From assembly GCA_025210555.1 (NCBI GenBank), contig JAOARL010000008.1, positions 1 to 45,023 on the forward strand: DNA of 45,023 nt. The letters run 5' to 3'. Every line of letters begins with the position of its first letter. Position 1 is the stretch's first letter. Positions 1-45,023 of this stretch are shown here, piece after piece. Origin of the DNA: Clostridia bacterium (lineage in GTDB: Bacteria > Bacillota > Clostridia > Lachnospirales > JAOARL01). Both the position numbers and the translations under genes were made by a program. The notes under the pieces were generated by a model, which searched no databases, was not told where the DNA came from, and saw only the letters and a program-made list of their open reading frames with translations.

Positions 1-43
1 CAATTTTATTTTTTTCTTCAATAGTTCGTTTTATTCTTTTCAT
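1..43 (-). CDS. 5' end of an unidentified gene (partial)
   Basis: Only the first 14 codons lie in the window; the gene continues past the left edge. The start is ATG at 41-43, preceded by an AAAGGAG Shine-Dalgarno seven bases upstream. The visible residues begin MKRIKRTIEEKNKI, a basic, helix-prone N-terminus that is too short for family assignment. It lies directly after the terminator at 71-113, so it probably starts a new transcription unit. Confidence 0.5.
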   Translation of the reverse strand, partial: MKRIKRTIEEKNKI

Positions 44-70
44 AGGATGCTCCTTTATTTTTTATAATCA

Positions 71-113
71 AAAAAGACCATATATCATTAACATGATATC
101 ACAGTCTTTTTTT
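71..113 (-). terminator. Terminator after the WG-repeat gene
   Basis: An outer stem AAAAAGAC/GTCTTTTT (71-78 with 104-111) encloses an inner stem ATATCAT/ATGATAT (82-88 with 93-99). T runs flank it on both strands, so it can work both ways. Its position just past the stop at 152 makes it the end of the minus-strand transcript. Confidence 0.75.
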
Positions 114-151
114 ATGAGTCTATTTTACAGGAATATTCTCCTTAGCCTTCT

Positions 152-2185
152 TTAATTATTGTTTATGAAAGTTATTTTAAAATTTGTTTCGTCAGCTTCA
201 GATAATCTAGTTCTATTGTATCTTACTGATCTCGGATCAAGTAAAGGATTCTTTTTTTGTATACCAAAATCGTCAAACCAGATATTTTTAGATTTGTAGC
301 CAAAGTTAGCCCCATTTTCAAAAGAACAAATCAGGTTTTTAGGTATAGCTTTTCCAATTTCGTCTTTAAATTCCTTGGTAATCAACTTATCATATTGTTT
401 AATAAACTCGTTTTTATCATTTATAATATACTCTTCATTATCTACAAATATAGTTATTGGATATTTAATCATATTTGAAAGTTTAATTTTATCATCTTCA
501 AAAATAGTTTTCTTTACATTTTCAGCAAAATCTTCTACCACATATTCATCTTTCACTCCCAACTTTCTATATCTCTTATAATATTCTTTTACATTTGCCA
601 ATTTAACTTCTAAAGTCTCTTTTTCAAATTCAAGATTTATTTTTTCAAAATCATCCAATTTTACTTTTAAAAAAATTGTTTTTGATTCATCATTTTCCAA
701 CCAAAAATACAATCCATTTCTAGCCCCTTCTAACTTGTGTGTAATTCCCAGTTCATCTATATAACTAGCCTTCATTTCTTCTTTAAAAGCATCATATTCT
801 ACTATGAATTGAATTAATCTATTGTTTACATATCCATAATAATCGTATGTAAATCCATCTCTTAAAATTTGAGGCATCTCATATCCATAATAATTGCCAA
901 AAAAGTAATTTTTCTTTATTCCATATTTATTTACATCACCTTCACCTTGTTTGTTTATATATCCACTGGAATCTTTTGTTTCTACAAATGCTAGTCCTCT
1001 ATTTCCAAATTGTGTAGCAGCTATATATTTAAAATCAATTAATATATTATCTTTTTCATCAATGTATCCCCATTTCCCATTTCTTTCAACCAATATTATT
1101 CCATCTTTAACCTCTTTGGAATTTACTGATTCTTCTATATAAAAAAGATAATCTTTCACATTATCGTATTTAGGTCCAATTACTTCATGCCCATCACTAT
1201 TTAAAAAACCAAATTTATTATCTCTTCTCATTTTGTGTAGTTCTTCATTTTTATCATGTCTATCTATGTAGCTATATTTTTCATCATTTACTTTTTCTAT
1301 ACTATAATTAAATATTTGAAAATGCCCATTTTTCTTAAGAGCAATTACATTACCAATTTTAATAGCATCTTCATAGACTTCATTTACTAGTTTTTCCAAT
1401 TGATTATTATATAACTCTATACCCAAGTTATTTTTAATAACAATTATTTTTTCGTTTAAAGCATAAATATCATTGTAAATACCTAGTTTTAAAATTTCAC
1501 CATTATTATTTATAATTCCTAATTTTTTATCTTTTTTTATGTACGTCAGTTCATCTGTTAATTTATCAACATATAAAAATTTTTCATCACTAATTTTTTC
1601 ACCATTGTAACTCATTAGAATCCAATAGTTCTCTTCATTCTTAATTCCTATTACATAACTATTTAACATTTTAATATCCTTATATTCTAATTCTACTAAA
1701 CTATTGTTTTTAATATCAAGTATACCTTTTTTAGAATTAAGTACTATCGCAATTTTATCTAAATATATATCTTCGACATCATCGTATTTGATTTCTACTA
1801 TTACATCACCATTTTTATCAATAAGTCCTCTTTTTTTATTCTTTTCAGCAATAACAAGTCCAAATTCAAATTTTGATAAATAGTCATATTCAATTGGAAT
1901 AACTATATCTCCATTATAGTTTTTATATCCATATTTATTTCTCGTTTTGTCTTTTACTAAAAATAGATTTTGCTCATTATTTAACTTTTCCTCTTCATCT
2001 ACTACTTCTTGTTTTTCTTTTACTTCTAAATCTTTATCAACCTCAAGTTTTATATCTTTATTTAATCTTATTTCTGATTCAATAACTTTTTCTTCACTTG
2101 ATTCTATTTCTATTTTTTCTATATTGCTTTCTGTTGATGTCATTATACTAAGTCCAAGTAATACTATTTTCAAAAAATTAATCAT
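152..2185 (-). CDS. Secreted WG-repeat protein
   Basis: This is a 677-residue protein. I chose the ATG at 2183-2185 because GGGAG lies seven bases upstream; a longer start six codons earlier has no ribosome site. The N-terminus (MINFLKIVLLGLSIM, then polar residues) is a signal peptide without a lipobox. Residues about 70-420 hold repeated strands of the type KYGYKNYNGDIVIPIEYD, KRGLIDKNGDVIVEIKYD and KWGYIDEKDNILIDFKYI, which are WG repeats thought to fold as a beta-propeller. The C-terminal 250 residues are not recognised. WG proteins are often surface-exposed with unknown ligands. The gene is a single unit between two terminators. The repeat call is firm, the function is unknown. Confidence 0.8.
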   Translation of the reverse strand: MINFLKIVLLGLSIMTSTESNIEKIEIESSEEKVIESEIRLNKDIKLEVDKDLEVKEKQEVVDEEEKLNNEQNLFLVKDKTRNKYGYKNYNGDIVIPIEYDYLSKFEFGLVIAEKNKKRGLIDKNGDVIVEIKYDDVEDIYLDKIAIVLNSKKGILDIKNNSLVELEYKDIKMLNSYVIGIKNEENYWILMSYNGEKISDEKFLYVDKLTDELTYIKKDKKLGIINNNGEILKLGIYNDIYALNEKIIVIKNNLGIELYNNQLEKLVNEVYEDAIKIGNVIALKKNGHFQIFNYSIEKVNDEKYSYIDRHDKNEELHKMRRDNKFGFLNSDGHEVIGPKYDNVKDYLFYIEESVNSKEVKDGIILVERNGKWGYIDEKDNILIDFKYIAATQFGNRGLAFVETKDSSGYINKQGEGDVNKYGIKKNYFFGNYYGYEMPQILRDGFTYDYYGYVNNRLIQFIVEYDAFKEEMKASYIDELGITHKLEGARNGLYFWLENDESKTIFLKVKLDDFEKINLEFEKETLEVKLANVKEYYKRYRKLGVKDEYVVEDFAENVKKTIFEDDKIKLSNMIKYPITIFVDNEEYIINDKNEFIKQYDKLITKEFKDEIGKAIPKNLICSFENGANFGYKSKNIWFDDFGIQKKNPLLDPRSVRYNRTRLSEADETNFKITFINNN

Positions 2186-2221
2186 AACTCCACTCCCTAT
2201 CATTAAATTTTACTTATAAAA

Positions 2222-2250
2222 TAAAGCAGCAATTATATAACTGCTACTTT
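2222..2250 (-). terminator. Terminator of yhaM
   Basis: Ten-base stem (2223-2232 with 2241-2250) around the loop TTATATAA. Read on the minus strand the two mismatches become G-U pairs, and the stem is followed by AUUUUA. The direction therefore matches yhaM, whose stop is five bases away. Confidence 0.8.
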
Positions 2251-2254
2251 TGGC

Positions 2255-3199
2255 TTAAAATTCTGATTTTCTTATATTTCTATTCATCATTCTATTATAA
2301 CCTACCCACACATCTTCGGTTTTAGCATTTTTTATTCCTTCTTCAAATACTTTAACTTTAGAATCCATGTTGTCAGCAAAATGAAGTATTAATGCTTCAA
2401 TTGTTGATGGAACCTTTGGAGATCCATACTCTAATTCACCATGATGAGCTAAAATTGAGTGCTTAATTAAATTCTTAAGCTCTTCTGGGAAGTCCTTTAT
2501 ATTTCTAGTTTTTTCAGTAACTAGTTCCACAGCTATTACCATATGCCCCACTAGTTGTCCTATATCACTATAGTCATTATATGGGAAGCTTGTTAGTTCA
2601 TAAACTTTACCAATATCATGAAGCATTGCTGAAATTACAATTAAGTCTTCATTAACTAGTCCTTTGTAATTTCGAGCTGCAAATTTACATATTCTGATTA
2701 TGTTAAGTGTATGCTCAAGTAACCCACCAAAATAATTATGATGCATTGATTTTGCTGCTGAATGACCTTTAAACAATTTTGCTATTTGTTCATCGTTTAC
2801 AAATATATCTTCAGCTAACTGCTTTATGTTTTTATCTTTCATTTGAGAAATGTATAGCTTAAATTCATCATACATTTCTTCTATATCATATTCTGTACTT
2901 GGAATATAATCTTCTAAATTATATTCATGATCTTCTGCTTTTCTAACTCTATAAACATTAAGTTGCTTACCGTTTTGATAAGTTATTACCATTCCTTCAA
3001 CCTTTACAAAATCTTTTTCCTCAAAGTCTCCTATTTCTTTATGCATATCCCAAACTTTCGCCTCAAGAATTCCTGTTTTATCCTGTAATCTAACATTTAT
3101 ATAATCTTTTCCTGCCTTTGTCTTCATAACTTGCTTACTTATACAAAGGAAGTAAGATGTAATTTGTTCGCCCTCTTTTAAATCTTTAATATATACCAT
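2255..3199 (-). CDS. yhaM: 3'-5' exoribonuclease YhaM (OB fold plus HD domain)
   Basis: A 314-residue cytoplasmic protein, the usual length for the YhaM/CMP-binding-factor family of 3'-5' exoribonucleases that trim RNA and some single-stranded DNA. Residues 1-90 form an OB fold (ITSYFLC..., DKTGILEAKVWD, VEGMVITYQNGKQLNV). Residues about 150-310 form an HD domain with HHNYFGGLLEHT, the metal-binding pair in AMLHDIGK, and HHGELEYG followed by ADNMDSK. The start ATG is preceded by a GAGGAAG-type site. It is monocistronic, with its own extended -10 element and terminator. Nothing unusual is seen, and the family assignment is strong. Confidence 0.93.
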   Translation of the reverse strand: MVYIKDLKEGEQITSYFLCISKQVMKTKAGKDYINVRLQDKTGILEAKVWDMHKEIGDFEEKDFVKVEGMVITYQNGKQLNVYRVRKAEDHEYNLEDYIPSTEYDIEEMYDEFKLYISQMKDKNIKQLAEDIFVNDEQIAKLFKGHSAAKSMHHNYFGGLLEHTLNIIRICKFAARNYKGLVNEDLIVISAMLHDIGKVYELTSFPYNDYSDIGQLVGHMVIAVELVTEKTRNIKDFPEELKNLIKHSILAHHGELEYGSPKVPSTIEALILHFADNMDSKVKVFEEGIKNAKTEDVWVGYNRMMNRNIRKSEF

Positions 3200-3229
3200 T
3201 TTTCTTCCTCACTTTCTTCTTTCGTTACT

Positions 3230-3238
3230 ATTCTACCA
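3230..3238 (-). promoter_or_regulatory. Extended -10 promoter of yhaM
   Basis: On the minus strand this reads TGGTAGAAT, a TGn-TAGAAT extended -10. A T-rich hexamer with 17-base spacing is the only -35 candidate. Confidence 0.45.
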
Positions 3239-3252
3239 TAATTGATTATATT

Positions 3253-3277
3253 AAAAAAGCATTACTTTGTAATGCTT
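3253..3277 (-). terminator. Terminator after the 3278-3715 gene
   Basis: A perfect nine-base stem AAGCATTAC/GTAATGCTT (3257-3265, 3269-3277) with loop TTT is followed on the minus strand by six T. It abuts the stop codon at 3278. Confidence 0.9.
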
Positions 3278-3715
3278 CTATGCGATATTTATAGTCTCCT
3301 CTATAATTTCTTTTGTTTCTTCTCCTCTGTATTCTGGTACTAAGTAAGGTTTTCTCATAGCTATCTCCTGCTCTATTCCATAATCAAGGTCTATATTAGA
3401 TCTAACAACCTCATTTTGTAATTCTAAAGTACTATCATCTAACTTCTTTTCTAACTTGGAAATTTCAATATTCTTTTGTTTTATACCTTTCCCAAGTGAG
3501 ATTGCTGTATAAGTCAAATATGTTCCAACTGCTGCTTGAAAAATACTCACACCTAAGTTCCCACCATTATTACTAAATATAGTAACACCTATACCTGTAA
3601 CAGTAGTAAATAATGCAAGCATTTCTAATTTGACAGCTTTACTGCAATTATCTATTTTTTGACTAATTTCAGTCATTCCATTTATTATATTTTCTTCTCT
3701 ATCCGTATATATCAT
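3278..3715 (-). CDS. Small two-helix membrane protein, unknown
   Basis: A 145-residue protein with no family I recognise. Residues about 28-47 (KLEMLALFTTVTGIGVTIFS) and 52-75 (NLGVSIFQAAVGTYLTYTAI) are hydrophobic hairpin-forming segments. They are preceded by an amphipathic helix and followed by a charged stretch likely to be a coiled coil (residues 78-105). The C-terminus is acidic. The ribosome site is weak (AGGATAGGG). It is the last gene of the group 4716-3278, read after the 106-residue gene, and ends in a strong terminator. The layout suggests a small membrane-anchored coiled coil; no function can be inferred. Confidence 0.65.
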   Translation of the reverse strand: MIYTDREENIINGMTEISQKIDNCSKAVKLEMLALFTTVTGIGVTIFSNNGGNLGVSIFQAAVGTYLTYTAISLGKGIKQKNIEISKLEKKLDDSTLELQNEVVRSNIDLDYGIEQEIAMRKPYLVPEYRGEETKEIIEETINIA

Positions 3716-3737
3716 AATTTGCCCTATCCTTCTAAAT

Positions 3738-4058
3738 CTATTTTATTATATCTTTTACATTTTCAATTTTTAAATTATTAAAACTTATAAGACTACCTTC
3801 AGTTTCTTCTTCCTCGCTATATTCTTCACTAAACAATGCTTGAGCTTTTTTAATATCATCTGTTTTTGTACTTATAAACTCTTCTTGCTCTTTAATTTTG
3901 TTTTCAATAAAACTAAATGGCATTATAATCCCTAATGCCTTATATATCTTTAACTTATTGTCAGCTTTAGTTATCTGGTTTATAGCATCTTCAATTATTA
4001 ATCCTTGTTCTTTTTCCTTATCAGAGTAATCAGGATAAATATATATAACTTTTCCCAT
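3738..4058 (-). CDS. Unknown charged protein, 106 aa
   Basis: This protein has no recognisable domain. It begins MGKVIYIYPDYSDKEKEQG and is largely helical and charged. One semi-hydrophobic stretch (residues 40-53, KALGIIMPFSFIEN) is followed by Lys/Glu-rich helices and a very acidic tract EEYSEEEETEG near residue 80. The start is backed by AAGGAGG seven bases upstream. It lies 22 bases before the 145-residue membrane-protein gene and the two are probably cotranscribed. The pairing suggests a shared role; nothing more can be said. Confidence 0.6.
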   Translation of the reverse strand: MGKVIYIYPDYSDKEKEQGLIIEDAINQITKADNKLKIYKALGIIMPFSFIENKIKEQEEFISTKTDDIKKAQALFSEEYSEEEETEGSLISFNNLKIENVKDIIK

Positions 4059-4077
4059 AACATCGCCTCCTTATAAT

Positions 4078-4104
4078 AAGCTTATCATAATTTAATATAA
4101 GCTT
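4078..4104 (-). other. Intergenic hairpin, possible attenuator
   Basis: An eight-base perfect stem AAGCTTAT/ATAAGCTT (4078-4085, 4097-4104) lies between the DUF1287 stop and the next ribosome site. The minus-strand tail is only TTATTATAA, so it is a weak terminator or an mRNA-processing hairpin. Confidence 0.4.
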
Positions 4105-4110
4105 CAATTT

Positions 4111-4716
4111 TTAATTAGTTACAATCCTAAACCTATGACTAAGCTTTGAAAAGTCATTCCAAGTTTCTAACATATCCTCCTCTTCTGTATATGGACCATC
4201 ATTGTGGATTAAATATGGAACCCCATCTCTATTTTTCTTATCAGATATTATAGCTATGTGGTCTACTCCACCTGTAAAAGTAACAATATCTCCTGGCTCA
4301 AATTCACTTATGTTGAGATTTAATTCTTTTTCATTCCTTCTAAAATATACTATTAAATTAGGAACTCTTCTAAAGTCTATATTTTTATCTTGCCTACCTG
4401 CAACCCTTGGATATTCTTTTATATTATTTTTTATATCTTCATCTATTTTATCTTTTAAATTATAATCTATTTCTTTAAGAGCCCTCCATATAACATCTGT
4501 ACAAACACCTTCATCTTTAGGTGGATAACCTCCAGAATAGTATTTACTTCTATATATAGGTTTATTAGAAACGTCAATCCTTGCTCCTTTTAGTATTTTG
4601 TCTGATATAGTGAGCTCTGATTTCACTTCTATATTATTAGATATATTATCAATATCCTCTTGTTTAGCTGTAATAAGCGCTGAACTAATTATCACTAAAA
4701 TAAAAATAATTCTCAT
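4111..4716 (-). CDS. DUF1287 family exported protein (NlpC/P60-like fold)
   Basis: A 201-residue protein. The start at 4714-4716 has AGGAG eight bases upstream; an in-frame ATG seven codons earlier overlaps that site and is rejected. A signal peptide (MRIIFILVIISSALITA) is followed by the DUF1287 domain. Visible motifs are GVCTDVIWRAL with Cys72 as likely nucleophile, YPRVAGRQDKNIDFRRVPNL, and EPGDIVTFTGGVDHIAIIS with His153, then IHNDGP. Cys and His in that order are typical of NlpC/P60-like cysteine hydrolases acting on cell-wall peptides or amides; activity is inferred. It leads the small group with the two unknown genes downstream. Confidence 0.82.
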   Translation of the reverse strand: MRIIFILVIISSALITAKQEDIDNISNNIEVKSELTISDKILKGARIDVSNKPIYRSKYYSGGYPPKDEGVCTDVIWRALKEIDYNLKDKIDEDIKNNIKEYPRVAGRQDKNIDFRRVPNLIVYFRRNEKELNLNISEFEPGDIVTFTGGVDHIAIISDKKNRDGVPYLIHNDGPYTEEEDMLETWNDFSKLSHRFRIVTN

Positions 4717-4751
4717 ATAATCATCTCCTAAATACATATTAATACTTTAAA

Positions 4752-4779
4752 TAAAAAAAAGCTACCCTCATGGGTAGCT
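4752..4779 (-). terminator. Terminator of the rubrerythrin-bcp operon
   Basis: Perfect eight-base stem AGCTACCC/GGGTAGCT (4760-4767, 4772-4779) with loop TCAT and an eight-T tail on the minus strand. It includes the bcp stop codon. Confidence 0.95.
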
Positions 4780-5242
4780 AATGTGAGTTTGCAATATAAT
4801 CTAATACTTCTTTTACATGTCCTGGAACTTTTATATTCCTATACTCTTTTAAAAGCTTTCCTTCTTCATCAATTATAAAAGTTGATCTAACAACCCCTTC
4901 ATACTCATTATTAAACATCTTTTTCCACTTCAACACATCATATGCTCTGCAAATTTCTTTGCTTTCATCTGAAAGTATTTCAAAATTTAAATTAAGCTTA
5001 TTTTTAAACTTAATATGTGATTTAACGCTATCTTTACTAATTCCTAAAATAGCTGTATTAAGTTCATCAAAGTCTTTCACATAATCTCTAAAGTTTTCAG
5101 CTTCAAGTGTACATCCAGAAGTATTATCTTTAGGATAAAAGTATATAACAACTTTTTTCCCTAAATAATCTCTAAGTTTTATTTCCTTTTCAGTTCCACT
5201 CATTAAAGAAAAATCTGGAACTTTTTTACCTATTTCTATCAT
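4778..5242 (-). CDS. bcp: Thioredoxin-dependent peroxiredoxin, Bcp type
   Basis: A 154-residue AhpC/TSA-family peroxidase that reduces hydrogen and organic peroxides in the cytoplasm. The start at 5240-5242 has AGGAG seven bases upstream; a reading frame 35 codons longer runs into the rubrerythrin gene and is not homologous. The peroxidatic Cys44 lies in YPKDNTSGCTLEA, and the family motif SKDSVKSHIKF follows. The position that carries a resolving Cys five residues later in E. coli Bcp is Glu-Asn here, so this is a 1-Cys type or uses another Cys, for example in KEICRAYD. It is cotranscribed with reverse rubrerythrin from a PerR-like controlled promoter. Confidence 0.93.
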   Translation of the reverse strand: MIEIGKKVPDFSLMSGTEKEIKLRDYLGKKVVIYFYPKDNTSGCTLEAENFRDYVKDFDELNTAILGISKDSVKSHIKFKNKLNLNFEILSDESKEICRAYDVLKWKKMFNNEYEGVVRSTFIIDEEGKLLKEYRNIKVPGHVKEVLDYIANSH

Positions 5243-5252
5243 AGTATCACTC

Positions 5253-5801
5253 CTATCCGAAGTATCTTTTAAGTAACCCTTCAAATCCTGCACCATGTCT
5301 AGCTTCATCTTTACACATTTCATGAACTGTATCATGAACAGCATCATATCCTAATTCCTTAGCAAGTGTAGCTAATTCTTTTTTACCCATACAAGCTCCA
5401 TGCTCAGCATCTTTTCTTAACTCTAAGTTTTTCTTAGTACTATCTGTAACTACTTCTCCTAAAAGTTCTGCAAATCTAGATGCATGATCTGCTTCTTCAA
5501 ATGCATATCTTTTAAATGCCTCTGCTACCTCTGGATATCCTTCTCTATCAGCTTGTCTGCTCATAGCAAGGTACATACCAACTTCTGTACATTCTCCCAT
5601 GAAATTAGCTCTTAATCCTTCAACTACTCTTTCATCTAAACCTTTTGCTACTCCAACCTTATGCTCATCTGCCCAAACGAGTCCATCAGTTTCTTTCATT
5701 TCTTCAAATTTATCTGCTCCTACTCCACATTGAGGACACATATCTGGTGCCTCTGTTCCTTCGTGGATATATCCACATACCTTACAAATATATTTTTTCA
5801 T
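5253..5801 (-). CDS. Reverse rubrerythrin
   Basis: A 182-residue protein with the domain order reversed from classical rubrerythrin. An N-terminal rubredoxin centre (Cys6, Cys9, Cys22, Cys25 in CKVCGY and CPQCG) is followed by a ferritin-like four-helix domain with diiron ligands in [25 protein letters not shown] and CKDEARHG. Reverse rubrerythrins of clostridia reduce peroxide and oxygen with NADH via a reductase and give oxygen tolerance. The start at 5799-5801 has GGAGG six bases upstream; the earlier in-frame Met is within the leader. It is first in the operon with bcp, 10 bases apart, under a PerR-like operator. Confidence 0.95.
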
Positions 5802-5827
5802 TTCTTTCCTCCGTTTTCTTTTCAAGT

Positions 5828-5842
5828 TTGTAATGATTACAA
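5828..5842 (-). promoter_or_regulatory. PerR-like operator
   Basis: TTGTAATGATTACAA is a perfect 7-1-7 inverted repeat. It differs from the PerR consensus TTATAATNATTATAA only at one symmetric pair. It covers the predicted transcription start of the rubrerythrin-bcp operon, a typical repressor position. Regulation by PerR is inferred; Fur-family relatives could also bind. Confidence 0.8.
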
Positions 5843-5846
5843 TTTA

Positions 5847-5874
5847 ATTATATCTAAAAAATATAAAAAAGCAA
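5847..5874 (-). promoter_or_regulatory. Sigma-A promoter of the rubrerythrin-bcp operon
   Basis: TTGCTT (5869-5874) and TATAAT (5847-5852) are spaced by 16 bases. The expected start near 5840 is inside the PerR-like box. Confidence 0.8.
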
Positions 5875-5908
5875 GTACATTTTTAAAATTATACTCACTT
5901 TTTAATAA

Positions 5909-6607
5909 TTATTTTATTTCAAATTCTTTAGTTTCTTTATCTAAATAACCTATCTTAATTTTGCATCCAAACTTATTTTCAAGTTCTACTGCAAGTTCGT
6001 CTCTAGCTTTAAGTAATCTTTCTTTATTAGCTTTAAATCCATCTAAAGGAAAGAATATGTTACTGCTTTCTTCTGTAACCTTTCCTTCTTCACTTTGTCT
6101 CCATATCCATCTTCTAGTTTTAATTTTATTTCCAACAGAATATACTATTTCGCCTTCATCTAAAGACTCTGCCTCTGTTTCTCCAAAAGGTATAAACTTA
6201 TCATTATCCCTTGATATTCTTACATAAATATCATCACCTGCAGTATCAATGTCATGTGCACCTAAAGGTATGAAATTTCTTATCGATATAGCATTACCTA
6301 AATCCACTACTGCATTAATATTAGGCAATCCTTTTTTCTTAGATACTCTTGTGAGTAAAGCTTCAATTGAACTCATGAATTTATTAGGATTAATATCTAA
6401 TACCCTAAAGGCTTCTCTATATAAATTTATCCTTGAATCTTCTTTTACTTTTTTATCTTCAAATTCAGTTTCAATCCTTGCTATTTCATTAGAAAGTAGC
6501 TCCTTTATACCGTCAGCATATTTATTATCTATTCCTTCTGCAACTATTGCACCAAAACATACATCAGGTAGCTTATCAAAAACTTTATCTTCTATTATAA
6601 ATTTCAT
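5909..6607 (-). CDS. B3/B4 tRNA-binding domain protein
   Basis: A 232-residue protein with the B3/B4 fold found in the beta subunit of phenylalanyl-tRNA synthetase, here free-standing. Key stretches are RINLYREAFRVLDINPNKF, SSIEALLTRV, GLPNINAVVDLGNAISIRN and PLGAHDIDTAGDDIYVR. Free-standing members are thought to act in editing or binding of charged tRNA, but function is not established. The ATG at 6605-6607 is preceded by GGAGG at six bases; the 20 extra in-frame codons upstream run through the preceding terminator and are excluded. It has its own extended -10 promoter. No terminator is seen after the stop. Confidence 0.85.
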   Translation of the reverse strand: MKFIIEDKVFDKLPDVCFGAIVAEGIDNKYADGIKELLSNEIARIETEFEDKKVKEDSRINLYREAFRVLDINPNKFMSSIEALLTRVSKKKGLPNINAVVDLGNAISIRNFIPLGAHDIDTAGDDIYVRISRDNDKFIPFGETEAESLDEGEIVYSVGNKIKTRRWIWRQSEEGKVTEESSNIFFPLDGFKANKERLLKARDELAVELENKFGCKIKIGYLDKETKEFEIK

Positions 6608-6637
6608 CTTATTCCTCCTTATAAATAAAATTAATGT

Positions 6638-6646
6638 ATTATAACA
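6638..6646 (-). promoter_or_regulatory. Extended -10 promoter of the B3/B4 gene
   Basis: The minus strand reads TGTTATAAT, a perfect TGn-TATAAT. The same TGTTATAAT element stands before ppiB and before the 88-residue gene at 23867. The -35 region is occupied by the preceding terminator and shows no match. Confidence 0.55.
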
Positions 6647-6647
6647 T

Positions 6648-6674
6648 AAAAAATAGGATGTATCCATCCTATTT
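6648..6674 (-). terminator. Terminator after the 6678-7193 gene
   Basis: Ten-base perfect stem AAATAGGATG/CATCCTATTT (6651-6660, 6665-6674), loop TATC, then TTTATG on the minus strand. Confidence 0.85.
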
Positions 6675-6677
6675 TTA

Positions 6678-7193
6678 CTAAATTAATTCTTTGTCTATAT
6701 TTTTGTCTTTTATAAATCTATATCTATATTCTTTATATTCACTATTTTTTTCTCTTTTATCATCTTCAGCGTATTCTAAATCTTTATAATTAAAATATTC
6801 TTCTATTTCACTTTTTGTTTCTTCTTTATAACTTGAGATAGTTTTTAATACTCCGACAGCTGCTGGAATTGATACTTCTGGTGAACATGTCCCAATTGTT
6901 GTGACTATAAAGCATATTCCAAAAGAAGATAAAACAGTTTCATCAAATTCTAGATTTCCTAGATGAAAGCATCTATTACGCTTTATTTCCTCTTCATTGT
7001 AACATAAATTCTCATCAACGCTTTTTACTGTTTCTAATCTATTATTTTTAATGATTTTCTTAAATTTTTCTGTTGTTGCTAAAATGCCCGTGGCAATCAG
7101 AACTGTCAAATTGTCTGTCGCTGCTAAAACTTCTCCTACTTTGTTCATTGAATTAAAATCTATTTTTTTTGCTATATTTTCTACTACATCCAT
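6678..7193 (-). CDS. Unknown protein with two hydrophobic segments, 171 aa
   Basis: Not recognised. Hydrophobic stretches lie at residues about 29-40 (LTVLIATGILAT) and 88-115 (VLSSFGICFIVTTIGT, then SIPAAVGVL). They are separated by a basic helical region with two cysteines. The C-terminus is strongly charged (Lys, Glu, Tyr). The start has AAGGAG seven bases upstream. It follows the 671-residue HTH gene by 52 bases on the same strand, with only a weak hairpin between, so the two are probably cotranscribed. The overall plan (short helical hairpin plus charged tail) resembles the unknown gene at 3278, without visible sequence identity. Confidence 0.65.
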   Translation of the reverse strand: MDVVENIAKKIDFNSMNKVGEVLAATDNLTVLIATGILATTEKFKKIIKNNRLETVKSVDENLCYNEEEIKRNRCFHLGNLEFDETVLSSFGICFIVTTIGTCSPEVSIPAAVGVLKTISSYKEETKSEIEEYFNYKDLEYAEDDKREKNSEYKEYRYRFIKDKNIDKELI

Positions 7194-7245
7194 TACTACA
7201 CTCCTTATTCAAATAAAAAAAGTACTTTATAACTTATTTCTTGTG

Positions 7246-9261
7246 CTAAATTATGCTCTTTTCCTCAATTCCAGTTATTTCTGGATATTCATTCATTATT
7301 ATATTTTGCTCATTTATTCTATTACAATCTTGTTCCTCAAAACTAATATTTTCAAATTCTACAATTTGAGTAATATTGTTTTGGTTTAATCCTTTTTCAA
7401 AACTAGAATTTATATGGCATCTCTTTTCAGATTCAGAAGTATATTCATTATCATTTACAATTACCTTTTTGCTATATCTATCTGTAATTATTTGAATAAT
7501 TTCTGTATCTGTTAACTCTATAGCAGCTTTTTCTTCTATTTTAGATAATACACTTTCTGCCACTGATGGATCTATCGCTTCTAACACTCTAGTTTGTAAT
7601 TTTGATCCTTCAATTGCTTCTAAATGCTCTATTGCATTTGTTAAATCCATACCCCACATTGGTCTTAAGCCTTTTAGGATATGATTGCTTAGTATCTTTT
7701 TTCCTTTTTCACTTTTATTAGATAATTGCCCAGCAAGAAAGTCTCCAGTTCCCAGTAATAATGATTTAAGTTCCATATTACTTTTTTTATCTAAATCCTT
7801 ACCTTCTCCAATATATTCTGCGTATGTTCTTCTTTTACATTTTTCAAAATAATTATTTATTCTTTTTTTAGCATATGCCATGCTCTTATTAAATAATAAT
7901 TCCGTTTTCAATGTATTACTATTTAATGCAGTTTTATAATAGTTTTCTACTATTTTTTTATTTGCCTTATCTATAAGCTTTAATTCTATTCCATAATTTT
8001 TGTTTTTGTAAATTTCAGTTTCCAGCTCTATTTCTTCAGCTTCTTCTCTAGCATTTCCTGATAATAACATCTCTTTCTTTTCTTTTATCTCACTTAACTC
8101 TTCTTGCAATTTCTCAAGTGATTTTCCATCAAATCCTTTAGATTCATAATAATTATCATTAACTGGTCTTTTGCTAAATATTGAGTTTTCAACTAAATCA
8201 CTTAACTTTCTTATAATTGATTCCTGTAATTTAGATTCTTTATTAGAAATATAATTCAAATCAAGAAGCTCATCTCTTGCTTTAGCTGCTTCATATTCTT
8301 TTAATTTTGTGAAGTTTTCGGTTAAATAACTATTTAGCTCTTCAACTTTATCAATTTGAATTACTCTACCATCTAAGTCAAACAAATTCATATTATCAAG
8401 CAATTTACTTTTAACAAGCTTACTAGAATTTGATGGCATATTGTTAATTGCATCAATAATATGCTCTCTCTTTTTTATCTCTCCAGCTCTAGAATAATTT
8501 ACTGCATTTCCTCTTTCTATGCTCCCATAGTTTCCTAAATTTAAGCCTACTATTTTTGCTATTTCTTTTTGTGAAAATCCCTTTTCTATTCTTAGTTTTT
8601 TTAGATCCATATCCAGTAAATTTTCGTTAAACACTTGTATCTTATTCATTAATGCTCTTTTATCGTCCATATCATTACTATCTAATGCCTTTTTCAATTC
8701 ATCTAAACTTATACCTCTTTTTTCTATTAGTTCTACTTTATCCTCTAATAGTTCTTTTGTATCAAACCCTAATAAATTAGTAATTCTTTCACTATATATA
8801 TTATCAAAAAGCATTTTAATGTTTGATGTTTTTAAGCCAATTCTTTCAAAATACTCCATTTGATCAACAAATAGATGCTCAATATTTTCATCTCTAAACT
8901 TCAAGCCTGAAGGTTTTAGATCACATATTTCAAATGGAACTTCCACGTTAAACTTGGTTTTTATTTCTCGTTTTAACTTTAGAATCTTTTTGTGAATTTC
9001 TACTAGTATTTCATCTAAATTTTCTTCTATTTCAACATTTAAATCTACTAATCTACCGTCATCATTTAAACTTCCTTGGTACTCTTGTATTTTTTTGCTT
9101 TCAAAATACATATCCTCTCCAAGTGTTTCGGCTATAGCAATGCTTCTCACTGCACCGATGATTAGCCTTTGCTTATATTGTTTGTTTACATCTTTTTTAC
9201 CAATTCTAATGTCCATGAAAACATTATCCATCATTGTTCTTATTGCTTTGTTATACTCCAT
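7246..9261 (-). CDS. Large unknown protein with internal Xre-type HTH
   Basis: A 671-residue, largely helical protein. Residues about 219-258 form a recognisable Xre/Cro helix-turn-helix: LKKLRIEKGFSQKEIAKIVG, then a recognition helix ending in YGSIERG. An HTH in the middle of a long protein, with about 215 residues before and 410 after, is unusual. The N-terminal part carries coiled-coil segments (residues 75-105). The C-terminal part includes Lys/Glu-rich helices and the stretch HILKGLRPMWGMDLTNAIEH. I know no family with this arrangement. The ribosome site is AAAGGA, and the gene follows a possible terminator at 9283-9306. A DNA-binding role is inferred only from the HTH. Confidence 0.75.
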   Translation of the reverse strand: MEYNKAIRTMMDNVFMDIRIGKKDVNKQYKQRLIIGAVRSIAIAETLGEDMYFESKKIQEYQGSLNDDGRLVDLNVEIEENLDEILVEIHKKILKLKREIKTKFNVEVPFEICDLKPSGLKFRDENIEHLFVDQMEYFERIGLKTSNIKMLFDNIYSERITNLLGFDTKELLEDKVELIEKRGISLDELKKALDSNDMDDKRALMNKIQVFNENLLDMDLKKLRIEKGFSQKEIAKIVGLNLGNYGSIERGNAVNYSRAGEIKKREHIIDAINNMPSNSSKLVKSKLLDNMNLFDLDGRVIQIDKVEELNSYLTENFTKLKEYEAAKARDELLDLNYISNKESKLQESIIRKLSDLVENSIFSKRPVNDNYYESKGFDGKSLEKLQEELSEIKEKKEMLLSGNAREEAEEIELETEIYKNKNYGIELKLIDKANKKIVENYYKTALNSNTLKTELLFNKSMAYAKKRINNYFEKCKRRTYAEYIGEGKDLDKKSNMELKSLLLGTGDFLAGQLSNKSEKGKKILSNHILKGLRPMWGMDLTNAIEHLEAIEGSKLQTRVLEAIDPSVAESVLSKIEEKAAIELTDTEIIQIITDRYSKKVIVNDNEYTSESEKRCHINSSFEKGLNQNNITQIVEFENISFEEQDCNRINEQNIIMNEYPEITGIEEKSII

Positions 9262-9282
9262 ATTCTATCCTTTCTAGCATAT

Positions 9283-9306
9283 AAAAAACTCTGACCTAAG
9301 CCAAAG
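9283..9306 (-). terminator. Possible terminator upstream of the HTH gene
   Basis: On the minus strand CTTTGG/TCAGAG (9301-9306 with 9289-9294) pairs with two G-U pairs around the loop CTTAGG, followed by six T. What transcript it would end is unclear, since the preceding gene already has a terminator at 9413-9432. It could be a leader attenuator. Confidence 0.45.
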
Positions 9307-9411
9307 CTTCTTCTAATTCTATATATTTAATAATTCATATTTTTTAAGCCTAAATTCAATATAGCTTATAGTTTTTATTGATAGTTGTCCTCTTATTTCT
9401 AAAGAATATAA
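9307..9411 (-). other. Unexplained spacer with a decayed-looking reading frame
   Basis: Between two terminator-like hairpins the minus strand keeps an open stretch of about 31 codons that includes RGQLSIKTISYIEFRLKKYE and stops at LLNI. A two-base shift would continue it as ELEEALA and a stop. There is no start codon with a ribosome site. It may be the remnant of a lost gene or part of a small transcript. Confidence 0.25.
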
Positions 9412-9432
9412 AAACGCCCATTCAAAGGCGTT
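9411..9432 (-). terminator. Terminator after the 9472-9948 gene
   Basis: Six-base G+C-rich stem AACGCC/GGCGTT (9413-9418, 9427-9432), eight-base loop, followed by TTTATA on the minus strand. Confidence 0.7.
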
Positions 9433-9471
9433 ATTTGTCTGAATTTTCTTTCAAGTATTGTTAGTTTATCA

Positions 9472-9948
9472 TCATTTCATATCTAAGTCAATACCTAAAT
9501 CAAAACTATTAACTCTTTCATATACTAGTTTATCTACATTTATAGGATTTGCATAATCTATTTCTATTCCTAGCTCATCCGCTTCTTTTTTTATGTCTCT
9601 GATGTTATTTTCAAAATATTCTTTGCCACTTACTCCATTTACATCTGAAAATTTAAAACTACTATTTATAACATCTTCTATAATTTCTTCGGTAAATGTT
9701 TCTGCAATGTAATATACACCAAAAACTAACCTTCTAGTATCGTCTATTTCCTCATTGTACATATTTGATACCCCAAAGTTTAAAAGATCAGCAAGTATAA
9801 AGTAATTACCACCTGCTATTAAATTTTTGTATTCACTTTCTGTCATAAGTAATCTTTTTATTTCATATTCTTTATAGCTCTCATTTGTAATTAAACTATA
9901 TCTCTTTGCATTTTTTTCGCCCTTGGTAACACTATCTATTATTTCCAT
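9472..9948 (-). CDS. Unknown acidic protein, 158 aa
   Basis: Not recognised. The sequence is soluble and acidic, mixing helices and strands, with no membrane segment. Stretches such as NLIAGGNYFILADLLNFGVS and RRLVFGVYYIAETFTEEII look like a packed alpha/beta core. The start is supported by GGAGG seven bases upstream. It is the last gene of a unit read from 10910 through 9472 and ends in the 9413-9432 terminator. No catalytic motif is visible. Confidence 0.65.
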   Translation of the reverse strand: MEIIDSVTKGEKNAKRYSLITNESYKEYEIKRLLMTESEYKNLIAGGNYFILADLLNFGVSNMYNEEIDDTRRLVFGVYYIAETFTEEIIEDVINSSFKFSDVNGVSGKEYFENNIRDIKKEADELGIEIDYANPINVDKLVYERVNSFDLGIDLDMK

Positions 9949-9965
9949 AGTGCTACCTCCAATAT

Positions 9966-10604
9966 TTATAATTTTTCACATAAACTATCAATTTTTTCTT
10001 TTTCAAACTTTGTATATTCATGCTCAGAACTAATTTTAATGTATTCCTTATCATCAGTCTCATAGCATAAATCTTCACTTGGCATTGTTACTCTACTATC
10101 CTTAACTATAATTCCTTTAGATAGTCCACTAGTTGAATTAGAATATATAACCTTATCAACCATTACATTTGCCTCATCATCTATCTCTATTAGCGTAGAA
10201 CTTAATCTATTTAAGAAACTACCTGGTGAAACTTCTACTTTTCTGTTATCCATATCTGTTTCACAAATATACCTATCTGTTTCTGCATGGACATTTATAC
10301 TATTTTTAATATCTTTTAGATCAGACTTATTATGAGCCATCTGCAGACTAATTTTACCTTCTCCATATGTTTCTATAACATATTCTTTAGGTTCACAGTT
10401 TTTATAATTTTTATCATCTTCAGGATCTTTTATTAAATGCAGTTTTATTCCTTCTTCTATAAAAACATTAGTTGATATATACTTAGGCCATTTGCTAAAA
10501 AGTACTAATTCTGTAATTCCAAATTTCTTTTTCATTGCTTTTGCATATTTTTCTAAAACAGGTTTTGTTACAATTGCATTGTTAAGTACTAAAACTTTAT
10601 CCAT
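9966..10604 (-). CDS. Unknown soluble protein, 212 aa
   Basis: I place the start at the ATG 10602-10604 (MDKVLVLNN), with GGAG nine bases upstream, rather than at an in-frame TTG five codons earlier that overlaps the ribosome site. The first half (TKPVLEKYAKAMKKKFG, ITELVLFSKWPKYIS) looks alpha/beta; the second half is rich in strands with Asp and Ser. No family is recognised, and there is neither signal peptide nor membrane segment. It lies 17 bases before the 158-residue gene and 21 bases after a small exported protein, so the three probably form one operon. Confidence 0.6.
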   Translation of the reverse strand: MDKVLVLNNAIVTKPVLEKYAKAMKKKFGITELVLFSKWPKYISTNVFIEEGIKLHLIKDPEDDKNYKNCEPKEYVIETYGEGKISLQMAHNKSDLKDIKNSINVHAETDRYICETDMDNRKVEVSPGSFLNRLSSTLIEIDDEANVMVDKVIYSNSTSGLSKGIIVKDSRVTMPSEDLCYETDDKEYIKISSEHEYTKFEKEKIDSLCEKL

Positions 10605-10625
10605 AACTACCAACTCCAAATCAAA

Positions 10626-10910
10626 CTATTTTGATATATCTCCAGTTTCAATTAAATCAATTTTTGTAGCTGCCTCTCCTGTTACTATAGTATCTTTTTT
10701 ATCTGGATTGTTTCTTTCTGTTTCAAAATCTCTATCAGCTGTAACCGCTCCATGCCCTACTATTACTGCATTAAATTCATACTCATCTCCAAAAAAGTTT
10801 GTAGATATATCTTCTTTTATTAGTTTTTCACTCTCTGCTATATTTGCTACCCCTCCATTAAAAAATACTGATATTGCTAAAAGTGCTACGAATTTTTTAT
10901 AATATCTCAT
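10626..10910 (-). CDS. Small exported protein, 94 aa
   Basis: The N-terminus MRYYKKFVALLAISVFFNGGVANIAES is a signal peptide with likely cleavage near residue 25 and no lipobox. The mature part is about 69 residues, acidic and free of cysteine (DRDFETERNNPDKKD, GEAATKIDLIETGD). AGAGGTGG lies five bases before the ATG. It heads the probable operon with the 212- and 158-residue genes and follows the terminator of the 101-residue gene. Candidate roles include a secreted factor or wall-associated protein; there is no direct evidence. Confidence 0.6.
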   Translation of the reverse strand: MRYYKKFVALLAISVFFNGGVANIAESEKLIKEDISTNFFGDEYEFNAVIVGHGAVTADRDFETERNNPDKKDTIVTGEAATKIDLIETGDISK

Positions 10911-10934
10911 AAGCCACCTCTTCTATTTTTATAC

Positions 10935-10962
10935 AAAAAGACTCCTACTTGCGTAGAAGTCT
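10935..10962 (-). terminator. Terminator after the 10961-11266 gene
   Basis: Ten-base stem (10939-10948 with 10953-10962), loop TTGC. Its single mismatch is a G-U pair on the minus strand. Five T follow, and the stop codon overlaps the stem. Confidence 0.85.
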
Positions 10963-11266
10963 AGTTTAATATTTCAAGTTGTTTTTTAGCAAGTCTTGCC
11001 ATCTCATCTTTATCTTCTTTATGTCTATGTAATAGATCATCCATTATTTCTGAACCAGTAGCTGAAAACACATGATATTTCTCAATAAACATTTCCCATT
11101 CTTTTGAGTTTTCATCTATCGCTGCTGTCATACTTACTATTGGATGAATAGATATCAAATTATGTACTATATCTATCCCCTCTGATAAATCTTCAAGTTC
11201 ATGCTTAATAAAAGTTACTCTCTTTACTTCATCTTCCATTATTTCTTTATAGAAGTTATCATGCAT
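10961..11266 (-). CDS. Unknown helical protein, 101 aa
   Basis: A small all-helical cytoplasmic protein with many charged residues and several histidines (HDNFYKEIMEDEVKRVTFIK, LHRHKEDKDEMARLAKKQLE). No domain is recognised. The ribosome site is G-rich (AAAGGGGGA), and an extended -10 promoter lies 30 bases before the start. It is flanked by its own promoter and terminator, so it is a single-gene unit at the right end of the orphan stretch 6678-11266. Confidence 0.6.
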   Translation of the reverse strand: MHDNFYKEIMEDEVKRVTFIKHELEDLSEGIDIVHNLISIHPIVSMTAAIDENSKEWEMFIEKYHVFSATGSEIMDDLLHRHKEDKDEMARLAKKQLEILN

Positions 11267-11295
11267 AATTTAGTCCCCCTTTTATTGTTACTAAA

Positions 11296-11304
11296 ATTAT
11301 ACCA
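11296..11304 (-). promoter_or_regulatory. Extended -10 promoter of the 101-aa gene
   Basis: The minus strand reads TGGTATAAT, a perfect extended -10; the -35 hexamer (TTTAAA) is poor. Confidence 0.55.
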
Positions 11305-11319
11305 AATTTTTAATGAAAT

Positions 11320-12042
11320 TTAAATATCAACTTTATTATCTATTAAATACATATTTATAACTGTAAATATACTTAAAATTATCATATTGATGATAATCAT
11401 TATAAAATTACTTGGATTCACAATATCAATTATCCATGGCAAAATTTTTCCGTATAATAAATATGCTCCTATTCCAAATATAACAAAATTTAGAACCTTA
11501 CCAAATTTTATATTACTAAAGAACATTTTTTCAATTATTACTGCCAAATGTATTATTGCAGTTAATATTAAAATTGCTGTAAATATTATAAATAACTGCT
11601 GCATAATCTCAACTGCAATTCCGACTTGATCATAAGAAGAAGCTGAAATGCTATTATATGCTTCTATTAATGTTGTTACAGCATATGAATAAAACTTATT
11701 TTTTAATATTATCATTGCATTTATAATTCCAAGTCCTCCATAAAATACTAATAACATAAAGCCTGCTAGTATTGATATTATAAATTTAGATAAATATATT
11801 TTACTTTTTTTAACAGGTAACATAAATAAGTTGTATCCTGATTTTGTGTTTAAGTCTTTTGATAAAACCATTGATGAATATCCAACAAAAGCCCCAAACA
11901 ATCCTGATAATAATATGAAATATAAGAATATTGATGATTCGCTATGTAACATTAATAATATATCTATAATTCCAATAATTATTCCCCAAAGTGCGGCGGC
12001 TGCAAATACCTTTTTTGCTTCATATTTTAATAAATTAAACAT
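11320..12042 (-). CDS. ABC transporter permease (ABC-2 type)
   Basis: A 240-residue integral membrane protein with about six transmembrane segments (for example ALWGIIIGIIDILLML, FLYFILLSGLFGAFVGY, ILAGFMLLVFYGGLGIINA, LFIIFTAILILTAIIHLAVI). The start at 12040-12042 has GGAGG nine bases upstream and overlaps the ATPase stop by eight bases; an earlier in-frame Met lies inside the ATPase gene. It is the membrane partner of the ATPase encoded just upstream. The YtrA-type operon suggests export of, or resistance to, a membrane-active compound, but the substrate is not visible from sequence. Confidence 0.85.
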   Translation of the reverse strand: MFNLLKYEAKKVFAAAALWGIIIGIIDILLMLHSESSIFLYFILLSGLFGAFVGYSSMVLSKDLNTKSGYNLFMLPVKKSKIYLSKFIISILAGFMLLVFYGGLGIINAMIILKNKFYSYAVTTLIEAYNSISASSYDQVGIAVEIMQQLFIIFTAILILTAIIHLAVIIEKMFFSNIKFGKVLNFVIFGIGAYLLYGKILPWIIDIVNPSNFIMIIINMIILSIFTVINMYLIDNKVDI

Positions 12043-12733
12043 AGCTGTATACCTCCTTATATTTATCAACAACTGATACCTTTTCTTTTTCTCTTATCTT
12101 TTCTACTTCTTCATCTAATATTATTTCTCCATTTTTAATAAATATTACTTTATCCAAAATATTTTCAAATTCATTTACTAAATGGCTTGAAATTATAACT
12201 ATTTTTTCTTCATCACAATATTTTAATATCATTTTTATAATGTCTTCTCTCAGAACTAAATCTACACCATTTAATGGCTCATCAAACATATATATTTTAC
12301 CTTCTCTACATAAGGCAACTATCAACTTAAGTCTAACTAGCATTCCAGTAGATAGTTCTTTTACTTTCATCTCTAAATCTAAATTCATACTATCAAGCAT
12401 TTCTTCAAACTTAGTTTCATTAAATCTTTTATAAAATGACTTATGAAATTTTAGAATGTCAGCTATCCTAAAAGTCGAATTAAAATAATTCTCTGTTGGC
12501 ATATATACAATATCATTATTATGTCTAACATCATATAAAGCATCGTTAACATAAACTTCTCCCTCTTTATACTTAAGCAATCCCATTATACTCTTCATAA
12601 GAGTTGTCTTACCGCTCCCATTTGGGCCTAATAATCCATATATTTTCCCACTCTCAAGTTCCAAATTAATATCTTTTAGAACTTTCTTTTTAAAATAACT
12701 CTTATTCATACCTTTAATTACTAATTTGTTCAT
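12035..12733 (-). CDS. ABC transporter ATP-binding protein
   Basis: A 232-residue nucleotide-binding subunit. It has Walker A (GLLGPNGSGKTTLMK), a degenerate signature motif (ELSTGMLVRLKL, LSTGM in place of LSGGQ), Walker B (KIYMFDEPLNGVD) and the switch His (IISSHL). It powers the permease encoded next, with an eight-base overlap. The start ATG follows GGAGGG and overlaps the end of the GntR gene by 20 bases, so all three are translationally coupled. The LSTGM signature is common in YtrB/BcrA-like exporters. Confidence 0.92.
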   Translation of the reverse strand: MNKLVIKGMNKSYFKKKVLKDINLELESGKIYGLLGPNGSGKTTLMKSIMGLLKYKEGEVYVNDALYDVRHNNDIVYMPTENYFNSTFRIADILKFHKSFYKRFNETKFEEMLDSMNLDLEMKVKELSTGMLVRLKLIVALCREGKIYMFDEPLNGVDLVLREDIIKMILKYCDEEKIVIISSHLVNEFENILDKVIFIKNGEIILDEEVEKIREKEKVSVVDKYKEVYSYV

Positions 12734-13094
12734 TTTTTCCCTCCATTATCTTTTTTTCAAAAATATTTTTTATGCTTTCCACACTATAATTTAATTCTTT
12801 AAATGATTTTATGAAATTTAAAACAATATCCTCAAGCATTTCATCTTTTATATTGTTAATTAGATCTTTATCTTCAGATATAAATGTACCTAACCCTCTT
12901 TTGGTAAATACAACACCTTCTATCTCTAAATCTTTAAATACCCTACTCATTGTATTTGGGTTAACACTTAATTTTATAGCATATTCCCTAGTAGATAAAA
13001 GTTTATCTCCTGGTTTATAATCGCCCTTAATAATCTTAACTCTAATTCTATCTTTTATCTGCTCATATATTGGCAGAGATTTATCAAATTCCAT
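12714..13094 (-). CDS. GntR-family regulator, YtrA subfamily
   Basis: A 126-residue regulator: an N-terminal winged HTH (residues 8-75: LPIYEQIKDRIRVKIIKGDY, PGDKLLSTREYAIKLSVNPN, TMSRVFKDLEIEGVVF, GLGTFIS) and a short helical C-terminus typical of the YtrA subfamily, with no large effector domain. Such proteins repress their own operon with ABC exporter genes until cell-envelope stress. It leads the operon, and the perfect palindrome over its promoter is the likely binding site. The start has GGAGGTGA upstream. Confidence 0.92.
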   Translation of the reverse strand: MEFDKSLPIYEQIKDRIRVKIIKGDYKPGDKLLSTREYAIKLSVNPNTMSRVFKDLEIEGVVFTKRGLGTFISEDKDLINNIKDEMLEDIVLNFIKSFKELNYSVESIKNIFEKKIMEGKNEQISN

Positions 13095-13105
13095 ATCTCA
13101 CCTCC

Positions 13106-13127
13106 GTGTACTAGTGATATAGTACAC
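13106..13127 (-). promoter_or_regulatory. Operator of the GntR/ABC operon
   Basis: Perfect inverted repeat GTGTACTA/TAGTACAC (13106-13113, 13120-13127) with a six-base centre. It overlaps the -10 box and reaches the ribosome site. Binding by the GntR protein encoded next is inferred from position and from the known autoregulation of YtrA-type genes. Confidence 0.8.
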
Positions 13128-13147
13128 TCATTTTTGAAAAATGTCAA
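13119..13147 (-). promoter_or_regulatory. Sigma-A promoter of the GntR/ABC operon
   Basis: A perfect TTGACA (13142-13147), 17-base spacing, and TACTAT (13119-13124). The -35 begins just after the terminator of the upstream gene. Confidence 0.88.
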
Positions 13148-13170
13148 CAAAAAAAGCGCATATGCGCTTT
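13148..13170 (-). terminator. Terminator after the 13169-13747 gene
   Basis: AAAGCGCATATGCGCTTT (13153-13170) is an 18-base perfect palindrome, followed by T-rich sequence on the minus strand. The stop codon of the gene overlaps it. Confidence 0.85.
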
Positions 13171-13747
13171 AAACTATTTCTTCTATATATTTATCAAGCT
13201 CATCCATAGCTTCAAAGTATTGTGAATCTATAGGGCTTAAATTACTTTTGTGATTTAGAGAACCAATAAGATGATCTCTTCTATCATAAAATTCTTGTAA
13301 CTTTTCACTCTCATCTAGAGCAACAACATAACTTAATCCATCTTTATCTTTAGATATTGATAATACATCTACACCATTTGATACTTCATATTCAGTTCCA
13401 AGCAAATCATTTTTACCATCTGTTAATTTAAGACCTTTAGACATTGAGATGCTATAATCAGATATACATCCTTTAAAAAAACCACCCATATGTGTAAATT
13501 CACCCTTTAAACAATCTGGTTTACTATTTGGATCTTTATTAACTTTTATCTCTTTTCTATTTTCTAACGAAAACATTTTACAGTCGCTAGTTCTAGTGTA
13601 TTTTACAATTACCCCATTAACTTCTATTGATGCTCTAACGAAATTTTCTCCTACTACATCAGCCTTTTCTTTCTTTACCAGATTTCTAACATGATTACAT
13701 ATATTATTTAAATCCTCTAATTTTTCTAATGCTAGTTCTTTATACAT
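13169..13747 (-). CDS. Unknown protein, 192 aa
   Basis: Not recognised. A helical N-terminus (LEKLEDLNNICNHVRNLVKK) leads into a strand-rich middle (FVRASIEVNGVIVKYTRTS, GGFFKGCISDYSISM) and a helical C-terminus. There is neither signal peptide nor membrane segment. The start follows GGAGGG. It is a single-gene unit, divergent from the ArsR gene, with about 100 bases between the starts that hold the ArsR promoter on the plus strand. Its soluble character and isolation place it with the other orphan genes of the window. Confidence 0.6.
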   Translation of the reverse strand: MYKELALEKLEDLNNICNHVRNLVKKEKADVVGENFVRASIEVNGVIVKYTRTSDCKMFSLENRKEIKVNKDPNSKPDCLKGEFTHMGGFFKGCISDYSISMSKGLKLTDGKNDLLGTEYEVSNGVDVLSISKDKDGLSYVVALDESEKLQEFYDRRDHLIGSLNHKSNLSPIDSQYFEAMDELDKYIEEIV

Positions 13748-13814
13748 TTTCTTCCCTCCTATTTTTTGAAACGACTTTTAAAAGTATACTTGCAATCGCA
13801 TTTAAAAGCAATAG

Positions 13815-13843
13815 TTGACTAACAAAAAAACATATGATATTAT
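13815..13843 (+). promoter_or_regulatory. Promoter of the metal-efflux operon
   Basis: TTGACT (13815-13820), 17-base spacing and TATTAT (13838-13843). Confidence 0.85.
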
Positions 13844-13852
13844 TTTCATATG
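13831..13852 (+). promoter_or_regulatory. ArsR/SmtB-type operator
   Basis: Inverted repeat CATATGA/TCATATG (13831-13837, 13846-13852) with an eight-base centre encloses the -10 box. Position and shape match ArsR-family operators, which are AT-rich imperfect repeats of this kind. The regulator encoded 25 bases downstream is the likely ligand. Confidence 0.75.
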
Positions 13853-13876
13853 AAAAATAATTCATGGGAGGTTTTT

Positions 13877-14206
13877 ATGGGTAATAACATTTGTGATATT
13901 CTTCATGAAGATGCAGTTAAAAGAGTAAAATCTTATCTTGTAAATGATGAAGAAATATTAAAGTATGTTCAGCTTAACAAAATTTTTGCTAACTTTTCAC
14001 GGATCAAGATACTTTTGGCACTTGAAAAGGAAAAGCTTTGTGTCTGTGATATTGGACATATATTAAATATGGAACAGTCTGCTGTTTCACATCAGCTTAG
14101 AATTTTAAAAGAAAATAATTTAATAGTCCCTATTAAGGATGGTAAAGTTATATTTTATACTCTTAGGGACAAAGAAATAATTAACTACATTAGGAGGACA
14201 TTATGA
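13877..14206 (+). CDS. ArsR-family metal sensor, CadC-like
   Basis: A 109-residue winged-HTH repressor. The start at 13877 has GGGAGG five bases upstream; the in-frame ATG at 13850 lies inside the operator. The metal site looks like the alpha-3N site of CadC: Cys55 and Cys57 in KLCVCDIG at the start of the recognition region, with Cys6 and His10 (ICDILH) in the N-terminal arm replacing the two arm cysteines of CadC. The HTH follows (MEQSAVSHQLRILKENNLI). Such sensors release DNA on binding Cd, Pb, Zn or As. It overlaps the permease start by four bases, so it probably controls that efflux gene and itself. Confidence 0.92.
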   Translation: MGNNICDILHEDAVKRVKSYLVNDEEILKYVQLNKIFANFSRIKILLALEKEKLCVCDIGHILNMEQSAVSHQLRILKENNLIVPIKDGKVIFYTLRDKEIINYIRRTL

Positions 14207-15432
14207 TTTTGGATTTATTAAAAGAAATTTTATTTATATTTTTAGAAATATCACCTTATATGCTATTAGGTTTATTTCTTGTAGGATTATTACATATGTT
14301 TTTTTCAAAGGAATTTGTTTCAAAGCATATAGGAACTGATAACGTTTCATCTGTTATCAAATCATCAGTACTTGGAGTTCCTTTACCACTCTGTTCATGC
14401 GGAGTAATACCAACAGCTGTATATTTAGCAAAAAATGGTGCTTCAAAAGGAGCTGTTGTATCATTTTTAATATCAACACCTCAAACAGGTATAGATAGTA
14501 TTATTGCAACATATGGTATATTAGGTCCTATTAGTGCAATTTATAGACCTATAGTTGCATTCATTAGTGGTATTACTGGTGGAATAATTGTTTTATTATT
14601 TGCAAAAGATAGTAAATTAAATATAGAAACTGAAGAGATACACTCATGCCATGGAGGTTCATGTGGATCTCATAAAGAAGAAGAAAAAAAGAGTTTTTTC
14701 AATTATGCATTTGTAGAATTTTTAGATGATATTTCATCACATTTCATTGTTGGAACTATCATAGCTGGACTAATTTCATTTTTTTTACCAGCAGAATTTT
14801 TAATTAAATACAATTTAACATCTGGAATTCATACTATGGTTCTAATGGTTCTTGTTGGTATACCAATGTATATTTGTGCTACATCATCACTTCCAATTGC
14901 AGCAGCATTAATAGCAAAAGGAATTTCACCTGGAACTGCTTTTGTATTTTTAGCGGCTGGACCAGTTACAAACATTGCATCAATTGCAGTACTATCAAAA
15001 GTACTTCCAAAAAAGATTTTAACTATATTTATTAGTGTATCTTCGATATTAGCAATTCTCTTTGGTTTGCTTCTTGATTTTATACTAATTAGATTCAATA
15101 TTGTTATCAACCCTTTCATACACATGCATAATCATTCTGATAACTATTTAAGCCTTATTTCAGGAATTGTTTTTGGATTATTATTAGTATCTTCTATGTA
15201 TAGAAAATACTTCAAAAAAGATCATATAGAGTCAGATGTTTCAATAGAAGTTGAAGGTATGACATGTAATCACTGTGCAAACAACGTTAAGAGTTCACTT
15301 GAAAAACTTAAAGGTGTCAACAGTGTTAATGTTAATCTAGCTTCTGGTATGGTTCATATAAAAGGAGTTAAACTTGATACTGAATTACTAGCAAAGTCAA
15401 TTAATAATTTAGGATACAAAGCAAAAAACTAA
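14203..15432 (+). CDS. SO_0444-type metal efflux permease with C-terminal HMA domain
   Basis: A 409-residue protein. Residues 1-330 hold two blocks of four to five transmembrane helices separated by a cytoplasmic or external loop, the plan of the permease family once called DUF318, to which ArsP and SO_0444 Cu/Zn exporters belong. Cys64 and Cys66 in PLPLCSCGVIPT are the conserved membrane metal-thiol motif. The central loop carries a His/Cys cluster (HSCHGGSCGSH, residues 147-157). Residues 347-409 are a complete heavy-metal-associated domain with GMTCNHC (Cys355, Cys358). The gene overlaps the CadC-like sensor gene. Function is metal export; which metal (Cu, Zn, Cd or As) is not fixed by sequence. 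Confidence 0.9.
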   Translation: MILDLLKEILFIFLEISPYMLLGLFLVGLLHMFFSKEFVSKHIGTDNVSSVIKSSVLGVPLPLCSCGVIPTAVYLAKNGASKGAVVSFLISTPQTGIDSIIATYGILGPISAIYRPIVAFISGITGGIIVLLFAKDSKLNIETEEIHSCHGGSCGSHKEEEKKSFFNYAFVEFLDDISSHFIVGTIIAGLISFFLPAEFLIKYNLTSGIHTMVLMVLVGIPMYICATSSLPIAAALIAKGISPGTAFVFLAAGPVTNIASIAVLSKVLPKKILTIFISVSSILAILFGLLLDFILIRFNIVINPFIHMHNHSDNYLSLISGIVFGLLLVSSMYRKYFKKDHIESDVSIEVEGMTCNHCANNVKSSLEKLKGVNSVNVNLASGMVHIKGVKLDTELLAKSINNLGYKAKN

Positions 15433-15452
15433 GCTAATGCTTAGTTTTTTTA
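15426..15452 (+). terminator. Terminator of the metal-efflux operon
   Basis: Stem AAACTAAGC/GCTTAGTTT (15426-15434, 15439-15447), loop TAAT, then a T run. It overlaps the permease stop codon. Confidence 0.92.
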
Positions 15453-15457
15453 TTTAT

Positions 15458-15532
15458 AAAAAAAGCAAGGAACTAGGCCTTATCCTAATTCCTCGCTCCC
15501 TACCAAAGGGTTATACAGATTATAATACAATT
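15458..15532 (-). ncRNA. Candidate small RNA, about 75 nt
   Basis: A 13-base stem (15465-15477 with 15484-15496) is imperfect on the plus strand (A-C and C-A) but fully paired on the minus strand through two G-U pairs, and is followed there by seven T. This is a strong minus-strand terminator with no minus-strand gene before it. Upstream, at the right distance, lies a promoter on the same strand (15539-15567). The transcript between would be about 75 bases with a small hairpin CCCT/AGGG (15498-15510) and several GGA motifs. It contains no start codon with a ribosome site. No known RNA family was recognised. Confidence 0.6.
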
Positions 15533-15538
15533 ACTTTT

Positions 15539-15567
15539 ATTATATATATATTCTTACTAAATTGTAA
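15539..15567 (-). promoter_or_regulatory. Promoter of the candidate small RNA
   Basis: On the minus strand TTACAA (15562-15567), 17-base spacing, TATAAT (15539-15544). It lies back to back with the kinase promoter, the -35 boxes four bases apart. Confidence 0.65.
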
Positions 15568-15570
15568 GGA

Positions 15571-15598
15571 TTAACTTTATATGTTTTTGTGGTAAAAT
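15571..15598 (+). promoter_or_regulatory. Promoter of the two-component operon
   Basis: TTAACT (15571-15576), 16-base spacing, TAAAAT (15593-15598), giving a leader of about 16 bases with GGAGG before the kinase start. Confidence 0.55.
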
Positions 15599-15620
15599 AT
15601 AACTACTGTGGAGGTATATA

Positions 15621-17606
15621 ATGAAAAAAACAAATAGATACTTACAAATATTATTAGTTCTTATTCTTTTAATAATATTTTTAATAATTGCAAATAAAAA
15701 AATGATTTTTAAAATCCCAACTGCCGAAAAAGGTTTGTTGACAGTATCAGCTGAAGATTTTAATCGAGGATATATCCCATTAAAAGGTGATTTCAAAGTA
15801 TATGATGGTATATATAATCCAAATGAACTTAATAATATTAATACAGAAGAAAAGTATATGTGCCTTAATGAACTAAGACGTTATGATTACCCTAGTGGAC
15901 TTGTAACAGCAGTTTTAAATATAGAAATTGAAGATAACTACTTACCAAATGCTATGATTATTGAGGAAATATATACTGCTAATAGAGTTTATATTAATGA
16001 AGAATTAATTAGTAGTGCTGGAAGTATTGGATCTACAATTTCTGATACAATTAAGGAAAAGCGCAGTAATTTTATTCCTTTAAATTTAGATAGTAATAAA
16101 CTTGAAGTAGTTATTCATATAGCTAATTTTGATGAAATTAGTGGCCAATTTGAACGAAATATTTTCATTGGGGATTATGATTCACTTAATACATTTCATA
16201 TAAATAGACTTGTCTTTAAGATGCTAAGTGTTACTTTTTACTTAACTCTATCACTAATATTAATATCTATGTATTTAATAAATAGAAAATATACTTACTT
16301 GCTTACTCTAGCTTTAGCTGGATTAATGAATTTTTACTACATAGTTACACATGTTGAACCTATTATATTATTTAATATAAAAAATACTGTTTATCACTTA
16401 AATAGCATTTTAAGTACCTCACCCGCTATTTTTTCACAGTTCTTTAGTGCTTTAACAGTGTTAGTACTATATAAAAATAATTTTGTATATAACAACTTAA
16501 ATAAATTTATTAAATATAATGTATCATTTTTCTTATTTGTAATGACAATTACTGTTATATTTGATGAAGCTGCTAATCCTTTATATATTTTAACTGTTAT
16601 TTATTCCTTGTGCTTAATAGTTTACTCAGGATCTATAACACTTAAAAACTATATTAGAACTAGCAAAAAAAGTTCATTAATTTTATTAATTGGAATCATG
16701 ATATATGTGCTTTCTTACTCAAACTTAATATACATAAGTGTAATGCATAACCCTTATCAAACACTTGGTCATAGTATGATTTATTTAATTCTAATTCAAG
16801 GTATATTTCATTTAATTATGGCTTACTTAATAATTTCAAATTTTGCTTATAATTTCTTATTAGCACAAACAGAAGAATCAAAACTTGAAAGCATTATAGA
16901 AGATAGAACTAATGAATTAAAAAAATCTTATAACGCCCTACTAAAGCAAGATAATATTAGAAGACAAATGATTATGGATATATCGCATGATCTTAAGTCA
17001 CCTGTAACTATAATTAAAGGTTATCTTGAGCTATTAGTTACTAATAAGATAAAAGATGAAAATAGAGAAGAATATTTAAATATAGCTTATAAAAAAACTA
17101 GTTATATGAGTGATCTAATAAGTGAACTATTTACCCTTTTCAATCTTGAAATAGATAATTCTTTTTCTCGTGAAAAAGAAAACCTTAATGACCTAATAAC
17201 AGATATATGCTCAGGAAGAACTAATGTTAAAGTAGATATTCCTAAGGATTTAGAATTATATTGTAGTGAAAAGCATTTTAGAAGACTTATTAATAATTTA
17301 ATTGAAAATAGTTTAACTCACGGGGGAAATAAATGTCTTATAAATATATCTACTATAAGAGAAAATAGTGACTTAACTCTTATTTTTTCTGATGATGGTA
17401 TAGGTATCCATCCAGAGATAATGCCTTATATATTTAATAGATTTAAGCGTGGTGATAAATCTAGACATGAAAATGAAAAACATTTTGGTTTAGGTTTATC
17501 TATATGTAAAGCCATTGTTGAAAAACATAATGGTACAATTGAATGTGAAAGTATTTTTGGTAAAGGTGCAACATTTAAAATTAACTTAAAAGGAGCAATT
17601 GAATAA
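15621..17606 (+). CDS. Sensor histidine kinase with 7TM-DISM type sensor
   Basis: A 661-residue membrane kinase. The first transmembrane segment (residues 8-25) is followed by an extracellular beta-rich domain (about 30-190) of the kind found in 7TMR-DISM receptors, then a block of about seven helices (195-415). A short coiled linker leads to the kinase core. His456 lies in the H box (MDISHDLKSPV). The N box is LINNLIENSLTHGG, G1 is FSDDGIGI, and G2 is HFGLGLSICKAIV, so the ATPase domain is intact. DISM receptors are thought to sense small extracellular ligands; the ligand is unknown. It is translationally coupled to the response regulator. Confidence 0.93.
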   Translation: MKKTNRYLQILLVLILLIIFLIIANKKMIFKIPTAEKGLLTVSAEDFNRGYIPLKGDFKVYDGIYNPNELNNINTEEKYMCLNELRRYDYPSGLVTAVLNIEIEDNYLPNAMIIEEIYTANRVYINEELISSAGSIGSTISDTIKEKRSNFIPLNLDSNKLEVVIHIANFDEISGQFERNIFIGDYDSLNTFHINRLVFKMLSVTFYLTLSLILISMYLINRKYTYLLTLALAGLMNFYYIVTHVEPIILFNIKNTVYHLNSILSTSPAIFSQFFSALTVLVLYKNNFVYNNLNKFIKYNVSFFLFVMTITVIFDEAANPLYILTVIYSLCLIVYSGSITLKNYIRTSKKSSLILLIGIMIYVLSYSNLIYISVMHNPYQTLGHSMIYLILIQGIFHLIMAYLIISNFAYNFLLAQTEESKLESIIEDRTNELKKSYNALLKQDNIRRQMIMDISHDLKSPVTIIKGYLELLVTNKIKDENREEYLNIAYKKTSYMSDLISELFTLFNLEIDNSFSREKENLNDLITDICSGRTNVKVDIPKDLELYCSEKHFRRLINNLIENSLTHGGNKCLINISTIRENSDLTLIFSDDGIGIHPEIMPYIFNRFKRGDKSRHENEKHFGLGLSICKAIVEKHNGTIECESIFGKGATFKINLKGAIE

Positions 17607-18277
17607 TGAATATCTTAATAATAGACGACGATATAAACATATCAAATATTTTATCAATATCTTTAATAGAAGCTGGCTACAATGCTCAAACATATAATGA
17701 TAGTGTTTCTGTATATAATGATCTTACGAAACTCCAATATGATTTAGTTTTACTTGATATAATGATGCCAAATATAAATGGTTATGAGCTATGTAAAAAA
17801 ATAAGAAAGAATTCGAAAGCACCAATAATATTTATATCGTGTTTAGACGATGAAAATAGTCTACTTAAGGCTCTTGAATTAGGTGGTGATGATTATATAA
17901 AAAAGCCATTTAGTTTATCTGAAGTCTTAGCTAGAGTCAATACTCATATACGACGTTATGAATATATGATTAATCAATCTTCTGAGCCTAAAATCTATGA
18001 ATCTGCTAAGTTTAAATTTAATACCAAGACTAACATAATTGAAACAGCCAATTCTAGTGATCACCTTTCTCCACTTGAGAGCTCACTACTTAAATTTTTC
18101 TTTGAGCATAAGAATTCACTTATGACATATAAGGATATTTATGAAAATATTTGGCATGATGAATACTTAGATGATAAATCTACAATAATGGCCAGAGTTA
18201 GTTACCTTAGATCAAAAATTGGTCCTGATTACATAGAATCAGTTAGAGGAAAAGGTTATATTTTCAATATAAAATAG
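17606..18277 (+). CDS. OmpR/PhoB-family response regulator
   Basis: A 223-residue regulator with a receiver domain (residues 1-115) and a winged-HTH output domain (about 130-222). Acidic Asp7-Asp9, phosphoacceptor Asp51 (LLDIMMPNINGYEL), the conserved Ser/Thr position in IFISCLD and Lys in YIKKPFSLSE are present. The output domain shows LSPLESSLLKFFFEHKNSLM, TIMARVSYLRSKIG and a C-terminal VRGKGYIFNI wing. The ATG shares one base with the kinase stop, and AAAGGAG lies in the kinase tail, so production is coupled. Targets are not apparent; the divergent small RNA and its own operon are candidates. Confidence 0.95.
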   Translation: MNILIIDDDINISNILSISLIEAGYNAQTYNDSVSVYNDLTKLQYDLVLLDIMMPNINGYELCKKIRKNSKAPIIFISCLDDENSLLKALELGGDDYIKKPFSLSEVLARVNTHIRRYEYMINQSSEPKIYESAKFKFNTKTNIIETANSSDHLSPLESSLLKFFFEHKNSLMTYKDIYENIWHDEYLDDKSTIMARVSYLRSKIGPDYIESVRGKGYIFNIK

Positions 18278-18303
18278 AGAGAATAACATATTCTCTCTAT
18301 TTC
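18274..18303 (+). terminator. Terminator of the two-component operon, possibly bidirectional
   Basis: Twelve-base perfect stem (18274-18285, 18289-18300), loop ACA, then TTTCATTT. On the minus strand it lies directly behind the 48-residue gene and is followed by ATTTTATAT, so it may serve both sides. Confidence 0.88.
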
Positions 18304-18448
18304 ATTTATTCATATTTAATTTTTTGTCTCTAATTATTTTTTTTATCTTTTCATTTACACTCTCATAGACTTCCATCTTAGCTTTTCCAGTAGTCTTATT
18401 CTCTGCTGTCATTATTTCCTCTATCAATTCATTTATCTTAGTTTTCAT
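18302..18448 (-). CDS. Very small basic protein, 48 aa
   Basis: A complete small reading frame beginning MKTKINELIEEIMTAENKTT and ending KKIIRDKKLNMNK, all helical and rich in Lys. The ATG at 18446-18448 has GGAG four bases upstream within the end of the preceding gene, and overlaps that gene by 11 bases, a classic coupled arrangement. The stop precedes the 18274-18300 hairpin. No family is recognised; it could be a partner of the 81-residue product encoded before it. Confidence 0.6.
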   Translation of the reverse strand: MKTKINELIEEIMTAENKTTGKAKMEVYESVNEKIKKIIRDKKLNMNK

Positions 18449-18683
18449 TTTTCTCCATTATTTCTTCATGTTTAAGTGTCACCTTATTTTTCATATCAAA
18501 GAAATTCTTCCAAAAACTAAAGAAAAAATTACACAGCATATCTTCATTTGTTACAAAATAATTATATAGTTCCTCTACCTTTTCATCTGACATATTTTCA
18601 ATATCCAAAGTCTTATGTCCACATATAAACTCTTTATAAGTGTTGCAAAAATTTTCTACTTTATCGTTTGGATAATTAATCAT
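18438..18683 (-). CDS. Small helical protein, 81 aa
   Basis: The start is the ATG at 18681-18683 (MINYPNDKVENFCNTYKEFI) with GAGGTG six bases upstream; a GTG three codons earlier overlaps that site. It is soluble, with one aromatic-rich stretch (MLCNFFFSFWKNFFDMK) that could bind a membrane or a partner, and four cysteines or histidines in the first half (FCNTY, CGHK). No family is recognised. Its 3' end overlaps the 48-residue gene by 11 bases, so the pair is a small two-gene unit. Confidence 0.6.
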   Translation of the reverse strand: MINYPNDKVENFCNTYKEFICGHKTLDIENMSDEKVEELYNYFVTNEDMLCNFFFSFWKNFFDMKNKVTLKHEEIMEKNEN

Positions 18684-18774
18684 AAATATCACCTCTCATA
18701 TAACTATATTATATGTTTTAAGCCTATTTTTAAATACTATATAATAAACTGTCGTTTTTTCATAATGAAAAGTT

Positions 18775-20166
18775 TTATTTAGCAAGTGAACTGTCAATTG
18801 CAGATTCACTAAACATTTCAGTTTCATAATCATTTAAAAGCAAATTGTTCGCAGCTTCTAATTCATTTAGAACTCCCTCAAAATATGTTGTAGTGTTTAT
18901 ATTTGTTTTTCTAAACTTTTCCTCACATTGCCCTTCTGCAACAAAATCATTCATAAACATTTTTAAAACACCATATGTATAATCTTCTTCTATTTTTTCA
19001 TTCTTTTGAATTACTTTTGGCGACTCTACTATTTTAAAATAAACATCTTTTACTCTTGCAATTTCACTATCAATAGTCTTGTGTAGTGGTGATTTATATG
19101 CCTCTAAAATATCTTTTGCATTTTTTTCATTAACAACTCCCACTTCACTTAATTCTTTAAATTTATATTCACTTTCAATATCATCTAGATTACTAGCCCT
19201 ATCTTCTCTATATTGCATATTATGAGATTTTATTCCCTGTATCGAAGTTTTCGAAGCTCTTATGAAATCTCTAAATATATTTAAGTATTCATCTTCTGAC
19301 ACTTCTTCTCCATTTTCCTTAAATGCTACATCTTTTAAAAATTTAATTGCTTGCATATATTTAGAGTCTCTCTCTGAGAAATCTACTATTCCATGCTCTA
19401 AAGAAACTCTTCTTCTCTCAGCTATTCTATTTATATATATGTTTGATACGAATTCAGCCATATCTTTTTCTTTAACGTTTTTCTTTAGTACCTCAATATA
19501 AACTTCATTTAATTTTTTTAAATCATAAGCTCTAGATAAATTTTCAGCTTCTGATTTACTCATTTCTTCAGCTTCTACTGTCTTTTCAGCGATTTGCTCA
19601 TCAAGCTCCTTTGCCTTTTTATCTTCTTCTGATACCATCAAGTCATCTTCTGATACTTGGCTTAAAACTCTATTTTTTTGATTATCTTTTCTATTTTTTA
19701 TTTTCATATCTTCTAAATTTAAAAGACTATTATCAATTTCTTCAAGCACATCATATTGAGATGTATCTGCTTCTATAATTCTCTTAGCGATTTTTGTTTC
19801 TTTAACTAAACCTCTAATTTCATGAATTCCCTTTTTACTTATAACATTAGCCAATCTTTCTATTTTTTTAGTTATTGTTAAAGCATCTGCTAATGGTATT
19901 TCCGATTCTTTCATTTCTTCTATCAAAGAATTTAACCTTGCTAACTCTCTATCTCTTCTTGAGTTTTGATACCTTTTATCTTCAATAATTTCTTTATAGC
20001 ATTCCAATTCTTCTGCTTTATTTTCAATTTCATCAGTTAATCTTCTTATTTCTCCACTTAAGTCTCTTCTCTTTTTCCATTGAAAAACACTTAAATTAGC
20101 TAATTCTTTTTCACACTCATTATACTTACTAAGAGCTCTATCAAGATCATTTTTTATTATATTCAT
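18775..20166 (-). CDS. Large coiled-coil protein, unknown, 463 aa
   Basis: A long, charged, almost wholly helical protein. Residues 5-90 form a coiled coil with the stretch ELANLSVFQWKKRRDLSGEI, which resembles short helical modules (L-x-x-F-x-x-K-K-x-L) seen next to zinc-ribbon or relaxase-tail domains in Firmicutes; this is a loose similarity only. Residues 160-240 are very acidic and Lys/Glu-rich. The C-terminus (VLKMFMNDFVAEGQCEEKFRK onward) is predicted globular. There is no membrane segment. The start has GGAGG upstream. It is an isolated gene, with no strong terminator after it but one upstream for ppiB on the far side. Confidence 0.7.
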   Translation of the reverse strand: MNIIKNDLDRALSKYNECEKELANLSVFQWKKRRDLSGEIRRLTDEIENKAEELECYKEIIEDKRYQNSRRDRELARLNSLIEEMKESEIPLADALTITKKIERLANVISKKGIHEIRGLVKETKIAKRIIEADTSQYDVLEEIDNSLLNLEDMKIKNRKDNQKNRVLSQVSEDDLMVSEEDKKAKELDEQIAEKTVEAEEMSKSEAENLSRAYDLKKLNEVYIEVLKKNVKEKDMAEFVSNIYINRIAERRRVSLEHGIVDFSERDSKYMQAIKFLKDVAFKENGEEVSEDEYLNIFRDFIRASKTSIQGIKSHNMQYREDRASNLDDIESEYKFKELSEVGVVNEKNAKDILEAYKSPLHKTIDSEIARVKDVYFKIVESPKVIQKNEKIEEDYTYGVLKMFMNDFVAEGQCEEKFRKTNINTTTYFEGVLNELEAANNLLLNDYETEMFSESAIDSSLAK

Positions 20167-20240
20167 AACTTTCCTCCTAATTGTATTTATCTATAATTTT
20201 ATCCTTACATTTCAGAATTGTCAAACTTTTTTGTCAAATC

Positions 20241-20269
20241 AAAAAATAAACCTAACTAATAGGTTTATT
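20241..20269 (-). terminator. Terminator of ppiB
   Basis: Ten-base perfect stem AATAAACCTA/TAGGTTTATT (20245-20254, 20260-20269), loop ACTAA, T-rich tail on the minus strand. It overlaps the ppiB stop. Confidence 0.9.
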
Positions 20270-20735
20270 CATCTATTTCTATCTTTTCGATTTTAATTTC
20301 ATATAGTGGTTTATCCATCATATCTACTCTTACTCTAGCTATATCATCTACAACATCTAACCCTTCTATAACCTTACCAAATATAGTATGTTTACCATCA
20401 AGCCATGGTGTTGTTTCAGCATGAACTATGAAAAATTGACTAGTATTAGTATCAGGTCCTCTGTTAGCCATAGAAAGCGTTCCTTTTTCATGAGTTACTT
20501 CTCCAGTAAACTCATCAATAAATTCATCTCCCCATATACTTTCTCCGCCCATTCCTGAACCAGTTGGATCTCCTGTTTGGATCATGAAATCTTCTATTAC
20601 TCTATGAAATATAATGCCATTGTAAAATCCATTTTTGCTATGAGTTACAAAGTTTTCTACTGCTAATGGAGCAATATCATCATATAACTCAATTTTTATA
20701 TCTCCAAAGTTTGTATATATAGTTCCTGTAATCAT
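20265..20735 (-). CDS. ppiB: Cyclophilin-type peptidyl-prolyl isomerase
   Basis: A 156-residue cytoplasmic cyclophilin that interconverts cis and trans prolyl bonds. The active-site signature is clear: FHRVIEDFMIQTGDPTGSGM, MANRGPDTNTSQFFI and WLDGKHTIFGKV. There is no signal peptide. The start has AGAGGTG eight bases upstream. It is monocistronic with an extended -10 promoter and its own terminator. The Trp in TPWLDGKH matches the cyclosporin-binding type. Confidence 0.96.
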   Translation of the reverse strand: MITGTIYTNFGDIKIELYDDIAPLAVENFVTHSKNGFYNGIIFHRVIEDFMIQTGDPTGSGMGGESIWGDEFIDEFTGEVTHEKGTLSMANRGPDTNTSQFFIVHAETTPWLDGKHTIFGKVIEGLDVVDDIARVRVDMMDKPLYEIKIEKIEIDE

Positions 20736-20766
20736 AAAATCACCTCTTTTTATTTTTAGCTATCAC

Positions 20767-20796
20767 ATTATAACATGGAAATCTTATTTTTTCCAA
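20767..20796 (-). promoter_or_regulatory. Promoter of ppiB
   Basis: Minus strand: TTGGAA (20791-20796), 18-base spacing, and extended TGTTATAAT (20767-20775). Confidence 0.65.
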
Positions 20797-20797
20797 T

Positions 20798-20824
20798 AAA
20801 AACACCTAGTATAATCTAGGTGTT
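20798..20824 (-). terminator. Terminator of ruvAB
   Basis: Nine-base perfect stem AACACCTAG/CTAGGTGTT (20801-20809, 20816-20824), loop TATAAT, T-rich tail. It includes the ruvB stop codon. Confidence 0.93.
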
Positions 20825-21827
20825 AATTTTCTTTTAAATATGCTCTATTAAAATGCTCATATCCATGTCTTGTAACAACTCTACCCCTTGGAGTTCTTTG
20901 TATAAATCCAAGTTGAATAAGATATGGTTCATAAACATCTTCTATTGTATATGAATCTTCATTAATGGCTGCTGCTATAGTATCTAACCCAACTGGTCCT
21001 CCATCAAATTTATCTATCATGGTTTCTATCATATTTACATCTGTCTTATCTAACCCAATAGAGTCTACTTCTAAAATATCTAATGAGCTTTTAGCTACTT
21101 GTCCTGTTATGTTACCTTCATATTTAACTTCAGCAAAATCTCTAACTCTTTTAAGCAATCTATTTGCTATTCTAGGTGTTCCTCTTGATCTCATTGCAAG
21201 CTCTAATGCACCTTCCTCATCTATTTCAACGTCAAATACATCAGATGACCTTTTTATTATCTTTTTTAGTGATTCCCTATCATACATTTCAAGCCTCTGT
21301 ATAACTCCAAATCTATCTCTTAATGGCGATGATAACATTCCTGCCCTTGTAGTAGCACCTATTAGAGTAAACTTTGGTAACTCAATCCTTATAGATTTAG
21401 CTCCTTGTCCTTTTCCTATAATAATATCAAGCGCAAAATCTTCCATAGCTGAATAAAGTAATTCTTCAACACTTCTATTTATCCTATGAATTTCATCAAT
21501 GAATAATATATCACCTTCATTAAGTCCATTTAAAATAGCTGCCATATCTCCTGGTCTTTCAATAGCTGGACCTGTAGTCACTTTGATGTTAACTTCCATT
21601 TCATGCGCAATAATTGTTGATAGAGTAGTTTTACCAAGTCCTGGTGGTCCATATAAAAGAATATGATCCAATGTTTCACCTCTACTTTTAGCGGCTTCTA
21701 TAAATATTTTCATATTCTCTTTTACTTTGTCTTGTCCTATATATTCATCTAGCGAAGAAGGTCTTAATTTTTTCTCTGATCCTATATCTTCAGCTAAAAA
21801 ATCTGTTGTTATAATTCTTTCATTCAT
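20823..21827 (-). CDS. ruvB: Holliday junction helicase motor RuvB
   Basis: A 334-residue AAA+ ATPase that drives branch migration with RuvA during recombinational repair. Walker A ([11 protein letters not shown]), Walker B ([11 protein letters not shown]), sensor 1 (LIGATTRAG), an Arg finger region (RDRFG) and a C-terminal winged helix ([19 protein letters not shown]) are present. It follows ruvA by eight bases with AGGTGG before its ATG. Control by the LexA-like box upstream of ruvA extends to this gene. Confidence 0.98.
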
Positions 21828-21835
21828 TTAACCAC

Positions 21836-22435
21836 CTATATTCTCGCTAAGTTTTTAAGTGTTACTTTAATTATTTCTTCTGCATCAAGTTCACTTACAT
21901 TGTCTATTGTAGCTATTGCTTTCGTCACTTCTGCTTTCATATAGCCTAAACTTGTAAGTGCGCAAATAGCTTCATTTACATTATTATCTGCTTCATTTAT
22001 CATAGATAAATCCTTAACACACTCAATATTTGCTTTTGCAAACTTGTCTTTTAATTCTAAAATAACTCTCTGAGCCGTTTTTTTACCTATTCCAGGTAGT
22101 TTGCTAAGTGAAGTAATGTCTTCATTTATAATTCCATATACTAAACTATCTACATCTGTAGCTGAAAGTATAGACATTGCACTCTTTGGCCCAATTCCTG
22201 AAACAGATATGAGTTTTTCAAATATCTCCATATCTCTTTTATTTATAAATCCATATAGATTCATAGAATCTTCTTTAACATTCATATAAGTATTAAACTT
22301 TATTTCCATACCAATTGGTGGTAAAGAATATACTGTATTGCTTGGCACAAATATTTTGTATCCAATACCAGAAACATCCAGCACAACATAATCTATATTT
22401 GTTTCTTCTATTATTCCTCTTACAAAACTAATCAT
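21836..22435 (-). CDS. ruvA: Holliday junction binding protein RuvA
   Basis: A 199-residue protein: an N-terminal OB fold (residues 1-62: MISFVRGIIEETNIDYVVLD), a double helix-hairpin-helix domain (LISVSGIGPKSAMSIL and LSKLPGIGKKTAQRVILELK), and a C-terminal three-helix domain that contacts RuvB (VNEAICALTSLGYMKAEV). It tetramerises on the four-way junction. The start has GGTGAT close upstream, and the promoter carries a LexA/Cheo box. It is first in the ruvAB operon. Confidence 0.98.
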   Translation of the reverse strand: MISFVRGIIEETNIDYVVLDVSGIGYKIFVPSNTVYSLPPIGMEIKFNTYMNVKEDSMNLYGFINKRDMEIFEKLISVSGIGPKSAMSILSATDVDSLVYGIINEDITSLSKLPGIGKKTAQRVILELKDKFAKANIECVKDLSMINEADNNVNEAICALTSLGYMKAEVTKAIATIDNVSELDAEEIIKVTLKNLARI

Positions 22436-22446
22436 TTTATCACCTC

Positions 22447-22458
22447 GAACATTTGTTC
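22447..22458 (-). promoter_or_regulatory. LexA/SOS operator (Cheo box)
   Basis: GAACATTTGTTC matches the Gram-positive SOS consensus GAAC-N4-GTTC exactly. It sits four bases downstream of the -10 of ruvAB, over the expected transcription start. Confidence 0.9.
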
Positions 22459-22462
22459 TTTA

Positions 22463-22491
22463 AGTATAATCCATATTCTTTCTAATTGCAA
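22463..22491 (-). promoter_or_regulatory. Promoter of ruvAB
   Basis: Minus strand: TTGCAA (22486-22491), 17-base spacing, TATACT (22463-22468). The -35 box overlaps no upstream gene. Confidence 0.85.
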
Positions 22492-22493
22492 CA

Positions 22494-22868
22494 TTAGTTT
22501 TCTTCTTTTTCTACTTCTTTTTTATTATTCTTCTTTTTCTTAACTAATTTATCAATTAGACCTGGAACCATCTCTACTAATTTTTTCATACTATCTTCAG
22601 AATTCATATGAACAATTTCAACTTTTCCTTTTCCATCAACAACTAAAAATGCTGTAGGAGTAACTTTTGCTCCTAGTCCACCCATTCCATTACTTTCTGA
22701 TTTTTTACTATCTGTTGCCCCAGCTGCAACTCCAAAACTAACATCAACTAATGGCAAAATTTTAACATCACCCATTTCTATTGGTTCTCCAACAACAGAT
22801 TTTGTTGATACAAAATTTTCAAGTTCACTAAATAGCGCTTGTAAGTTTTTAGATACATTAGTTTCCAT
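22494..22868 (-). CDS. ytfJ: GerW/YtfJ family sporulation protein
   Basis: A 124-residue protein of the YtfJ (GerW) family, needed for full germination of spores in Bacillus, probably through SleB-related lysis. The conserved core reads FVSTKSVVGEPIEMGDVKIL, PLVDVSFGVAAGATDSKK, GGLGAKVTPTAFLVV and ends before a Lys-rich tail (KLVKKKKNNKKEVEKEEN). The Gly-rich segment GMGGLGAK is typical. It lies three bases after the DUF2953 gene, an arrangement found in many clostridia. It implies an endospore-forming organism. Confidence 0.93.
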   Translation of the reverse strand: METNVSKNLQALFSELENFVSTKSVVGEPIEMGDVKILPLVDVSFGVAAGATDSKKSESNGMGGLGAKVTPTAFLVVDGKGKVEIVHMNSEDSMKKLVEMVPGLIDKLVKKKKNNKKEVEKEEN

Positions 22869-22870
22869 AA

Positions 22871-23599
22871 TTATCTTCTCCCTTTTATTATATTTTTTAT
22901 CATTTTATTATTCTCTTTATTAAAATAGAATTTTACTAAATCCACTAATATTGGTGCTATTATCACTTTTCCTTCTGAATACAATTTAATTTCGTATACT
23001 TCTTCTTCAAACACAGGTTCTATTTCTATTTTGTGCTTCCTTACAAAAGGTCTTATTGCATATATACACCCTATTATATATCCTGTATCTGCTGGATTTT
23101 CAAATCCCACTCTTCCTAATATATTAACTCTCTTAGGAAATATCTTAAATACAGTTTTCTTCGCAAGCTTAGTTATATTCTTAACAAATTGGAGCTTTTC
23201 TTTAAATCCCTCTGTTACATATCCTTTTTTCTCCTGATGCTCAGCTAAATTTATTTTTTCTTCCAAATTGTTAGCTTCATCATGCTCAGTTTCTTTTATT
23301 TTTTCAGTTTCTTTTTTTATTTCTTTAACTTTTTCTTCTTGATCTTTCAATAATTCTTCATCTTTTTCTACAAATTCCTTACTCATAACTTTAAATTCTT
23401 TAGTACTTTTTCCATCAATTAGATAATAATTACCTTTTATAAATAGGTACTTATATCTAATACTAAGTATAACATTTTCAATGTTTTCAAAAACTATTTC
23501 ATACTTAATAGGTATAAATAATAATGCAAAAAGTAATAATATTAAAGTTATTATTGTCAAAACTATATAAGTCATAATTTTTAGTAACACTAACAACAT
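22871..23599 (-). CDS. DUF2953 membrane-associated protein
   Basis: A 242-residue protein. The start ATG at 23597-23599 has GGAGG five bases upstream; the in-frame TTG four codons earlier is that ribosome site. A membrane segment (residues 2-28: LLVLLKIMTYIVLTIITLIL) is followed by strands (IPIKYEIVFENIENVILSIRYKYL), a very charged Lys/Glu linker, and a conserved C-terminal part (VNILGRVGFENPADTGYIIG, CIYAIRPF, VFEEEVYEIKLYSEGKVIIA). DUF2953 genes commonly precede ytfJ in spore formers, so a sporulation role is likely but not proved. It is translationally close to both neighbours. Confidence 0.88.
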   Translation of the reverse strand: MLLVLLKIMTYIVLTIITLILLLFALLFIPIKYEIVFENIENVILSIRYKYLFIKGNYYLIDGKSTKEFKVMSKEFVEKDEELLKDQEEKVKEIKKETEKIKETEHDEANNLEEKINLAEHQEKKGYVTEGFKEKLQFVKNITKLAKKTVFKIFPKRVNILGRVGFENPADTGYIIGCIYAIRPFVRKHKIEIEPVFEEEVYEIKLYSEGKVIIAPILVDLVKFYFNKENNKMIKNIIKGRR

Positions 23600-23600
23600 A

Positions 23601-23867
23601 TTATCCTCCAAAGTATTTGCTTATATTTTCAAAACTCATTTCTTTATATTTCTCCATTATTAATTCTGTAATATTTTTAAGTCCATCTATAGCATTTTTC
23701 TTATCTATAAATATTCCTATTATTATAAGCTCTTTGTTCTTTCTCTTAAGTAATTCAATTCCTTTATAAATTTCAATACTTTTTTCAAAACAAATATAAT
23801 AATTACTTACATTTATTTTATCTTTTGAAAGTCCATCTGCTATAATAGCCCTTTTTGATATTTTCAT
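23601..23867 (-). CDS. Unknown small protein, 88 aa
   Basis: Not recognised. A basic, alpha/beta-like protein with one moderately hydrophobic strand (KNKELIIIGIFIDKKNAIDG) and no membrane helix. GGAGGA lies six bases before the ATG, and an extended -10 (TGTTATAAT) stands 27 bases upstream. The stop is one base from the DUF2953 start, so the gene heads the probable operon 23867-22494 with the two sporulation-linked genes. Confidence 0.6.
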   Translation of the reverse strand: MKISKRAIIADGLSKDKINVSNYYICFEKSIEIYKGIELLKRKNKELIIIGIFIDKKNAIDGLKNITELIMEKYKEMSFENISKYFGG

Positions 23868-23893
23868 AAAGTCCTCCTAATATTTCTGAGATA

Positions 23894-23902
23894 ATTATAA
23901 CA
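23894..23902 (-). promoter_or_regulatory. Extended -10 promoter of the gerW operon
   Basis: TGTTATAAT on the minus strand, directly after the yqeK terminator. No clear -35. Confidence 0.6.
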
Positions 23903-23910
23903 TAGAACAC

Positions 23911-23938
23911 AAAAAAAAGAACTACTAAAAGTAGTTCT
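23911..23938 (-). terminator. Terminator of the isc-mnmA-yqeK operon
   Basis: Eight-base perfect stem AGAACTAC/GTAGTTCT (23918-23925, 23931-23938), loop TAAAA, seven-T tail on the minus strand. Confidence 0.93.
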
Positions 23939-24541
23939 CTATTTCTCTGCTTTACTTGCTGCATAACTTTTTACACCTTGAGACATTGGATGAACATCCA
24001 TGTCATTGTTATATAAAAATTTCATTGTGTTATCTACTGCTAACTTTACCGATAAATTAATTTTACCTTCAAATGCAGCTTCTCTAACTTCTTCAACACC
24101 TGGAGTCTTTCTCTTAGGTTCTATATAATCAGCTATAAATATTACCTTTTCAAGCAAACTCATTTTAACTCTCCCAAAAGTATGATTCTTAACAGCATTT
24201 AAAACATCTACCTCATCGCAACCAAAGATATTTTCAAGCATATCTGAAGCTATAAGCCCATGTGCTAAATCTATGTCCTTTAAAAAGATATCATCCAGTA
24301 TTATAAAGTTAAGCCTGCAATATAATCTTTTTTCTTCTTCTGGCATTTCTTTTGCAGCATCATGCATAAGAGCTGCAATTTCGACTAATTCCAAATCAAG
24401 CTCTTCCTCTTCAAACACACCTGCAAGTTCTATTGCTACATCCCTTACTCTATAAGTATGTTCTAATCTTTCTTTTGATAAATTTTCCTTAATATAATCT
24501 TCTACTTTGTCTTTAATACAATTTTCTACTTTGTCGTTCAT
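23939..24541 (-). CDS. yqeK: HD-domain hydrolase YqeK
   Basis: A 200-residue HD-superfamily protein. YqeK members hydrolyse diadenosine tetraphosphate symmetrically to two ADP. The HD motifs are clear: LEHTYRVRDVAIEL, ALMHDAAKEM, DLAHGLIAS, AVKNHTFG and FIADYIEPKRKTPGV. The start at 24539-24541 has GGAGG eleven bases upstream and lies inside the mnmA 3' end, so the two overlap by 29 bases. Its first codons contain a 24-base tandem duplication (residues 3-18, DKVENCIK then DKVEDYIK). Usually yqeK sits beside nadD; here it is tied to mnmA instead, which is unusual. The family call is strong. Confidence 0.9.
   Translation of the reverse strand: MNDKVENCIKDKVEDYIKENLSKERLEHTYRVRDVAIELAGVFEEEELDLELVEIAALMHDAAKEMPEEEKRLYCRLNFIILDDIFLKDIDLAHGLIASDMLENIFGCDEVDVLNAVKNHTFGRVKMSLLEKVIFIADYIEPKRKTPGVEEVREAAFEGKINLSVKLAVDNTMKFLYNNDMDVHPMSQGVKSYAASKAEK
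24488..24535 (-). repeat. 24-base tandem duplication at the yqeK start
   Basis: Two adjacent copies (24512-24535, 24488-24511) match at 21 of 24 bases and encode DKVENCIK and DKVEDYIK. The mnmA stop codon lies in the first copy, and the second copy contains an equivalent stop in the same frame. Confidence 0.85.
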
Positions 24542-25610
24542 TAATAATTCTACCTCCACCAACTACTATGTCACCATCGTAAAAAACGATAGCTTGCCCT
24601 GGTGTTACTGCCCTTTGTGGTTCTTCAAATTCACATTTCAAAACATTGTCTGAAACCATGTAAATCTTACATTTAGATGGTTTATGTGAATATCTGATTT
24701 TCCCCTCTAATGTCATCTCACCTTCTAGCTTATCAAAGGGTGCAAAATTAAGTTCAGTAGCATATACTATGTTGCTAAAAACTTCATCTTTTGTTCCTAA
24801 TACAACTTCATTAGTATCTGTATTTATATCTATAACATACATAGGCTCACCGAAAGCTATTTCTAACCCTTTTCTCTGTCCTATTGTATACCTAATTATA
24901 CCTTTATGTCTACCTAAAATTTCACCTTTTTTATTAACAAAGTTTCCTGGATTAACATCTATGTCACTATTTTCAGTTATAAATTTAACATAGTCCCCAT
25001 CTGGAACAAAGCATATATCTTGACTATCAGGTTTATTAGCAACTGATAATCCCATCTCTTTTGCTACTTCTCTTACCTTTTCTTTAGTATATCCATTACC
25101 AAGGGGCATAAGAGTATGCTTAAGTTGATCTTGTGACAAATTATAAAGAACATATGACTGATCTTTTCTATCAGCATCAGACTTTCTTATAAAATATCTT
25201 CCGTTATTTTCATCTTGTTCAATTTTTCCAAAATGACCTGTTGCAATATAATCTGCACCTAAAGCTTTTGCCTTTCTTAAAAGCGCTTCCCACTTTATGT
25301 GCTTATTACACGCAATACAAGGATTAGGAGTATATCCATTCCTGTAATCTTCAATAAAATAATCTATTACATCTTCCTTGAATTCTTTTTTAAAGTTCAT
25401 AACATAATGCGGTATTTCAAGCATGTCACAAACTCTTCTGGCATCATTTATACCAGTAAGTCCGCAACAACTATCTTCAATTTCCTCAAGTCCTGTATCA
25501 TGTGTTTTCATTGTAACACCAATTACATTATAACCTTCTTTTTTTAATAAATAAGCTGTAACTGAACTGTCTACTCCTCCACTCATGCCTACTACAACTG
25601 TTTTATTCAT
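24513..25610 (-). CDS. mnmA: tRNA 2-thiouridylase MnmA
   Basis: A 365-residue enzyme that thiolates U34 of tRNA Lys, Glu and Gln using persulfide sulfur from a cysteine desulfurase. The PP-loop GMSGGVDSS is at residues 9-17, the first catalytic cysteine lies in NPCIACNKHIK and the second in SQDICFVPDGDY; ATGHFGKI and IRYTIGQRKGL are also conserved. The start at 25608-25610 has AGGAG eight bases upstream; an ATG two codons earlier is too close to it. It follows iscU in the same operon, giving its sulfur donor IscS two genes away. The final ten residues extend beyond the usual GGG-containing end. Confidence 0.97.
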   Translation of the reverse strand: MNKTVVVGMSGGVDSSVTAYLLKKEGYNVIGVTMKTHDTGLEEIEDSCCGLTGINDARRVCDMLEIPHYVMNFKKEFKEDVIDYFIEDYRNGYTPNPCIACNKHIKWEALLRKAKALGADYIATGHFGKIEQDENNGRYFIRKSDADRKDQSYVLYNLSQDQLKHTLMPLGNGYTKEKVREVAKEMGLSVANKPDSQDICFVPDGDYVKFITENSDIDVNPGNFVNKKGEILGRHKGIIRYTIGQRKGLEIAFGEPMYVIDINTDTNEVVLGTKDEVFSNIVYATELNFAPFDKLEGEMTLEGKIRYSHKPSKCKIYMVSDNVLKCEFEEPQRAVTPGQAIVFYDGDIVVGGGRIINERQSRKLY

Positions 25611-25624
25611 TCTCATCTCTCCTT

Positions 25625-26038
25625 TTAGTGATGATCATGCTCTACTGGTTCTTCTAATCCTTCTATCTCAATACCTTCTTTTTGAGCATAATCCCATAAA
25701 GCTGCTCTCAAAGCTTCTTCTGCTAAAAGTGAACAGTGCACTTTTACAGGCGGTAAATCACCTAAAGCTTCTACTACTTTTTTGTTTGTTACTTCTAGAG
25801 CTTCTTTTACAGTTTTACCTTTAACAAGCTCTGTTGCAACACTTGATGTAGCAATAGCTGCTCCGCATCCAAATGTTTTGAATTTCACTTCTTTAATAAT
25901 TCCATCTTCTATATCAAGATACATTTTCATTATATCTCCACATTTTGCATTTCCTACTTGTCCTACTCCTGATGCATTTTCAATCTCCCCAACATTTCTA
26001 GGATTTGTGAAATGATCTAGCACTTTATCATTATACAT
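25625..26038 (-). CDS. iscU: Fe-S cluster scaffold IscU/NifU
   Basis: A 137-residue scaffold on which IscS-derived sulfur and iron assemble into 2Fe-2S clusters. The three cluster ligands are present: Cys33 (AKCGD), Cys58 (FGCGAA) and Cys102 (VHCSLLAEEAL), with Asp35 that favours cluster release. The C-terminus carries a His-rich tail (EHDHH) seen in several clostridia. The ATG shares one base with the iscS stop, and GGGAGG lies in the end of iscS. Confidence 0.97.
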   Translation of the reverse strand: MYNDKVLDHFTNPRNVGEIENASGVGQVGNAKCGDIMKMYLDIEDGIIKEVKFKTFGCGAAIATSSVATELVKGKTVKEALEVTNKKVVEALGDLPPVKVHCSLLAEEALRAALWDYAQKEGIEIEGLEEPVEHDHH

Positions 26039-27210
26039 TATTTTCCTCCCTTTTTGTAGTCCTCATATAATGGTGACATTTCTCTTAATCTATTTATTAT
26101 ATCTGGTAATACTTTAAATAATTCATCTATTTCTTCTTTAGTGTTATATTTTCCGAATGTAACTCTAAGCGAACCGTGAGCTATCTCATGCGGAAGCCCT
26201 ATAGCCATAAGCACATGTGATGGATCAAGAGATCCTGATGTACATGCAGATCCAGATGATGCTGCAAAACCTTTCATATCAAGCAGTAATAATAAAGATT
26301 CACCTTCTATAAAGCTAAATGAATAATTAGTATTACCTGGTAGTCTATCAGTTTTGTGTCCATTTAATTTAATATGATCTATACTACTTTCCATCTTTTC
26401 CATGTAATAATCTCTAAGTTTAATTAACTTAGCCGTTTCTTCTTCTCTTTCTTTTTCTGCTAATTCTAACGCTAAAGCTAAAGCTTCTATATAGATTATG
26501 TTTTCAGTTGAAGGTCTCTTACCTCTTTCTTGGCCTCCACCATGAATTAAGTTTTCTAACTTTATTCCTCTTTTAACATATAGAGCTCCTATGCCTTTTG
26601 GCGCATTAAATTTATGACCAGATATTGACAACATATCAATATTTTGATCATTAACATCTATTTCTATATGACCAGCTGCTTGAACTGCATCTGTATGGAA
26701 TACTACACCTTTTTCTCTAGTTATAGCTCCAATCTCTTTAATAGGCTGAACTGTACCTATTTCATTATTTGCATACATAATACTTACTAATATTGTATTA
26801 TCCTTAATTGCATTTCTAAGTTCATCTAAAGAAATCTTACCATCTGCATCAACATCTAAATAAGTTACCTCAAAACCATTTTTCTCAAGATACTCGCAAG
26901 TATGAAGTACTGCATGATGCTCAATCTTACTAGTTATTATATGATTTCCTTTTTTCTTATTTGCATAAGCAAAACCTTTTATTGCCCAGTTATCTGATTC
27001 TGTTCCAGATGAAGTAAAGAATATTTCTCTTGGCTCAGCACCAAATACTTTAGCCACCTTTTCTCTAGAATCTTCTATAGCGCTTTTGCTTTCTCTACCT
27101 ATTTTGTAAACACTTGATGGATTACCATATACATTTGTAATCCTATCATTTATAAGCTCTGCAACCTCTTTTCTTACCATAGTTGTTGCCGCATTATCAA
27201 AATATATCAT
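26038..27210 (-). CDS. iscS: Cysteine desulfurase IscS
   Basis: A 390-residue class V aminotransferase-fold enzyme that converts cysteine to alanine plus a protein persulfide with PLP. Seen are YFDNAATTMV at the start, ESDNWAIKGF, HHAVLHTCEYLEKNGFEV, QPIKEIG, HTDAVQAAG, the PLP lysine in SISGHKFNAPKG and the persulfide loop SSGSACTSGSLDPSHVL. It supplies sulfur to IscU and, by context, to MnmA. It overlaps iscR by four bases. Confidence 0.97.
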   Translation of the reverse strand: MIYFDNAATTMVRKEVAELINDRITNVYGNPSSVYKIGRESKSAIEDSREKVAKVFGAEPREIFFTSSGTESDNWAIKGFAYANKKKGNHIITSKIEHHAVLHTCEYLEKNGFEVTYLDVDADGKISLDELRNAIKDNTILVSIMYANNEIGTVQPIKEIGAITREKGVVFHTDAVQAAGHIEIDVNDQNIDMLSISGHKFNAPKGIGALYVKRGIKLENLIHGGGQERGKRPSTENIIYIEALALALELAEKEREEETAKLIKLRDYYMEKMESSIDHIKLNGHKTDRLPGNTNYSFSFIEGESLLLLLDMKGFAASSGSACTSGSLDPSHVLMAIGLPHEIAHGSLRVTFGKYNTKEEIDELFKVLPDIINRLREMSPLYEDYKKGGK

Positions 27211-27632
27211 GACCTTCCCTCCTTATAATCATCGATAAGTTCTTTAAGTGTCATATTGTTAACTACATTGTTTATCGCTTCTGTCACTTTTTCCCAAACA
27301 AGCTTTGTCGAGCATGAGTTAATAGCATTACACTCACACTTTCCATCATCTGATATACATTCAACTACATTTATAGAACCTTCTAATACCTTTAATATAT
27401 TACCTACTATTAGTTCATTAGGTTCTTTTGCTAACTTATATCCACCTTTTGCCCCTCTAGTACTTACAATTAGTCCACCTTTTTTTAGTAGCGCAACTAA
27501 CTGCTCTAAATATGCCTCTGATATTCCTTCGCTCTCAGCTACATATTTAAGCGATACTGGTCCATTTTCCTCATTTGCACCAATACTTATTATAGCTTTA
27601 AGTCCATATCTACCTTTTGTAGATAGTCTCAT
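27207..27632 (-). CDS. iscR: Rrf2-family Fe-S sensing regulator IscR
   Basis: A 141-residue Rrf2 winged-HTH protein (RLSTKGRYGLKAIISIG, YLEQLVALLKKGGLIVSTRG, AKGGYKLA) with four cysteines at 92, 99, 101 and 107 (ECISDDGKCECNAINSC), a spacing fit for a 2Fe-2S cluster as in IscR. It is expected to repress the operon when clusters are plentiful. It leads iscR-iscS-iscU-mnmA-yqeK, and an inverted repeat on the -10 box is a plausible target. The start has AGAGGTG upstream. Confidence 0.94.
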   Translation of the reverse strand: MRLSTKGRYGLKAIISIGANEENGPVSLKYVAESEGISEAYLEQLVALLKKGGLIVSTRGAKGGYKLAKEPNELIVGNILKVLEGSINVVECISDDGKCECNAINSCSTKLVWEKVTEAINNVVNNMTLKELIDDYKEGRS

Positions 27633-27670
27633 AAAATCACCTCTTTTAAATCCCTAGTGCTTTACTCTGA

Positions 27671-27685
27671 ATTCTAAATAAGAAT
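27671..27685 (-). promoter_or_regulatory. Inverted repeat on the isc promoter
   Basis: ATTCTAAATAAGAAT, a five-base inverted repeat with a five-base centre, overlaps the -10 box. It is a candidate IscR site by position only; no consensus for this lineage was checked. Confidence 0.4.
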
Positions 27686-27709
27686 ATCATTTTAGGAAAA
27701 GAAAGTCAA
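27681..27709 (-). promoter_or_regulatory. Promoter of the isc operon
   Basis: TTGACT (27704-27709), 17-base spacing, TATTCT (27681-27686). Confidence 0.8.
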
Positions 27710-27712
27710 ATA

Positions 27713-27737
27713 AAAACCAAGCATTATGCTTGGTTTT
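27713..27737 (-). terminator. Terminator after the HEITH gene
   Basis: Ten-base perfect stem AAAACCAAGC/GCTTGGTTTT (27713-27722, 27728-27737), loop ATTAT. It ends the minus-strand unit 29598-27833, although about 95 bases lie between the stop and the stem. Confidence 0.85.
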
Positions 27738-27832
27738 CTAAAATATTAAATTTTACTCATCTTTATCAAAATCATCTATACTCATATTATTCCAAATCAA
27801 ACTAATTTTAACCAGTATACTTCTTTGTTAAT

Positions 27833-28837
27833 TTACAATTCTCTATAACCATTCTTATGAATATGATATCTCATGTCTATTATTGTTTTTATAACTTGAG
27901 AATCCTTTTCAATTTCTTTCAAAAGATCTTCATCTGTTTCAAATGGTTTTTTCATATCTATTTGACTTATGATATCGTTTTTAGCAACTACAAACCTTTC
28001 AGCTTCATGACCGGGCAGAACGCTGTGTCCTTGTGATTTAGTTATGTTTATTGATATTTCATTTGTAATCCCTTCATCAGCCATTTCATACTCAGTTTTT
28101 TTACTATTAATATCAAAAGTTTTATACCCATTCCAAGCTTTATCTTTATATATCTTTTGATAATTTTTTAATAAATAATGTGTTATTTCATGATTAAATA
28201 TATCTCTTCTAAATTCTTCTTTAACCACATCACTAGCAATTATTTCTCTATTTATTTCCCATGATATTTTAAGTAAATTCCCTATAGACGCAATTGAAAA
28301 TCCTGCATTCCCATTTTCTTCAATACTTTGAATACTAGATTCTGCGTTCATAAGCCTTGTTATTATAGTACTTAATTCTAATCTATCTGGATATTCATCT
28401 AAAAAAGTCTCTATGTAATCAATAGTATATTCTTTATCTATTGAGCTAAGCATACTATATCTCGGCGAATTCATAATAATGGTTTCAATCATTAATTTTT
28501 TATCTATATTTAAACTCTCCCCAAACTCTAAAGCACTTTTTATAATATATTCGTTTGCTGCATATCCTAATCGCTCTTCTTTTATTGGCATATGATTTTC
28601 TAACTTTGCATTATTCTTGCACTTATCATATTCATTTGCTAATATCTCTAAATTCCTATAATTTTCATTCTCTCCATAATTTGCTTTAACTTCCATTGCA
28701 ACTTCATAATCCCCCAATGAATTTCCAGCTTTTTTATTTCCTATTGTTTTCAGAACTAAAGATTTAAATTTTTTATAGTTTTTGTTTTCCTTGTCTTTAA
28801 TTGTTTTTTCTTCTTCGTATTCAAGCTTGTCAAACAT
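27833..28837 (-). CDS. Unknown protein with HExxH zinc-protease motif
   Basis: A 334-residue soluble protein. Residues 216-220 read HEITH inside the helix RRDIFNHEITHYLLKNYQKI, a zinc-metallopeptidase motif with the expected catalytic Glu217. Thirty-five residues later MADEGITNE (Glu255) could supply the third ligand of a gluzincin. No signal peptide or membrane segment is visible, so if active it would work in the cytoplasm or be exported by another route. I recognise no named family. The start follows GGGGGAG. It is the second gene of a pair with the 235-residue gene, separated by a stem-loop. The motif could be a chance match, but its helical, hydrophobic setting argues against that. Confidence 0.7.
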   Translation of the reverse strand: MFDKLEYEEEKTIKDKENKNYKKFKSLVLKTIGNKKAGNSLGDYEVAMEVKANYGENENYRNLEILANEYDKCKNNAKLENHMPIKEERLGYAANEYIIKSALEFGESLNIDKKLMIETIIMNSPRYSMLSSIDKEYTIDYIETFLDEYPDRLELSTIITRLMNAESSIQSIEENGNAGFSIASIGNLLKISWEINREIIASDVVKEEFRRDIFNHEITHYLLKNYQKIYKDKAWNGYKTFDINSKKTEYEMADEGITNEISINITKSQGHSVLPGHEAERFVVAKNDIISQIDMKKPFETDEDLLKEIEKDSQVIKTIIDMRYHIHKNGYREL

Positions 28838-28860
28838 TTTACTCCCCCATTTTAAAAATT

Positions 28861-28891
28861 GGAAACGCTTAACTTTTTAAGTCAAATTTCC
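28861..28891 (-). other. Intergenic stem-loop
   Basis: GGAAA (28861-28865) pairs with TTTCC (28887-28891), and CTTAA pairs with TTAAG inside. It has no T tail, lies between the two genes of the pair, and includes the stop region of the first. A processing or translational element is possible. Confidence 0.35.
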
Positions 28892-29598
28892 TATCTTTGT
28901 AGTGATTTCTCTGCCACTTTTTTCTCATTGAAATTAACTGTTTCTTGCTTTACACCTTCATTGTTATCATCTAAAACTACATAATCAAAGTCATCTTCAG
29001 CAAAAGGTCTTTGCAAAGAACTCTCTAACTCTGTAGCATATCTCCCGTCCAATATACCACTTGCTTTAACCCAGTTATAATCCTCAATTCCAAAGGTTCT
29101 CTTTAACATATCTTCTTCTGTTATAAGTTCCTCTTCTTCCCATTTAACTCCAGATTCTGCCTCTAAATATTTTGCTTTATATTCATCAATATTATCATCA
29201 TAAAACATTTTGTATTCTCTTGATATTTTATATTCTTTTGATAATTCATAGCCTTCTGATGATACATTAAGTTTATTACGCAGTATTGAACTTTCAACAT
29301 CATGATAATCTTTTGGTATTTTCATAGTAAAAATACTCTCTGAAAACCTTTCTCCATTTTTTCCAAATAGATTTCTAAAGGTTCTACCGTGCATTTGGCA
29401 ATACATATCAAACGCCAAAATGTCTTCCATGCTAAAACCTCTATTTTCTCCGTAATGCTTTCTTGCTATAATTAAAAGAGCATCTATCATTACAAGAGAG
29501 TCACCATTTTTATCCCATGTATATTTCACTCTATTCCCTTTATTATAGAAATCAGATACATCATCCAATATCGTTTTAATTTGCATTTCTTTTTTCAT
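28891..29598 (-). CDS. Unknown acidic protein, 235 aa
   Basis: Not recognised. Soluble and acidic. It begins with a helical domain (LDDVSDFYNKGNRVKYTWDK, SLVMIDALLIIARKHYG, SMEDILAFDMYCQMHG) and continues with charged helices rich in Glu and Tyr (ELSKEYKISREYKMFYDDN). The last 60 residues are low complexity and probably flexible. GGAGG precedes the ATG, and an extended -10 (TGATATACT) lies about 45 bases upstream. It is the first gene of the pair with the HEITH protein and may be its partner or substrate; this is inferred from adjacency only. Confidence 0.6.
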   Translation of the reverse strand: MKKEMQIKTILDDVSDFYNKGNRVKYTWDKNGDSLVMIDALLIIARKHYGENRGFSMEDILAFDMYCQMHGRTFRNLFGKNGERFSESIFTMKIPKDYHDVESSILRNKLNVSSEGYELSKEYKISREYKMFYDDNIDEYKAKYLEAESGVKWEEEELITEEDMLKRTFGIEDYNWVKASGILDGRYATELESSLQRPFAEDDFDYVVLDDNNEGVKQETVNFNEKKVAEKSLQR

Positions 29599-29643
29599 TT
29601 AATTCCTCCATCTTGTCAGTATATTATTGGTACAACCTCACTT

Positions 29644-29652
29644 AGTATATCA
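29644..29652 (-). promoter_or_regulatory. Extended -10 promoter of the 235-aa/HEITH pair
   Basis: The minus strand reads TGATATACT; the -35 candidate TTTAAG at 17 bases is weak. Confidence 0.45.
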
Positions 29653-29733
29653 TGAAATCAGAGTTCCTTAAAGTCTTTTTCTGAAAATTCTAACTAATGT
29701 TTTTTTGTACAACAATATATAAAGTAATTTAAT

Positions 29734-29760
29734 AAAAAAACAAGATATCTCTATCTTATT
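29734..29760 (-). terminator. Terminator after the MotA-like gene
   Basis: Nine-base stem (29739-29747 with 29752-29760; one G-U pair on the minus strand), loop TCTC, seven-T tail. It overlaps the stop codon region of the gene. Confidence 0.85.
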
Positions 29761-30205
29761 TTTCTTTACTAATTTTTTCTTTTATTACTATTGCTTTTAT
29801 TAAGTAATTAACTATATTTATAAGTGCTGCACATAATATAGTTAATACACTTGAGTATATTGATGGTCCAACTGCTGATGGATCATCTAACCTAGTAGAT
29901 AATATAATAAAGTTTAATATTATACTAACCGCTGATGTTAGATATATTAACTTTATTGTTAAATTAAATGCATTTTCACTACATTTTAGTTCTTCAAGTG
30001 TTAGTTTTTTGTTTCCAAAAAGCAATCTATAGCCGTTAAAATAATCTTTCCCTTGCTTAAATAATGTTAAAGTTGATAATGTCACAACTATTATAAACAA
30101 AAGACTCGAAAAATCAATTAGTTTAATTATATTAACACCTCCAGTACCAAAGTATGCAGCTGATACTAATAAAGCCACTGCTATTATATTTTGAATTATT
30201 TTCAT
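29756..30205 (-). CDS. Shortened MotA-like membrane protein, 149 aa
   Basis: Four hydrophobic segments (residues 5-22, 27-47, 78-98, 116-140). The stretches IDFSSLLFIIVVTLSTL, YRLLFGNKKLTLEELK and LDDPSAVGPSIYSSVLTILC follow the order and spacing of conserved MotA regions (second helix, cytoplasmic Leu-Thr-x-Glu-Glu-Leu segment, third-fourth helix), but the long cytoplasmic loop is absent, leaving about half the usual length. The start at 30203-30205 has GGAGG at seven bases; 13 in-frame codons upstream run into the M29 gene. No MotB lies nearby. It may be a stator relative with another role or a reduced relic. It follows the aminopeptidase gene by 11 bases. Confidence 0.65.
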   Translation of the reverse strand: MKIIQNIIAVALLVSAAYFGTGGVNIIKLIDFSSLLFIIVVTLSTLTLFKQGKDYFNGYRLLFGNKKLTLEELKCSENAFNLTIKLIYLTSAVSIILNFIILSTRLDDPSAVGPSIYSSVLTILCAALINIVNYLIKAIVIKEKISKEK

Positions 30206-30216
30206 TATTTTTCCTC

Positions 30217-31326
30217 CTATTTTAAGTTTTCTGGATTTAAACATTTAAGTTCTTCTAATACAAACATACCATCCTTTCTTATAAGTACATCATCAAAGTA
30301 TATTTCTCCTCCACCATATTCTTCAGTTTGAATACAAACTAAATCCCAGTGAACAGATGATTCATTTCCATTTGGTGCTTCTTCATAACATGCACCTGGT
30401 GTGAAGTGGAAACTCCCCATAATCTTTTCATCAAAAAGAATATCTTTCATAGGTTTTGTTATGTATGGGTTAACACCTATTGCAAATTCTCCAACATATC
30501 TTGATCCTTCATCTGTATCAAACACCTTGTTTATTCTCTCCGTATCATTTGATGTTGCTTTTACTATTTTTCCATCTTTAAATTCAAGTACTATATTTTC
30601 ATATGTAACACCTTCATATATACTAGGTGCATTGTATGAAACAATACCATTTACAGATTTTTTTACTGGTGCTGTAAATACTTCACCATCTGGAATGTTA
30701 TATTCTCCAGCACATTTAATAGCTGGTATATCTTTTATAGAGAATCTTAAATCAGTTCCTTTCCCTACTAATCTTACTTTGTCTGTTCTTTCCATAAGTT
30801 CTTTTAAGCTATCCATAGCTCTATCCATCTTATCATAATCTACAGTACAAACTTTAAAATAGAAATCTTCGAAACTTTCTAAGCTTGTCCCTGCAAGCTG
30901 TGCCATTGAATTATTTGGATATCTAAGAACAACCCATTTAGTATTGTTAACCCTTTCATCAAGAACTGGTTTCATTATTTTACTTGTTAATTTAAGTTTT
31001 TCTGAATCAACATCACTTGTTTCATTAATGTTATCAGATGCTCTTATTCCTATGTATGCATCCATTTCTTTCATCATCTTAAGCTCTACATCTCTTTTAA
31101 GTTTATATTGCTCTTCTGTAGCATTAAGTAAAAGTTCTCTTCCAAGTGAAGGCTCATTTATTTTAATAAATGGGACTCCACCAACTCTATAAACTTCTTT
31201 AACAATTTGTTTTACTAAATTATGAGCAGTTGATCCTATAACGTTTATAAGAACCTTCTCACCTTTTTCAAGTCTTACTGAATGATTAACTAAGACTTTC
31301 GATAAATTTACTAAATTCATATCCAT
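30217..31326 (-). CDS. M29-family metalloaminopeptidase
   Basis: A 369-residue cytoplasmic aminopeptidase of the thermophilic (AmpS/PepS/AmpT) family that uses two metal ions to remove N-terminal residues. Characteristic regions are RLEKGEKVLINVIG, YNIPDGEVFTAP with the first Glu ligand, EFAIGVNPYI with the second, and FHFTPGACYEE and SSVHWDLV with the His and Asp ligands; FDDVLIRKDGMFVLEEL closes the C-terminus. The length is about 40 short of the common 410, within the family range. GGAGG lies seven bases before the ATG. It is 16 bases after the YiiX-like gene and probably cotranscribed. Confidence 0.94.
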   Translation of the reverse strand: MDMNLVNLSKVLVNHSVRLEKGEKVLINVIGSTAHNLVKQIVKEVYRVGGVPFIKINEPSLGRELLLNATEEQYKLKRDVELKMMKEMDAYIGIRASDNINETSDVDSEKLKLTSKIMKPVLDERVNNTKWVVLRYPNNSMAQLAGTSLESFEDFYFKVCTVDYDKMDRAMDSLKELMERTDKVRLVGKGTDLRFSIKDIPAIKCAGEYNIPDGEVFTAPVKKSVNGIVSYNAPSIYEGVTYENIVLEFKDGKIVKATSNDTERINKVFDTDEGSRYVGEFAIGVNPYITKPMKDILFDEKIMGSFHFTPGACYEEAPNGNESSVHWDLVCIQTEEYGGGEIYFDDVLIRKDGMFVLEELKCLNPENLK

Positions 31327-31342
31327 ATTTATTCCTCCTGTT

Positions 31343-33046
31343 TTATTTTTTTATGTCCACTATTACTTCTTTTATCATTTCTATTTTGTTTTTTCTCCAG
31401 CTTTTTCGGAGCTCATAAATGCCACGTCTATTAACTCTTCCTTCTTTCTCATTTCCCTCATAAAACATTACAAAGTCTAATTCTGCATCTTCAGTTCCAT
31501 ATTCTATATCAAACTTTTTAACTATATCATTAGTCATAACAACTAATCTTCCTGAAACCATGTTTTTATCAAAATTGATTCCTTTTTTACCTTCTAATTC
31601 TTCATATGCCTTTACTATTAACTCTGAACACACAAATGCCTCATTAGATAAAAAATCAAAAGAGTAATCATATGGTTTTTTATAATTTTCAAATGCTCTT
31701 AATATTGCTTTAAACTTATCTTCTTTGCTCAACTTTTTAGGTCTAAATACAACCAAAAAGTCTGATGAAGCACTTTCCTCAACAGTCTGAAAAACAACTC
31801 CTGGTCTAATACTTTCTATTACTTTAAATTGCCCCTTACTATCTCTAATATCTTTTACTACATTTTTATTCACTTCGTTTATTTTAGATTCAACATTAAA
31901 ACCAAAGTATTCATTCATATCTTCAATATTACCTGTATATAATGCAGAATGTATCCAAAATCCTGGTATTCCTCCATTAGTTAGTTTCCAGTTCCTTCTT
32001 GTAAGCATTATATCTCCTGGTCTTAAGAGCCTTTTTATATCTTTTATCTCATTATATTTAATTAAATTCTCTCTAGCGGTAAGTCTAATATAACTCATAT
32101 AATATGGTATTTTTCTTTGAACAGGATACCAAACTTTATAAATAAGTTTTTCATACATACTTAAGACTCTGTTCCCTAATACTTTTGGATTGCGTATTAA
32201 TGAAAAATATATCTTAAGAAAACTTCTCTTTGAATATGCAATTTTATCACGCAATCTGCTAAGTTCTTTTGAAGAGATATTAATCTTCCCACGTCTTATA
32301 GAAGAAACTATACACTTTTCTTTATAACTTATATATAGTCTCTTGTATACTATGTCTAAATGAGTATTATATATATTTAATGTTTTTTCTATTTCCTTAT
32401 ATGCTTTATTTTTTTCAAATACATTTCTTAATACTTCATTACTAATTATTCTTGTTTTTAATTCAATAAATAAGCTTATTCTAAGTAACTTAATAGAATA
32501 ATTTATTATAAGTCCTTTGAATGCATTCAAACTATTGCTTTTACCTTTAAGTTTATCAAAAAATCTGTGCTTATTTTCAAGCTTTAAAAGTTCATTATAG
32601 TGACTATTAAACTCTTTCCAAAAACTATCAATCTTTTCTTTTTGAATAGTAGAGATATCTTTATAGTCAAATTCAAATATATCATCCCTATTACAGATAT
32701 TAGCTTTATAATTTTCAAAATGACTAAATACTTCACTTAGCTTATTAAAATCCTTCTCTACTGATTTAACATATGAATGCTTAGTATTATTCCAATACTT
32801 ATTGTCATTAGCACTATACTTTACAAGTTTAATATATTCTCTATTCTTAATTAATATACCTAATTCTATGATTAACATTATGTAAATAATCCATTTAGCC
32901 GTACTTAGATTATATATATGCGCTGCATTAATTATTGCCATATAAAAGGTTATAAATCCTAATGCTCTATAATATGGAAATCCTATCTTAAATCCTATAA
33001 TAACAATTGATGCTATCATTAGAACTATGCTTATTGTTATACCCAT
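31343..33046 (-). CDS. Membrane-anchored YiiX/C92-like cysteine hydrolase
   Basis: A 567-residue protein. Residues 1-70 carry two or three membrane helices (ITISIVLMIASIVIIGF, LGFITFYMAIINAAHIYN, KWIIYIMLIIELGIL). Residues 90-335 form a long helical region rich in Lys. The C-terminal 230 residues are a permuted NlpC/P60-like fold of the YiiX/YycO type: RPGDIMLTRRNWKLTN, His366 in GFWIHSALYTG, Glu411 in VIESIRPGVV and Cys473 in EAFVCSELIVKAYEEL. Known relatives hydrolyse cell-wall or lipoyl-type bonds; the substrate here is unknown. It has a promoter just upstream and is the first gene before the aminopeptidase. Confidence 0.85.
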   Translation of the reverse strand: MGITISIVLMIASIVIIGFKIGFPYYRALGFITFYMAIINAAHIYNLSTAKWIIYIMLIIELGILIKNREYIKLVKYSANDNKYWNNTKHSYVKSVEKDFNKLSEVFSHFENYKANICNRDDIFEFDYKDISTIQKEKIDSFWKEFNSHYNELLKLENKHRFFDKLKGKSNSLNAFKGLIINYSIKLLRISLFIELKTRIISNEVLRNVFEKNKAYKEIEKTLNIYNTHLDIVYKRLYISYKEKCIVSSIRRGKINISSKELSRLRDKIAYSKRSFLKIYFSLIRNPKVLGNRVLSMYEKLIYKVWYPVQRKIPYYMSYIRLTARENLIKYNEIKDIKRLLRPGDIMLTRRNWKLTNGGIPGFWIHSALYTGNIEDMNEYFGFNVESKINEVNKNVVKDIRDSKGQFKVIESIRPGVVFQTVEESASSDFLVVFRPKKLSKEDKFKAILRAFENYKKPYDYSFDFLSNEAFVCSELIVKAYEELEGKKGINFDKNMVSGRLVVMTNDIVKKFDIEYGTEDAELDFVMFYEGNEKEGRVNRRGIYELRKSWRKNKIEMIKEVIVDIKK

Positions 33047-33070
33047 AATTATGTCCTTTCTATTTTGCTA

Positions 33071-33098
33071 ATAATATTTTACACTATTTTAAGCACAA
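33071..33098 (-). promoter_or_regulatory. Promoter of the YiiX-like/aminopeptidase unit
   Basis: TTGTGC (33093-33098), 16-base spacing, TATTAT (33071-33076) on the minus strand. The -35 overlaps the T tail of the preceding terminator. Confidence 0.6.
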
Positions 33099-33120
33099 AA
33101 AAAAGAAGGCTTTACCTTCT
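33097..33120 (-). terminator. Terminator after the 33119-33454 gene
   Basis: Stem AGAAGG/CCTTCT (33104-33109, 33115-33120), loop CTTTA, seven-T tail. Confidence 0.8.
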
Positions 33121-33454
33121 AATTAAATAAACTTTGGAATAATATTACTAAGTACGTTAAAGCTAGTAATATTCCTGGAATCGTAGCTATTAAGTAAACT
33201 TTAGATCTTTTTGTTGGATGTTCTTCTGTTTTAGTTATAAATAATGCTAATACTAAAGCAAATGAACAAGCAATAAATAATAAATTCAGCATATATGTTA
33301 TTTTTAACATAGGCGCCACTTCATTTAAGTTAGCAACTGTTACTCCACTATTCTCACCTAATAATCTTAATGTATGTCCTGGTACTAAAATAGACATTAC
33401 TGCGTAAATAACTAAAAATATTAAAAACGCTTTATCTTTTAAAAGTTGTTTCAA
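33119..33454 (-). CDS. Small membrane protein, TTG start
   Basis: A 111-residue protein with three hydrophobic segments (residues 9-24 FLIFLVIYAVMSILVP, 53-73 YMLNLLFIACSFALVLALFI, 86-107 YLIATIPGILLALTYLVILF). No family is recognised. The only plausible initiation codon is TTG at 33452-33454, with GAGAGGG five bases upstream; there is no in-frame ATG before residue 20 that would keep the first helix. A good promoter (33482-33510) lies just upstream, divergent from rpmB. The rare start may limit expression. A general membrane role is all that can be stated. Confidence 0.7.
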   Translation of the reverse strand: MKQLLKDKAFLIFLVIYAVMSILVPGHTLRLLGENSGVTVANLNEVAPMLKITYMLNLLFIACSFALVLALFITKTEEHPTKRSKVYLIATIPGILLALTYLVILFQSLFN

Positions 33455-33481
33455 AGTAACCCTCTCCCTTCATATATTTAA

Positions 33482-33510
33482 AGTATATCTAAACAATTTT
33501 GTTTTTTCAA
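33482..33510 (-). promoter_or_regulatory. Promoter of the small membrane protein gene
   Basis: TTGAAA (33505-33510), 17-base spacing, TATACT (33482-33487). Confidence 0.75.
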
Positions 33511-33548
33511 TATTTTTATGTTTTTTTCTTTCTTTATTCAAAAAACAC

Positions 33549-33577
33549 TTGTGTTTTAGCTATAATTTTGATAGAAT
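33549..33577 (+). promoter_or_regulatory. Promoter of rpmB
   Basis: TTGTGT (33549-33554), 17-base spacing, TAGAAT (33572-33577); predicted start near 33584. Confidence 0.6.
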
Positions 33578-33581
33578 TATC

Positions 33582-33602
33582 TTGTTATGTTTGAGATAAC
33601 AA
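33582..33602 (+). promoter_or_regulatory. Leader hairpin of rpmB
   Basis: A seven-base perfect stem TTGTTAT/ATAACAA with loop GTTTGAG forms nearly the whole leader and ends about 8 bases before the AAAGGAGG site. A 5'-terminal hairpin of this kind could stabilise the mRNA or serve in autoregulation. Confidence 0.5.
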
Positions 33603-33623
33603 CAAATAAAGGAGGTCGTTAAA

Positions 33624-33809
33624 ATGGCAAAATGTATAGTGTGCGATAAAGCAACTACCTTCGGAAATAACGTGAGTCACTCTCATAGAAGAAGTAATAA
33701 AGCTCAAAAAGCTAACATCCGTAAAGTTAAAGCGGTTGTTGACGGTTCTGCTAAAAAAGTAGATGTATGTTCAAGATGTTTACGTTCTGGTAAAATCGAA
33801 AGAGCATAA
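33624..33809 (+). CDS. rpmB: 50S ribosomal protein bL28
   Basis: A 61-residue basic ribosomal protein of the large subunit. It keeps the zinc-type cysteines: CIVCDK near the start and CSRCLRSGKIERA at the end, with the central SHSHRRSNKAQKANI segment. A strong AAAGGAGG site precedes the ATG. It is the only plus-strand gene among the rightmost 26 kb and faces rpe across a shared terminator, an arrangement frequent in Firmicutes. Confidence 0.98.
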   Translation: MAKCIVCDKATTFGNNVSHSHRRSNKAQKANIRKVKAVVDGSAKKVDVCSRCLRSGKIERA

Positions 33810-33830
33810 GATATAGTTATTTCCCGGGAA

Positions 33831-33860
33831 AAAAAGAACTAATCAAATGATTAGCTCTTT
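33831..33860 (-). terminator. Terminator of the rlmN-rpe operon, shared with rpmB
   Basis: Thirteen-base stem (33833-33845, 33848-33860) with a single mismatch that is a G-U pair on the minus strand, and T runs on both sides. It can stop both converging transcripts, with preference for the rpe side. Confidence 0.88.
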
Positions 33861-33861
33861 T

Positions 33862-34494
33862 TTATTTTCTTAAATTATTTATATTCTCTTCTATATTACC
33901 TTTAAATACAGCAGATCCTGCTACTACTATATCTACATCTTTAGCTTTTGAAATGGTATCTATATTTATACCACCATCTACTTGTATTTTATAATTATAA
34001 TCTTTTTCACTTCTTAATTTTACTAACCTACTTATTTTATCTACTGAACTATCCATAAATTTTTGGCCACCAAATCCCGGCTCAACCGACATAACTAACA
34101 CTAAATCAATATCTTTTAATATTTCTTCTATATCTTCTACATCTGTATTAGGCTTAATTGATATACCAGCCTCAATGCCTGAAGCCTTGATCTTTTTTAT
34201 TACTAGTTTATTCTCATCTTTAACTTCATGATGGAATGTAATTCTATCTGCCCCACTATTAACTAAATCATCAATATATTTAAGCGGTTCTGATATCATT
34301 ATATGAACATCGAAAAACATATTGGTACATCTTCTTAAACTTTTTATGACAGGCATTCCAAAACTAATATTTGGAACAAAATGCCCATCCATTACATCTA
34401 TATGTAATTCTGTTATATTATTCTTTTCAAGTATTTTTATCTGTTCTCCAAGTTTCGAAAAATCAGCTGATAAAATTGATGGTGCTATTATCAC
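33862..34494 (-). CDS. rpe: Ribulose-phosphate 3-epimerase
   Basis: A 210-residue TIM-barrel enzyme that interconverts ribulose 5-phosphate and xylulose 5-phosphate in the pentose phosphate pathway. IAPSILSADF at the N-terminus, HIDVMDGHFVPNISFG, DVHIMI, MSVEPGFGGQKF and QVDGGIN give the active-site His, Asp and metal ligands. I chose GTG at 34492-34494 because AAGGAAG lies eight bases upstream and the product then starts as the family does; an ATG eight codons earlier overlaps rsgA and has no ribosome site. It is the last gene of the operon, followed by a terminator. Confidence 0.95.
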   Translation of the reverse strand: MIIAPSILSADFSKLGEQIKILEKNNITELHIDVMDGHFVPNISFGMPVIKSLRRCTNMFFDVHIMISEPLKYIDDLVNSGADRITFHHEVKDENKLVIKKIKASGIEAGISIKPNTDVEDIEEILKDIDLVLVMSVEPGFGGQKFMDSSVDKISRLVKLRSEKDYNYKIQVDGGINIDTISKAKDVDIVVAGSAVFKGNIEENINNLRK

Positions 34495-34498
34495 AGAA

Positions 34499-35380
34499 TC
34501 ACTTCCTTCTCTTATCATTTATTTCATTATATATGCTTATATAATTGTTATATCTTTCCTTAGATATCTTGTTTTCTTCTAACGCTTCTTTAACCTTGCA
34601 ATTAGGTTCTGATATGTGAATACATGTGCTGTATTTACATTCATCACTATAATCTAAAAATTCTACAAAAGAATATCTAAGATCCTCTTTGTCAATATCA
34701 TAAACTTCAAGCGATGTGAATCCAGGAGTATCTAAAACAAATGTATCTTTATCTAAAGAAAATAATTCTACATGCCTCGTAGTATGCTTACCTCTCTTTA
34801 GCTTTTCACTTATTTCACCTGTTTCCATTTCTATATCTTTGTGAAGTGTATTAAGTATTGTAGACTTTCCTACTCCTGATGGTCCTGAGAACACACTTGT
34901 CTTTCCTTTTAATATTGGCATTAGCTTTTCTTTTAAATCATTATCACTTGTTGCACTTAATTTAAATACTTCATAACCAACATTCTTATATCTATTATAA
35001 AACTTTTCATACTCTCCAGTATCATCTAAATCAATTTTATTTATACATATAGTGACTTCTACGCCTTTGCTTTCTGCAATTGCAATTATTTTATCTAGCA
35101 CCAAATAATTTGGCGTTGGATTTTTTATTGCAAAAACAATAACAACTTGATCAACATTAGAAACAGGTGGTCTTACTAAAGAATTCTCTCTTTCTAACAC
35201 CTTTTCAATTATCCCTTTTTTTGTTTTGTCGTTAATTACTTCAAATTCGACATCATCTCCTACAAACGGAATAATTTTATCCTTTTTTAGTTTTCCTTTT
35301 CCTTTACACTCATAAATTTGGCCTTCATAATCTACGTAAAAGAAACCTGATATAGCTTTTATTACTTTCCCTATATGCAT
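34499..35380 (-). CDS. rsgA: Ribosome small-subunit maturation GTPase RsgA
   Basis: A 293-residue circularly permuted GTPase that checks late 30S assembly. An N-terminal OB fold (IGKVIKAISGFFYVDY) is followed by G4 (CINKIDL), G5-like LSATSDNDL, G1 (FSGPSGVGKSTILN), G2 around GKHTTRHVE and G3 (LDTPGF). A C-terminal zinc knuckle (CKYSTCIHISEPNC) ends the protein. It lies between prkC and rpe, spaced 12 bases from prkC, as in many Firmicutes. Confidence 0.97.
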   Translation of the reverse strand: MHIGKVIKAISGFFYVDYEGQIYECKGKGKLKKDKIIPFVGDDVEFEVINDKTKKGIIEKVLERENSLVRPPVSNVDQVVIVFAIKNPTPNYLVLDKIIAIAESKGVEVTICINKIDLDDTGEYEKFYNRYKNVGYEVFKLSATSDNDLKEKLMPILKGKTSVFSGPSGVGKSTILNTLHKDIEMETGEISEKLKRGKHTTRHVELFSLDKDTFVLDTPGFTSLEVYDIDKEDLRYSFVEFLDYSDECKYSTCIHISEPNCKVKEALEENKISKERYNNYISIYNEINDKRRK

Positions 35381-35392
35381 AAACCCTCCATT

Positions 35393-37237
35393 TTATTTAA
35401 AGTATTCTTTTTTCTCTTCTATCATTTCTCCATCAACATAATAGAAAATAGTTGCTTCTCCTCTTTTGTCTGTAACTAAATCAAAAGGGAATTCCCCATT
35501 AGTTTTAGTTCCACTAAAAACCTCTGTCTTATCTTCCATTATAATTTTCATACTAACACTATATTCATCAATGCCTAAGCTTTTAATAAATCCTGGTGCA
35601 TCAATACTGTATTTCTTCTTTTCTAGCTTTTCTACAGCTATTGTTTCTACAACCTCTTTTCTAGGTGATTTCTTAGAAACATACAATGTTAACTTTTTTA
35701 TTCTCTTATCATATATTTTAGCTTCTGGAACTTGATTTATTACAATCCCAGCCTCCATCATTGAATTTCCTTCAATTTCTACTATTTCTACTTCAAGACC
35801 TTCTTTTTCAGCTCTTGCTATAGCTTTTTCTTTTGTCATATCTTTATAACTTGATAGCCAGAAAGGTTTTGAACCCTTGCTTATAATTAAGCTTATCTCA
35901 TCATCTTTAGTCATAACTTTTCCAACTTCTGGACTTTGACTTATAATTATACCTTTTTTATAGTCATAACTATATTCTTCCTTAATTGAAACTGCTTTAA
36001 GTCTACGTTCTTCAAGTATATCATTAACTGTAGAAGCTTCTATTCCTACAAGCCCCGGCATTTTAATTTCTTTTGCAGACGCACTAACAATATTTTGAAC
36101 AATATTTAAAAATATAATAAATGCTAATGCTGCTGTTACAAAAGCACCAACAACCATAAAGAATGTTTTAAACTTATCTTTCTTCTCTTCTTCTCTACTG
36201 AAAATAGTATCTCTATCATCATCAAATGGATTTTTACTACTTACTTTTATATTTGATTTTACAATGGTCTTTTCTTCAACAATTTCTTTTACTTCTTCTT
36301 TTTTAGGTTCTTCTAATACTAAAGTATTCTCTGTAACCTCCACTTTTTTCTCTATCTTATTTATTTGCTCTTCTGCTTCTTCTCTTAAAAAGCTTGGCAC
36401 TTTTGTTTCAACTTTTTTAACAGTGCTCAAATTCATAAACTTTAAAGCTTCATCAGCATCTAAGAATCTATCTTCTTTATCTTTGTTAGTCATTTTGATT
36501 ATTATTTCCTCCAAACTTTTAGAAATAGTGCTGTTGTATATACTAGGTCTTGGTAATTCCATATTTAAATGTTTATCGGCTATCTCTCTTGGAGAATTTC
36601 CTTCAAATGGTAACTTCTTAGTTGCCATTTCAAACATAACTATACCAAGTGAATATAAATCACTTCTTTCGTCTACATTTCTTCCCTTAGCCTGTTCTGG
36701 CGAAAAGTAATATACTGATCCTATGGCATTAGCTGCAAATTTTATATCATGCTTATCTGAAAACTTAGCTATTCCAAAGTCCATCACTTTTACCCTATTA
36801 TCACTAGTTATTATAATGTTATGTGGTTTTATATCACTATGTATAATCTCGTTTTTATGCGCTATAAAAAGCGCTGAAGTTATCTGTATAGCTATACTTA
36901 AAATTTCATTTTCTGCAAGAGGACCTTTTCTACTAATAACCTCTTTTAAAGTTTCTCCATCAATGTGCTCCATAACAATATAATATATCTGTCCCATATT
37001 TCCTACATCATAAATATTTACAATGTTTGGATGAGAAATTTGTGCAATAGCTTTTGCTTCCACATTAAATTTTGTAATGAAATTACTGTCATTAATAAAT
37101 TCTTCTCTTAATATTTTTATAGCTACTATTCTTCCGAGTCTATTGTCCTTGGCTTTATAAACAACCGACATTCCGCCTGATCCTATTTTTTCAAGTATTT
37201 CATATCTAGCGTCTAATACATCGCCTTTTTTAAGCAT
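35393..37237 (-). CDS. prkC: PASTA-domain Ser/Thr kinase PrkC, non-RD type
   Basis: A 614-residue membrane kinase that senses muropeptides or lipid II through extracellular PASTA repeats. The kinase domain (residues 10-270) has the Gly loop KIGSGGMSVVY, Lys41, Glu60, Asp135/Asn140 and DFG153-155. The catalytic loop reads HSDIKPHN, so the Arg of the usual HRD is Ser134. The activation segment between DFG and SPE (153-181) contains Ser160, Ser174 and Ser179 but no Thr, unlike the usual Thr-rich loop. A charged linker, one membrane helix (about 358-383), two PASTA repeats (390-457, 458-527) and an 87-residue beta-rich tail follow. It is paired with the phosphatase gene just upstream. Confidence 0.95.
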   Translation of the reverse strand: MLKKGDVLDARYEILEKIGSGGMSVVYKAKDNRLGRIVAIKILREEFINDSNFITKFNVEAKAIAQISHPNIVNIYDVGNMGQIYYIVMEHIDGETLKEVISRKGPLAENEILSIAIQITSALFIAHKNEIIHSDIKPHNIIITSDNRVKVMDFGIAKFSDKHDIKFAANAIGSVYYFSPEQAKGRNVDERSDLYSLGIVMFEMATKKLPFEGNSPREIADKHLNMELPRPSIYNSTISKSLEEIIIKMTNKDKEDRFLDADEALKFMNLSTVKKVETKVPSFLREEAEEQINKIEKKVEVTENTLVLEEPKKEEVKEIVEEKTIVKSNIKVSSKNPFDDDRDTIFSREEEKKDKFKTFFMVVGAFVTAALAFIIFLNIVQNIVSASAKEIKMPGLVGIEASTVNDILEERRLKAVSIKEEYSYDYKKGIIISQSPEVGKVMTKDDEISLIISKGSKPFWLSSYKDMTKEKAIARAEKEGLEVEIVEIEGNSMMEAGIVINQVPEAKIYDKRIKKLTLYVSKKSPRKEVVETIAVEKLEKKKYSIDAPGFIKSLGIDEYSVSMKIIMEDKTEVFSGTKTNGEFPFDLVTDKRGEATIFYYVDGEMIEEKKEYFK

Positions 37238-37252
37238 TTCTTTTTCACCTCA

Positions 37253-37984
37253 CTATTTAAAAATAATTACTGTTATATTATCTCTTCCACCATTTTCATT
37301 GGCTTTCTCTATTAGTCTTGTAACTCCTATTTTAATGTCATCTTGCTCTTTAACTATTTCAACAATCTCTTCTTCTCTCACCATATTATATAATCCATCT
37401 GAACACATAATTCCCATTGCTCCTGGATTAAGTTTTACAGTGAAAAAATCAGGATTAATATTAGTTTCTACTCCAACTGCCCTAGTTATAATATTTTTCT
37501 TTGGATGTGTTTTAATTTCGCTTAATTCAATCTTACCTAGTTTATATAATTCTCTAACCAAAGAATGATCTTCCGTTATCTGACTTATGTCCTCGTCATC
37601 TATTATATATAATCTGCTATCTCCTATATTTAATACTGCAATCATATTTCCAATCTTAGTTACTGCTACAAAAGTTGTTCCCATATTTTTAAACTCATCT
37701 TGTTTTGCTTTATTATATACAGCTAAGTTTGAAAATTTTATAGCCTCTTCAAATAGCTTAACAGCGTCATCTGCTGTTTCTACTTTTTGTTTGCTAGCAA
37801 AAATAAAATCACAAAACATCTTAATTGCATAATGGCTAGCAAATGATCCTGCTTTATGTCCACCCATACCATCTGCTACTATGAATAAATTAGGAAGTGG
37901 TCCAAAAACTTCTTCTCTTACAAAGAAATTGTCTTGATTTTCACCTCTTAAAATACCTTTGTCGGTTTGGCCATGACTAAGCAT
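37253..37984 (-). CDS. prpC: PP2C-type Ser/Thr phosphatase, PrkC partner
   Basis: A 243-residue metal-dependent phosphatase that reverses PrkC phosphorylation. The PPM motifs are complete: RGENQDNFFV, VADGMGGHKAGSFAS, NMGTTFVAVTKI, VLNIGDSRLYII, MCSDGLYNMV and GGRDNITVII. The start is uncertain between ATG 37990 and ATG 37984; the second is preferred because GAGGTG is nine bases before it and only three before the first. It overlaps the rlmN end by about eight bases and precedes prkC by 15 bases. Confidence 0.95.
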   Translation of the reverse strand: MLSHGQTDKGILRGENQDNFFVREEVFGPLPNLFIVADGMGGHKAGSFASHYAIKMFCDFIFASKQKVETADDAVKLFEEAIKFSNLAVYNKAKQDEFKNMGTTFVAVTKIGNMIAVLNIGDSRLYIIDDEDISQITEDHSLVRELYKLGKIELSEIKTHPKKNIITRAVGVETNINPDFFTVKLNPGAMGIMCSDGLYNMVREEEIVEIVKEQDDIKIGVTRLIEKANENGGRDNITVIIFK

Positions 37985-39005
37985 CTCCATTCACCTCATC
38001 TACATATTTTTTTCTAAGCTGTCCACAAGCTGCTTCAATGTCATTTCCAAGTTTTCTTCTTACCGTATAATTTATTTTTCTTTTATCTAAAACCTTAGTA
38101 AATTCTTTTAAGTTTTTACTTGGTTTAAACTCTGATTCTTCGATCTCATTCATAGGTATTAAATTAACATGACAATTTATACCTCTTATTAATTTAGCTA
38201 AACCTTCTGCATCCTTTTTAGAATCATTAACTTTATCTATTAAAGCATATTCGAAAGTAACCCTTCTATTTGTTTTATCAATATAATACTTAATACTCTC
38301 AATTAATTCTTCAATACTATACTTGTTAGCAATCTTCATCAAAGATTTTCTTTTATCATCAGTAACTGCATGTAAAGATATTGCTAAATTAACTTGCATT
38401 CCTAAATCTGCAAACATCTTGATTTTATCAACTAACCCACATGTTGATAATGTTATATGCCTTTGACCTATATTTAAACCTTTTTCACTATTAATTATTT
38501 CTAAAAACTTGAGTATATTTTCATAATTATCGAAAGGCTCTCCTATACCCATAATTACAATATTACTAACCTTTGATAATTTATTAACTTCATATATTTG
38601 TGCTAGCATCTCTGATACTTCTAAGTTTCTAACTAGCCCACCTTTTGTAGATGCACAGAATTCACATCCCATTCTGCATCCAACCTGTGAAGATATACAT
38701 ATAGTGTTTCCATGTTTATATTTCATTAAAACACACTCTATGACATTTCCATCATGGAGTTCAAATAAATATTTCTCAGTATAATCTTCTTTAGATATTT
38801 TTCTATCTATAACTTTAAGTTCATTAAGATTAAATTCATCAGATAACTTCTCTTGCATATCTTTTGGGATATTTTTCATATCCTCAAAACTCTTTATTCC
38901 CTTATTATGAACCCAATCAAATATTTGGTTTGTCCTAAACTTTGGAAAACCACTATCTATTATATGTTTTTCTAACTCTAAATGCGTTAAATTTCTTATA
39001 TCCAT
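37977..39005 (-). CDS. rlmN: 23S rRNA/tRNA adenine-C2 methyltransferase RlmN
   Basis: A 342-residue radical SAM enzyme methylating A2503 of 23S rRNA and A37 of some tRNAs. The 4Fe-4S motif is CRMGCEFC (C-x3-C-x2-C), with FGPxx-like GIGEPFDNYEN, STCGLVDKI, and the C-terminal methyl-carrying Cys in EAACGQLRKKY. It begins the operon rlmN-prpC-prkC-rsgA-rpe. A terminator stands just upstream of its own promoter, so it starts a new transcription unit. An extended ribosome site AAAGGAG precedes the ATG. Confidence 0.97.
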   Translation of the reverse strand: MDIRNLTHLELEKHIIDSGFPKFRTNQIFDWVHNKGIKSFEDMKNIPKDMQEKLSDEFNLNELKVIDRKISKEDYTEKYLFELHDGNVIECVLMKYKHGNTICISSQVGCRMGCEFCASTKGGLVRNLEVSEMLAQIYEVNKLSKVSNIVIMGIGEPFDNYENILKFLEIINSEKGLNIGQRHITLSTCGLVDKIKMFADLGMQVNLAISLHAVTDDKRKSLMKIANKYSIEELIESIKYYIDKTNRRVTFEYALIDKVNDSKKDAEGLAKLIRGINCHVNLIPMNEIEESEFKPSKNLKEFTKVLDKRKINYTVRRKLGNDIEAACGQLRKKYVDEVNGDA

Positions 39006-39026
39006 TACACATCTCCTTTGAAAATA

Positions 39027-39055
39027 ATTTTACTCTAAATACTATTTAAAGTAAA
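39027..39055 (-). promoter_or_regulatory. Promoter of the rlmN operon
   Basis: TTTACT (39050-39055), 17-base spacing, TAAAAT (39027-39032), immediately after the terminator. Confidence 0.6.
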
Positions 39056-39082
39056 GAAAAAAGCTTTAATTATTAAAGCTTT
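39056..39082 (-). terminator. Terminator of the queA-hprK-whiA-rsmB operon
   Basis: Ten-base perfect stem AAAGCTTTAA/TTAAAGCTTT (39060-39069, 39073-39082), loop TTA, T-rich tail. It covers the last codons of the TPR gene. Confidence 0.82.
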
Positions 39083-40130
39083 CCTCGATTCTATCATGAA
39101 CTCTTTTTGGTATTATCTTGTTTTTTTCACCTAAGAAATCAACATACTTCTTATAATACTCATAAGATTCTTCTTTTTTATCAAGTGCATACTTTACATC
39201 TCCCATGTTTATATATGCAACTACCCTTTCATCATTCTCGGCTAATACAATATCTAAAAGTTTTTCAGCTTCTACGAACTTATTATTTTTATAATACGCA
39301 TATGCAATATCATTTACATATTGAGTGAAAACTTCCTTCTTAAGTTGATATTTAGATCCTTGATCTTTCTTTTCATACTCAATGTAAAGTTTGCTAATAT
39401 TAGTTTCTATGTTTTTTTCAAAATCATCTTCTACAGCAACTTGAGACTTATAATATTCTTCAAAACCATAAACCATTATATCAAGCGCTTCTTTGTAATT
39501 CTCTGATGAATCCATAATTTCTAGTGCATAATCATGCGATTCTATCATAGCAAGTCTCCCTAGCTTATAAATTTCTTCTTGATAAGCTTCAGGATATACA
39601 ACATTTTGCGATACTCCTCCATAACCTGCTGCTTCATCAAACGAATTACTATTAAGAGATGCTTCAACATTTTTAAAATAGACTATAGCTTCATCATTAA
39701 TTTCAACCCCATTATAATTAAGACTATTCCCTGTAATTTTAAAGTTGTACTTATATGATTCATTACTCATATTGTCTTTTGTTGTTACATTTAACTCTTT
39801 GAGTTCTTCATCGTAATCAAATGCTACATTATAAGGATTTAACCTTTCAAGTAGAGTTATTTGGTCATAAACTATAACCTCATCACTGTTTTCAAGCAAT
39901 ATAACTAATACTGAATCATAATTTAATAATAACCTTATTTTTTTATCCCCCATTAATATATCATTAGAAATTTTATATTCACTTTTCATGTTTTCAAGTG
40001 AATCCGCTGTATAATAAGTAATTGGCCCCTTAGGCACAAAAAGTTTTTCTATTTTATATCCCCATATTCTTGGCAATAAAACGATAGCTAAAGCTACTAA
40101 AACACATGTATATATTATTTTTCTATTCAT
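39066..40130 (-). CDS. Membrane-anchored TPR protein, unknown
   Basis: A 354-residue protein with an N-terminal anchor (residues 4-21 KIIYTCVLVALAIVLLPR) and an extracytoplasmic body. The middle is strand-rich (KYNFKITGNSLNYNGVEI); the C-terminal 90 residues contain tetratricopeptide-like helices (YAYYKNNKFVEAEKLLDIVL, VVAYINMGDVKYALDKKEES). Many clostridia have a zinc peptidase or fmt/def at this place; here this unknown protein follows rsmB. GGAGG lies seven bases before the ATG. A scaffold role at the envelope is plausible but unproved. Confidence 0.75.
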   Translation of the reverse strand: MNRKIIYTCVLVALAIVLLPRIWGYKIEKLFVPKGPITYYTADSLENMKSEYKISNDILMGDKKIRLLLNYDSVLVILLENSDEVIVYDQITLLERLNPYNVAFDYDEELKELNVTTKDNMSNESYKYNFKITGNSLNYNGVEINDEAIVYFKNVEASLNSNSFDEAAGYGGVSQNVVYPEAYQEEIYKLGRLAMIESHDYALEIMDSSENYKEALDIMVYGFEEYYKSQVAVEDDFEKNIETNISKLYIEYEKKDQGSKYQLKKEVFTQYVNDIAYAYYKNNKFVEAEKLLDIVLAENDERVVAYINMGDVKYALDKKEESYEYYKKYVDFLGEKNKIIPKRVHDRIEESFNN

Positions 40131-40146
40131 CCTATTACCTCCTTGA

Positions 40147-41424
40147 TTATATTTTCCTTAATTTAGCTATAAAGAAGCCATCTGTATTTTCCTTAGACGG
40201 AATTATAGTCATGTAGCCTTCATTTGATCCTTCAAATGGAACTAATTCTAATCCAAACTTATCTATCATCCATTTAACATTTTCATCATTTTCTTTTTTA
40301 TTTAATGTACACGTACTATATACTAAAATACCATCTTCCTTTAAGTACTTTATCCCATTTTCTATTATTTTCTTTTGAATTTCTACTAATTCATCAAAAT
40401 TACCATCTTTTAATTTTATATCTGGTCTTTTGCTTATTATTCCTATTCCTGAACACGGAACATCAAGAAGTATCTTATCTGCATACGATTCAAGGTTACC
40501 ATCAAATATTGTTCCATCTTTTACCCCGGCTTTAATGATGTCTATTCCTAATCTTTTTGTCGTATCCTCAATAAGCTTAATCTTATGTTCATGTACATCA
40601 AAAGCTCTTATTTCTCCATTATTCCCCATCATTTCAGCTATATGAGTAGTCTTACCACCTGGAGCTGAACACATATCAATAATTTTCTCGCCACTTTTAG
40701 GTTCTAATATATTTGAAACCATCATAGACGATTGTCCTTGAACAGTAAAATAACCTTCATTGAAACTATCAAGACTTAAAATATTTTTACCTTTAAGAAC
40801 AATCTTACACTCATCAATTTCCCCGCAGTCTTCTATTTCTAAATCCTTAGCAACAATTTCAGCAACACTTTTAAGATCTCCTTTTAGTGAATTTAATCTG
40901 ATAGTTAATTTAGGTGTATTATTTAAATTTTTAATTATTTCTTCTGCATTATCATATTGTGAATATAACATATCTACAAGCCACATAGGTACTGAATAGT
41001 AGACACTTAAATATTCCTTCTTGTTTTTATTAGGATACTTTATTGTTTCTCTTTCTCTATCTACATTCCTAAGAACACCATTAACAAAACCTTTGAGGGC
41101 TTTATACTTTGATTTATTTACTATTTTAACAGCTTCATTAACAGCTGCAGATACTGGAACTTTATCCATAAATAAAATTTGATATATACTTATCCTAAGA
41201 ATATTTTTAACCTCACGTTTAACTCTTTTACCTTTAGTAAATTGTGAAATTATATAATCAATTTTTATCATATTTCTAACAGTGCCATTAACAATCTCTG
41301 TAACAAAACCTCTATCTCTTTGATCAAGTTCTGAATGTTTAAGAGCTTCTCTTAAAGCTATATTACTGTACTTACCTTCTAGTATTTCTCCCAGTATTTG
41401 TAATGCTAATTTTCTTGAATTCAT
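40147..41424 (-). CDS. rsmB: 16S rRNA cytosine-C5 methyltransferase RsmB
   Basis: A 425-residue enzyme that makes m5C967 in 16S rRNA. The N-terminal NusB-like domain (residues 1-135: LALQILGEILEGKYSNIALR, YQILFMDKVPVSAAVNEAVK, VNGVLRN) is followed by a Rossmann methyltransferase with the SAM loop DMCSAPGGKTTHIAEMM and two catalytic cysteines, in DVPCSGIG and YSTCTLNKKEN. The ATG has AGGTGAG upstream. It lies in the operon after whiA with eight bases between, and before the TPR gene. Confidence 0.96.
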   Translation of the reverse strand: MNSRKLALQILGEILEGKYSNIALREALKHSELDQRDRGFVTEIVNGTVRNMIKIDYIISQFTKGKRVKREVKNILRISIYQILFMDKVPVSAAVNEAVKIVNKSKYKALKGFVNGVLRNVDRERETIKYPNKNKKEYLSVYYSVPMWLVDMLYSQYDNAEEIIKNLNNTPKLTIRLNSLKGDLKSVAEIVAKDLEIEDCGEIDECKIVLKGKNILSLDSFNEGYFTVQGQSSMMVSNILEPKSGEKIIDMCSAPGGKTTHIAEMMGNNGEIRAFDVHEHKIKLIEDTTKRLGIDIIKAGVKDGTIFDGNLESYADKILLDVPCSGIGIISKRPDIKLKDGNFDELVEIQKKIIENGIKYLKEDGILVYSTCTLNKKENDENVKWMIDKFGLELVPFEGSNEGYMTIIPSKENTDGFFIAKLRKI

Positions 41425-41432
41425 TAACTCAC

Positions 41433-42377
41433 CTAACTTTTTCTATATTGTGATGCTATTTCTGCAATTTTTCTAAACCTGTGATTTATTGCAGACTTCG
41501 ATAATTTAAGATTAGATACTTCTCCAAGCTCCTTAAGACTTAAGTTTGGATATTCAACCCTAAGTGTTATAACTTCTCTTAAGCTCTCTGGCAAATTATC
41601 TATACCTACTTCTTTATCTATTAATTCAATATCCTCAATTTGTTTAATTGAAGCTTTTACAACTTTATTTAAATTTGCTGTTTCGCAATTAACTACTCTA
41701 TTAACCTTGTTCCTCATCTCTTTTAATATTCTAACATTTTCAAACTCCATAAGAGAAACATGTGCCTCTATTATATTTAAAAATGTTGATATTTGTTCTC
41801 CTTCTTTTAGATAAACAACAAAGTGCCCTTTTCTTTCAACGATTTTTGAATCTAATCCAAAACTGTTAATTAGGTTAGACAGTCCTTCTGCATGGGCATA
41901 ATCACTATCTACTATCTCAAGGTGATATCCCTTTTCTGGATCTGAAACTGATCCAGCTGCTAAAAATGCGCCTCTTAAATAACCTCTCTTAAAAGACTGA
42001 TCTTCATATACTAACTCAGTTACATTGTTAGCTATTACTAAAATATCATCATCAACTCTAAGAATACCCATTTCTTTAAGCATTCTTTCAACTAAAAATA
42101 TATTGCTTATATATATATAATATACTCTATTTTTAGATAACTTTTTACTTCTTCTCATGCTTATCTCTGGGGTATAGTTATATAAATATTTTATTTCAGA
42201 AAATATTTTTCTAGCTAATGCTGGATTTTCTGTATGTAAACTAATTAGCATTTTTCCATATTTAACTGATATATTACCAATTAAGTTTACTAAAGCTGCT
42301 AATTCCATTTTTTTAATAAAAGCTCTATCATATTCAATTTTTACTATTTCTGATTTTACTTTTGATGAAAATGACAT
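41433..42377 (-). CDS. whiA: Sporulation/division regulator WhiA
   Basis: A 314-residue DNA-binding protein with two degenerate LAGLIDADG-like domains (GRxx-like FKRGYLRGAFLAAGSVSDPE) and a C-terminal HTH (LSLKELGEVSNLKLSKSAIN, HRFRKIAEIA). WhiA affects cell division and chromosome segregation in Firmicutes and sporulation in actinomycetes. Its ATG directly follows the murB stop. The adjacent order hprK-murB-whiA matches clostridia; rapZ and yvcK, often beside it, are missing. Confidence 0.96.
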   Translation of the reverse strand: MSFSSKVKSEIVKIEYDRAFIKKMELAALVNLIGNISVKYGKMLISLHTENPALARKIFSEIKYLYNYTPEISMRRSKKLSKNRVYYIYISNIFLVERMLKEMGILRVDDDILVIANNVTELVYEDQSFKRGYLRGAFLAAGSVSDPEKGYHLEIVDSDYAHAEGLSNLINSFGLDSKIVERKGHFVVYLKEGEQISTFLNIIEAHVSLMEFENVRILKEMRNKVNRVVNCETANLNKVVKASIKQIEDIELIDKEVGIDNLPESLREVITLRVEYPNLSLKELGEVSNLKLSKSAINHRFRKIAEIASQYRKS

Positions 42378-43283
42378 TTAAAACTCTCCTATTTTCTTTA
42401 CTTCAAGATGAAGCTCTACTCCATACTTTTCAATTATTTTTTCTTTAATGTGGTTTGTAAGATTGATTACATCCTCAGCTGTTGCATTTCCTGTATTTAT
42501 AACAAACCCTGAGTGTTTCTCAGAAACCTGAGCTCCACCAATTTTATATCCTTTAAATCCATATTGTTCAATAAACCAAGCTGCAGTATGCTCTACACCA
42601 TCCGGCCATTTAAATGTGCTTCCGGCACTTGGTTTATCAATAGGCTGCTTAGCTATTCTTTTGCTTGTTAAGTCTTTAACTTTAGCTAAAATTTCTTCTT
42701 TTTCACCTTTTTCAAGCAGCATTTTAGCACTAAGAATTATACATTTTTCATTTTGAAACATACTAGATCTATATCCCATATTTGTATGTTCTATTTCTTT
42801 TTCTAAAAGATCTCCATTTTCTGATATATATGTAACTGATATAAGGTTCTCTTTTATCTCTCCACCATATGCCCCAGCATTCATATATATTGCTCCACCA
42901 AGTGATCCTGGTATGCCAGTTGCATACTCAAAATTTTTATATCCTAAATTAGAAAGTTTCTTTGCCATAGTTGAAAAAACTATCCCCGCTGAAACTTCTA
43001 ATATGTCATCTTTTATTTCAAAACTACTCATATTCTTATCTATTTTTATAACTAAAATATCCATATCATTATCTGAAACAAGTAAATTGCTACCATTTCC
43101 AATAATTTCATATTTATAGTTTTCTTCTCTACATAATTTTATAACATCTATGATCTCTTCTTTACTTTTAGGCAGAACCATCCATTTAACCTTACCGCCT
43201 ATCTTAAACGTAGTATGTTCTTTCATACTTTCATTTTCTAAAACTCTATCCTTACTTAATATTTCAATTAATCTATTTTTCAT
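42378..43283 (-). CDS. murB: UDP-N-acetylenolpyruvoylglucosamine reductase
   Basis: A 301-residue FAD enzyme that makes UDP-N-acetylmuramate with NADPH. FAD-binding motifs (HTTFKIGGKVKW, NGSNLLV, ATGIPGSLGGAIYMNAGAYG), the active-site Ser in PSAGSTFKWP and the C-terminal Glu region (VSEKHSGFVINTGNATAEDV) identify a type IIa MurB. The start is ATG 43281-43283 with AGGTGA upstream; a GTG three codons earlier lies in that site. It is placed between hprK and whiA, 9 bases from the former. Confidence 0.96.
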   Translation of the reverse strand: MKNRLIEILSKDRVLENESMKEHTTFKIGGKVKWMVLPKSKEEIIDVIKLCREENYKYEIIGNGSNLLVSDNDMDILVIKIDKNMSSFEIKDDILEVSAGIVFSTMAKKLSNLGYKNFEYATGIPGSLGGAIYMNAGAYGGEIKENLISVTYISENGDLLEKEIEHTNMGYRSSMFQNEKCIILSAKMLLEKGEKEEILAKVKDLTSKRIAKQPIDKPSAGSTFKWPDGVEHTAAWFIEQYGFKGYKIGGAQVSEKHSGFVINTGNATAEDVINLTNHIKEKIIEKYGVELHLEVKKIGEF

Positions 43284-43292
43284 AGTTATCAC

Positions 43293-44213
43293 CTAATCTT
43301 CTAGCTTTTTAATAACTCTTTCTGTAAGCACTTCAGCTGCATTGTATCCTATTTTCTTTTGTCTATGATTTAACGCTGCTGTTTCTATTATAACTGCTAA
43401 ATTTCTACCTGAACTTACAGGTATACATATTGTTGGAACTTTAACCCCTAATATTTCTACGTGCTCTTCATATAAACCTAATCTATCATATGATTTTTCA
43501 TTATCTTGTGGCTCTAACTTAATAACTAAATCAACTGTATGTTTCTCAAGAACTGACTGTATTCCAAAAAGTTCCTTTACATTAACAATACCAACACCTC
43601 TAAGTTCTATAAAGTGCCTTATTACTTCTGGACATGTTCCAATTAAAATTCCTGCAAATGCTCTTTTTATCTCAACTACATCATCTGCAACTAGTCTGTG
43701 ATTTCTTTTAACAAGTTCAAGTGCCGTTTCGCTTTTACCAACTGAACTTTCCCCCATTATAAGCACTCCTTCACCATAAACGTCTACTAGTTCAGCATGA
43801 AGAGTCATTATTGGTGCAAGCTCTAATCTAAGCCATCTAATAAGTTCTCCCATAAAATTTGTAGTTGATTCACTTGCTTTTAGCACTGGTATCTCTTTTT
43901 CAAGCGCTAAAGTAAGAACTTCTTTTATCGGCTCTGAATCATGTGTAAATATTACACATGGAAATGAAAAAGAAAATAACTTTTCTAAAGCTTTCTTTCT
44001 TTTTTCCTCTGATAATTTATTTAAATATATTGTTTCACTTCTTCCAATAAGTTGTATTCTATCTGAGTCAAACAGTTCAAAAAATCCTGTAAGCTCAAGC
44101 GAAGGTATATTCACTTCTACTTTACTTAACATCTTCTTTTTAAGATTAAGTTCAGGTGTATAATTTTGTAATTTAAACTCCTTCATTAACTTATCAATTG
44201 ATACTTTTTGCAT
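43293..44213 (-). CDS. hprK: HPr kinase/phosphorylase
   Basis: A 306-residue bifunctional enzyme that phosphorylates HPr on Ser46 or removes the phosphate, linking sugar supply to catabolite repression. The P-loop GESSVGKS is at residues 154-161, His139 and the family signature ELRGVGIVNVKELFG follow the N-terminal domain. The start is ATG 44211-44213 with GGGAGG seven bases upstream; the in-frame ATG five codons earlier lies before that site. It follows queA by 15 bases. Confidence 0.97.
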   Translation of the reverse strand: MQKVSIDKLMKEFKLQNYTPELNLKKKMLSKVEVNIPSLELTGFFELFDSDRIQLIGRSETIYLNKLSEEKRKKALEKLFSFSFPCVIFTHDSEPIKEVLTLALEKEIPVLKASESTTNFMGELIRWLRLELAPIMTLHAELVDVYGEGVLIMGESSVGKSETALELVKRNHRLVADDVVEIKRAFAGILIGTCPEVIRHFIELRGVGIVNVKELFGIQSVLEKHTVDLVIKLEPQDNEKSYDRLGLYEEHVEILGVKVPTICIPVSSGRNLAVIIETAALNHRQKKIGYNAAEVLTERVIKKLED

Positions 44214-44228
44214 TGATATACCTCCCAT

Positions 44229-45023
44229 TTATTTTATTATCATGGCATCTCCAAAACTGAAGAATCTATATTTTTCTCTAACAGCTTCTTCATAAGCTGC
44301 AAGGACTACTTCTTTATTAGACAATGCTGAAACTAACATTATTAAAGTTGATTTTGGTAAATGAAAATTAGTTATAAGTTTGTCTACAACCTTAAACTCA
44401 TATCCTGGATATATAAATATATCTGTATGCCCACTATCTTCTTTAACTAATCCATTTTCATCTACACAAGACTCTAATGTTCTAGTTGCGGTTGTTCCAA
44501 CAGATATAATTTTCTTTCCTGCTTTTTTAGCTTTATTAATTTTATCTGCATCTTCTTTCTTAACGTTATAATATTCTGAATGCATTTTATGTTCTAGTAC
44601 ATTTTCTACTTTAACTGGTCTAAAAGTTCCAAGACCAACATGTAATGTAACATAAGCCACTTCTACACCTTTATCTTTTATCTTTTCAATTAACTCATTT
44701 GTAAAATGAAGTCCTGCTGTTGGAGCTGCTGCTGAACCTTCATGTTTAGCATAAACAGTTTGGTATCTTCCCTGATCATCTAACTTTTCAGTTATGTATG
44801 GTGGAAGAGGCATTTCTCCTAACTCTTCAAGTATTTCATTAAAAATACCTGTATATGAAAACTTCACTCTCCTATTTCCTTCTTCTGTTACTTCTATAAT
44901 TTCTGCTTTTAATTTATCTTCTCCAAAGTATATTACATCTCCGGCTTTAGCTTTTCTTCCCGGTTTAACAAGTACATCCCAGTAATCTTCCTCAAGTTGT
45001 TCTAAAAGTAAAAACTCAACATT
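44229..45023 (-). CDS. queA: tRNA queuosine synthesis enzyme QueA (partial)
   Basis: The C-terminal 264 residues of S-adenosylmethionine:tRNA ribosyltransferase-isomerase; about 70 to 80 N-terminal residues lie beyond the right edge. The visible frame opens with [20 protein letters not shown] and continues through [57 protein letters not shown] and [16 protein letters not shown]. It transfers the ribosyl part of SAM to 7-aminomethyl-7-deazaguanine in tRNA to form epoxyqueuosine. An internal GTG at 44867 is not the start. Cotranscription with hprK, murB and whiA is likely. Confidence 0.97.

Follow-up and report, generated by a model that had tools for sequence, protein, structure and literature searches.

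Genes and Features of the Locus

The window analyzed here is the whole stretch of 45,023 nt taken from contig JAOARL010000008.1 of a Clostridia bacterium (assembly GCA_025210555.1). The candidate lies on the minus strand between an efflux operon and a two-component system, both encoded on the plus strand. To its left is a gene for an ArsR-type regulator (13850-14206, plus strand). Translation of this gene probably starts not at 13850 but at the ATG near 13877, which follows a GGAGG, because the -10-like hexamer of its promoter ends at 13843. Behind the ArsR gene, positions 14203-15432 (plus strand) encode a Cu/Zn efflux permease of the SO_0444 type, to whose C-terminus an HMA (CopZ-like) domain is fused. 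From left to right, the features that concern the candidate are the following:

15423-15450, plus strand: terminator at the end of the ArsR/Cu-Zn efflux permease operon, which converges on the small RNA
15458-15532, minus strand: predicted small RNA of about 75 nt (about 55 nt from a start at about 15512), placed from the promoter and terminator positions
15458-15497, minus strand: Rho-independent terminator with a stem of 13-14 bp, loop AUAAGG and U7 tail, top-ranked of 35 sites in the contig
15498-15510, minus strand: weak 4-bp hairpin CCCU-UUGGU-AGGG (about -5 kcal/mol), immediately 5' of the terminator
15519-15524, minus strand: second -10-like TATAAT, 9/12 with a TATATA -35; the start would be at about 15512
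15539-15568, minus strand: promoter-like hexamers CTTACA-18-TATAAT (10/12) or TTACAA-17-TATAAT (9/12), with a common -10
15553-15568, no strand assigned: imperfect palindrome CTTACTAAATTGTAAG, overlying the minus-strand -35
15571-15598, plus strand: probable kinase promoter, TTAACT-16-TAAAAT with an extended TG
15621-17606, plus strand: sensor histidine kinase with N-terminal TM segment, ectodomain, membrane block, HisKA and HATPase_c
17606-18277, plus strand: OmpR/PhoB-type response regulator

The initial annotation called the sensor a 7TM histidine kinase. Hydropathy makes this plausible, but the protein matched none of the 7TM domain families. The membrane part of the kinase matches no Pfam family, although its layout resembles that of the 7TMR-DISM kinases. 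An unlisted ORF of 48 aa (18302-18448, minus strand) with a GGAG-like ribosome site is convergent with the regulator gene and shares a terminator hairpin with it.

A Strong Minus-Strand Terminator Without a Gene

On the minus strand, positions 15497 to 15458 read 5'-AGCGAGGAATTAGG ATAAGG CCTAGTTCCTTGCT TTTTTT or, split at the loop, AGCGAGGAATTAGG-ATAAGG-CCTAGTTCCTTGCTTTTTTT. The stem (15464-15497) is comprised of 13 pairs, or 14 with the outer A-U pair (15464/15497). It includes two G-U pairs and encloses a loop of 6 nt, and the U7 run occupies 15464-15458. As minus-strand RNA, the 81-nt region 15532-15452 folds at -28.2 kcal/mol (z -4.7; shuffles -15.2 +/- 2.8). The plus-strand fold of the same region reaches only -17.3 kcal/mol because both G-U pairs become A.C mismatches there, and the plus strand has no T tail after the hairpin. 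Sequence and strand-wise folds thus agree with the terminator that was originally described, with its G-U pairs on the minus strand and its U7 tail. The asymmetry between G-U pairs and A.C mismatches makes the hairpin suited to act as minus-strand RNA, and it disfavours a DNA-level palindrome or protein site. A plus-strand terminator was also considered and rejected, given the A.C mismatches and the lack of a T tail; the efflux operon has its own separate hairpin at 15423-15450.

How unusual the hairpin is was assessed by a scan of the whole 211-kb contig (the window and the remaining 166 kb) for all hairpins of -8 kcal/mol or lower that run into a T tract. The scan returned 35 sites. The hairpin under study is the most stable of them at -22.3 kcal/mol, followed by one at -17.1 kcal/mol, while each of 12 dinucleotide-shuffled versions of the whole contig contained 0-3 sites, the best of them at -14.0 kcal/mol. 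Nearly all intergenic sites in the contig lie directly behind a gene on the same strand. Three further sites were listed as orphans. Two of these are the backs of bidirectional terminators, and the third (4760) is a missed gene end, namely that of ORF 4778-5347, which was dropped by a simple gene caller. Our hairpin is the sole convincing terminator in the 211-kb contig that has no same-strand gene before it. On the minus strand upstream of it there is no gene before about 18.3 kb, as the initial annotation had held for this strand. The first one met there is the 48-aa ORF that ends at 18302, on the far side of the hairpin behind the regulator gene. The terminator is genuine and is exceptional in having no gene. 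Intergenic small RNAs as a class are recognized by a strong intrinsic terminator outside any protein gene, and this is what is found here.

Promoter-Like Sites and the Source of Transcription

The promoter that was first proposed, TTACAA-17-TATAAT, is present on the minus strand at 15567-15539, but it matches at 9 of 12 positions and is outscored by CTTACA-18 (10/12), which uses the same -10. The back-to-back layout with the kinase promoter was seen as described. The two sites face opposite ways, and their -35 elements are a few bases apart. Promoter matches of 10/12 occur in the intergenic DNA of this 29% GC genome at 1.9 per kb per strand, and about 0.2 are expected in the available stretch. 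Matches of this quality stand at background density, and therefore the promoter match by itself is weak evidence for a transcript. On reading, the predicted RNA has no credible ORF and no start codon with a ribosome site, and the antisense ORF has no Pfam match.

The chief alternative to a small RNA gene is a guard terminator, which would keep antisense or spurious transcripts of the minus strand from running into the efflux operon, while the RNA itself would have no function. We consider this possible, though on the whole unlikely. The hairpin has the convergent efflux operon directly on one side and the kinase gene on the other. Transcription for it to stop could come from further promoter-like sites on the minus strand within the kinase and regulator genes, or from read-through of the minus-strand ORF at 18302-18448, since the hairpin behind the regulator gene has a weak T tail on that strand. 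Another conceivable source is the kinase promoter, if it fires leakily in the divergent direction; such firing is reported to be common among bacterial promoters (PMC10268837, PMC12825309). However, a promoter-like site is present closer to the terminator, and the strength of the terminator is far above that of the others in the contig.

Search for Relatives

The order was sampled with 391 other genomes for a covariance model and 95 for BLASTN; within this sample, the genome of the window alone represents its genus and family. Rfam, searched at gathering and at permissive thresholds, gave no credible family and no score above a curated cut-off, which bears out the original remark that no known family was recognized. 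BLASTN of the region against the 95 other genomes returned only AT-rich or T-tract matches. Those inspected comprised the terminator of a T-box, one at a gene end, and coding sequence. The covariance model was built from the single sequence with both hairpins. With it, neither a second copy in the own genome nor a homologue among the 391 other genomes sampled from the order was found. Its weak matches were mostly ordinary gene-end terminators, alike only in the hairpin-plus-T shape, and the remainder fall within or next to coding sequence; none adjoins this kinase/regulator system. Neither viral contigs (pattern scan) nor plasmids and phages (BLASTN) had a match to the candidate. As far as these data go, the candidate appears to be lineage-specific within the collections searched.

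The two-component system has a similar distribution. Among the 391 genomes of the order there is no close orthologue of the kinase or of the regulator. Elsewhere in the class one full-length kinase was found, which is 24% identical and has no divergent terminator beside it. Judged by these sequence comparisons, the two-component system is lineage-specific among the genomes sampled.

RNA Fold, GGA Motifs and CsrA

The predicted RNA is mostly paired. The bases left free are those of the loops UUUGGU and AUAAGG, plus an AU-rich stretch in the longer form. The initial annotation had pointed to a short CCCT/AGGG hairpin and to several GGA motifs as leaving room for a regulatory role. The hairpin exists at 15498-15510, though it has 4 bp and about -5 kcal/mol. 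Three GGA motifs are indeed present in 48 nt where 1.1 are expected (P about 0.07, not significant), but all three are buried in stems with a pairing probability of about 0.99 or more.

Such motifs bring to mind a sponge RNA of the CsrB/RsmY type that sequesters CsrA. Like these sponges, the candidate contains GGA triplets and has a two-component system adjacent to it. CsrA is encoded in the own genome (1.56 Mb), in which Hfq was not found. However, the sponges display several GGA motifs in hairpin loops, whereas the candidate has only three and holds all of them in stems. Moreover, csrA is part of a flgL-fliW-csrA-flagellin cluster on another contig (C25). FliW is a CsrA antagonist, as established in Bacillus subtilis, and the position of csrA beside fliW implies that FliW serves as the CsrA antagonist here. 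A CsrA sponge is therefore rejected as very improbable. Targets of another kind were sought by duplex energy against the gene starts of the contig, and the energies obtained were about those of shuffled queries.

A Candidate Short Intergenic RNA Gene

The most economical reading of the locus is a discrete, short (55-75 nt) intergenic non-coding RNA gene on the minus strand, and we regard it as probable. It is favoured because the terminator is stable, rare, strand-asymmetric and without a gene, because promoter-like hexamers are suitably spaced from it, and because there is no credible ORF. It is weakened because no homologue was found in the 391 genomes, phages or plasmids, the promoter stands at background density, little of the RNA is unpaired, and complementarity to targets is at the level of shuffled queries. 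In clostridia, searching for small RNAs from orphan terminators is an established approach (PMC3649979). Of 257 intergenic predictions made from terminators in Clostridioides difficile, at a much laxer cut-off of -4 kcal/mol, 46 were seen by sequencing (PMC3649979), and this low rate of confirmation counts against a discrete RNA at our locus.

We infer both transcription and its start site from the positions of these elements. In this reading, a minus-strand promoter back to back with that of the kinase would let RNA polymerase start at about 15532 (or about 15512) and halt at the strong terminator. This would yield an RNA of 55-75 nt that is nearly all stacked hairpins. If the RNA is functional, one may speculate that it most likely works as a small RNA independent of Hfq, with few of its bases exposed. 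A minus-strand small RNA, as initially proposed, thus accounts best for the orphan terminator, but the roles assigned to the kinase/regulator pair and to the GGA motifs are unsupported.

Is the Candidate Controlled by the Two-Component System?

The back-to-back promoters with their neighbouring -35 elements would suggest that the response regulator next door controls the RNA through the common intergenic region, in a geometry like that of RNAIII and agr. Small RNAs controlled by such regulators have precedents in agr/RNAIII, LisRK/LhrC, CiaRH/csRNA and VirRS/VR-RNA (PMC7602753). However, direct repeats of the kind that mark OmpR-type sites were not found in the intergenic region. The palindrome CTTACTAAATTGTAAG was considered as an operator and rejected; its other copies in the genome are all in coding sequence, and it has no second intergenic copy. 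The distant kinase homologue, at 24% identity, is without a divergent terminator as well. We regard regulator control of the small RNA as improbable, and nothing found supports the earlier suggestion that the pair may control the RNA. The same low probability applies to a fuller version, in which a lineage-specific small RNA would be switched by the equally lineage-specific divergent two-component system and would carry part of its output in a genome where no Hfq was found. Nothing beyond adjacency links the candidate to the two-component system. Expression of the small RNA may just follow the divergent promoter, without control by the kinase/regulator pair.

Comparison With Known Small RNAs

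The candidate is an ordinary orphan-terminator small RNA candidate of a known kind and one of many similar. Like the SQ-series small RNAs of C. difficile, it is intergenic, has a strong intrinsic terminator and has no protein gene before it (PMC3649979). One member of that series, SQ1498, adjoins the sensor kinase gene CD2113 (PMC3649979), as the candidate adjoins a sensor kinase gene. SQ1498 is about 150 nt long and was seen on Northern blots, whereas the candidate is a predicted RNA of 55-75 nt without a demonstrated sequence relation to it. The Rfam model of SQ1002 scored 21.9 bits against the region, on the opposite strand and with a cut-off of 128. In Staphylococcus aureus, the promoters of RNAIII and of the agr two-component operon stand back to back (PMC7602753), which is the layout proposed here. 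RNAIII is 514 nt long and codes for a peptide, and its AgrA sites are known (PMC7602753), whereas none of this applies to the candidate.

If the candidate is transcribed, it would be one more small RNA without annotation in a clostridial lineage that is poorly sampled, has CsrA and FliW, and in which Hfq was not found. Were the neighbouring two-component system to control it as well, the locus would offer a simple case for how new small RNAs arise from divergent promoters.
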